Below, in pieces: positions 1 to 38,415 of a stretch of DNA of 38,415 nt (its first letter is position 1; each line of letters opens with the position of its first letter). This DNA comes from Longilinea sp. (GTDB lineage Bacteria > Chloroflexota > Anaerolineae > Anaerolineales > Anaerolineaceae). The notes beneath the pieces were generated by a model that was given only the letters and a program-made list of their open reading frames with translations, had not been told where the DNA came from and made no database searches. The translations under genes and the position numbers were made by a program. The stretch covers positions 1 to 38,415 of the forward strand of contig JAPKMQ010000003.1 of assembly GCA_026645875.1 (NCBI GenBank). The letters run 5' to 3'.

Positions 1-68
1 GCGCTCAGGCGTGGCAGCGGCTCAATCGGCGTGGGTAGATGCGCAATTCGGAGACGCGGCAGCTTCAT
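1..68 (-). CDS. D-cysteine desulfhydrase / ACC deaminase-like protein, N-terminal fragment
   Basis: Only the first 22 codons lie in the window; the gene continues off the left edge. Reading leftwards from the ATG at 68, the peptide begins MKLPRLRIAHLPTPIEPLPR. The pattern of a basic start followed by LxTPxEPLPRLS is the typical N-terminus of the PLP-dependent family that holds D-cysteine desulfhydrase and 1-aminocyclopropane-1-carboxylate deaminase. Its ATG overlaps the TGA of the FemAB-like gene (ATGA), so it is the last visible member of that operon and probably translationally coupled. A purine-rich stretch with GGAAG lies just upstream. The family match rests on about 20 residues, so the substrate (D-cysteine or another beta-substituted amino acid) is unknown. 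The catalytic lysine is outside the window. Confidence 0.6.
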   Translation of the reverse strand, partial: MKLPRLRIAHLPTPIEPLPRLS

Positions 69-1177
69 AGCCCCACTTCCTGGCGCGTGCGCTTTTGACC
101 GCGGCGGCGCATCCAGCCCAGCAGTTTCGGCAGCAGGCGGGTGTAGAGGGCATACCAGTTTCGGCTTGCCGGATAATCCCAGGCACCCAGCGTGCGCATC
201 ACCTTTCCGCCCAATCCTTCTTTAAACCGGTAAACACCCCACATCGAATCGGTTTCATCAAACATTTCCGGTGCGCCCCACAGATCGTACGCCCGGCAGT
301 CCTTTTCTTTCGCCAGCCGCATGGCTTCCCATTGCAGCAGGTAATTGGGCATTTTCTCGCGGTGCTGGCTGCGCGACATACCATAGATGTACCAGGCGCG
401 CCCGGCAAACCAGAAGACGAACACCGCGGCCACCGCTTTGCCTTCCACCTCGGCGATCAACGGGCAGGCCATGCCAAGTTGCACGTATTGATTCCATACG
501 GATTCATAATAGGATTGCGGCCGGATGACAAACCCATCCCGCACCGACGTTTCGGCGTACATGCGGTAAAGATCGTTGTAATCGTCTTTGCCACCCCGCC
601 GCACCGTTACTCCCTTACGTTGCGCGAGGCGGAGGTTGTAGCGCGTCTTTTGCTTCATGCGCGCCAACCAGTCCTCTTCATTGCCCCTCAAATCGACCAT
701 CACCGTGTTGCGAAACTGGATTTGGTCGCCCGAAAAACGCCAGCCGCGTTCGGTCAGCTCGCGTTGCACGGCCGTGCCGACCGCATCCACCTCGTCCTCC
801 GGTGAGCCAGGCTCATTCCATCCCAGAACAACCTCCGGGTCCATTTTTAAAAACAGGGCGCGTTTCAACCTGGCATAATCCTCAAGGTCATCCAGCACGC
901 GCCTCCGCAGCGCGGCGTCGCTCCAATCCATCAGCGGCCCGCGCGGGATATACAGCACATTCAGGTGTGCCGAAAAACCTCCCAGGCGCAGTTCGCGCTG
1001 CAGGATCAGCGCCGCCGCGCAAATCCTGCCGGCGGCATCACGCCACAGGCGCGGTTCGGCCTTCCAACCTACCTGCGCCTTGATCTGCCCCCATTCCCAG
1101 GTTTGCAGCAGGTGCGCGTTCGGTAGGTGCGCGATCGACTGATTCCATTCGTCCGGCAGCCAGGATTCGCTCATCAT
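65..1177 (-). CDS. FemAB/FemX-like aminoacyltransferase (paralog 1)
   Basis: 370 residues, a usual length for bacterial FemAB-like proteins. The family consists of paired GNAT folds that move an amino acid from aminoacyl-tRNA onto a cell-wall precursor; related proteins sit in exopolysaccharide clusters. Visible features are an N-terminal HLLQTWEWG segment (residues 22-30), the MKQKTRYN block (174-181) and a C-terminal YxxGGKVMRTLGAWD block. A basic tail follows. The next gene upstream but one is a clear paralog sharing all three blocks. The start overlaps the Nudix stop (ATGA at 1177-1174), indicating coupling; the second codon is also ATG. No signal peptide or membrane segment is seen, so the protein is probably cytoplasmic. 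Which amino acid and acceptor are used cannot be read from sequence. Confidence 0.8.
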   Translation of the reverse strand: MMSESWLPDEWNQSIAHLPNAHLLQTWEWGQIKAQVGWKAEPRLWRDAAGRICAAALILQRELRLGGFSAHLNVLYIPRGPLMDWSDAALRRRVLDDLEDYARLKRALFLKMDPEVVLGWNEPGSPEDEVDAVGTAVQRELTERGWRFSGDQIQFRNTVMVDLRGNEEDWLARMKQKTRYNLRLAQRKGVTVRRGGKDDYNDLYRMYAETSVRDGFVIRPQSYYESVWNQYVQLGMACPLIAEVEGKAVAAVFVFWFAGRAWYIYGMSRSQHREKMPNYLLQWEAMRLAKEKDCRAYDLWGAPEMFDETDSMWGVYRFKEGLGGKVMRTLGAWDYPASRNWYALYTRLLPKLLGWMRRRGQKRTRQEVGL

Positions 1178-1689
1178 GTCTGCTCCAAACCCGGCGACGG
1201 GAATGAGCCAGTCTGCCAGGCCAGGATGGCGCGGTCGTGACCGGCGCCGGCCAATGGCCGTGGTATACCGTCCAGCGGGAAAAAGCCAGCCTGGTTGGTT
1301 TCCGGCTTGATTTCCAGCGAGCCATCCTTGATGCGGCAGGCATACACCAGCAAAAAGCCGTTCCCGCGCGGATCATCGTCTATAAAATAACCCTGCAACA
1401 AGCCCACCACGCTCATCCGCAGGCCGGTTTCTTCCAGCACCTCGCGCCGGGCTGCATCCACGGGGTCTTCATCGACTTCCACGTAGCCGGCCGGCAGGTA
1501 CCAGCAATCCTTCCAGGGTTCAATAGCGCGCCGGACCAGAAGCAGTCTGCCGTTTCTCTCAATCAGCCCAGCCGCACTCAGCTTTTGTTGCGGATAGAAA
1601 ATCCAGCCGCAGCGCGGGCAGGCTTCGCGGGCGCGTTCATCCCAGGTCAGCTTCATTTCGGCTCCGCATTGCAGGCAGAAATGTGCCAC
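1174..1689 (-). CDS. Nudix hydrolase with N-terminal zinc ribbon
   Basis: Hydrolase of nucleoside diphosphate-linked compounds. I place the start at the GTG at 1689-1687, preceded by a strong GGGAGGGG ribosome site seven bases away. That gives 171 residues and puts the zinc ribbon right at the N-terminus; the same frame can be extended to a TTG at 1719, which would overlap the upstream gene. Numbered from that TTG, four cysteines (15, 18, 34, 37; two CxxC pairs) form a NudC-like zinc ribbon. The full Nudix box, Gx5Ex7REVLEETGL, spans 78-100. The gene sits between two FemAB paralogs with overlapping ends. The substrate is unknown; a nucleotide sugar or NAD-type compound would suit the operon, but that is a guess. 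Confidence 0.85.
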   Translation of the reverse strand: MAHFCLQCGAEMKLTWDERAREACPRCGWIFYPQQKLSAAGLIERNGRLLLVRRAIEPWKDCWYLPAGYVEVDEDPVDAARREVLEETGLRMSVVGLLQGYFIDDDPRGNGFLLVYACRIKDGSLEIKPETNQAGFFPLDGIPRPLAGAGHDRAILAWQTGSFPSPGLEQT

Positions 1690-1693
1690 AGGC

Positions 1694-2680
1694 TCACCCC
1701 TCCCGGCTTCGCTTGACAACCCGCAAATACACCTGGTAGAGAAGCGGCTGGTAAACCCGATCCCAGGCGCGCACCGAACGCTTCAATCGTCCGCCGAAAC
1801 CCCGCTTGAAGCGGTAGACGCCCCACAATCCATCCGAGCGCTGCTCAAACTGGCTTTCCAGCGTTTCCTCGTCCTCGTCAGGAACACCCCACAGGTCGTA
1901 GGTTTTGCATCCGCGAACGGCGGCCCATCGCATGGCTTCCCATTGCAGCAGGTAAGTTGGCATGCGGTTGCGTTCTTCATCCGAGCTTGCGCCATACAGG
2001 TACCATGCGCGCTCTCCGGCTGCAAATGCCATAATGGCTGCCAACGGCCGGCCCTCATATTCAGCCTGCAGCAGGGCGACCTTTCCGGTAGCGGTAAATA
2101 GATCATAAACCCGCCGGTAATAGGCCAGCGTATGCACGCCAAAGCCATCCCGGCTTCCGGTGGTCATCATGAGTTGTTGAAAAGCGTCCAGATCATCGCT
2201 CTCGCGAATGACGACGTCCTTTTTTTGCGCCAACCGAATGTTATAGCGCGTCTTTTGCTTCATACGGGCCAGACAGTCCTCTTCGCTGCCCGTAAGATCG
2301 ATCAACACCGTCCGGCGCGGTTGAATCGCGGAGGATGGAATGAAGCCAGTCATTTTCGCGGCTATCTCCGCGTCCTCATCCTCCCAGGCGTCTGGTTCAA
2401 CCTTAAGCAAAATGGCCCGTTTCCGCCGGCACAGCGCATCCACTTCCGGCCACAATACCGACCAATCCTCGCCTACCGGCCCCTTGGGGATGTAGGCGAT
2501 GGTCAACCCAAGCGGCAGCCGCCGGAAAAGGATTTGCGCGCCGCATTCGCCAACCTGGATGCGCTCGGGAGTCCAATCGAAGGAGCTTTTCAGGTCGCCC
2601 CATTCGCCGGATTGCAGCAGATGAGCCTTAGGATTGCCAGCCAGGAATAAATCCCATTCGGTGCGGGTCAGCGTAGCCAT
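1694..2680 (-). CDS. FemAB/FemX-like aminoacyltransferase (paralog 2)
   Basis: 328 residues, paralogous to the protein encoded at 65-1177. Shared blocks are HLLQSGEWG (residues 20-28), YIPKGP near 63-68, MKQKTRYN (140-147) and LWGVYRFKRGFGG near the C-terminus. FemAB-like proteins transfer amino acids from charged tRNA to peptidoglycan or other surface precursors; the exact reaction here is unknown. The start ATG shares one base with the TGA of the upstream nucleotide-sugar dehydratase gene, so the two are likely coupled. There is no signal peptide. It lacks the longer C-terminal tail of paralog 1 and may have a different acceptor. Confidence 0.8.
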   Translation of the reverse strand: MATLTRTEWDLFLAGNPKAHLLQSGEWGDLKSSFDWTPERIQVGECGAQILFRRLPLGLTIAYIPKGPVGEDWSVLWPEVDALCRRKRAILLKVEPDAWEDEDAEIAAKMTGFIPSSAIQPRRTVLIDLTGSEEDCLARMKQKTRYNIRLAQKKDVVIRESDDLDAFQQLMMTTGSRDGFGVHTLAYYRRVYDLFTATGKVALLQAEYEGRPLAAIMAFAAGERAWYLYGASSDEERNRMPTYLLQWEAMRWAAVRGCKTYDLWGVPDEDEETLESQFEQRSDGLWGVYRFKRGFGGRLKRSVRAWDRVYQPLLYQVYLRVVKRSREG

Positions 2681-4563
2681 CAGTCAATTGCGGTCAACTC
2701 TGGAGGCGGCGTGCAGCGCACTTCGGATCCAGGAATTAGCTCATCCAACAGCCGGATGATCGATGATGCATCCCCCTCTTGAGCCAGGCGGCCAAGTTCA
2801 TTCACCGCGCGCCGCAATTCATCGCCGTGCAGTTCGTCGTGCACTTCCAGGTGGTAGATATCCGGGTGCGGTGTGGGTTGGAAGGAGCAGCCCTCGTCCC
2901 ACAAATCCTCGCTCAGCTTTTCGCCCGGGCGCACCCCGGTGAACACGATCTCGATATCCTTGCCTGGCACCAGTCCAGACAGGCGGATGAGGTCTTCGGC
3001 CAGATCGAGAATGCGCACCTGCTGCCCCATGTTCAGGACATACGTTTCGCCGCCGTGACCCAGGGTGGCAGATTGCAGCACCAGGTATACAGCCTCCGGG
3101 ATGGTCATAAAATACCGGCGCATATCCGGGTGGGTGATGGTAATGGGGCCACCGCGCGCAATTTGCCGCTTGAAAATCGGCACAACGCTGCCGCGGCTGC
3201 CCAGCACGTTGCCAAAACGGACCACCGAATAGGCCAGTCCGGAGCGCGCCGCCGCATCCAGGACAATCATCTCACCGATGCGCTTGGTGGCACCCATCAC
3301 GTTGACCGGCCGGATGGCTTTGTCGGTGGAAATCATCACCAGCCTTTCCACGCCGTGTGCCAGCGATAAATCCACCAAATTGCGTGTGCCCAGTATGTTG
3401 TTGGTGACCGCCTCTTCGACATTTTTCTCCATCATCGGCACGTGCTTGTGTGCCGCCGTGTGAAAGACGACCTGCGGTCGGTAACGCATCATCAGGTTTT
3501 CCATGCGCTCGCGGTCGCGCACATCACAAATCAACGGGCGCGCCAGCAGGCTGGGGAAGCTTTCCTGCAAATCCAGCAGCGCTTCAAAGATGCTGTTTTC
3601 TCCGTGCCCCAGCATCAACAACTCGGCAGGCCCCCAGCGGGCGATCTGACGGCAAAGTTCCCGGCCGATCGAGCCGCCCGCGCCGGTCACCAGCACAATC
3701 CGCCCGTTCAGGGCTTCGCCGATTTCCTCGTCGCGGATGCGCGCCGGGTCCCGTCGCAGCAAGTCAGTGATGTCCACATCGCGCAGGCGGCTGACGCTCA
3801 CCTTGCCGCCCAACAACTCATAAATTCCAGGCATTGTCCGGAACGGGATGCCCTTCAAGCGGCAAACATCCGCCACAGTGCGGATCACGCGGCCTGGCGC
3901 GCTGGGGATGGCGATGATGACTTCGTCAATGTGATGGTTGTCCAGCAAACGTGCCAGTTCGGTCAGCGTCCCCACAACCGGAATACCGTAAATTTGCTGG
4001 TGCTGTTTGGTTGGGTTGTCGTCCACAAACCCCACCGCCAGCAAATTCACCTGTGAGTTCTTCTGCAGTTCGCGGGCCACCAGCGCGCCTGCGTCGCCTG
4101 CGCCCACGATCAGCGCGCGCCGCGTTTTCGATTTGGAAATGCTTTGCGAAGCATTCTCCGCCAGGATGCGCATGGTAAAGCGCAGTCCGCCGCACAGGAT
4201 GATGGTTAATAGCCAGTCGATCGCCAGCGCTGACCGCGAAAGCCCGGCAAATACGCCCAGGCTGTGCAGACTGATCATCACCACCGACACCACCAGGGTG
4301 GCTGTGGTCACAGCCAGCACAATCAGTGTCATCTCGCGCACGCTGGCATACGACCACATGCGTCGGTACAGGCCAAAATAGGCAAAGAACAGCGGCTTGA
4401 CGATCAAGGAAACGCCAATCAGCCAATATACCGTCGGCAGATAGGTCAAGAAAGCTGGGCCCAACTCAAGTCGCAACGCATAACTGCCCATGGCGGCGGC
4501 GACGATCAGCAGCAGATCCCCCAGTAGGATGTAGCGATTGCGAATATTGGGTTTTGTCTTCAA
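2680..4563 (-). CDS. Membrane-bound nucleotide-sugar 4,6-dehydratase/epimerase (CapD/WbpM type)
   Basis: 627 residues, the usual length of the CapD/WbpM/PglF family, which converts UDP-GlcNAc-type sugars into 4-keto-6-deoxy intermediates for surface glycans. Four membrane segments occupy roughly residues 11-31, 42-62, 78-100 and 112-131. A first Rossmann-like domain starts with VGAGDAG (153-159). The catalytic extended-SDR domain starts with TGAGGSIG (293-300). The catalytic M423xxxK427 pair in the VMGATK motif replaces the ordinary YxxxK, as is normal for this family. It lies 3 bases from the end of the sugar-transferase gene and overlaps the downstream FemAB gene by one base. The exact sugar cannot be told from sequence. 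Confidence 0.9.
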   Translation of the reverse strand: MKTKPNIRNRYILLGDLLLIVAAAMGSYALRLELGPAFLTYLPTVYWLIGVSLIVKPLFFAYFGLYRRMWSYASVREMTLIVLAVTTATLVVSVVMISLHSLGVFAGLSRSALAIDWLLTIILCGGLRFTMRILAENASQSISKSKTRRALIVGAGDAGALVARELQKNSQVNLLAVGFVDDNPTKQHQQIYGIPVVGTLTELARLLDNHHIDEVIIAIPSAPGRVIRTVADVCRLKGIPFRTMPGIYELLGGKVSVSRLRDVDITDLLRRDPARIRDEEIGEALNGRIVLVTGAGGSIGRELCRQIARWGPAELLMLGHGENSIFEALLDLQESFPSLLARPLICDVRDRERMENLMMRYRPQVVFHTAAHKHVPMMEKNVEEAVTNNILGTRNLVDLSLAHGVERLVMISTDKAIRPVNVMGATKRIGEMIVLDAAARSGLAYSVVRFGNVLGSRGSVVPIFKRQIARGGPITITHPDMRRYFMTIPEAVYLVLQSATLGHGGETYVLNMGQQVRILDLAEDLIRLSGLVPGKDIEIVFTGVRPGEKLSEDLWDEGCSFQPTPHPDIYHLEVHDELHGDELRRAVNELGRLAQEGDASSIIRLLDELIPGSEVRCTPPPELTAID

Positions 4564-4566
4564 CCC

Positions 4567-5988
4567 TTACCGACCTTTCAGCCCAATTACCGTACTGACC
4601 GTGCGCACCAGGATGATCATATCCAATAGAAGATTGCGGTGCTTGATGTAATACAGGTCAAATTCCTGCTTAATCGTATTGGTGTCGATGTTCCAGGCGT
4701 AGCCAAAATTGACCTGCGCCCACCCGGTGAGACCGGGTTTGACAAACAGGCGCGCGCGGTAAAACGGGATCTCGTTTTGAAATTTCTCAATCAATTGCGG
4801 CCGCTCAGATCGGGGACCAACCAGGCTCATATCGCCGACCAGCACATTAAGGAATTGCGGCAACTCGTCCAGGTGGCTTCGCCGCAGGAACCGCCCGACC
4901 CCGGTCACGCGCTCGTCATTTTCAGAGGCGGGCCGGGCGCGGCCGTCTTTTTCGGCGTCTGTCACCATGGTGCGGAATTTATAAATCTTGTACGGTTTTC
5001 CATACAATCCCAAGCGTTCCTGGGAATAAAACAGCGGGAATCCACTATCCAGCAAGGTGGCCAGAGCAACAAAAGGCAAAACGAACAGCATGCCCAGACA
5101 ACCCACCAGTCCGCCCAGCAGGTCCAACAGCCGTTTTGCCAGATCATAAAAAGCATTGGCGTGCGCCTGATCCACAAAGGAACGCAGGATCCAATCGGAT
5201 TGCAGCAGGGAAATCGGCACGCGCCCCAATTGCTCTTCATAAACGCTGTTGAAGGTGGAAACTTCGATGCCCTGCTCGCGGGCTTTTAACAGGGCATGGA
5301 ACGTGACCGAATTCATTTCGCCAGAAATGGCAAAGATCAAATCAGAAATGTATTCGCGCTCGATGATCGCAAGCAAATCGCTGCCGCCGCCCATCACTTT
5401 GACGCCTTCCACTTCCTCGCCCAGTTTGGAGGGATCGTCGTCAATGAAACCGGCAACAAAAAATGGCGCAGGGTAAATCTGGCGAAGGTGCTGCAACAGG
5501 GTGCTGCCAGCCCGCCCGGCGCCCACGATGAGCACCCGGCGCATAAATTGCGGTGCGGTAAAGATGCGGATGTACAACATGCGCCAGGCAGTGGTCAGCA
5601 CGGATGCCGCCAGCACAAAACCGGCTACGCCGCGGCGCGGCAACGGATCCTTGGCGACAAAGAAAAACAGCAGGTACACGATCATGCCTAAGCCAGCCGC
5701 AAGAGCGATCCCCCGCAGGGTGTCGCTTCGGTTGTTGGCACGGCGCACATCGTAAAGCTCGATCAACAAAATGATCCATATGATCGGAAGCAAAACAAAC
5801 CAGGTGGGTACGCGTTGATCCAGGAATTCCCAGGAAAAATTTAGCCAGGCATCCCCCTGCGCCCAAAAATACAACGCAATCACCAGCGCGATGATCGTTA
5901 CCAGCGCATCGCCGATGACCAGCAGCACACGCCGTTCACCGGCGCGCATGCGCCAGAGTGATTTCTGAGGAGGTTGCTTAGCGACCAT
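4567..5988 (-). CDS. Polyprenyl-phosphate sugar phosphotransferase (WcaJ/WbaP family)
   Basis: 473 residues. Initiating enzyme of surface polysaccharide assembly: it transfers a sugar-1-phosphate from a nucleotide sugar to undecaprenyl phosphate at the inner membrane face. The N-terminal half has four hydrophobic segments (about 22-42, 62-79, 94-112, 120-140) and a CoA-binding-like domain with VGAGRAG (155-161). One more hydrophobic segment (about 287-312) precedes the catalytic domain. Catalytic-domain motifs are KFRTM (337-341), DELPQ (374-378), VGPRSERP (390-397) and KPGLTGWAQV (417-426). These are diagnostic for the family. It starts three bases after the glycosyltransferase stop. The usual first sugar is glucose or galactose phosphate, but specificity is not visible. 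Confidence 0.92.
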   Translation of the reverse strand: MVAKQPPQKSLWRMRAGERRVLLVIGDALVTIIALVIALYFWAQGDAWLNFSWEFLDQRVPTWFVLLPIIWIILLIELYDVRRANNRSDTLRGIALAAGLGMIVYLLFFFVAKDPLPRRGVAGFVLAASVLTTAWRMLYIRIFTAPQFMRRVLIVGAGRAGSTLLQHLRQIYPAPFFVAGFIDDDPSKLGEEVEGVKVMGGGSDLLAIIEREYISDLIFAISGEMNSVTFHALLKAREQGIEVSTFNSVYEEQLGRVPISLLQSDWILRSFVDQAHANAFYDLAKRLLDLLGGLVGCLGMLFVLPFVALATLLDSGFPLFYSQERLGLYGKPYKIYKFRTMVTDAEKDGRARPASENDERVTGVGRFLRRSHLDELPQFLNVLVGDMSLVGPRSERPQLIEKFQNEIPFYRARLFVKPGLTGWAQVNFGYAWNIDTNTIKQEFDLYYIKHRNLLLDMIILVRTVSTVIGLKGR

Positions 5989-5991
5989 GGT

Positions 5992-6987
5992 TTATGATTC
6001 TACCGCCGATTTGATCAGGCTCCAAAGGAATCCCGTGCCCCAGGCCACGTGCATCACTACGATGGCCAGCGGGACGCCAATTATAAACCGAAGATCGCGT
6101 TTTTTGCGAGCCACCGGAATTGATCCAGCGGCCAGGATCATGAAATAAGTTCCCAATTCGAGCAGCAGCAGCCAGCGCGCCAATGGCAGGAATACGGCCG
6201 CGAGCATCAAAATTAGCAGGGATGCCGTAAAGACCGGGGGCAAAGCTTGCCGCCAGCGCAGCGTGGCCGGGTAGCGTTTCAGCATACGCAGTTTCCAGTA
6301 GCCGTAACGGAAATACTGCCTGGCCAGGCTGGACAGCGTGGAACGGGCAAAGTAGACGGAGCGGATGGCAGGGTCGAAATACACCTTGCCGCCTTGAAGT
6401 CGGATGCGGGTATTGAGTTCGTAATCCTCGTTCGACAGCAGCGTTGGGTCGTACCGGCCCACCCGGTTGAGCATTTCGGCAAAAAAGGAACCGAAGGGCA
6501 CCGTATCCACCAGGCCCGGCTGATCGGAATAGCGGTAACGCGCGTCGCCCACACCCAAAGGATGAGCAGCCGCCGCGGCAATGGCGCGCGCGGTAAATGT
6601 CGCCCCACCGGGTTGAATTTCCCACACGCCGCCAACATTGTCACCCAGGTGGTTTTGCAGGCCGCTGACACAGCGCTCAACGTAATCGCGCGCCGGCACC
6701 GAATGCGCATCCAGCCGCACGATGATCTCACCAGTGGCTGCATCCAGCGCAGCGTTAAGCCCGGATGGAATGCTGCGTTCGAGGTTCTCAACCAGGTGAA
6801 TCGCCATCTCAGGGTTTTCTCTTTGGAATTGGGCGACCACCTCGCGCGTGCGATCGGTTGAGCAGCCGTCGGCGATGACCACTTGAATATTGGCCCGCGG
6901 GTAGGTTTGATCATACAACGCATGCAACAGCAGCGCGATGGTGTTTTGCTCGTTATAACAAGGGATGATGATCGATACTTGCGTCAT
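5992..6987 (-). CDS. Glycosyltransferase family 2 (ExoA-like) with C-terminal membrane segments
   Basis: 331 residues. It begins with the GT2 nucleotide-sugar fold: SIIIPCYNE (residues 5-13), DGCSTDRT (40-47), a DxH metal site at D93-H95 and the acceptor-side NEDYELNTR stretch (186-194). Three hydrophobic helices follow at about 252-272, 274-293 and 301-321, as in succinoglycan ExoA-like enzymes that work on lipid-linked glycans at the membrane. It lies 20 bases downstream of RidA and 3 bases upstream of the sugar-transferase gene, so it belongs to the polysaccharide operon. Donor and linkage are unknown. Confidence 0.9.
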   Translation of the reverse strand: MTQVSIIIPCYNEQNTIALLLHALYDQTYPRANIQVVIADGCSTDRTREVVAQFQRENPEMAIHLVENLERSIPSGLNAALDAATGEIIVRLDAHSVPARDYVERCVSGLQNHLGDNVGGVWEIQPGGATFTARAIAAAAAHPLGVGDARYRYSDQPGLVDTVPFGSFFAEMLNRVGRYDPTLLSNEDYELNTRIRLQGGKVYFDPAIRSVYFARSTLSSLARQYFRYGYWKLRMLKRYPATLRWRQALPPVFTASLLILMLAAVFLPLARWLLLLELGTYFMILAAGSIPVARKKRDLRFIIGVPLAIVVMHVAWGTGFLWSLIKSAVES

Positions 6988-7007
6988 GACAGGCGCCAGG
7001 TAACCGA

Positions 7008-7415
7008 TTAATCCTCGGAGGGCAAATGGGCAACCGCTTCAATTTCAACCGCGCCGCCCTTGGGCAGCGCCGCGACCTGCACGGCCGACCGCGCCGGCGG
7101 ATTCTGCGTGAAGAACTCGCCATAGACGGCGTTCATGCGGGCAAAATCGTTGATGTCGCGCAGGAAAACCGTGGTTTTTACCACCAGGGCCAGGCTGGAG
7201 CCAGCCGCCTCAAGCACGTGGCTCAAATTGGTTAATGCCTGACGGGTCTCTGCTTCCACCCCGCCCTCCACAATGGCCCCCGAGACAGGGTCCAAACCCA
7301 ATTGGCCGGAAGTGAAGACAAACGGCCCGGCTTTGATCGCCACTGAATAGGGACCAATAGCCTTGGGGGCCTGGTCAGTGGTTACGACAGTTCGTTTTTC
7401 GCAGCAATGGCTCAT
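7008..7415 (-). CDS. ridA: RidA family enamine/imine deaminase
   Basis: 135 residues, standard for RidA, a trimeric enzyme that hydrolyses reactive enamine/imine intermediates released by PLP enzymes. The frame stays open upstream to 7601, but the ATG at 7415 is chosen because GGGGAGG lies eight bases before it and the protein then has family length. Seen are the GPYS motif (21-24), SGQLGLDP (36-43), the substrate-binding arginine R109 in NPPARSAVQ, and E124 near the end. A TACAAT box at 7455-7450 could drive it and the polysaccharide genes downstream. A D-cysteine desulfhydrase-like PLP enzyme at the far end of the operon would give RidA a plausible partner; this is inference. Confidence 0.9.
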   Translation of the reverse strand: MSHCCEKRTVVTTDQAPKAIGPYSVAIKAGPFVFTSGQLGLDPVSGAIVEGGVEAETRQALTNLSHVLEAAGSSLALVVKTTVFLRDINDFARMNAVYGEFFTQNPPARSAVQVAALPKGGAVEIEAVAHLPSED

Positions 7416-7449
7416 CAGTAATCCTCCCCGATTATCTTGCTTTATCCAG

Positions 7450-7455
7450 ATTGTA
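7450..7455 (-). promoter_or_regulatory. Candidate -10 box for the ridA-polysaccharide operon
   Basis: On the minus strand the hexamer reads TACAAT, about 35 bases upstream of the ridA ATG. No good -35 hexamer is visible at the standard distance. It lies just past the cydB terminator hairpin, where a new transcription start would be expected. Confidence 0.4.
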
Positions 7456-7495
7456 CGACAACTCACCCAATTCCGGGAATTTCGCCAGGCACGCA

Positions 7496-7522
7496 AAGGC
7501 GGGCAAAGTACCTGCCCGCCTT
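7496..7522 (-). terminator. Stem-loop terminator after cydB
   Basis: A perfect 10-base-pair stem (AAGGCGGGCA paired with TGCCCGCCTT) closes a 7-base loop. It begins 18 bases past the cydB stop codon. On the minus strand the stem ends in only three T residues, so it is a weak intrinsic terminator, but its place between cydB and ridA fits that role. Confidence 0.6.
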
Positions 7523-7540
7523 GAACCATACCAGATTGAA

Positions 7541-8557
7541 TCAGTAATGCAATTCCTGTGGATTGGATTTCACCCGTTTTCGAAATACCCAGTACGTCCA
7601 TCCCTGATAGGCGAGCACAATCGGCACAAAGATCAACGCAATCGTGCTCATCACCGACAGTGTGTAATCGCTCGAGGAGCTGTTGTAAATCGTCAAGCTG
7701 TAAGCCAGGTCGGTGCTGGACACCAGCACGCTCGGGAACAGGATGCGGAAGATGGTGATGACAGCCAGGGCAATGGAAGCTGCCATGAACACAAACGACC
7801 AGCCGTCACGCTTCTGGCGCAGGAACCAACCGGTCACCAAAAAGGCGATCACAGTAAAGATAGGTACCACGCCCGGATTCCAGCCCAGCCGGTTCACCAC
7901 ATCCGTGGTCAGGTAGAGCACCACCGTATAGACCAGCAGAGCCAGCATCAGCGGCACCCACAATTGATTGGCGATTTTGCGAGCAGGGGTCGAAATCTCA
8001 TCATGCGTCTTGAGCGTGAGGAAAATGGCTCCGTGCAAGGTAAAAGCCAGCACCGAAACTACGCCGCCCAACAGTGCGAAGGGGTTCAGCAGGTTCCAGA
8101 ACCCGCCGGTGTACATCATATTGGCATCGATCGGCACGCCCTTGACGAAATTGGTGAACGCCACGCCCCACAACAGTGCTGGGATCAGGCTCCCAAAGAA
8201 GATGCACCAGTCCCACAATGCCCTCCAGCGGGGATTGTCATCCTTGCCGCGGAATTCAAACGCCACGCCACGCACGATTAATGCAATCAGCATCAGGAAC
8301 AGCGGCAGATAGAAACCGCTGAACAGCGTGGCATACCACTGTGGGAATGCCGCGAAGGTAGCGCCGCCCGCGGTGAGCAACCAGACTTCGTTGCCATCCC
8401 AGTGCGGGCCGATGGTGTTGATCATCACCCGGCGCTTGAGATCGGTTCTGCCAAGGAACGGCAGCAAAATCCCAACGCCAAAGTCAAAGCCTTCCAGGAC
8501 GAAATAGCCAATGTACAGAACCGCGATCAAGATAAACCAGAGGACGTTTAATTCCAT
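7541..8557 (-). CDS. cydB: Cytochrome bd ubiquinol oxidase subunit II
   Basis: 338 residues, strongly hydrophobic with eight or nine membrane helices. Subunit II of the bd-type quinol oxidase, a high-affinity terminal oxidase in the cytoplasmic membrane. Family signatures are LEGFDFGVGILLPF near the N-terminus and GPHWDGNEVWLLTAGGATF (about residues 50-68), which holds the conserved W, D and E residues. The start has an ideal AGGAGG site six bases upstream, and the gene is 9 bases downstream of cydA. No cydX-like small subunit gene follows; the gap to ridA holds only a hairpin. Confidence 0.95.
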   Translation of the reverse strand: MELNVLWFILIAVLYIGYFVLEGFDFGVGILLPFLGRTDLKRRVMINTIGPHWDGNEVWLLTAGGATFAAFPQWYATLFSGFYLPLFLMLIALIVRGVAFEFRGKDDNPRWRALWDWCIFFGSLIPALLWGVAFTNFVKGVPIDANMMYTGGFWNLLNPFALLGGVVSVLAFTLHGAIFLTLKTHDEISTPARKIANQLWVPLMLALLVYTVVLYLTTDVVNRLGWNPGVVPIFTVIAFLVTGWFLRQKRDGWSFVFMAASIALAVITIFRILFPSVLVSSTDLAYSLTIYNSSSSDYTLSVMSTIALIFVPIVLAYQGWTYWVFRKRVKSNPQELHY

Positions 8558-8566
8558 TTTTTCCTC

Positions 8567-9946
8567 CTATTCCCAGTATGCTTCTTCATCCGTGGTGCGC
8601 TTTGCTTTTTGCGGCGCCGTCTCAACGCCAGCTTTGGCGTACTTGGCCAGCAGGTAAACATCCGCCACCAGTAACAAACCGTAAACCAGCGTAAACCCGA
8701 TCAATGACGTGAGCACCATGCCCGGGGTCAGGTTTGGCGAAAAAGCATCTTCCGTTTTAAGCAGGCCGTAAACCACCCACGGCTGCCGCCCCATTTCCGT
8801 AAGAATCCAGCCGGTTGAATTTGACAGGTACGGAAGGATCATAAAGAATGGGAACAGGCTCAGGAATTTGAACTTGCCGTCGGACTTGTTTCGCAAGACA
8901 TTATAAAGAGCATAAGCCACGATCGCCGCCATCAAAAAGCCCACGCCAACCATGACGCGGAAGGACCAATAATTGACAAAAATGGAGGGAATGTAGTTGC
9001 CCGCCCCGTACTTTTGTTCAAACTCCGCCTGGAGGTCCTTCATGCCACGCACCTCACCTGTCAGGCGGTTGTACGAGAGTAGACTGAGAACATTGGGGAT
9101 GCGCAAATCGACCAGGTTTTCGCCAGTCTTTTGATCCATAATCGTAAAAATCGACAGCGACGCCGGATCCGCAGTTTCCCAGAGCGCTTCGGCAGCCGCC
9201 ATCTTCATCGGTTGGGTCTGAACCATGTGTTGTGCCTGGCTGTGCCCAATCAGGATGACCATCAGAATCGAGAGGCTGCCAAACACCGCCGCGATTTGGA
9301 AGGAGCGCTTGAAGACCTCCGTCCTGCCGCGCAGCAGGTGATATGCGCTGATGCCCATCACAAAAAAAGCCGCCGTGGTAAAGCCGGAGAAAATCACGTG
9401 CGGGAATTGCACCCACACGTTTGCGTTCTGAATCAGCGCAAGGAAGCTGGTCATCACCGCGCGCCCGTTCTCAATCGCAAAACCGACCGGTTGTTGCATG
9501 AACGAGTTGGCAATCAAAATCCACAACGCCGAAAGCGACGACCCGATGGCCACCAACCAGATGGCAGCCAGATGCAGCCGTTTGGACACCCGCTCCCAGC
9601 TAAAAATCCAGAAACCAAGGAAGGTGGATTCCAGGAAGAAGGCCAGCAGCGCTTCAATCGCCAGCGGTGCGCCAAAGATATCGCCCACGAAACGGGAATA
9701 TTCCGACCAGTTCATGCCAAACTGGAATTCCTGGACAATGCCGGTGACGACGCCCATCGCAAAATTGATCAAAAAAAGCTTGCCCCAAAATTTGGTCATG
9801 CGCTTGTACATTTCGTTGTTGGTGCGCACATACAGCGTTTCCATGATCGCCACCAACACCGCAAGTCCCAACGTCAAGGGCACAAAAAAGAAGTGATAGA
9901 TCGTCGTGACTGCAAACTGGATTTGAGAAAGGGTTACAACACTCAT
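8567..9946 (-). CDS. cydA: Cytochrome bd ubiquinol oxidase subunit I
   Basis: 459 residues from the ATG at 9946, which has AGGAG six bases upstream; a GTG at 9964 in the same frame is less likely. This subunit binds the haems and oxidises quinol. Seen are the haem-ligand histidine in the IYHFFFVPLT segment near the N-terminus, the paired glutamates in EALLAFFLEST, the GHSQAQ start of the quinol-binding Q loop and the GRQPW motif. The Q loop is short, as in the non-Escherichia type bd oxidases. Genes for its likely assembly exporter, cydD and cydC, are 5-9 kb away on the same strand rather than adjacent. Confidence 0.95.
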   Translation of the reverse strand: MSVVTLSQIQFAVTTIYHFFFVPLTLGLAVLVAIMETLYVRTNNEMYKRMTKFWGKLFLINFAMGVVTGIVQEFQFGMNWSEYSRFVGDIFGAPLAIEALLAFFLESTFLGFWIFSWERVSKRLHLAAIWLVAIGSSLSALWILIANSFMQQPVGFAIENGRAVMTSFLALIQNANVWVQFPHVIFSGFTTAAFFVMGISAYHLLRGRTEVFKRSFQIAAVFGSLSILMVILIGHSQAQHMVQTQPMKMAAAEALWETADPASLSIFTIMDQKTGENLVDLRIPNVLSLLSYNRLTGEVRGMKDLQAEFEQKYGAGNYIPSIFVNYWSFRVMVGVGFLMAAIVAYALYNVLRNKSDGKFKFLSLFPFFMILPYLSNSTGWILTEMGRQPWVVYGLLKTEDAFSPNLTPGMVLTSLIGFTLVYGLLLVADVYLLAKYAKAGVETAPQKAKRTTDEEAYWE

Positions 9947-10290
9947 AGACGGCTCCTGACTCACAAAAGATCAACGCCTTTTGCACACATTTTTATTAGA
10001 ATCCGTTTACTGATTTGGCCGTGCCGTTTCTGGGGATTCAATCCCGCCTGAACGGGGACAAGTTCTCAGCGGAAGCAAGCAAAGTTACGGATGAATCACC
10101 ACCCCGGTCGAAGCTCCGTAACCTGCTCCCATTTTATAGCAGAACCCCTGCTTGCGCAATTGAATTCAGGCTGCATACAGATTTTCGCCCAGCGCAGCCC
10201 GATCAGCGGTGGTTTTTTCCACGGAAAAGGCTGGTATAATTACCAATTTGGTGATCGAATCAACCCTTTTTCAACCAGGTCTGGACCAGT
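9947..10290 (+). other. 344-base divergent intergenic region between cydA and prfA
   Basis: No gene is evident. It holds a perfect 8-base inverted repeat, GTTACGGA at 10084-10091 and TCCGTAAC at 10115-10122, with a 23-base loop. It also holds a 14-base palindrome (10215-10228) and an extended -10 box for prfA. The cydA promoter must also lie here, but I see no convincing pair of boxes for it. Confidence 0.5.
10232..10240 (+). promoter_or_regulatory. Extended -10 promoter for prfA-prmC-tsaC
   Basis: TGGTATAAT is a perfect extended -10 element, 50 bases upstream of the prfA ATG. There is no good -35 box, which extended -10 promoters tolerate. A near-perfect palindrome, TTTTCC-AC-GGAAAA (10215-10228), ends four bases before the extended element and would lie under the polymerase, so it could be an operator. 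Confidence 0.6.
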
Positions 10291-11364
10291 ATGCTCGAAA
10301 AGCTTGCATCGATTGAAGGACGTTTTGAAGAATTAAGTCATCTGCTGGAACAAAGCGCGGATGATTATCAGCGCATCGCTGAACTGGCCAAGGAACGCTC
10401 AGAAATTGAAGCCATCGTGGAGAAATCGCGGGCCTACCGCTCATTGCTCAGGCAAATTGAGGAAGCCCGCACGCTGCTGAATGGCGATGACGCCGAGATG
10501 CGGGACCTGGCCGAGGTTGAGTTGCTTGAAATGGAGCCGCAGGTTGAGCTCCTGGAAAAAGAGCTGAAAGGTATGCTGGTTCCCAAAGACCCGCGCGACG
10601 ACCGCAACGTCATCGTGGAAATTCGCGCCGGCACCGGCGGCGACGAAGCGGCGCTGTTCGCGGCTGACTTGTTCCGCATGTACTCGCGATATGCCGAACG
10701 CAGACACTGGAAGGTGGAAATCATCTCGCAGAGCGAGATCGGTATCGGCGGCCTCAAGGAAATCAGTTTCAACATCAAAGGCAAAGGCGCTTATTCGCGC
10801 ATGAAGTTCGAATCCGGCGTCCACCGCGTGCAGCGCGTGCCGGTCACCGAAGCCGCCGGACGCATTCACACCTCCACAATCACCGTCGCGGTGCTGGCCG
10901 AGGTAGAGGATGTGGATATCCAGATCCCAGAAAAGGATATCCAGATCGAGGTGTACCGTTCGGCCGGTGCTGGCGGCCAAAACGTGCAGAAGAACTCCAC
11001 CGCGGTCCGCCTGATTCACACCCCCACTGGCATGGTAGTGGCGGTGCAGGATGAGCGTTCACAATTGCAGAACAAACTGCGCGCCATGGGCATCCTGCGA
11101 GCGCGCCTGTACGATATGGAGCAGCAGAAACGGCAGCAGGAATTGGACGATTCGCGCCGGTCACAGATCGGCACCGGCGAACGCTCCGAGAAAATCCGCA
11201 CCTACAACTTCCCGCAAAACCGGGTCACCGACCACCGCATCAACCTGTCATCGTTCAATCTGCCCGCGGTCCTGGACGGCGATATTGATGAATTCATTGA
11301 CGAACTCTCCATGCGTGAGGAGAGCGAGCGTATGTCCATGGGTGACGATGCGGGTGATGAATAG
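10291..11364 (+). CDS. prfA: Peptide chain release factor 1
   Basis: 357 residues, typical for RF1. It recognises UAA and UAG and triggers peptide release on the ribosome. The catalytic GGQ motif is at 228-230 within GAGGQNVQKNS. The codon-reading tripeptide is P184-V185-T186, the PxT of RF1 rather than the SPF of RF2. The N-terminal third is the usual helical domain. prmC, which methylates the GGQ glutamine, overlaps its 3' end, and tsaC follows; this three-gene order is common in bacteria. Confidence 0.97.
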   Translation: MLEKLASIEGRFEELSHLLEQSADDYQRIAELAKERSEIEAIVEKSRAYRSLLRQIEEARTLLNGDDAEMRDLAEVELLEMEPQVELLEKELKGMLVPKDPRDDRNVIVEIRAGTGGDEAALFAADLFRMYSRYAERRHWKVEIISQSEIGIGGLKEISFNIKGKGAYSRMKFESGVHRVQRVPVTEAAGRIHTSTITVAVLAEVEDVDIQIPEKDIQIEVYRSAGAGGQNVQKNSTAVRLIHTPTGMVVAVQDERSQLQNKLRAMGILRARLYDMEQQKRQQELDDSRRSQIGTGERSEKIRTYNFPQNRVTDHRINLSSFNLPAVLDGDIDEFIDELSMREESERMSMGDDAGDE

Positions 11365-12199
11365 CAGCGGCGACTGGCTGATCGAAGCGCGCAAACGGCT
11401 GGAACCACTCAGCCCGGACGCCTGGCTGGAAGCCCAGCTTTTGCTTGCACATGCCCTTCAAAAAAACCGAACCTGGGTGCTGACCCACCCGGAAATCGCC
11501 CTCGAAGCCGGGCAGCAGGAGCGACTTGATGGGTTGCTGGCACGCCGGCTTGACGGCGTCCCCCTGCCCTATTTGCTCGGCCACTGGGAATTCTTCGGGC
11601 TGGATTTCACCGTCTCGCCTGATGTGCTGATCCCGCGTCCTGAGACTGAATTGCTGGTCGAACAGGCCCTGGCATGGTTAAAAAATCATCCAGGACGGCG
11701 CGCGGCGGATGTCGGCACCGGTTCAGGTTGCATCGCCGTCAGTCTGGCCAAGTGCCAATCTGACCTTCACCTGGTGGCTACCGATCAATCCACATCCGCA
11801 ATCAAAATAGCGGCCGCGAATGCCAGCCGCCACGGTGTGGCGGACCGCATTCAATTCCTGCACACCAATCTGCTGGATGGAATCACCGGCCCGCTGGACC
11901 TGGTGGTTGCCAATCTGCCTTACATCCCCTCGGCCACGCTGGAAGAACTGCTAGTGGCAAAATATGAACCGCTCAGCGCGCTGGACGGCGGTCCGCAAGG
12001 TCTCAGCCTGATTGAAGAGCTGCTGAAGGACGCAAGCCGTTGGTGGACGCCAGGGGGAGCCATCCTGCTGGAGATCGAATCCGGGCAGGGCGAAAGCGCG
12101 CCTGCGCTGGCTCAAGCCCTGTTGCCGCGTGCCAGGGTCAGCCTGCTGCCCGATCTGGCCGGTCTTCCGCGCGTAGTGAAACTTGAGAATATCGCATGA
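11357..12199 (+). CDS. prmC: Release factor glutamine methyltransferase
   Basis: 280 residues from the ATG at 11357, overlapping the end of prfA by 8 bases; an in-frame ATG at 11348 is an alternative. PrmC methylates the glutamine of the release factor GGQ motif using S-adenosylmethionine. The N-terminal helical domain is followed by PYLLGHWEFFG (71-81), IPRPETE (92-98) and the SAM-binding DVGTGSGCIA (118-127). The active-site tetrapeptide is NLPY (186-189) instead of the usual NPPY; asparagine and tyrosine are kept. The frame is open far upstream inside prfA, but that part is not the protein. The stop overlaps the tsaC start (ATGA). Confidence 0.93.
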   Translation: MNSSGDWLIEARKRLEPLSPDAWLEAQLLLAHALQKNRTWVLTHPEIALEAGQQERLDGLLARRLDGVPLPYLLGHWEFFGLDFTVSPDVLIPRPETELLVEQALAWLKNHPGRRAADVGTGSGCIAVSLAKCQSDLHLVATDQSTSAIKIAAANASRHGVADRIQFLHTNLLDGITGPLDLVVANLPYIPSATLEELLVAKYEPLSALDGGPQGLSLIEELLKDASRWWTPGGAILLEIESGQGESAPALAQALLPRARVSLLPDLAGLPRVVKLENIA

Positions 12200-12822
12200 G
12201 CGCAAAAATCATCCCTGCCAGTCACCCGAATGCCCTGCCTGCGAGCCTTGAAGTGCTGTTGGCCGGCGGCCTGGTGGCGTTCCCGACCGACACCGTTTAC
12301 GGTCTGGGTTGCCTGGTCGATCGGACCGAGTCAATTGACCGCCTATTCGTGGTGAAAGGGCGTGACACCAGCAAGGCCATCGCCGTGCTGATCGGTGAGA
12401 TCGACCATCTGCCTCGAGTAGCTGCCGGGCTGGGAGAATCCGCCGGCGGCCTGGCCGCGCATTTTTGGCCCGGTGCGTTGACGCTCGTCGTTCCGCGCAA
12501 CCCGGCGCTGCCGGCCAACCTTTCGCCATTGCCAACCATCGGCGTACGCATGCCCGATCACCCCTTCGCGCGAGCGCTGCTGCGCCAGGCGGGTCCATTG
12601 GCAACCACATCGGCCAACCTCTCCGGCTGGCCCAGCCCGGTGACGGCCGGTGAAGTGCTCGAGCAGTTGACCGAACGGGTTGACCTGGTGATCGACGGCG
12701 GAGCCTGCCCCGGCGGCGTGCCATCCACGGTCGTGGATTGCACCGGTGCTGATCTGCGCATCCTGCGCGAAGGCGCGATCGCGCGCGTCCAGTTGGAAAC
12801 CTGGCTTGGCAAGAATCTCTAA
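12196..12822 (+). CDS. tsaC: Threonylcarbamoyl-AMP synthase (TsaC/Sua5 family)
   Basis: 208 residues, the short TsaC/YrdC length without the extra Sua5 domain. It makes threonylcarbamoyl-AMP from threonine, bicarbonate and ATP, the first step of the t6A modification of ANN-decoding tRNAs. Motifs seen are PTDTVYGLG (30-38), K54-G-R with S59-K60 (the KxR...SK nucleotide-binding set), FWPGALTLV (90-98) and TTSANLSG (137-144). The start is coupled to prmC through an ATGA overlap. A long hairpin beyond the stop ends the operon. Confidence 0.94.
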   Translation: MSAKIIPASHPNALPASLEVLLAGGLVAFPTDTVYGLGCLVDRTESIDRLFVVKGRDTSKAIAVLIGEIDHLPRVAAGLGESAGGLAAHFWPGALTLVVPRNPALPANLSPLPTIGVRMPDHPFARALLRQAGPLATTSANLSGWPSPVTAGEVLEQLTERVDLVIDGGACPGGVPSTVVDCTGADLRILREGAIARVQLETWLGKNL

Positions 12823-12891
12823 CCCATTTATAAACTACTGCTCAGATAACTTTTAATCTGGCGCAATAACCTATAGATGCATTCTCCTGTG

Positions 12892-12935
12892 AAACGCTGC
12901 AGCAGTGATCTGGGCAATCCCTGCTGCAGCGTTTT
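12892..12935. terminator. Bidirectional hairpin between tsaC and the vWA gene
   Basis: A perfect 13-base-pair stem (AAACGCTGCAGCA with TGCTGCAGCGTTT) around a 17-base loop, placed between two converging genes. On the plus strand the stem runs into TTTT; on the minus strand it ends in TTT. A two-way terminator is the simplest reading. Confidence 0.7.
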
Positions 12936-12974
12936 AGATTCTTGTCTGAAGCACAATTTCTGGGGGATTCGGCG

Positions 12975-15344
12975 CTATTCCTTGCGCCGGCTCGCGCTGG
13001 CCAGGAAGATGAACAGCAGCAACGGCAGCGCAATCGCCGTACACAGAATTGGACTGTCCAGCGAAGGTTCGCCGCCGGCCGACGTGGCAGTGGGCGTGAT
13101 CTCGACCTGCTGAGGTTGAGCCAGGCGCTCGGAGGCCGCGGTCGGAGTGGCCGTGGCTGGCTTTACGCTCTGACCAGCCTGCTGAGCTGATTCGACGATT
13201 TCAAAGGCATTTCCACCCACCACAATCACCACTCGCTGCCCCAGCGCCAGCGCGGCGGCCAAATCGCCGCGTGAGTCGGCCATCGCGAAATACTCGGCTG
13301 ACAGGAAGGGGACGGGGGCAGGCTTCATCTGGGCTGGATCGAAGGCGGTATCATACCAGACACCGTTTTTGAGCACAAAGGTGCGCGAACCGGCCAGTTT
13401 GACCGTCTGCCCGGTCTCCTCCGAAATCGCCGGGGCGGCTTCCGCGGCTGACAGCGCGCCTTGCTCGGCGGCTTTGTCCACCGCGCCCGCGCCGCTGGCC
13501 TGGGTCGGCATGGCCTGGAGCTGTTGGTAGCTCTGATCGGCCAGATCGCGCTGGCTGGCGGCGCCGAGGGGGGCTTCTTCAGTGACCAGGTAGGAGGTGT
13601 AGGGCGTTACAATCCCGTAGCGGATGCTCAACCGCACGATCTGGTCGATCGATTCCTGGTCAGGCCCGTTTAGTCGGATCTTCGTCAGGAGCACGCCGAT
13701 TTTTCGCGTGGCCCACAGCCGCGGTAAATTGGCCAGCGGGCCGGTTTCCGCGCGGCTGTCAACGGTGAATTCCTGCCGGTCAAACCGGAAGGTCAGTTCC
13801 TTCCCATTGATAAAACCGCGCAGGGTCAGGTCAAAAGCACCAGCATCCCGATAGCGGCCCACCACCACCACCTGACCGCCCGCAAACAGGTCGGGCAGCG
13901 CCTGGGGATAGGTGTCATACACGCGCTGGCCGCCAAAATCCAGGCTCAAATCCGTCAAAACCGGCGAACTGATGCTTTCATAAAACGCCGATAGTGTTTC
14001 ATCCAGCGCTTCGCCCGGGCGCACGTAAGTGGTCCTTCCAGAATGATCCTGGGCCAGCGCATCAAGCAGGAGCGTATCGACGTCATAGCCAACCCCAAAT
14101 GTGAACAGGCGCATGCCATCGGGCGCGGCGGTCATGAAGTTATCCAGGATTTTCTGGCGGTCAACCTCGCCCTCGGTCGGCAGCCCGTCCGTCAGGAATA
14201 TGATATAGGTTGGGCGGTCGTCCTGCGCAACGGAGGCCGCCTCGAGCAGTGCGCGGTTGATATCGGTGCTGCCCAGCGCGCTGAGGCTGTCCACCCAGGC
14301 TGATGCCTGCCCGGCTTCCGAGGCCGGCCGCAGATCCGCGGCGTATTCCTGGATGGTGGAGCTGAACGATGACAGATAGAAACGGTCGTCTGGGTTGAGG
14401 TTTTGCAAGATATAGCGCAGCGCGCGCTGCGCCTGGTCGAACTTCTCGCCCTCCATACTCCCCGAACGGTCCAGCACCAGCAATAGGTCTTTGGCTACCG
14501 ATTCGGTCACCAACCCGGGCGGCGGCGCCAGCAGCAGCGTGAAAAAGCCGTCCTTCTCGATCAGGTCACCCGGATCGCGATAGGTGAACAGGTGAAAGGC
14601 TTCGGTTTCACCCAGCGAGTAGTACAGCGCGAAATCCACATCGGGGGTCAGGTTGGAGGCTTCGTAGGCTGCGGTTGCCGCCTTGTCGCCCTGGCGGCTG
14701 ATTTCCACCGAGTGTGAGGGCGAATACACGGTCCGGATCGGCTGATCGGACTGGATCGATACGTTCACTCGCACGCTTTCCAGCGGTTGGACGGAGAATT
14801 TTTCGGTGTTGAGCGGATAGATGTAGCGTACCAGGCCGTTCTCGGCGGTCAGCACCTGGGAGTATTCCAGTTCTATCCGGCGCTCGCCCCGCGGCGGGAT
14901 GGGGAAAATACTGGCCTGCACCGCGCCGCGCCCGGCATATTCCAGCAACGCCGGGTCACGCAGTGAGCGCACAATCTCCTCGTATTTCTGGCGCGCCTGA
15001 GAGGCATCCAGGATTTCAGCTTGCACCGGTTTTCCATCCACCCACAGGGTGAATTGAGTGACCACCGCGTCCAGCGGCAGCGGGAACAGGTACGTACCCT
15101 CCACCGCCCAATCGTTGGGGTTATAGAAGACCTGATCGACATGCGTCACGGCGATTTGACGGTCGATCTTCACATCAACATGATGGTATTTGATGGCCAA
15201 TTGTGCCAGCGGGAACACCGGTGGGCAGCCATCCACCGGACAAGGCGGCGGCGACGGAATGATGATCCCATCCGCCTGAACCGGAACGGCTGCCAGCAAA
15301 AGCAGGCACATTGCGAGCATTACCGCAAACCAACGGGATTTCAT
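12975..15344 (-). CDS. Secreted, membrane-anchored VIT and von Willebrand factor A domain protein
   Basis: 789 residues. A signal peptide (about 1-24) is followed by a VIT domain (about 47-166, as in inter-alpha-trypsin inhibitor heavy chains). A vWA domain follows (about 287-460) with an intact metal-dependent adhesion site, D292-R-S294-G-S296. A low-complexity stretch rich in alanine, threonine and proline comes before a single hydrophobic helix at the extreme C-terminus, ending RRKE. The protein should sit outside the cell, anchored by its tail. Such proteins are thought to bind ligands or other surface proteins; no catalytic motif is seen. GGGAGGAG lies just before the ATG. It follows cydC by 85 bases on the same strand and may share its transcript. 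Confidence 0.88.
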   Translation of the reverse strand: MKSRWFAVMLAMCLLLLAAVPVQADGIIIPSPPPCPVDGCPPVFPLAQLAIKYHHVDVKIDRQIAVTHVDQVFYNPNDWAVEGTYLFPLPLDAVVTQFTLWVDGKPVQAEILDASQARQKYEEIVRSLRDPALLEYAGRGAVQASIFPIPPRGERRIELEYSQVLTAENGLVRYIYPLNTEKFSVQPLESVRVNVSIQSDQPIRTVYSPSHSVEISRQGDKAATAAYEASNLTPDVDFALYYSLGETEAFHLFTYRDPGDLIEKDGFFTLLLAPPPGLVTESVAKDLLLVLDRSGSMEGEKFDQAQRALRYILQNLNPDDRFYLSSFSSTIQEYAADLRPASEAGQASAWVDSLSALGSTDINRALLEAASVAQDDRPTYIIFLTDGLPTEGEVDRQKILDNFMTAAPDGMRLFTFGVGYDVDTLLLDALAQDHSGRTTYVRPGEALDETLSAFYESISSPVLTDLSLDFGGQRVYDTYPQALPDLFAGGQVVVVGRYRDAGAFDLTLRGFINGKELTFRFDRQEFTVDSRAETGPLANLPRLWATRKIGVLLTKIRLNGPDQESIDQIVRLSIRYGIVTPYTSYLVTEEAPLGAASQRDLADQSYQQLQAMPTQASGAGAVDKAAEQGALSAAEAAPAISEETGQTVKLAGSRTFVLKNGVWYDTAFDPAQMKPAPVPFLSAEYFAMADSRGDLAAALALGQRVVIVVGGNAFEIVESAQQAGQSVKPATATPTAASERLAQPQQVEITPTATSAGGEPSLDSPILCTAIALPLLLFIFLASASRRKE

Positions 15345-15429
15345 CTTCTCCTCCCGAACGACTGCCTTTCGGACGGTGGCAGCCTTCCTGGAGCTAAGAC
15401 GCAGGCGCGTTGGCGAAAGTTCCGACCGG

Positions 15430-17169
15430 TCAGAGATCAGCGATCAGTTCGTCATGCTGATTGCGGTACATCGTAGCGTACAACCCACCCTTTTTGATCA
15501 ATTGAGCATGGGTACCGCGCTCAACAGCGCGACCGCTCTCCAGCACAACAATTTCATCCATCCACTGCATGCCAGTCAGCGAGTGCGAAGCCCACAGCAC
15601 GGTTTTTCCAGCCAACACCCGGTGCAACGTTTCGATCAATTCCTGTTCGGTGATTGCGTCCAGGTGGGCGGTGGGTTCGTCCAGCAGCACGACCGGCGCG
15701 TCCTGCAACAACGCGCGCGCCACAGCCAGCCGCTGGCACTCTCCACCACTCAACTGCTGGCCGCGTTCGCCCAGCCAGGTATCCAGGCCGTTTGGAAGTT
15801 GCTCCAGCCAATCACGCAGGCCAGCTTGTTCAAGAACCGCATGGATGTCCTGATCAGGTGCATCCGGGCGCGCCAGATGTAAATTTTGCCGCAGGGTGGA
15901 CGTGAACAGGTAGGTTGATTGCGGTACGAACGCGAACACGCGGCGGGCGTCCTCGCTGCGGTAATCACGGATGTCCTGGTTGTCCAAGATTATGACGCCT
16001 GCCGGAGCATCCCAGAAGCGCATTAACAGCGCCAGCAGTGTCGATTTTCCCGCGCCGCTGTGCCCAACCAGGGCCACTTTACACCCCGGCGGCAAATCGA
16101 GGTCCAACCCTTGCAGCGCGGGCGGTTGCGCAGCCGTATAGCGGTGGGTGAGATTGCTCACCCGGAGTTCCGAGCCAGCCGGCGGCGGCAGCGGTGAGGC
16201 GGGCTCCAAAACCGCTGGCTGCGCATCCACTAGCTCAAAGAGCCGCCGGGCCGATTCCAGGCTGGCCTCCAGCATCTGCGCAGCCTGCGGCAGCGGAGCC
16301 ACGGCCTCGAAACTGGCCAGCGTGACCAGCGAAACCACCGCCAGCAGCACGCCGTCCAACTGCCCGGCGCGCACCAGCGGGATGGCCACCAGCAGGATGG
16401 CCACGAGGGTCAGATTACCCACCAACTGACCAAGCGCATTGCCCACACCCCCGGACCATGCCAGCCGCATTTGCACAGCGGCCAGGCGGCTTTCGCTCTG
16501 GCTCATCCGGTCTCTCAACGCGCTTTCCTGCCCGTAAGCCAGCAGATCGGCCAACCCCTGCAGCGACTCGATGTAGGTCGCGCTCATCTGTGCGCGGGCT
16601 GCCGCCAGCCCTCGTCCAGGCGCCTGGCTGATGCGATGCGCCAACCACGGCACGGCAATGCCGCCCAACAGCAAACCTCCTGCAAGCACGCTGGCCAGCT
16701 CGGGGTGCCAGCCGGTCATCAACCATCCAGCGCCGAGCGTCACCAGCAGCGCAGCCAGGGGCGGCGCGATCACGCGTATGTAGAAATTCTCCAGCACCTC
16801 AATGTCGCCCACGGCCCGCTGCAACAGGTCGCCGCCACGATAATTCATCAGTCGCGCCGGCGCCAGCGGCTCCAATTCACAATAGAACCATACGCGCAGT
16901 CGCGCCAGCAACCGGAAGTTGACCGAATGGGAGCTGAGCCTTTCCAGGTAGCGGAACAAGCCGCGCGCCAGCCCAAAAAAGCGCACGCCCACAATGGCCA
17001 TCTGCAGGTAGGCGATCGAAGGCTGCAGAGCGGCAAAGGAAATCAGGTAGGCCGAGGTTCCCAGCAGACCAATGCTGCTGCCAACCGTTGCTGCCGAGGT
17101 GAATATCGATAGCAGCACGCCCTTCCAGAAGGGTTTGACAAAGGCCAGCAGCCGCACAAAGGTCTTCAA
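15430..17169 (-). CDS. cydC: Thiol reductant ABC exporter subunit CydC
   Basis: 579 residues: a six-helix membrane domain followed by an ATPase domain. With CydD it forms the exporter of cysteine/glutathione (or haem, by newer work) needed to assemble bd oxidase. The FRYLERLSSH segment (72-81) is characteristic of CydC. ATPase motifs are Walker A GHSGAGKST (369-377), signature LSGGE (473-477) and Walker B VVLLDEP (493-499), all intact. The start overlaps the cydD stop by four bases. cydAB lies elsewhere in the window on the same strand. Confidence 0.93.
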   Translation of the reverse strand: MKTFVRLLAFVKPFWKGVLLSIFTSAATVGSSIGLLGTSAYLISFAALQPSIAYLQMAIVGVRFFGLARGLFRYLERLSSHSVNFRLLARLRVWFYCELEPLAPARLMNYRGGDLLQRAVGDIEVLENFYIRVIAPPLAALLVTLGAGWLMTGWHPELASVLAGGLLLGGIAVPWLAHRISQAPGRGLAAARAQMSATYIESLQGLADLLAYGQESALRDRMSQSESRLAAVQMRLAWSGGVGNALGQLVGNLTLVAILLVAIPLVRAGQLDGVLLAVVSLVTLASFEAVAPLPQAAQMLEASLESARRLFELVDAQPAVLEPASPLPPPAGSELRVSNLTHRYTAAQPPALQGLDLDLPPGCKVALVGHSGAGKSTLLALLMRFWDAPAGVIILDNQDIRDYRSEDARRVFAFVPQSTYLFTSTLRQNLHLARPDAPDQDIHAVLEQAGLRDWLEQLPNGLDTWLGERGQQLSGGECQRLAVARALLQDAPVVLLDEPTAHLDAITEQELIETLHRVLAGKTVLWASHSLTGMQWMDEIVVLESGRAVERGTHAQLIKKGGLYATMYRNQHDELIADL

Positions 17170-18917
17170 GCCTGCCCCTCCCCGGCCCGTATCAGGTCCG
17201 AGTAAGCGCCGCCGGACGCCATCAATTCATCATGGGTGCCCAATTGCACCAATCGCCCATCTTCGAGTACCAGGATGGTATCCGCCTCCCGGACGGTGTG
17301 CAGGCGGTGCGCAATCACCAGTACCGTCCGATCGTAACACAGCTCGTGGATTGCCCGGGTCAGCAACGCTTCGTTTTCCGGGTCCAGATGAGCAGAGGGT
17401 TCGTCCAGAATCACCAGCGGTGCGTCACGCAGAAACGCACGCGCCAACGCCAGCCGCTGTGCCTGCCCCCCGCTCAATCGGCTGCCACCTTCGCCGATTT
17501 GCGTATCCCAACCCTGCGGCAGTTGATCCACCACCTCAACCAGCCCTGCCCGCCGGGCAGCCGCCTGAATTTCCTCTTCGCCCGCGTCTATCATGGCTAT
17601 GCGCATGTTTTCGCGCAGCGTGCCCTGAAATAGCACCGGGCGTTGCCCCACCCACGCGATCTGCTGCCGCCATTGCCCGGGGTCAATATCCTGCAACCGC
17701 TGGCGCCCAACCCTGATTTTGCCCTGGGTGGGCTGGATAAAGCCCAACAGCAGGTACGCCAGCGTACTCTTGCCAGCCCCGCTGCGTCCCACCAACGCCA
17801 CCAGCTCCCCCGGCTGTATGCAAAATGTCAAATCCTGTAGAACAGCCTCATCCCGGCCCGTGTATTGGTACGAAACGCCCTCAAAACAAATCGGCTCATC
17901 CCGCCAGTCGGTTTTCTCCCCAAATGGCCGGAAAACGTTGACCGATTGGCTGCGCACATCTGTTTCCGGCGTGTCCAGGATTTCAAAGATCCGACCGGCT
18001 GCGGCCACACCGCTCATACCGGCGTGAAAGCGAAGTCCCAGGTTGCGCAGCGGCAGGTAAAATTCCGGCGCGACGATCAGGATGAACAAGGCCTGCACGT
18101 AATCCAGGCGCCCGTAAAGCAGCCGCAGGCCGATTTCGACGGCCACGATAGCCGTACTCAACGTGCCCACAAGTTCGAGCACCAGAGCCGATAGGAACGT
18201 GATTTGAAGGACAGCCATCGTCGCCCGGCGGTAGCGCTCGCTCACCTCGCCGATTTTCTCAGCCCGGGCACGGCTCTGTCCCAAAGCCTTCAAAGTGGTC
18301 AGCCCCTGCAGGGTATCCAGAAAGAACGCGCTCATCCGGCTGAGTGCGAGGAATTGCCGCCGGGTGATTTTTTCAGCCAGTTTGCCGATCAGGATCATAA
18401 ATACGGGGATGAGCGGAGCGGTGACCAGCAACACGACCCCTGAAAGGAGGTCGCGCGGAAATACAGCCACCAAAACTGCCAGCGGGATGGCGCCAGCGAG
18501 CACGACCTGTGGCAGGAACTGGCTGAAATAGGCATCCAGGTTATCGACGCCTTGCAGCGCGGCCGCGCTGAGCTCGCCCGACTGCTGGCGCGCCTGGTAG
18601 GCTGGCCCGAGCCGCAGAAATTTTTCGAGGAGCAATTCGCGCAGCCCGGCTTTAACTCGCACCGCGACCGCACTCGCTGCCACCTCGCCGCCCAGCACAA
18701 CCCCCGCCCGCAGGAGAATAATGATCAGCAGTGTGACCAGCCAGGGCATCACCTGCTCGAGGTTTTTCCCTCCCAGAAACACGCCGTCCACAATCCGGGC
18801 CAGGCTGCCAGCCTGGGCAATCACCAGCAAGCCGCCCGCCAGCCCAAGGAGAACCGTCAACAGCAGGGCTCCTTTGGCCATGCGTGCCTGGCGCAACAAG
18901 CGCGGATCAATATTCAT
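17166..18917 (-). CDS. cydD: Thiol reductant ABC exporter subunit CydD
   Basis: 583 residues from the ATG at 18917. The frame extends upstream to 19034, but the extra 39 residues are not family-like. The APEFYLPLRNLGLRFHAG stretch (283-300) is typical of CydD and separates it from CydC. Motifs are Walker A GRSGAGKST (377-385), signature LSGGQ (481-485) and Walker B LVILDEP (501-507). No Shine-Dalgarno site is seen. Instead a promoter-like pair lies so close that transcription would start at the ATG, suggesting a leaderless message. It is coupled to cydC by a four-base overlap. Confidence 0.93.
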   Translation of the reverse strand: MNIDPRLLRQARMAKGALLLTVLLGLAGGLLVIAQAGSLARIVDGVFLGGKNLEQVMPWLVTLLIIILLRAGVVLGGEVAASAVAVRVKAGLRELLLEKFLRLGPAYQARQQSGELSAAALQGVDNLDAYFSQFLPQVVLAGAIPLAVLVAVFPRDLLSGVVLLVTAPLIPVFMILIGKLAEKITRRQFLALSRMSAFFLDTLQGLTTLKALGQSRARAEKIGEVSERYRRATMAVLQITFLSALVLELVGTLSTAIVAVEIGLRLLYGRLDYVQALFILIVAPEFYLPLRNLGLRFHAGMSGVAAAGRIFEILDTPETDVRSQSVNVFRPFGEKTDWRDEPICFEGVSYQYTGRDEAVLQDLTFCIQPGELVALVGRSGAGKSTLAYLLLGFIQPTQGKIRVGRQRLQDIDPGQWRQQIAWVGQRPVLFQGTLRENMRIAMIDAGEEEIQAAARRAGLVEVVDQLPQGWDTQIGEGGSRLSGGQAQRLALARAFLRDAPLVILDEPSAHLDPENEALLTRAIHELCYDRTVLVIAHRLHTVREADTILVLEDGRLVQLGTHDELMASGGAYSDLIRAGEGQA

Positions 18918-18923
18918 GGATTG

Positions 18924-18952
18924 ATTTTGACCGATGCACGCGGTTTCGTCAA
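18924..18952 (-). promoter_or_regulatory. Candidate cydDC promoter placing the start of transcription at the ATG
   Basis: On the minus strand: TTGACG (18952-18947), a 17-base spacer, CAAAAT (18929-18924), six bases, then the cydD ATG. The -35 matches consensus at five of six positions and the -10 at four. The spacing predicts a message beginning at or next to the start codon. Confidence 0.55.
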
Positions 18953-19004
18953 TGCATTTTCTCGCCGGCCTGTTGCACGCAACCGGGCTGTTCTGGCAGT
19001 GTTT

Positions 19005-19040
19005 AAGTATTTGTTCCTGAAAAACAAGGAACAAGCACTT
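19005..19040. promoter_or_regulatory. 36-base interrupted palindrome between cydD and bioY (candidate operator)
   Basis: TTGTTCCT (19011-19018) and AGGAACAA (19027-19034) are exact inverted repeats eight bases apart. The outer arms AAGT (19005-19008) and ACTT (19037-19040) extend the symmetry. It lies 100 bases before bioY and about 90 upstream of cydD. The form is that of a dimeric repressor site; it does not match the usual BirA or Rex consensus, so the regulator is unknown. Confidence 0.5.
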
Positions 19041-19139
19041 ACGCTGCGGTTACACCTGTCTCCTGCACAACACGGCGGGATCGTGGCAAAATTTCCCGTG
19101 GCTTTTCAAACCATCTTCTTTTTCAAGCGAGGTCAACGA

Positions 19140-19712
19140 ATGCAAGGCACATTATCGCTTCAATGGACGCGCCGGATTGGACTACACCAGACGGCCATCA
19201 CGAGCTTCGCGTGGGTGTTACTTGGCACGGCTGGCGTCGCGCTGCTGGCGCAGGTGCGTATCCCGCTGCCCTTCACGCCGGTGCCCATCACAGGGCAGAC
19301 CCTGGGCGTGCTGCTAATCGCCGCCATGCTGGGTGCGCGCCTCGGAACGGCCAGCCTGGGGCTGTACCTGGCCGGCGGGCTGGCGGGCCTGCCCTTCTTC
19401 ACCGGCGGCGGTTCCGGCCTGGCCCATTTAACCGGCCCCACCGGCGGTTTCCTGGTCGGATTTCTGACCGCCGCGTTGGTGGTCGGCGCGTTGGCCGAAC
19501 GCGGCTGGACGCGGTCGTGGCAAAAAACGGCCGCACTCTTCGCCATAGGTTCACTGTTGATTTACATCTGTGGCGCGGCATACCTGGCGATGTTCACCGG
19601 CCTCCGGCATGCGCTGGCAATTGGAGTGCTGCCCTTCCTGCCCGGTGACCTGCTGAAAGCCACCCTGGCCGCCGCACTGCTACCGGCTGCCTGGAAGCTG
19701 ACCGCACGCTGA
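19140..19712 (+). CDS. bioY: Biotin transporter BioY (ECF S component)
   Basis: 190 residues from the ATG at 19140, which has GAGG seven bases upstream; the frame continues upstream without family similarity. BioY is the six-helix substrate-binding subunit of energy-coupling-factor biotin transporters. Typical features are PLPFTPVPITGQTLGVLL (41-58), a glycine-rich middle GLAGLPFF, the GPTGGFLVGF motif (about 99-108) and PGDLLKA near the end. No EcfA or EcfT genes are nearby, so it would use shared energising subunits or act alone. It is bounded by a divergent regulatory region and a strong two-way terminator. Confidence 0.93.
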   Translation: MQGTLSLQWTRRIGLHQTAITSFAWVLLGTAGVALLAQVRIPLPFTPVPITGQTLGVLLIAAMLGARLGTASLGLYLAGGLAGLPFFTGGGSGLAHLTGPTGGFLVGFLTAALVVGALAERGWTRSWQKTAALFAIGSLLIYICGAAYLAMFTGLRHALAIGVLPFLPGDLLKATLAAALLPAAWKLTAR

Positions 19713-19728
19713 CCGAAGCCTGAGAACA

Positions 19729-19758
19729 AAAAAGCCTGTGATTTTTCACAGGCTTTTT
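19729..19758. terminator. Strong bidirectional terminator between bioY and the creatininase-family gene
   Basis: A 13-base-pair stem (AAAAAGCCTGTGA with TCACAGGCTTTTT) closes a TTTT loop, flanked by a further TGAGAA/TTCTCA pairing. Both strands end in a run of five or more T. Placed between converging genes. Confidence 0.88.
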
Positions 19759-19763
19759 GCTTC

Positions 19764-20444
19764 TCAGAACTCCAGCTCGAACAACACGTCCTTGACGGCT
19801 GCATCAAAGATTTCCTGCATGATCTCGTCGTCCGCCTGATAGGCGCCGCCAAACACGCCGTCGCCATAGGTGCTGCGGGTTTCCTCGGCGTTCAGCACGC
19901 CTTTAAACTGCGGCGCCAGCTTTTCGCCCTCGGGCAGCTCGCTCACCCGCGTAAAGGGGAAGTTTTCGCTCCAGTTGGCATGAAAGAAGCGCAAGTTGTG
20001 GCGCATGCCGATCTCGGTGACGCTGGTGGCACGCCACCACTCGTACCAACCTAGTTTCAAACCCGGCAACTGATTTGCCAGTTCATAGAGTCGGGTTCCC
20101 CCGGCAGCATTGCCGCCGTGACCGTTGAGAACCAGCATGCGCCGGAAGCCATGCCCGTACAGCGAGCGAACAACATCCTCCAAAACGTCCATGAAGGTGC
20201 TGGCGCGCAGGCTGATCGTCCCGGGGTACTTGAGAAAGTACGGCGAATTGCCAAAGTTCAGCGGCGGCGCTACCAGTACGCTGGTTTGCTGGCTGGCGGC
20301 ATCCGCCAACGCAAGCGGAATCTTGATATCGGCTAGCAGGCTGAGATAGCCGTGCTGCTCGCAGGACCCAATGACCAGCATGATCCTGTCGTCGCCTTTC
20401 AGGTAGGCTTCCACGTCCATCCAGTTCAATTCTTCCAGCCGCAT
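19764..20444 (-). CDS. Creatininase family amidohydrolase
   Basis: 226 residues. The family contains creatinine amidohydrolase and related metal-dependent cyclic-amide hydrolases such as the formamide hydrolases of riboflavin and mycofactocin pathways. Metal-binding motifs seen are CEQHGYLSLLADI (28-40; the E-x-H and D ligands), the NGHGGN motif (about 107-112) and a downstream glutamate in HANWSENF. GGGAGGGG precedes the ATG. It follows leuS on the same strand but is separated by a hairpin. Nothing around it fixes the substrate. Confidence 0.85.
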   Translation of the reverse strand: MRLEELNWMDVEAYLKGDDRIMLVIGSCEQHGYLSLLADIKIPLALADAASQQTSVLVAPPLNFGNSPYFLKYPGTISLRASTFMDVLEDVVRSLYGHGFRRMLVLNGHGGNAAGGTRLYELANQLPGLKLGWYEWWRATSVTEIGMRHNLRFFHANWSENFPFTRVSELPEGEKLAPQFKGVLNAEETRSTYGDGVFGGAYQADDEIMQEIFDAAVKDVLFELEF

Positions 20445-20465
20445 TTACCCCTCCCAATCATCAAG

Positions 20466-20502
20466 CAACCAGCGGCAAGTCGGATTTCCCCGCCGCTGGT
20501 TG
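20466..20502 (-). terminator. Hairpin after leuS
   Basis: An 11-base-pair perfect stem (CAACCAGCGGC with GCCGCTGGTTG) with a 15-base loop lies between the leuS stop and the next start on the same strand. It lacks a clear T run, so it may reduce rather than stop transcription, or stabilise the leuS message. Confidence 0.5.
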
Positions 20503-20543
20503 TGTTGGATCAATTCTCAGAACCCTGGCGTTGCGGGATCAAT

Positions 20544-23000
20544 CTATCCGACGATATTGACCAGCCGCCCGGGCACATAGATGACCTGCCTGGGCTCTCG
20601 CCCGGCCAGCCCTTTCTGCACCGCGTCGCTCGCCAGCGCGGCGGCCCTGGCATCCGCCTCGCTGATACCCGCCGGTACCTGGATGCGGTCGCGCACCTTG
20701 CCGTTGATCTGCACCACCAGCGTGATCTCATCTTCCGCCGCGGCAGCTTCATCGACCTGCGGCCAGGGCTGCGTGTGAATCGAGTAGGCATATCCCTGGC
20801 GCTGCCACAACTCTTCAGTGATGTGCGGGGCAACCGGCGCCAACAGTTTCAGGTAGATCTCTTCAGCTTCCTTCCAGGCCGGCGTACCAAAGGCACCCTG
20901 CGACTTGGCATCCACCATCACGTTCATCAACTCCATCATCGCTGAGATGATGGTGTTGAACTCGAATTGCTCGAAGTCGCGCGTCACCGAACGCACCGTC
21001 TGGTGCACTTTGCGCCGCAACCCGCGGATCATCGCCGGGGCCGCATGGCCGCCCGCGGCAGGTTCAACCAGCGTGGTCCACACGCGCCTGATCCAGCGCG
21101 CCGAGCCGTCGATACCCTTGCTGTTCCACGGAGCGCCCATATCCCAACGCGCGAAGAACATCAAATAAGCCCGCACCGTATCTGCACCATAAGACTTCAC
21201 CAGACCATCCGGCGCGACCACGTTGCCGCGGCTCTTGGACATCTTCTCCGAATCCTCGCCCAGCACCATGCCCTGATTCCGCAACTTCAGCATGGGTTCG
21301 TGGCCTTCCATGATGCCCATGTCACGCCCGGCTTTGTGGAAGAAGCGCGTGTAGATCAAATGCATGGTGGCATGCTCGATGCCGCCGGTATAGATATCCA
21401 CCGGCATCCAGTAGTCGTATTCCTTTGGGTCAAAGGGACCCTGGTCGTAACGAGGGCTCAGGTAGCGCAGGTGATACCACGATGAGCACATGAAGGTGTC
21501 CATCGTGTCGGTGTCACGCTCAGCCGCGCCGCCGCAAACCGGGCAGGTGGTAAAGCGCCAGGTCGGGTGCAACTTCAAGGGGCTCTCGCCGGTGGGCTTC
21601 CATTCCACGTCGTCCGGCAGCACCACGGGCAGTTGGTCATCGGGCACGGGCACAGCACCGCAGTTCGGGCAGTGGATCATCGGAATAGGCGCGCCCCAGT
21701 AGCGCTGTCGCGAGATCAACCAGTCGCGCAGGCGGTAGTTGGTGGCGCGGTGTCCCACGCCCTTTTCCTCAACAAAGGCGACCGCGCGGTCAAAGGCTTC
21801 CCCACCGGGCGTGCCGGTCAGCGGCCCCGAGTTGACCATGTTGCCGGCCGCCGGCACCGCCGCGGTCATGTCTTCCTCACGGATCGGATCGATATCCGCC
21901 GGCTGGATGACCACCTTGACCGGCAGCCCGAACTTACGCGCAAAGTCATAATCGCGCTGGTCGTGCGCCGGCACAGCCATGATCGCGCCGGTGCCGTAGG
22001 TCATCAGCACGTAATCCGCAATCCAGATCGGGATGCGCTCGCCGTTTACCGGGTTGATGGCATAGCCGCCGGTGAACACGCCGCTCTTTTCCTTGTCCGC
22101 GGCTTCGCGCTGGATGTCGGTCTGGCGGGATGCCTGCAAAACGTATTCCGCAACGGCGGCTTTCTGTTCCGACGTGGTGATCTTCGCCACCAGTGGATGC
22201 TCAGGCGCCAGAACCATGAAGGTCACGCCCCACAGGGTGTCCGGGCGGGTGGTGAACACCTGCAGCGGGTCGCCCTGTTCGGTGTTGAAGACGACATGCG
22301 CACCCTCCGATTTGCCAATCCAGTTGGTTTGGAGCGTCTGCACGCGTTCCGGCCAGTCGATGCCGTCAAAGCGCAGCAATTCATCCGCGTATTTTGTGAT
22401 GCGGAAGAACCATTGATCCAGGTCTTTCTTGATCACCGGCGTGCCGCAGCGCTCGCAATGGCGGTCATCGCCCCACACCTGCTCGCGCGCCAGGGTGGTA
22501 TTGCAATTGGGGCACCAATCGACGGGCGACATCTTATGATACGCCAGCCCGTGCTTGAAGAGCTGCGTGAAGAACCACTGCGTCCAGCGGTAATATTCCG
22601 GATCGGCCGAAACAGCTTCGCGCCGCCAGTCGAACATAGCGCCCATGGAACGCAACTGCTTGCGCATGTTCTCGATGTTGCGGTAGGTCCACACGCGGGG
22701 GTGGATGTTCTTTCGGATTGCCGCGTTTTCGGCCGGAAGCCCAAAAGCATCGAAACCCATCGGAAAAAGCACGTTGAACCCGCGCATGCGCATGAAGCGC
22801 GCCCGGGCATCCGAGGGCGTCATGGCATACCAGTGACCGATGTGCAGGTCGCCGGATGGGTACGGCAGCATGGTCAGCGCGTAATACTTGGGGCGCTTTG
22901 GATCAATATCGGAGTGATACAGTCCATCGGCTTCCCAACGCTGCTGCCAGCGGGGCTCGATCTCTGCTGGATTGTAAATTGGGCTTTCGTTCCTGGCCAT
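20544..23000 (-). CDS. leuS: Leucyl-tRNA synthetase
   Basis: 818 residues from the ATG at 23000, chosen for its AAGGAG site six bases upstream and because the 33 upstream residues overlap the leader RNA. Class I synthetase that charges tRNA-Leu. The HIGH signature is LHIGHWYAM and the KMSKS loop is EKMSKSRGN. The editing domain has TTRPDTLWGV and the conserved aspartate region MAVPAHDQRDYDFA. Zinc-type cysteine pairs occur at CPNCNT and CERCGT, and again in CPNCGA and CPVCGG. Expression should be controlled by the T-box leader directly upstream. Confidence 0.97.
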   Translation of the reverse strand: MARNESPIYNPAEIEPRWQQRWEADGLYHSDIDPKRPKYYALTMLPYPSGDLHIGHWYAMTPSDARARFMRMRGFNVLFPMGFDAFGLPAENAAIRKNIHPRVWTYRNIENMRKQLRSMGAMFDWRREAVSADPEYYRWTQWFFTQLFKHGLAYHKMSPVDWCPNCNTTLAREQVWGDDRHCERCGTPVIKKDLDQWFFRITKYADELLRFDGIDWPERVQTLQTNWIGKSEGAHVVFNTEQGDPLQVFTTRPDTLWGVTFMVLAPEHPLVAKITTSEQKAAVAEYVLQASRQTDIQREAADKEKSGVFTGGYAINPVNGERIPIWIADYVLMTYGTGAIMAVPAHDQRDYDFARKFGLPVKVVIQPADIDPIREEDMTAAVPAAGNMVNSGPLTGTPGGEAFDRAVAFVEEKGVGHRATNYRLRDWLISRQRYWGAPIPMIHCPNCGAVPVPDDQLPVVLPDDVEWKPTGESPLKLHPTWRFTTCPVCGGAAERDTDTMDTFMCSSWYHLRYLSPRYDQGPFDPKEYDYWMPVDIYTGGIEHATMHLIYTRFFHKAGRDMGIMEGHEPMLKLRNQGMVLGEDSEKMSKSRGNVVAPDGLVKSYGADTVRAYLMFFARWDMGAPWNSKGIDGSARWIRRVWTTLVEPAAGGHAAPAMIRGLRRKVHQTVRSVTRDFEQFEFNTIISAMMELMNVMVDAKSQGAFGTPAWKEAEEIYLKLLAPVAPHITEELWQRQGYAYSIHTQPWPQVDEAAAAEDEITLVVQINGKVRDRIQVPAGISEADARAAALASDAVQKGLAGREPRQVIYVPGRLVNIVG

Positions 23001-23032
23001 TCTCATCTCCTTGCTTGTTACGTTGCTCGAAA

Positions 23033-23305
23033 ACAAAAAACCTCCATCCTGTGAGGGACGAAGGTTTACTCCGCGGTACCACCCTGCTTGCCTGAGCAAA
23101 TTGCTCAGACCGCTTTCGGCGCGTTATCGGGCGCACCCGGCTGAGGCTACTGGAGTTCACCGCAACAGCTTGCCCCCAGGTGGGGGCGTCCAGGCGAGTT
23201 CAGCCTTGCAGCGCTCCGCTGGCGCTTTGCCGGGCTCACACCTCGCTCTCCCGGCTCGCTGTCGGATGGCTTACTACTCCTGACGTGGCTTTTCTGATCG
23301 ATTGT
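23033..23305 (-). promoter_or_regulatory. T-box riboswitch leader of leuS (CUC specifier)
   Basis: The minus strand contains AGGGTGGTACCGCGG (23085-23071), the near-invariant T-box sequence that binds the uncharged tRNA end. It is followed by CGTCCCT, which completes the antiterminator, and then a terminator. Upstream, stem I can be drawn: an outer helix GTCAGG with CCTGGAC, an internal loop with AGTAGTA on one side and GAACTCG on the other, and an inner helix AGCC with GGCT. In T-boxes the AGUA/GAA loop-E motif is followed by the specifier codon, here CUC (23198-23196), a leucine codon matching the downstream leuS. Uncharged tRNA-Leu(GAG) should stabilise the antiterminator and switch leuS on. 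Confidence 0.95.
23035..23066 (-). terminator. T-box attenuator terminator
   Basis: Eleven-base-pair stem (AACCTTCGTCC with GGATGGAGGTT, two G-U pairs) around a six-base loop, followed by TTTTTT. It overlaps the CGTCCCT arm of the antiterminator, so the two structures exclude each other. Confidence 0.9.
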
Positions 23306-23311
23306 CCATTC

Positions 23312-23320
23312 ATTGTACCA
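23312..23320 (-). promoter_or_regulatory. Extended -10 box for the leuS T-box transcript
   Basis: TGGTACAAT on the minus strand, about seven bases before the expected 5' end of the leader near 23305. The -35 region is weak, as with other extended -10 promoters here. Confidence 0.6.
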
Positions 23321-23340
23321 GAAAAAGGCCTGGAATGAAC

Positions 23341-23384
23341 ATCAGGCACCCAGGTTTCAATAAATTGATTCCGCGGTGCCTGAT
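23341..23384 (-). terminator. Ten-base-pair hairpin downstream of the tRNA genes
   Basis: ATCAGGCACC and GGTGCCTGAT are exact inverted repeats with a 24-base loop. It starts 18 bases past the end of the second tRNA and lies just before the leuS leader promoter. It would separate the tRNA transcript from leuS, though no T run follows. Confidence 0.45.
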
Positions 23385-23402
23385 CTTCGACCTCTTCCGG
23401 AG

Positions 23403-23475
23403 TGGACCCAGGGGGATTCGAACCCCCGGCCTTCTCAATGCCATTGAGACGCGCTCCCAACTGCGCTATGGGCCC
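23403..23475 (-). tRNA. tRNA-Ala (anticodon GGC)
   Basis: 73 bases folding into a complete cloverleaf. The acceptor GGGCCCA pairs with TGGGTCC and includes the G3-U70 wobble that defines alanine tRNAs. The anticodon stem TCTCA/TGAGA closes the loop ATGGCAT with anticodon GGC. The T stem GGGGG/CCCCC closes TTCGAAT. The discriminator is A; CCA is not encoded. It lies 51 bases downstream of the other alanine tRNA and probably shares its transcript. Confidence 0.96.
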
Positions 23476-23526
23476 GGTTCTTTCAACTCGATTGCTAAGG
23501 TACTTGCGCGGGTCGTTTCACCCCAG

Positions 23527-23599
23527 TGGACCTGAGGGGATTCGAACCCCTGGCCTCCTCAGTGCGATTGAGGCGCGCTCCCAGCTGCGCTACAGGCCC
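23527..23599 (-). tRNA. tRNA-Ala (anticodon CGC)
   Basis: 73 bases. The acceptor GGGCCTG pairs with CAGGTCC, again with G3-U70. The anticodon stem CCTCA/TGAGG closes the loop ATCGCAC, giving anticodon CGC. The T arm has TTCGAAT. The discriminator is A and CCA is not encoded. It is the first tRNA after a strong promoter. Confidence 0.96.
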
Positions 23600-23616
23600 T
23601 TGCTCAGAGTGAATAG

Positions 23617-23645
23617 ATTTTACTCGAGAGGGTTCACCCTGTCAA
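23617..23645 (-). promoter_or_regulatory. Sigma-70 promoter of the tRNA-Ala pair
   Basis: On the minus strand TTGACA (23645-23640), exactly 17 bases, then TAAAAT (23622-23617), ending 17 bases before the first tRNA. A perfect -35 and a five-of-six -10 make this the best promoter in the window. Confidence 0.88.
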
Positions 23646-23706
23646 GACACAGGGAAAATTTTTTTGCTTCCAAATCCAACCAATTTCGAACAGGTTTGGA
23701 ATGGAT

Positions 23707-23712
23707 TATAAT
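23707..23712 (+). promoter_or_regulatory. Candidate -10 box for the M24 peptidase gene
   Basis: TATAAT, 36 bases before the chosen ATG. It shows that the upstream in-frame ATG at 23701 is inside the promoter and is not the start. The -35 is poor. Confidence 0.55.
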
Positions 23713-23748
23713 CAATCGTCTGTCCTACCAGTAATAAGGAGTTCTTCC

Positions 23749-24855
23749 ATGACCTCTGATCGGCTCTCCCGCCTGTATGATCTGATGCGTATCCACCAAT
23801 TGGATGCCCTGGCGCTGAACCCCGGGCAAACGCTGACCTATTTGACCGGCCTGCAGTTTCACCTGATGGAGCGCCCCACCCTGCTTCTGCTGGCGCCGCC
23901 ACAGGAAGCAGTGGTTGTGTTGCCAGAGCTGGAAGCCGGGAAACTATCCCAGGCACATTTCCCGATGCACGCCTTTACATATGGCGACAATCCTGCCCTG
24001 TGGGGCGAGGTGATCCGCCAGGCATGCCAGGCTGCAGGGTTGGACGGCCGGACGGTCGGCGTGGAGCCGTTGCGCCTGCGCTTCATGGAACTGAATTACC
24101 TACGCGCCGCCGCGCCGCAGGCGAAATTCCTATCCGGCGAGACTGCGATCAACAGCCTTCGCATCCAAAAAGATGCCAGCGAAGTGGAAGCCATGCGCAA
24201 GGCGGTGAAAATCGCCGAGCAGGGCTTTTTGCGCATGCTGAAACACGTAAAAATCGGCATGACCGAGCGCGAACTGGCTGCCGAGCTGTCATTGCAGATG
24301 CTTCGCGGCGGTTCAGAGCCCGAACTCCCGTTTTCGCCAATCATCGCCAGCGGACCCAACAGCGCCAACCCGCATGCCAACCCCTCCGACCGCTGCCTCG
24401 CTGCCGGCGATCTGGTGGTGGTGGACTGGGGCGCTTCATATGCAGGTTATTATTCCGACCTCACCCGCACGCTGGCCGTCGGCGACGTTGAATCGGAACT
24501 GCGCCAGATCGCGCGGATTGTGGCGGATGCCAACGCAGCCGGCCGCGCCGCTGGCAAACCCGGGATCACTGCCGGTGAAGTCGATCAGGCAGCGCGTGCG
24601 GTGATCGCGGCCGCCGGATACGGGCAATTCTTCACCCACCGCACCGGGCACGGCCTGGGCATGGAAACACACGAACAACCCTACATGTTCGGCGAAAACA
24701 AACTACGCCTTGCCGATGGCATGGTCTATACCGTTGAACCGGGCATCTACCTGCCAGGCCGCGGAGGCGTGCGCATTGAGGATGACGTTGTCGTTACCGC
24801 GGACGGCTGCGAATCATTGAGCAGCCTGCCCCGCGATCTTTACCAGGTCGGCTGA
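23749..24855 (+). CDS. M24 family Xaa-Pro aminopeptidase/dipeptidase
   Basis: 368 residues from the ATG at 23749, which has AAGGAG seven bases upstream. A creatinase-like N-terminal domain (about 1-135) precedes the pita-bread peptidase fold. All five metal ligands of the M24 family are present: D226, D237, H301, E330 and E344, in the VDWGASYAGYYSDLTRT, HRTGHGLG, VEPGIY and RIEDDV motifs. The enzyme should release N-terminal residues next to proline, in the cytoplasm, with two Mn, Co or Zn ions. The length is closer to PepQ-type than to AMPP. An MFS transporter starts eight bases after its stop. Confidence 0.92.
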   Translation: MTSDRLSRLYDLMRIHQLDALALNPGQTLTYLTGLQFHLMERPTLLLLAPPQEAVVVLPELEAGKLSQAHFPMHAFTYGDNPALWGEVIRQACQAAGLDGRTVGVEPLRLRFMELNYLRAAAPQAKFLSGETAINSLRIQKDASEVEAMRKAVKIAEQGFLRMLKHVKIGMTERELAAELSLQMLRGGSEPELPFSPIIASGPNSANPHANPSDRCLAAGDLVVVDWGASYAGYYSDLTRTLAVGDVESELRQIARIVADANAAGRAAGKPGITAGEVDQAARAVIAAAGYGQFFTHRTGHGLGMETHEQPYMFGENKLRLADGMVYTVEPGIYLPGRGGVRIEDDVVVTADGCESLSSLPRDLYQVG

Positions 24856-24862
24856 TCCCGCC

Positions 24863-26023
24863 ATGAACCGCAATCTGGCGCTCGTCGCTGTTTCGTTGTT
24901 CACATGGGGCGCCGGTGAGGGGCTGTTTATCTATTTTCAGACGCTATATTTGCAGGAATGGGGCGCCGATCCATTGATGATCGGCAGCATCCTGGGCGGC
25001 ATGGGCATTGCCATGGCGGTCATGCAGATTCCAGCAGGTTACCTTGCCGACCGGGTCGGTTCGCGCCCGATCATGTGGGCCTCCTGGCTGCTGGGCACGG
25101 CCGCCGCCTGGCTGATGGCGCTGGCGAACTCACTACCGCTGTTCATCGCCGGCATGCTCACCTATGGCTTGACCTCCTTTGTGCTGGCGCCGATGAACAG
25201 CTATGTCACCGCGGTGCGCGGCCGCTGGTCGCCAGGGCGGGCCTTGACGGTCGTATCGGCCGCCTACAATCTCGGCGCGGTCATCGGGCCCACCATCGGC
25301 GGCGCGCTGGCCAACCTGCATGGGCTGAAGACCGTCTACCAGGTTGCTGCGGTTATCCTGGTTTTTTCCACGGTGATCATCCTGTTCGCGCAAAAACCAC
25401 CTATCGAGGTGCATCCCGAAACCGAAACCCGGAACAACGTGTTCCGCAACGGGCGCTTCCTGACGCTGGCCGTGATCACCTTCATCACCATGTTCGCGCT
25501 CTACCTGCCACAGCCGCTCTCGCCAAATTTCATGCAAAATGAGCGCGGTTTGGACATGCAGCAAATAGGCCTGGTCGGAACGATTGGCAGCCTTGGAAAC
25601 GTCGTCATCATGTTTCTGCTGGGGCATCTCAGCGCGCCGGTGGCGTTTCTCATCGGCCAGCCGCTGGTAGCACTGTTTGCTCTGCTAATGTGGCGGGGAA
25701 CCGGTCTGCCGTGGTTTGCCCTGGGCTACTTCTTTATGGCTGGCTACCGACTGTGCCGCTCCATGGTGCTGGCCCTGGCGCGTAATTTCATCCATCCAGC
25801 CGAAACCGGGCTGGCCTTTGGCATGCTCGAAACCGCAAACGCCGTCGCCGTCATCCTGGCCCCACTGGTGGCAGGCGCCCTGTACCAACGCGTGCCGGTC
25901 TCGGTCTACACGGTTGCCCTGGGGCTGATTGGGATGGCATTTGCGATAAACCTGGGAGTGGTGCCGGTTCTGGTGAGAAAACCCGCGCCGGTGGCCGTCA
26001 AGGAGGAATTGAGTGAGCCTTGA
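24863..26023 (+). CDS. Major facilitator superfamily transporter
   Basis: 386 residues, about twelve membrane helices in two halves with a central charged loop (around 180-195). The motif A loop between helices 2 and 3 is GYLADRVGSRP, and a degenerate GPTIGG (motif C-like) lies in helix 5. Subfamily and substrate are not recognisable; drug or sugar efflux is possible. It follows the M24 peptidase by seven bases and overlaps the next gene by 11, so all three are probably co-transcribed. Confidence 0.85.
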   Translation: MNRNLALVAVSLFTWGAGEGLFIYFQTLYLQEWGADPLMIGSILGGMGIAMAVMQIPAGYLADRVGSRPIMWASWLLGTAAAWLMALANSLPLFIAGMLTYGLTSFVLAPMNSYVTAVRGRWSPGRALTVVSAAYNLGAVIGPTIGGALANLHGLKTVYQVAAVILVFSTVIILFAQKPPIEVHPETETRNNVFRNGRFLTLAVITFITMFALYLPQPLSPNFMQNERGLDMQQIGLVGTIGSLGNVVIMFLLGHLSAPVAFLIGQPLVALFALLMWRGTGLPWFALGYFFMAGYRLCRSMVLALARNFIHPAETGLAFGMLETANAVAVILAPLVAGALYQRVPVSVYTVALGLIGMAFAINLGVVPVLVRKPAPVAVKEELSEP

Positions 26024-26645
26024 AATTGTTCCCGTTGAACTGGGGCCCTTATCCAATAACACCTACCTGATCGCGGATTCGCAGACTTCCCGGGCCGCGG
26101 TAATCGATCCGGCCATGGACAGCGAATTGGTGCTGGCAACAGCCAAGCAACGCGGCTGGCAGATCCAGTACATCTGGCTGACGCACGCCCACTTTGACCA
26201 CATCGCCGGCGTCCACCTGCTGGCCGGATCACGGACGCCGCCGCTGCCCGTCAGTCTACATCCTGGCGATCTTCCGCTCTACCACGATTTGGGCGGCGCG
26301 AGGAAATTCGGTTTCCACGTCCAGGCGGGGCCCGAGCCGTCGGTGTTGCTGGCGCACCGGCAGTCGCTAACCATTGGCGAAATCCTGGTGGAAGTGCGCC
26401 ACACGCCGGGCCACACGCCCGGCCATGTGGTCTTTTACGCGCCGTCCGCGGGGGTGGTGTTTTGCGGTGATTTGATTTTTTACGGCTCGGTCGGCCGCAC
26501 TGACTTACCGGGAGGCAACCACCGGCAATTGATCGAATCGATCCAGGCCCAAATCCTCAGCCTGCCGCCGCAAACACGCCTGTTCAGCGGGCACGGCCCG
26601 GAAACCACAGTGGGCGATGAAATCGCCAACAATCCGTTTTTATAA
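26013..26645 (+). CDS. Metallo-beta-lactamase fold hydrolase (glyoxalase II-like, YcbL type)
   Basis: 210 residues starting at a GTG with an AAGGAGG site six bases upstream inside the MFS gene. The full two-metal site is present: H58-x-H60-x-D62-H63, H134, D153 and H194. The TPGHTPGH, GSVGRTDLPGG and SGHGPETTVGDE motifs match the short glyoxalase II-like group (YcbL/GloB-related) that hydrolyses thioesters such as lactoylglutathione analogues. The long substrate-binding C-terminal domain of true GloB is missing. The physiological thiol is unknown. Confidence 0.88.
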   Translation: MSLEIVPVELGPLSNNTYLIADSQTSRAAVIDPAMDSELVLATAKQRGWQIQYIWLTHAHFDHIAGVHLLAGSRTPPLPVSLHPGDLPLYHDLGGARKFGFHVQAGPEPSVLLAHRQSLTIGEILVEVRHTPGHTPGHVVFYAPSAGVVFCGDLIFYGSVGRTDLPGGNHRQLIESIQAQILSLPPQTRLFSGHGPETTVGDEIANNPFL

Positions 26646-26669
26646 CCGCACCCGGCTTGACACAACCGG

Positions 26670-26675
26670 TATAAT
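26670..26675 (+). promoter_or_regulatory. Candidate -10 box for the anchored protease gene
   Basis: TATAAT, 31 bases upstream of the chosen ATG at 26707. A nearby TTGACA (26657-26662) is only seven bases away and cannot serve as its -35. Confidence 0.5.
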
Positions 26676-26706
26676 TTCTTGAAGTCATATGCAACAAGGA
26701 GTTGGG

Positions 26707-28761
26707 ATGTCAAATAATTCACAACGTGGGTTGTGGATCGCGGCCATTGTCGTCGTGATTCTCATCAGCATCTGCCTGTGCATTGCCCTGATCGGCGTGG
26801 GCGGCCTGGCGCTATTTGGCATCGCGCGCGCAGATGTCCAATCTACACAGATTTTTCCCGTCGATCCGCTGCCGGTGATTTCAACGCCAGAACCCTTTGC
26901 CACTTCTGAACCCTGGGTTGCCCCCACTCAGGAGGCGAGCTTCACAGCTGCCGCTCCCCAACCCGGCGCAGAGGAAACTCTGCTCACTCTACAATCCGCT
27001 GAAATTCCCTCCGCCGATCCGCGTGCGCAGGCCAGTGAATTTTTAAACATCGGCGAGATCCCCGAAACAGTTGCGTTCCCGGGCGAGTTTGACCCCGGGG
27101 ACGAGCGCACCTTCTGGGTTCTGAACACCGACACCAACCGCTACACGCAGGTGAAGACCGTGCTCGCTTACGAAAGCGCACATCTTTACTTCTGGATCGA
27201 GAAAGGCCTCACCTTCGATCGAAACGACCTTCGCGCGCTCGGGGATGAATTTGAAAACAAAATCTACCCGACCAACCGCGAGTTTTTCGGCTCAGAATGG
27301 ACCCCCGGCGTGGATGGCGATGAACACCTGTACATCATCTATGCCACCGATATGGGCGATAACCTGGCAGGCATGTTCTCCTCCGGCGATTCAGTCAATC
27401 CGTTGGCTTACTCCTATTCCAACGGGCACGAAACTTTCTTCTTGAACGCCGACACGGTCGGCCTGGAGGAAGATTTCACCTATGGCGTATTGGCGCATGA
27501 GTTTCAGCACATGATCCACTGGTACCGCGACCGGAATGAGGAAACCTGGCTGAACGAAGGTTTTTCGGAGCTGGCCGCATATTTGAACGGCTACGACGGT
27601 GGGGGCTTTGATATGTCGTTCCTGCTCGAGCCGTCCACCCAGTTGAACGACTGGCCGGATGACGGCAGTTCGAACGCGGCCAATTACGGCGGAGCGTTCC
27701 TGTTTGTCAACTACTTTTTGGAACGCTTCGGCGAGGATGCCACCCGGCAACTGGTTGGCAGCCCCTTGAACGGCTTTGAATCCATCGATCAGGTACTTGA
27801 ATCCATCGACGCGGTGTCACCCGAAAGCGGCGAGCCGTACCGGGCGGACGATCTGTTCGCCGATTGGATCGTCGCCAACCTGGTGGATGATCCCGGCATC
27901 GGCAACGGCCAGTATGCCTACTCCGACTACGATCTTCCCTTCGACGTCACCGTCAGCGACTACTTTTCCGATTGCCTGGGCGGTTGGCAGACCGGCTCGG
28001 TCAACCAATACGGCGCTGATTACATCGAATTGATGTGCAGCGGCCAGCGCACCCTGGAGTTTGAAGCCGTCAGCGAAGTCAACCTGCTGCCCGAAGATCC
28101 GCGCTCCGGCGAATATGCCTTCTGGTCCAACCAGGGTGATGAATCGCAGATGACGCTCTCACGCTCTTTTGATCTGACGCAAGTCTCCGGCCCGGTAGAA
28201 TTGAAATACTGGACCTGGTATGACATCGAAACGGATTACGACTATCTTTATCTTCAGGCATCCGAAGACGGCTATCGCTGGACCCTGTTGGAACCGCCGT
28301 CATGCACCAGCGACAACCCCACCGGCGCGAATTACGGCTGCGGCTATAACGGTCAAAGCGGCGGGTGGGTGGAGGAATCGGTGGACCTGAGCAAGTATGC
28401 TGGCAAGCAGGTCTGGTTGCGCTTTGTGTACGTCACCGACGCCGCGGTCAACGGCGAAGGCATGCTGATCGACGACCTGTCCATCCCGGCCATCGGCTAC
28501 CAGACCGATTTTGAACAGGATGACAGCGGCTGGCAGGCAGAGGGCTTTGCGCGCATTCAAAACCGGCTGCCGCAAACCTTCCGGCTGACGCTGATCCTGG
28601 AGGGCAACCAGACCCGGGTGGAAACGCTGGAGTGGGTACCGGGGGAAACGTTGCAGGTGCCAATTGACTTTGATGCCTACCAGAACGTCACGCTCGTGCT
28701 CAGCGGCACCACCCGTTTCACCCGTCAGCCTGCCTTGTATCGCATCCAGGTGAACCGGTAA
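26707..28761 (+). CDS. Membrane-anchored zinc metalloprotease (HExxH...E type)
   Basis: 684 residues from the ATG at 26707, with AAGGAG five bases upstream; an ATG 18 bases earlier lacks a site. An N-terminal hydrophobic helix (about 9-38) can act as a signal anchor, followed by a short proline/threonine-rich linker. The catalytic segment has H264-E-F-Q-H268 and a third ligand in W281-L-N-E284-G-F-S-E, a gluzincin arrangement. The C-terminal third (about 430-600) is rich in aromatic and acidic residues and resembles the beta-rich domain of immune-inhibitor-A-like (M6) proteases. The protein should work outside the cell, degrading proteins or processing surface proteins. Exact peptidase family is uncertain. 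Confidence 0.82.
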   Translation: MSNNSQRGLWIAAIVVVILISICLCIALIGVGGLALFGIARADVQSTQIFPVDPLPVISTPEPFATSEPWVAPTQEASFTAAAPQPGAEETLLTLQSAEIPSADPRAQASEFLNIGEIPETVAFPGEFDPGDERTFWVLNTDTNRYTQVKTVLAYESAHLYFWIEKGLTFDRNDLRALGDEFENKIYPTNREFFGSEWTPGVDGDEHLYIIYATDMGDNLAGMFSSGDSVNPLAYSYSNGHETFFLNADTVGLEEDFTYGVLAHEFQHMIHWYRDRNEETWLNEGFSELAAYLNGYDGGGFDMSFLLEPSTQLNDWPDDGSSNAANYGGAFLFVNYFLERFGEDATRQLVGSPLNGFESIDQVLESIDAVSPESGEPYRADDLFADWIVANLVDDPGIGNGQYAYSDYDLPFDVTVSDYFSDCLGGWQTGSVNQYGADYIELMCSGQRTLEFEAVSEVNLLPEDPRSGEYAFWSNQGDESQMTLSRSFDLTQVSGPVELKYWTWYDIETDYDYLYLQASEDGYRWTLLEPPSCTSDNPTGANYGCGYNGQSGGWVEESVDLSKYAGKQVWLRFVYVTDAAVNGEGMLIDDLSIPAIGYQTDFEQDDSGWQAEGFARIQNRLPQTFRLTLILEGNQTRVETLEWVPGETLQVPIDFDAYQNVTLVLSGTTRFTRQPALYRIQVNR

Positions 28762-28809
28762 AGTTCGCTGATACTCTCGCCAAATTTGCCATTCCATTTG
28801 TAAAAGGAT

Positions 28810-28845
28810 ATCCACCCCCAGCGGCTGCGCCGCGGGGGGGTGGAT
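28810..28845. terminator. GC-rich hairpin after the protease gene
   Basis: ATCCACCCCC pairs with GGGGGTGGAT, and inside it GCGGC pairs with GCCGC around a TGC loop, giving about 15 pairs in 36 bases. No T run follows on the plus strand. Confidence 0.6.
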
Positions 28846-28867
28846 CTAAAAGGACATACTTGATTCA

Positions 28868-28890
28868 GCTTTCTCTCTTGGCGAGAAAGC
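28868..28890. other. Short perfect hairpin
   Basis: GCTTTCTC and GAGAAAGC pair around a seven-base loop. It is the middle one of three hairpins in the gap between two converging genes. Confidence 0.4.
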
Positions 28891-28914
28891 CAGGCAACGG
28901 CCCATCAAGAACCA

Positions 28915-28943
28915 AAACGCCATTGGTTGATCCAATGGCGTTT
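28915..28943. terminator. Terminator hairpin after the YtxH gene
   Basis: Perfect 12-base-pair stem (AAACGCCATTGG with CCAATGGCGTTT) with a five-base loop, 23 bases past the YtxH stop. The minus strand ends in TTTT and the plus strand in TTTATT, so it could serve both directions. Confidence 0.7.
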
Positions 28944-28966
28944 ATTAATCTCACAACGAATCGCCG

Positions 28967-29176
28967 TTACGAATGGCGCAGCGACTCCAGCTCAATTTGC
29001 AGTTCCTGGCGGCGGGTCACGGCTGCCTGGCGCACCTGATCCTCAACGTTGTGCGCGTAATCGGCAATCCGGCCGCGCGTTTCAGATCCTGTAGCCGGTG
29101 TCAACAGCAAAACAGACACGGCACCAACAATTCCACCAATGAGAGCACCCAACAGGAAATTTCCAAACCAGCGCAT
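28967..29176 (-). CDS. YtxH-like small membrane protein
   Basis: 69 residues. An N-terminal glycine-rich helix (FLLGALIGGIVGAVSVLLL, about 7-25) is followed by TPATGSETRGRI and a charged amphipathic helix, the normal layout of YtxH/DUF883-like envelope or stress proteins. AGAGG lies five bases before the ATG. It is 38 bases downstream of the PAP2 gene and ends at a terminator. Function is unknown. Confidence 0.75.
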   Translation of the reverse strand: MRWFGNFLLGALIGGIVGAVSVLLLTPATGSETRGRIADYAHNVEDQVRQAAVTRRQELQIELESLRHS

Positions 29177-29214
29177 GGTAGCCTCTCTTTCCTAATACTT
29201 TTAATAATTATAGT

Positions 29215-30222
29215 TTACTTGCCGGTTTTCGCAAGCGCAGGCCCATTGGCCAGTTTCAAGCGCACGAAGACCCACGGCGCGCCAGCCGACACCCATGCAC
29301 CCAACAGCGCATACCGGGCGAAACGCAGCACAAAGCTGAGGACATCCTCGTTCCGCGGGAAAATCTGGCCCAGGCCAAACCACAGGATCAAGACAACGAT
29401 CAGACCCAGCGAGAAGCGCAGGGCACGTTTGCTCAAATCGCCGCCGGCATCAAAGCGGCCAAAGCGGCGGGTATACCAGGCGTACCCGGCTGCCATGCCC
29501 CACCAGGTTCCCGAAGCCGTCACTATGCCCTCCAGGGCAAACGGGGCAATCGGCTCATCCGGGGCCTGCAGGCTGGCGTTGGCCGCCCACTCAACCGGCA
29601 TTTGCCAACCTGCCAGGGCCAGGCGCGCGGCTATGCCCAGTAAAATCACCAGCAAGGCAAATAGCAGCGCCCAGGCAATTTGCGCTGGAACGCTTTTGGG
29701 GCCCAACCAGGCGGCAATCGGTTTTTCCAGCCGCAGCGCCGCCCACAAAAGCACCGCCCCAATCAACCAGCCCACCACCACGTCGCTGATAAAGTGTACG
29801 CCCAGGTAGATGCGCGAGATACCAATCATCAGGATGATGAAGACAAAAACGGCCGTCACCCACTTCCGCCGGATGGCTACCGCCAGCCGCCCCCATAAGA
29901 GGGTGGAATTCTGAGCGTGCCCCGACGGCATGCCAAACGATGATTCTGCCGAATAGGCCTGAATCTCCGGGTTGATCCAGTACGGGCGCGGCGCGTGAAA
30001 TGCCAGCTTGAAGATGGAATTGACCGCGTTTCCAAACATCAGCAGAGCGCTCAGCCGGAAACCAAAGGCCGCGTCCCAGCACCAATAAATGGCCGGTAGC
30101 AACAGCATAATGAACTCCTCGCGCCACAGGAAGGAGAAAAATTCCATCGGCAGAGTTAGCCAACTGCCCAGGTTCTGGAAGAATTCATTAAAGGCGGTCA
30201 AGGCAAACAGCGAATCGCTCAT
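29215..30222 (-). CDS. PAP2 superfamily phosphatase
   Basis: 335 residues from the ATG at 30222; upstream ATGs would lie at or before the probable transcription start. The three phosphatase motifs are intact: KLAFHAPRP (KxxxxxxRP), PSGH, and SRIYLGVHFISD (SRxxxxxHxxxD), embedded in a multi-helix membrane protein. The family dephosphorylates phosphatidic acid, undecaprenyl diphosphate or similar lipid phosphates on the outer face of the membrane. A longer helical C-terminal region follows the core. Recycling of the polyprenyl carrier used by the polysaccharide genes is a reasonable but unproven role. Confidence 0.88.
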   Translation of the reverse strand: MSDSLFALTAFNEFFQNLGSWLTLPMEFFSFLWREEFIMLLLPAIYWCWDAAFGFRLSALLMFGNAVNSIFKLAFHAPRPYWINPEIQAYSAESSFGMPSGHAQNSTLLWGRLAVAIRRKWVTAVFVFIILMIGISRIYLGVHFISDVVVGWLIGAVLLWAALRLEKPIAAWLGPKSVPAQIAWALLFALLVILLGIAARLALAGWQMPVEWAANASLQAPDEPIAPFALEGIVTASGTWWGMAAGYAWYTRRFGRFDAGGDLSKRALRFSLGLIVVLILWFGLGQIFPRNEDVLSFVLRFARYALLGAWVSAGAPWVFVRLKLANGPALAKTGK

Positions 30223-30243
30223 GAGATTTAGCCTTTCGGTCAG

Positions 30244-30272
30244 TTGCATGGGATTATGGAATATTGTACACT
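30244..30272 (+). promoter_or_regulatory. Candidate promoter of the transglutaminase gene, start of transcription at the ATG
   Basis: TTGCAT (30244-30249), 17 bases, TACACT (30267-30272), six bases, then the ATG. Spacing is ideal although both hexamers are imperfect. It would give a leaderless message. Confidence 0.45.
30263..30268 (-). promoter_or_regulatory. Candidate -10 box of the PAP2-YtxH operon
   Basis: TACAAT on the minus strand, 40 bases before the PAP2 start. It overlaps the plus-strand -10 box of the divergent gene, so the two promoters would compete. Confidence 0.45.
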
Positions 30273-30278
30273 CAAACC

Positions 30279-32636
30279 ATGAACAAAATGGACCGGCGCC
30301 GGTGGGACTGGCCGGCGGTTTTCTTCTTATCGGTTGCATTCTGGGTGGCTGCCCAACGGTTGGAAATCACGGACTGGACGCCCGACCTTGAGCGTGTCAT
30401 ACCGGTGACCATGATCGGCGTTTTGCTCGGCATGTTGTTGGGCTATAGCAAATTTCCGCGCCGTTTCACTTTCCTGTACAGCCTGGTGTTCACGGTCATC
30501 GTCATTCCCTGGCAGTTGGCGTTGACGCTGAACCCTGACATGACCTGGCTGGAACGGGTTTCAGGCCTGGGCGGGCGGCTCTGGCTGACTTTTCTCCAGT
30601 TTACAGCCAACCTCCCGATTGAAGATCCCTTGCTGTTTATTTTCGCGATGATGGTGGTGTACTGGATCACCAGCCAGACCGCCGGGTTTGCCATGCTGCG
30701 CACCGGCCGTCCCTGGTTTGGGCTGGCATTGTTGGCCATCACCACCCTGATCATCGAATACTACGATCCCCCGCGCACGGTGCGCGGCTTCTACACAAGC
30801 ATATTTGCCATATTGGTTATTTTGCTGATCTCCCGGCTGCATTACCTAAGTCTCCGCCGACACTGGGAAGCGATCGCCGTCCCTGTGGATTCGGAAACCG
30901 GGTTTGATTGGATGCGCGCATCGGTCCTCTCCAGCCTGGTGCTGGTCATCCTGGCCTGGAATATACCAACCTGGATCCGCGCGATTTCACCTCAATCCGT
31001 CGAACGCCGCGAATACATTCAGGCATGGATTGATTTGCGCGAACGTCTTTCCAACCTGGTGACGCCGTTATCGGGTTCTGCTCCCTCCGAAGGGTTTTAC
31101 TACGAAAACAATATCCCGTTGGGCACCACGATCAGCACCAGCGAGGCAATCGTCTTTGAAGTCACTTCTTCCGAACCACGCCCGGGTGGAGCCAGATACT
31201 ATTGGCGCGCCCGCACCTACGACCGCTACGAAGATGGCAAATGGTCGTCCACCTTTGGGAACCTGGACGCTGTGACCAATGAAAACACCGAATTGCCCAT
31301 TCCCACCTGGTACCAGCGGTTCACGGCTTCCTTCAACTTTTCTTTCAAGGCTCAATCGCTGAGAAATTTCTTCATCCCTGGACTGGTCATCAACGTCAAC
31401 CGGCCGGCGCAGGTGGTTGGCAGGCAGATGAGCGAAACCTACACAGAAGCCGCCACGTTACTGGCCGTCCCGCCGCTGCGATCGGGAGAAACCTACCGCG
31501 TGAAAGCCTCCATCGCCGCGCCTACCATCAACTTCCTGCAATCCAGTCCAGCCGAGTATCCGAACTGGATTTACGCAAATTATCTGCAACTGCCCGCCGA
31601 TTTTCCGCAAAACCTGCGGTCTCTGGCCCAGGAAATCACCTCGGGACTGGAAACTCCCTACGAAAAAGCCGTTGCCATCACCAATTACCTTCGCACCCAC
31701 ATCGATTATCAGGCGACGATCGAACCCGGTCCATCCTACATGGATCCAATTGAATACTTCCTGTTTGTTTCCAGGAAGGGCTTCTGCAATTATTACGCCG
31801 CGGCCGAAGTCTTGATGCTGCGTTCGATTGGCATTCCTGCCCGGCTGGCGGTCGGTTTTGCCGAGGGTGAAATGGATGAAAAACGCACCCATTTCACTGT
31901 CCGCAGCCGGGACGCGCACGCCTGGCCGGAAGTCTACTTCACCAATTTTGGATGGATCGAATTTGAACCCACTGTCGCGCAATCCGAGTTGGTCCGCCAG
32001 GAAGAAACACCCAGACTGCCTAGCGACTCCGAACTGGCAATCCAGCCGCCGGAGATGTTGAGCGACAGCGGCAATGAAAGGCTGCGCGGCGTCGATCAGG
32101 ACCCCGCCCTGCGCGGACTGTCTGTTACCCCGCCGGAGAATCAATCCTCCCCGGCTGGCAACCTGACGTGGATTGTTCCAGTGGCGCTGGCAGTTCTGGC
32201 CGGCTCTGCCTGGTTCGCGATTAAACGCGTGAAACGAACTGCGATCACCTTCCCCCACCCTGCCATTGTGCTGGAAAAAGTGATCATCCAGCGCGGTTTT
32301 ACCACCCCCGCATGGATCCGAGAGCGCGCGCGGCTGGCCCGCCTGACGCCTTTGGAAAGGTATTTCAACGCTGTGCCAAAATCGCTGAAACTGCTGGGAA
32401 AGGCCGCCAATCCATCGCTCACGCCGGCGGAACAGGTCAGTCAATTGATTAAGGCCCTGCCGCAATCCGAACAACCTGCGAAGTATTTGCTGGCCGAACT
32501 GCACCGCGGCATGTACACACCCTACCCGGTCAACCTGGATTCGGCACGCATTAATAGCCGCGAAATCAAGCGCCTGGCCAGGCAGCTCTGGGTTCGGCGT
32601 TTGCTGCGCCTCGACGAGCAGATGCCCGGCTTCTAA
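30279..32636 (+). CDS. TgpA-like membrane transglutaminase
   Basis: 785 residues from the ATG at 30279; the frame can start at a TTG upstream, and no ribosome site is seen. Six or seven N-terminal helices are followed by an extracytoplasmic region holding the transglutaminase core, then one more helix (about 630-650) and a C-terminal cytoplasmic domain of the DUF4129-like kind. The catalytic cysteine is C503 in GFCNYYAA and the histidine is H547 in DAHAWPE. The third position, sixteen residues after the histidine, is E563 in WIEFEPT where aspartate is usual. TgpA proteins are periplasmic-side transglutaminases or proteases linked to envelope integrity. Confidence 0.87.
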   Translation: MNKMDRRRWDWPAVFFLSVAFWVAAQRLEITDWTPDLERVIPVTMIGVLLGMLLGYSKFPRRFTFLYSLVFTVIVIPWQLALTLNPDMTWLERVSGLGGRLWLTFLQFTANLPIEDPLLFIFAMMVVYWITSQTAGFAMLRTGRPWFGLALLAITTLIIEYYDPPRTVRGFYTSIFAILVILLISRLHYLSLRRHWEAIAVPVDSETGFDWMRASVLSSLVLVILAWNIPTWIRAISPQSVERREYIQAWIDLRERLSNLVTPLSGSAPSEGFYYENNIPLGTTISTSEAIVFEVTSSEPRPGGARYYWRARTYDRYEDGKWSSTFGNLDAVTNENTELPIPTWYQRFTASFNFSFKAQSLRNFFIPGLVINVNRPAQVVGRQMSETYTEAATLLAVPPLRSGETYRVKASIAAPTINFLQSSPAEYPNWIYANYLQLPADFPQNLRSLAQEITSGLETPYEKAVAITNYLRTHIDYQATIEPGPSYMDPIEYFLFVSRKGFCNYYAAAEVLMLRSIGIPARLAVGFAEGEMDEKRTHFTVRSRDAHAWPEVYFTNFGWIEFEPTVAQSELVRQEETPRLPSDSELAIQPPEMLSDSGNERLRGVDQDPALRGLSVTPPENQSSPAGNLTWIVPVALAVLAGSAWFAIKRVKRTAITFPHPAIVLEKVIIQRGFTTPAWIRERARLARLTPLERYFNAVPKSLKLLGKAANPSLTPAEQVSQLIKALPQSEQPAKYLLAELHRGMYTPYPVNLDSARINSREIKRLARQLWVRRLLRLDEQMPGF

Positions 32637-32668
32637 TCTACTCCGGAACGCGCAGCCTCAAGCGGAGC

Positions 32669-33907
32669 CTATTGGCCGGTTGGTGCGGGAGGTTCGATCG
32701 CCCAGACCACCTGCAAAAGCTGGAGAAGCTGTGTAATCCCGTTCCGTAAGGGCGCGGTCTGGATGTATTCAGCAGGCGTGTGTGCCTTTGCGCCATGCGT
32801 CAAACCGATGCAGACCGCCGGCAGCCCACGGCTGAGCGGCACGTTCGCATCCGTTGAACCGACATCCAGCCGTGCTGTCACGCCCAGGTCCTCAAGGACG
32901 CAGCGGGCCACTTCGACGAGCGGGTGGTCGGCGGGAATTTCGCCGGCTTCGCGCCTTCCAATCGGCTCCATGCGCAGGCGAACGTCCTGCTGCTGAAAGT
33001 TGTTCACCAATGTTTCCACCTGGGTTTCGATGAACTGCAAGGTCTGGCTGCTGGTGGATCGCAAATCCAGGTCGATCGAAGCATGGCTGGCGATGGAATT
33101 AACCGTCGTGCCGCCCTCGATCACCCCCACGTTCAGGGTCGTCCGCGGCGAAGTGGGCAGCGACAGGTCAGCCAGGCGGGCCACCAGGCGGGCAATTTCA
33201 TGCACCGCTGAGGGGCTTCCATAACTGCTCCACGAATGTCCGCCCGGTGTTTCGACGTGGATGCGATAGCGGGCAACACCCAGACCGCGGTGATAGATGT
33301 TCCCCAGACCCATCCCTTCGAGGATGATATACGCCAGCGGTCGACCGCCAAATCGATCGACCAGGGCGCGCATGCCGCGCAAATCACCAAGCCCCTCTTC
33401 GCAAACGTTGGCGGCCAACCAGAGATCCCCCGGCAGCCGGTTCCCGGCTCGTTGCAACCATCCCGCCGCGAGGATCAGAACAGCCAGCGAGAGCGAATTA
33501 TCGCCGATGCCTGGCCCGACGATGCGGTCCTCCAGGCGCGCCAGAGGCAGCGATTCCTGCCGCGGGAAAACGGTATCGAGGTGCGCGCTTAGCACAACCG
33601 GTTTTGCGTGAGGGTCGGCGCCGGGTAGCCGTGCCAGCACATTGCCCACTGGGTCATGCTGGACGTCCGGTAAACCCAACGCCTCAAATTGCCGCCGCAG
33701 AAAAGCAGCCCGCTCGCCCTCGTCAAAGGTCGGGGATTGAGTTTGTTGAATTTCGCAAGCCAGATCCAGAGCGAACCCCAATTCCTCGTCCGTCACCTGG
33801 GTTTCAGGAATGAGGTGCGCGTAAGGGCAATCGGCCTGCTTTTGAACCGATTTCGATTCGAGGAAACGGATGTAGCGATCCAGCGCCATCCAGCGAATTG
33901 AGGGCAT
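32669..33907 (-). CDS. M20 family metallopeptidase
   Basis: 412 residues. The metal site is visible as H109-x-D111 in SAHLDTVFP, bridging D136 in GIGDNS, the glutamate pair E170-E171 in NVCEEGLGD, and a final histidine in THGAKAHT. The dimerisation domain begins near VETPGGHSW. The family covers peptidase T, carboxypeptidases and amino-acid deacylases; the layout is closest to the tripeptidase-like group, but the substrate is uncertain. The ATG follows the kinase gene stop directly, with GGAG seven bases upstream. Confidence 0.88.
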   Translation of the reverse strand: MPSIRWMALDRYIRFLESKSVQKQADCPYAHLIPETQVTDEELGFALDLACEIQQTQSPTFDEGERAAFLRRQFEALGLPDVQHDPVGNVLARLPGADPHAKPVVLSAHLDTVFPRQESLPLARLEDRIVGPGIGDNSLSLAVLILAAGWLQRAGNRLPGDLWLAANVCEEGLGDLRGMRALVDRFGGRPLAYIILEGMGLGNIYHRGLGVARYRIHVETPGGHSWSSYGSPSAVHEIARLVARLADLSLPTSPRTTLNVGVIEGGTTVNSIASHASIDLDLRSTSSQTLQFIETQVETLVNNFQQQDVRLRMEPIGRREAGEIPADHPLVEVARCVLEDLGVTARLDVGSTDANVPLSRGLPAVCIGLTHGAKAHTPAEYIQTAPLRNGITQLLQLLQVVWAIEPPAPTGQ

Positions 33908-34924
33908 TTATCTTCTCCGTACCAGGCCGCGCAAGGATTCCACACGCGCCTCTGGCAAACCGGGCAGCGTCCCCAGCGCGTAAAACGGGCCGCATCCCTC
34001 CATCACCAGAGATGCTGAAACGCTCCCACGCAGTGCCGCTTCCAATGGGTCGTAGGTTTCCCGCAGTGTCGCCAAAAAACCACCGCAAAAAGCATCCCCG
34101 GCGCCGGTTGGGTCCAGGATGTGGGCTGGGTAGGCCGGAATTTGCCATCCAGCCCGGCGGACAGAATCATACAGGTATTGCCCGCGCGCGCCGCGTTTGA
34201 CGACCACAAATTCACAGCCGTAGCTGGCGATGGTTTCGGCCATTTCCCACGGATCGCTGCTGCGTCCCTGGAACAGGCTGGCCAGTTTTGTCTCAGAACA
34301 GATGAAAGCCGACAGGCCCTTCACGAGCGGCGGGATGTCATCCCAGAAGATTGGGGTCATATACCCTTCGCCGGGGTCCAGCGTGATGGTGGTCGCCTGC
34401 CCGCGCCGCAATGCCGGCGGGATCAAGTTATGTGAGATGAAATCCATCGGACACAGGTGCGCGGCCGTGGCATCCAGGTAATCCTGGGGGATGTCTGTCA
34501 TGCGCAGGGACAATTTTCCCGGCTGCGTCCGGCTGTCCAATTGAAAGACCGGGCTGGCATAGCCCAGCAGCGATTTTGGAAAAGGTTCACCAAGCCTGGC
34601 AAAGTGCAGCACCGGATTGTCCCGCTGGCAGGTATGCTCGTCCAGGTAAGCAAAAAAAGCGCGCAAATCCACCGCTTCCGGCAGTGTGCGAATGCCGCGC
34701 CGATCGAGGCCGAACCGGTCGAACTGCATCAGCCATTCCTGGGGATAATCCTCGCCCACACGCCCCACCAGGCCGCAACTGTTACCCCACAGGCGCAAAC
34801 CAGTCGCGGCGTAATACAGGCTGCCGCCTGGAATGTCAACCTGCGGTTTGCCCGTCACCGACAGGATTGTATCGCGGGTCAGCAGGCCAAAAAGCAGGTA
34901 TCGCAACAGTGGAGTGCTATCCAA
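33908..34924 (-). CDS. PfkB/ribokinase-family carbohydrate kinase
   Basis: 338 residues. It starts at a TTG (34924), since no ATG or GTG fits the frame; a purine-rich AGAAGGG lies eleven bases upstream. The C-terminal signature DPTGAGDAF (271-279) contains the catalytic base D277 and the anion hole, and a glycine pair IPGGS (31-35) marks the sugar-binding side. The protein is ATP-dependent and cytoplasmic. The substrate could be a sugar or a nucleoside. It is directly followed by the M20 peptidase gene with no gap. Confidence 0.82.
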   Translation of the reverse strand: MDSTPLLRYLLFGLLTRDTILSVTGKPQVDIPGGSLYYAATGLRLWGNSCGLVGRVGEDYPQEWLMQFDRFGLDRRGIRTLPEAVDLRAFFAYLDEHTCQRDNPVLHFARLGEPFPKSLLGYASPVFQLDSRTQPGKLSLRMTDIPQDYLDATAAHLCPMDFISHNLIPPALRRGQATTITLDPGEGYMTPIFWDDIPPLVKGLSAFICSETKLASLFQGRSSDPWEMAETIASYGCEFVVVKRGARGQYLYDSVRRAGWQIPAYPAHILDPTGAGDAFCGGFLATLRETYDPLEAALRGSVSASLVMEGCGPFYALGTLPGLPEARVESLRGLVRRR

Positions 34925-34982
34925 GAAGTATGCGCCCTTCTGATGGGATTGGATGGATAAAAAAGAGAGTCAGATCAGATAA

Positions 34983-35011
34983 CAAAACCCCTCACGGTCA
35001 TTGCGAGGGGT
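34983..35011 (-). terminator. Intrinsic terminator after the small membrane protein gene
   Basis: ACCCCTC and GAGGGGT pair around an 11-base loop and run into TTTTGTT on the minus strand, 21 bases past the stop codon. Confidence 0.75.
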
Positions 35012-35032
35012 CATAGCAGGGATCGAGCAAAA

Positions 35033-35233
35033 TCACTTGTTGATCAGGTCTGCAAGCAAACGCAGGACGCCCAAAACGCCGAGCCCCACCTTGACGCCAT
35101 CGCCCGCCGTAAGCTGCGGTTGGGTCTGCGTTTGCTCACTTCGCTGCACCAAAATCAGCCCGGCGAGAATGCCCAAGGCCGCGCCCAACGCGACGGTGAT
35201 TAATAAGGTTTTCTTTTTCCACTGGCTATCCAT
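35033..35233 (-). CDS. Small single-helix membrane protein of unknown function
   Basis: 66 residues from the ATG at 35233, five bases after GAGG; an ATG and a GTG directly before it are alternatives. A basic N-terminus (WKKK) leads into one long hydrophobic helix (about 9-29), then a polar QTQTQPQ linker and a second weakly hydrophobic C-terminal helix. I do not recognise a family. It is the second gene after a two-helix membrane protein, 28 bases apart, and ends at a terminator. Confidence 0.6.
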   Translation of the reverse strand: MDSQWKKKTLLITVALGAALGILAGLILVQRSEQTQTQPQLTAGDGVKVGLGVLGVLRLLADLINK

Positions 35234-35261
35234 CATCACCTCTTTGCCCTAAAAACCGGGG

Positions 35262-35693
35262 TTATCGTTTAAAAATGGCCGAAAACAACGCCTTCAGGCT
35301 GGCCAACCAGCCCTGGATGGAAAAAACGGGCTTTGCGGATTGGTTCGCGGCCCGGTGCACGCCGGTTTCAATGCGGTAAAAGACAGCCTGAACCTTGCGG
35401 TCCAATCCGGGCAGCCTCCCGTATATGCGCGCCGTCAGGTAGATCAATCCAATCACCACCGCCAGAAGAAGGATGGCGCTCAGGCACAACGGCAGAATCA
35501 CAAGGATCGCAGAAACGTTTGCCCAGTGGGTCATCGATGGTCCCGGCGCCGTCGCCGCGACCACCGCCCAAACCGCCACGCCCAGCACAATCAGGGCGGT
35601 AAGACCCAACGGCAGCCAGATCTGCAGCAGCCGCTGGCGGCGGTGCTGGCTCTGGGCAAACGTTGCCGGGGGTCTGGCCGGTTTAAAATCCAT
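35262..35693 (-). CDS. Two-helix membrane protein of unknown function
   Basis: 143 residues. A basic N-terminal region is followed by two hydrophobic helices (about 26-47 and 61-87), then a basic, amphipathic C-terminus. No catalytic motif or known family is seen. There is no ribosome site; instead TGCTACAAT sits exactly six bases before the ATG, so the message may be leaderless. It appears to be the first gene of a two-gene unit of small membrane proteins. Confidence 0.65.
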   Translation of the reverse strand: MDFKPARPPATFAQSQHRRQRLLQIWLPLGLTALIVLGVAVWAVVAATAPGPSMTHWANVSAILVILPLCLSAILLLAVVIGLIYLTARIYGRLPGLDRKVQAVFYRIETGVHRAANQSAKPVFSIQGWLASLKALFSAIFKR

Positions 35694-35699
35694 GAAATG

Positions 35700-35708
35700 A
35701 TTGTAGCA
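35700..35708 (-). promoter_or_regulatory. Extended -10 box six bases before an ATG
   Basis: TGCTACAAT on the minus strand, followed by six bases and the ATG at 35693. It lies in the short gap after malic enzyme, so the downstream pair can be transcribed on its own. Confidence 0.6.
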
Positions 35709-35714
35709 TGAATC

Positions 35715-36995
35715 CTAACGGTTTCGCGACAGGTCAGCCAGTTTGATTTCGTACTGCTCCAGGTCCAGATGCCGCTGGGCCACCCCGCTGGCAACGGCCG
35801 CGCGGGCAACCGCGCCCGCCTCCCACTGGCATACGCGCGGATCCAGCGGTTTGGGTACCAGGTAATCGCGGCCATACTCCAGCCGGTTGACGCCGTACGC
35901 GCGCAGCACCACAGCCGGAACCTGCTCCTTTGCAAGTCTGGCCAGGGACTGCGAGGCCGCGATCTTCATCGCATCGTTGATCTGGCGGGCACGCGTATCC
36001 AGCGCCCCCCGAAAGATGAACGGAAAGCCCAGCACGTTGTTGATCTGGTTGGGATAATCGGAGCGGCCGGTCGCCACGATGGCATCGGGGCGGGCTTTGA
36101 CGGCCACGTCGTACGGAATTTCCGGCTCGGGGTTCGCCATCGCGAACACGATTGGGTTCGCCCGCATGCGCTGCAGCATTTCGGGCGAGACCACATTGGC
36201 GGCCGACAGCCCAATAAACACATCCGCACCTTCCATCACTTGGGCAAGCGTGGCCGGGCGGTCGCCACGGGCATAAATTTCTTTCTCAGGGAACATCATT
36301 TCCGGCCGGCCCTGATACACCAGCCCGGCCAGATCGCACATCTGGATGTTTTCCAAAGGCACGCCCAATTTGACCAGTTGATTGGCGCACGCAATGGCGG
36401 CCGCGCCCGCGCCCGAAAACACTACCCTAATCTCGTCAAGCGTTCGGCCAGTGATCTCGAGTGCATTGATCAACGCAGCGCCCAGGATGATGGCCGTGCC
36501 ATGCTGGTCGTCGTGAAATACCGGGATATCCAGCATTTCCTGGAGGCGGCTCTCAATATAAAAGCACTCCGGGGAACGGATATCTTCCAGGTTGATGCCG
36601 CCAAACGTTGGCGCGATGGCCGCCACGACGTCGATCAGCCGGTCAGGATCTTCGGTGGCCACTTCAATGTCAAACACATCGATGTTCGCGAACTTCTTAA
36701 ACAGCACGCCTTTGCCTTCCATCACCGGTTTCGAGGCCAACGCCCCGCGGTTACCCAGCCCCAGGATGGCCGTGCCGTTCGAGATCACCGCGACCAGGTT
36801 GCCTTTGCCGGTGTATTCATAGGCCAATTGCGGATCGCGGTCAATTTCAAGCACCGGTGCCGCCACTCCGGGGGTGTAGGCCAGCGAAAGATCGCGCTGC
36901 GATTTCAGTGGTTTTGAGGGCACTACGCTGATCTTACCCGGAACGTCATTCAGATGGTGGTATTCCAGGGCCTCTTCACGTGTCACATGAATCAT
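35715..36995 (-). CDS. NAD(P)-dependent malic enzyme
   Basis: 426 residues, the short bacterial form without a phosphotransacetylase domain. It oxidatively decarboxylates malate to pyruvate in the cytoplasm. Seen are the catalytic tyrosine Y40 in [10 protein letters not shown], lysine K95 in [11 protein letters not shown], the metal ligands E137, D138 and D162 in NLEDI and FHDDQHGTA, and the nucleotide-binding GAGAAA (195-200). NAD versus NADP use is not certain. GAGG lies seven bases before the ATG. Confidence 0.94.
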
Positions 36996-37036
36996 CGGGA
37001 AACCTCATTTGCGCTTTTGATCACAATCCATCCCCT

Positions 37037-37042
37037 ATTGTA
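37037..37042 (-). promoter_or_regulatory. Candidate -10 box of the malic enzyme gene
   Basis: TACAAT on the minus strand, about 42 bases before the ATG. The -35 region is weak. Confidence 0.4.
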
Positions 37043-37179
37043 CCTGCATGCTTTCCTCTGGTGAATTGCAAACCAGGCCGGTTTTATCGGCAAGGAGGCG
37101 AATCAGGCATCAGAAAACGTGTTGGCATTGTTTATGAACAAGAGAGCATGCAGGAATACACGAATAAACGTTTTTCAGG

Positions 37180-37185
37180 TATAAT
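37180..37185 (+). promoter_or_regulatory. Candidate -10 box upstream of the structured region and recX
   Basis: TATAAT, 413 bases before recX. No clear -35. CGAATAAACGTTTT just upstream (from 37161) looks slightly like a LexA site, but it is not a true palindrome. Confidence 0.4.
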
Positions 37186-37598
37186 AGGTTCAGATTGCAT
37201 CAGGATTTATTCTGACCCGTACCTTCAAAAACCGTCTGGAAGGGTGCGGCCAGAAAATTGACTTTTGAATTGTCGGGGTTTTCTCTCGAAACGAGAGTTA
37301 AGTTCTTGAAAATGGGTGGACATCAGGTGCTCATCGCAGCGTTATTGCCAGCTATCTGGATTCTCACGGCGGATTGCCCGCCGGGGAGGAAACATGGCAT
37401 GACCCCTGGTCACGGCAACGGAAAACGGCTTTTCCGCCGCGCTCAGGCCACGGCGCACAGCCTGCCTGGGGTTTGTTCTCACCCAGTTTGACCGAACAAC
37501 CATCCTGCTCAGCCGCCGGCAGCGGCTGACCCGGACACCCCCACAATTGAGAAGCTTTTTGGCCGTTTCCACCAGGTGGCGCATGGCTGTGAACTTGG

Positions 37599-38276
37599 AT
37601 GGAACACAAGATAACGGCGCTCAAAGCACAGAAGCGGAATCCCAACCGGATTAACGTTTACCTGGATGGGAGTTTTGCGTTCGGGCTGGCGCGGATCGTG
37701 GCGGCCTGGCTGCAAATTGGCCAGGTGATCAGCGACGAGAAAATCCAAACCCTCCAGTCACAGGATACCGTCGAGGTGGCCTATCAGAAAGCCCTGCACT
37801 TTCTCAGCTTCCGGCCGCGGACTGAAAACGAAATCCGCCGGAAGTTGAAGGACGCCGGGTTTGAAGAGGAAATCGCCGATCCAATCTTGCAGCGCTTACG
37901 CGATGCTGGGATGGTATCGGATACGGAATTTGCCCGCAATTGGATTGAAAGCCGCGGCACGTTCAAGCCTCGCGGCCGCAGGGCTTTGACCCAAGAATTG
38001 CGACAAAAGGGCGTTTCAGAAGAAATCATACATGCAGCGCTGGTTGAAATGGATGACGAATCCGACCTTGCCTACCGGGCAGGCTTGCGCTACGCCAAAC
38101 GGTTGACGCAGGCTGATTGGGAAACGTTTCGCGAGAGACTAACGGCCTTTTTAGGACGGCGCGGTTTTTCTTACGGAACCATCGCCCCCCAGGTACACAA
38201 GATTTGGGATGATATTCAAAGCGACCAGGGCAAAGACCAGACTCTGACAGAAGAGGAATTGGACAATTATGAATAA
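37599..38276 (+). CDS. recX: Regulatory protein RecX
   Basis: 225 residues. RecX binds RecA and limits its filament growth. The N-terminus (ITALKAQKRNPNRINVYLDGSFAF) has the typical short beta strands, then repeated three-helix RecX units: ALHFLSFRPRTENEIRRKL, a second with DAGMVSDTEFARNWIESR and KPRGRRALTQELRQKGV, and a third near the end. No recA gene is in view. The ribosome site is poor. The 3' end overlaps the start of the next gene by eight bases. Confidence 0.9.
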   Translation: MEHKITALKAQKRNPNRINVYLDGSFAFGLARIVAAWLQIGQVISDEKIQTLQSQDTVEVAYQKALHFLSFRPRTENEIRRKLKDAGFEEEIADPILQRLRDAGMVSDTEFARNWIESRGTFKPRGRRALTQELRQKGVSEEIIHAALVEMDDESDLAYRAGLRYAKRLTQADWETFRERLTAFLGRRGFSYGTIAPQVHKIWDDIQSDQGKDQTLTEEELDNYE

Positions 38277-38415
38277 CCCTTGGATTTGGCTCATAATTAT
38301 TTTGGCGGACATCATCGTCCTGGGCGTGATCGTGTTTTTCGTCACGCGCGCGATGAACGACCGCTTCCGGCGCGAATTGCAAGGCCGCGCTGATAACGCG
38401 CTCAATCAGGCTGTT
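38269..38415 (+). CDS. N-terminal fragment of a single-helix membrane protein
   Basis: 49 codons, cut by the right edge. The ATG overlaps the end of recX, implying coupling. A hydrophobic helix (about 4-25) is followed by a charged stretch, NDRFRRELQGRADNALNQA, that looks like the start of a coiled coil. RNase Y has this layout and can follow recX in other bacteria, and RmuC is similar; neither can be confirmed from this fragment. Confidence 0.5.
   Translation, partial: MNNPWIWLIIILADIIVLGVIVFFVTRAMNDRFRRELQGRADNALNQAV

Follow-up and report, generated by a model that had tools for sequence, protein, structure and literature searches.

The approximately 410 noncoding bases lying between a TATAAT box and recX in the window (the whole 38,415-nucleotide stretch of Longilinea sp. 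DNA that was analyzed) are a structured and probably cis-acting 5′ leader of recX and of the gene that follows it, rny. This leader is conserved across the family Anaerolineaceae (phylum Chloroflexota) and, together with a terminator, across the order Anaerolineales, and it is predicted to be bistable in most of the relatives. Our main reading, to which we assign a probability of about 0.6, is that the leader acts as a bistable recX-rny RNA in which, in most relatives, a long-range closing helix (P1) is set against the terminator. The first-pass annotation of the region had proposed a long structured recX leader, which the comparison of relatives supports; the recX-rny pair, the opposition of terminator and closing helix in most relatives, and the loss of the U-tract in the window's genus are new. 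The product of recX inhibits RecA, and RNase Y, the product of rny, is an RNA-cutting enzyme that is the main decay-starting endonuclease in many bacteria. Conserved RNA control ahead of this pair would link a RecA inhibitor to an RNA decay endonuclease.

All elements of the leader are on the plus strand. The –10 element TATAAT occupies positions 37180 to 37185, in agreement with the boxes of relatives and, as the first-pass annotation had it, directly 5′ of the stretch extending from 37186 to 37598. It is followed by a small hairpin (37200 to 37215), which was predicted by RNAalifold in three congeners and shows one double change, and by the 5′ strand of P1 (37232 to 37280), for which RNAalifold and pairing z-scores identified a partner, the P1 3′ strand, at 37537 to 37579. 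P1 thus ends 19 nt before the AUG of recX. Hairpin H (CTCTCG-AAA-CGAGAG, 37283 to 37297) was also predicted by RNAalifold in three congeners, and a related hairpin occurs in relatives. According to the congener alignment and RNAalifold, the remaining internal domain (37298 to 37536) is variable and weakly conserved, with several predicted hairpins. The remnant of a terminator hairpin (TGGCCGT..ATGGCTG, 37560 to 37589) has no U-tract and shares its left arm with P1. The recX gene (37599 to 38276) was identified by the Pfam domains RecX_HTH1/2/3, and the start of rny (38269 to 38415), which runs off the window, by tblastn in locus L008, the congener copy matching RNase_Y_N and TIGR03319. Upstream, a divergent gene for malic enzyme (Pfam malic/Malic_M) is located on the minus strand at 35715 to 36995. 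Two 13-nt inverted repeats, 92% complementary, were observed within 37034–37055 and 37142–37188; through them, the malic enzyme gene is preceded on the minus strand by CAGGTACAATAGG, which nearly repeats the CAGGTATAATAGG of the leader, and the divergent promoters of this gene and of the leader look like a duplication.

One congener is 86% identical to the window's leader over the whole region; in another, identity is 84% over 124 nt close to the 5′ end (query positions 9 to 132), and the last 100 nt or so also align. In the remaining genomes (58 of 61), searches by DNA similarity revealed nothing convincing, with three matches of 25 to 34 nt near an E value of 0.01. For more distant relatives, we rely on synteny: recX is present in 134 of the 147 genomes of the family, and 110 of these loci provided the family set of upstream regions (24 left out), to which 65 of the 100 other loci of the order were added (35 left out). 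Tests that required either a certain length of upstream sequence or the presence of a terminator were run on 108, 109, 91 or 81 of the 110; locus L103 was left out of alignment A6 and L046 out of A4. In the family set, TATAAT was found 150 to 480 nt upstream of recX at 106 loci (20.2 expected from dinucleotide shuffles), and TGTATAAT at 83 (1.4 expected). The arrangement of the leader recurs across the family although the gene located further upstream varies, and rny is the next gene after recX at all loci tested (30/30 in the family and 25/25 in the order). Counted from about 6 nt after the box, the leaders span 187 to 537 nt; L074, whose leader is cut by a contig end, falls outside this range. 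A hairpin resembling H (YCUCC-loop-GGAG) is located after P1 in 43 of the 110 leaders, for 2.2 expected and a maximum of 5 in 20 shuffles. No other part of a conserved core was seen to recur, the interior varying in both length and sequence. In genus g11 (L041–L098), columns 86 to 132 of alignment A4 form a strongly conserved leader block around AGAACCGTACGAAAATTTTTCGCCGGCATCCTGCCTGGC, which was absent from the other genera inspected.

The absence of a plausible gene from these 400 or so bases, put forward in the first-pass annotation, holds across the relatives: the longest plus-strand open reading frame of the leader has a mean of 45.2 codons, as compared to 43.1 in dinucleotide shuffles (110 relatives), and is longer than in shuffles at p ≤ 0.05 in 7 of the 110. 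A small frame after hairpin H was striking by eye, with 59 codons in two congeners and about 50 in some members of g9; it was rejected as coding because its lengths, ranging from 1 to 74 codons, are not above those of shuffles. In the two congeners (window positions 37299 to 37491 and L009), this frame has the same length and the same end (..HPV stop). An SD-like tetramer precedes recX at 18 of the 110 family loci, for 16 expected. There is thus no Shine-Dalgarno signal above chance in the sequence before recX (window positions 37580 to 37598 and relatives), whose start may use another route. The region had also been described as matching no recognizable RNA family, and this was borne out: Rfam scans of the window region gave no match at gathering score and nothing beyond chance at E ≤ 10, and those of 20 relatives (E ≤ 10) gave scattered chance matches, none of them recurring. 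The covariance model of rne5 (RF00040) matched neither the window region nor the 20 relatives, and no T-box or riboswitch model matched in these scans. Within the window, Rfam matches at gathering score are limited to a pair of minus-strand tRNA genes (23403 to 23475 and 23527 to 23599).

The first-pass annotation had counted at least six hairpins and regarded the region as much denser in hairpins than the other gaps of the window. The leader does fold more strongly than its shuffles (z of –3.06 on the plus strand and –2.33 on the minus strand). However, 10 of 94 equal-sized plus-strand windows, most of them coding, fold as well relative to their own shuffles. Fold strength is thus not exceptional in the window, and the higher density is not established by folding alone. 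It is the comparison of relatives, not fold strength, that shows that the structure is real. Conservation, gene decay and membership in a known family were each examined, and the reading as a leader stands.

Evidence for P1 was provided by pairing of the first 110 nt or so of the leader with the last 85 or so, which reached –45.2 kcal/mol as compared to –34.1 kcal/mol for shuffled sequences. The z-score was below –2 in 69 of 109 leaders, including those of the three congeners of the window's genus (–2.7, –3.7, and –3.7), and in 38 of the 109 the leader's own pairing was unmatched by any of 60 shuffles. The 5′ and 3′ ends of the same leader paired better than all 15 GC-matched swaps with other genera in 68 of the 109; a swap test in which the terminator served as the anchor gave a weaker result (best 5% in 40 of 91). 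RNAalifold applied to the full alignments of f12 and g11 returned mostly the terminator and local hairpins, not P1, and two genera were therefore used to test P1 as a named helix. Alignment of relatives, which the first-pass annotation had proposed as a check for compensatory changes, showed that P1 covaries in both. In g16, 93.6% of the cells were paired, with double changes at 5 of 12 pairs and a covariation score reached by none of 500 shuffles, whereas slid helices were 22 to 47% paired; in g11, 91.4% of the cells were paired, with double changes at 3 of 10 pairs and a score reached by 1 of 500 shuffles, the count of pair types not being above shuffles (405/500). The columns were picked by scanning each alignment for the best-paired helix, a choice that raises the share of paired cells and favors P1 over the slid-column control. 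The same scan of f12 (A3) found no helix with more than 75% of paired cells, and f12 was left out of the helix test. In the three congeners, 2 of the 40 predicted pairs show double changes and 8 are broken in one sequence (by eye). P1 is weak or absent in g8, g12, and g14. Outside the family, it reached p ≤ 0.05 at 23 of 59 loci (59 of the 65 being kept); it was clearest in f12, f13, f14, and parts of f2, f5, and f9, and not clear in f3, f4, f7, f10, and f11.

The second conformation is a terminator, typically a hairpin AGCCGU...ACGGCU followed by a U-tract, which ends 5 to 25 nt before recX in most leaders of the family, the U-tract often reaching the start codon. Tested against 40 dinucleotide shuffles per locus, it was better at p ≤ 0.05 at 81 of 108 loci of the family and at 58 of 65 loci of the other families of the order. 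Outside the order, inspection by eye revealed the same terminator (GCCGUGGC) at 2 of 6 loci from the class and at none of 14 loci elsewhere in the phylum. The terminator of the window's genus was not better than shuffles in the three congeners (0.57, 0.45, and 0.15): the arms TGGCCGT/ATGGCTG are kept and the U-tract is gone, leaving TGAACTTGG as the tail. The element is degenerate in the window itself, and attenuation is not supported for this genus. On a joined RecX and RNase Y tree of 36 loci, the labels 'terminator' and 'none', one of which in g4 and one in g25 are near the cut-off, need 6 and 5 changes, with 4 and 3 changes forced by well-supported branches. Since the outgroup families carry the terminator, its repeated loss is the simplest reading.

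The two conformations overlap, as the 3′ strand of P1 contains the left arm of the terminator, in the layout of a terminator and an antiterminator. In models of a transcript truncated at the left arm, this arm finds a partner within the first 110 nt in 72 of 81 leaders, for 36.6 expected after shuffling these 110 nt. The full-length minimum free energy structure contains the terminator in 50 of the 81 leaders and P1 in 30, and imposing the terminator raises the free energy by a median of 0 kcal/mol (range 0 to 9.8). In these folding models, the P1 and terminator states lie close to balance, as would be the case for a kinetic switch.

Together, these observations suggest how the leader might operate, and we infer from here on the direction of control, the signal, and the physiological role. 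The 5′ strand of P1 would have to await transcription of its partner, some 200 to 350 nt downstream and immediately before recX, an interval that would give several seconds for action on this strand. In relatives with the terminator, formation of P1 would let RNA polymerase read through into recX-rny, and displacement of P1 by the terminator would stop transcription before recX. Our preferred guess for what tips the balance, made by analogy, is feedback by RNase Y, which would cleave or bind the leader. RNase Y is a natural candidate because rny is in the operon at all loci tested and because, according to PMC10303841, RNase Y of Bacillus subtilis controls its own mRNA partly through the 5′ UTR. 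P1 is usually retained where the terminator has been lost, and since this loss occurred several times, P1 must act beyond antitermination in these lineages. For the window's genus, a role in translation or mRNA stability is more likely, since the U-tract is gone and P1 is kept near the AUG: P1 and the remnant hairpin would compete in a region ending 10 to 20 nt before the AUG and thereby tune either process. A broader proposal, which we consider tentative and rather improbable, is that the leader represents an order-wide new class of RNA switches, in which RNase Y reads the late-forming P1 on the nascent transcript of its own operon and sets termination ahead of recX-rny, and which became translational in some lineages, including that of the window. 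Such a switch would couple the control of DNA repair (recA/recX) to RNA decay (rny) throughout the order.

The loci outside the family bear on the origin of the element and on the rival readings. The RecA C-terminus is encoded directly upstream at 38 of the 65 loci, which makes a recA-recX terminator the probable origin of the element. In these 38 recA-linked loci, TATAAT is about as frequent as expected by chance (2 found, 1.2 expected). In f12, malic enzyme is encoded upstream at 7 of 11 loci, as in the window, and TATAAT is present at 11 of 11. We infer an ancestral order recA-[terminator]-recX-rny, followed by separation from recA with acquisition of a new promoter and by repeated loss of the U-tract. 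The loci would then provide a natural series, in which the terminator is located between genes, has moved with a new promoter, or has been lost while the rival helix stays.

The first-pass annotation had also considered an independent RNA. Such a noncoding RNA would have its own promoter and terminator, P1 would close its ends, and recX-rny would be served by readthrough; the TATAAT box of nearly all family loci, the terminator at the end of the element, and the persistence of P1 in genera devoid of the terminator are consistent with this view. However, a promoter of its own does not accompany the element wherever it occurs, since a search limited to TATAAT found the box in the family and in f12 and at chance level where the element lies between recA and recX. 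The sharing of the terminator's left arm with P1 also argues against an independent RNA, as does the location of the 6S RNA, tmRNA, and RNase P RNA genes elsewhere in the genome (C15, C89, and C113), none of these RNAs giving a match here. We therefore regard the independent RNA as unlikely. A plain terminator, passed down from a recA-recX-rny operon and holding the levels of RecX and RNase Y low compared with RecA, its 5′ complement being a by-product devoid of regulation, is quite unlikely: the presence of the terminator in most families, the frequent linkage to recA, and the patchy distribution of P1 outside the family would all fit, but P1 covaries within the family and persists at loci that have lost recA and even at those that have lost the terminator. 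We consider it highly improbable that P1 encloses a small-molecule aptamer, as in a classical riboswitch. Although P1 overlapping a terminator arm is a usual layout of ON switches, hairpin H was the one core element seen to recur (in 43 of the 110 leaders), and the leaders vary in interior sequence and length and match no Rfam model in the window region or the 20 relatives.

The recX-rny leader is apparently undescribed so far, a novelty that we consider provisional. The literature on recX or recA-recX attenuation, on a recX-RNase Y operon, and on riboswitches of Chloroflexi contained no description of the element, within a coverage consisting mostly of papers accessible without subscription and not extending to the 2017 survey of 224 candidate RNAs. 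Structured RNAs of Anaerolineae are hardly described, and a full-text search for them found nothing. The main text of a survey of 104 motifs, the part of that source considered here, contains neither recX nor recA (PMC2864571).

The bistable recX-rny leader resembles several known systems and differs from each. It shares a common layout with attenuation leaders, since riboswitch platforms and T-box leaders also combine mutually exclusive helices with a U-tract before the gene, although no conserved sensor domain was found here. The RNase E 5′ UTR, rne5 (RF00040), is likewise a structured leader, of about 360 nt, associated with the gene of a decay endonuclease; we know of no terminator in rne5, and the present leader has no Rfam match. 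Autoregulation of RNase Y in B. subtilis, by cleavage of the 5′ UTR, likewise points to the long untranslated region that precedes rny as a candidate site of feedback, the available text of PMC10303841 describing no terminator switch. In the leader described here, recX is inserted between the 5′ UTR and rny. A further parallel is offered by E. coli, in which a terminator located between recA and recX reportedly limits recX. The present element differs in that a long-range 5′ complement competes with the terminator and recX is followed by rny; in the window's family, it is moreover no longer linked to recA and carries its own promoter box.
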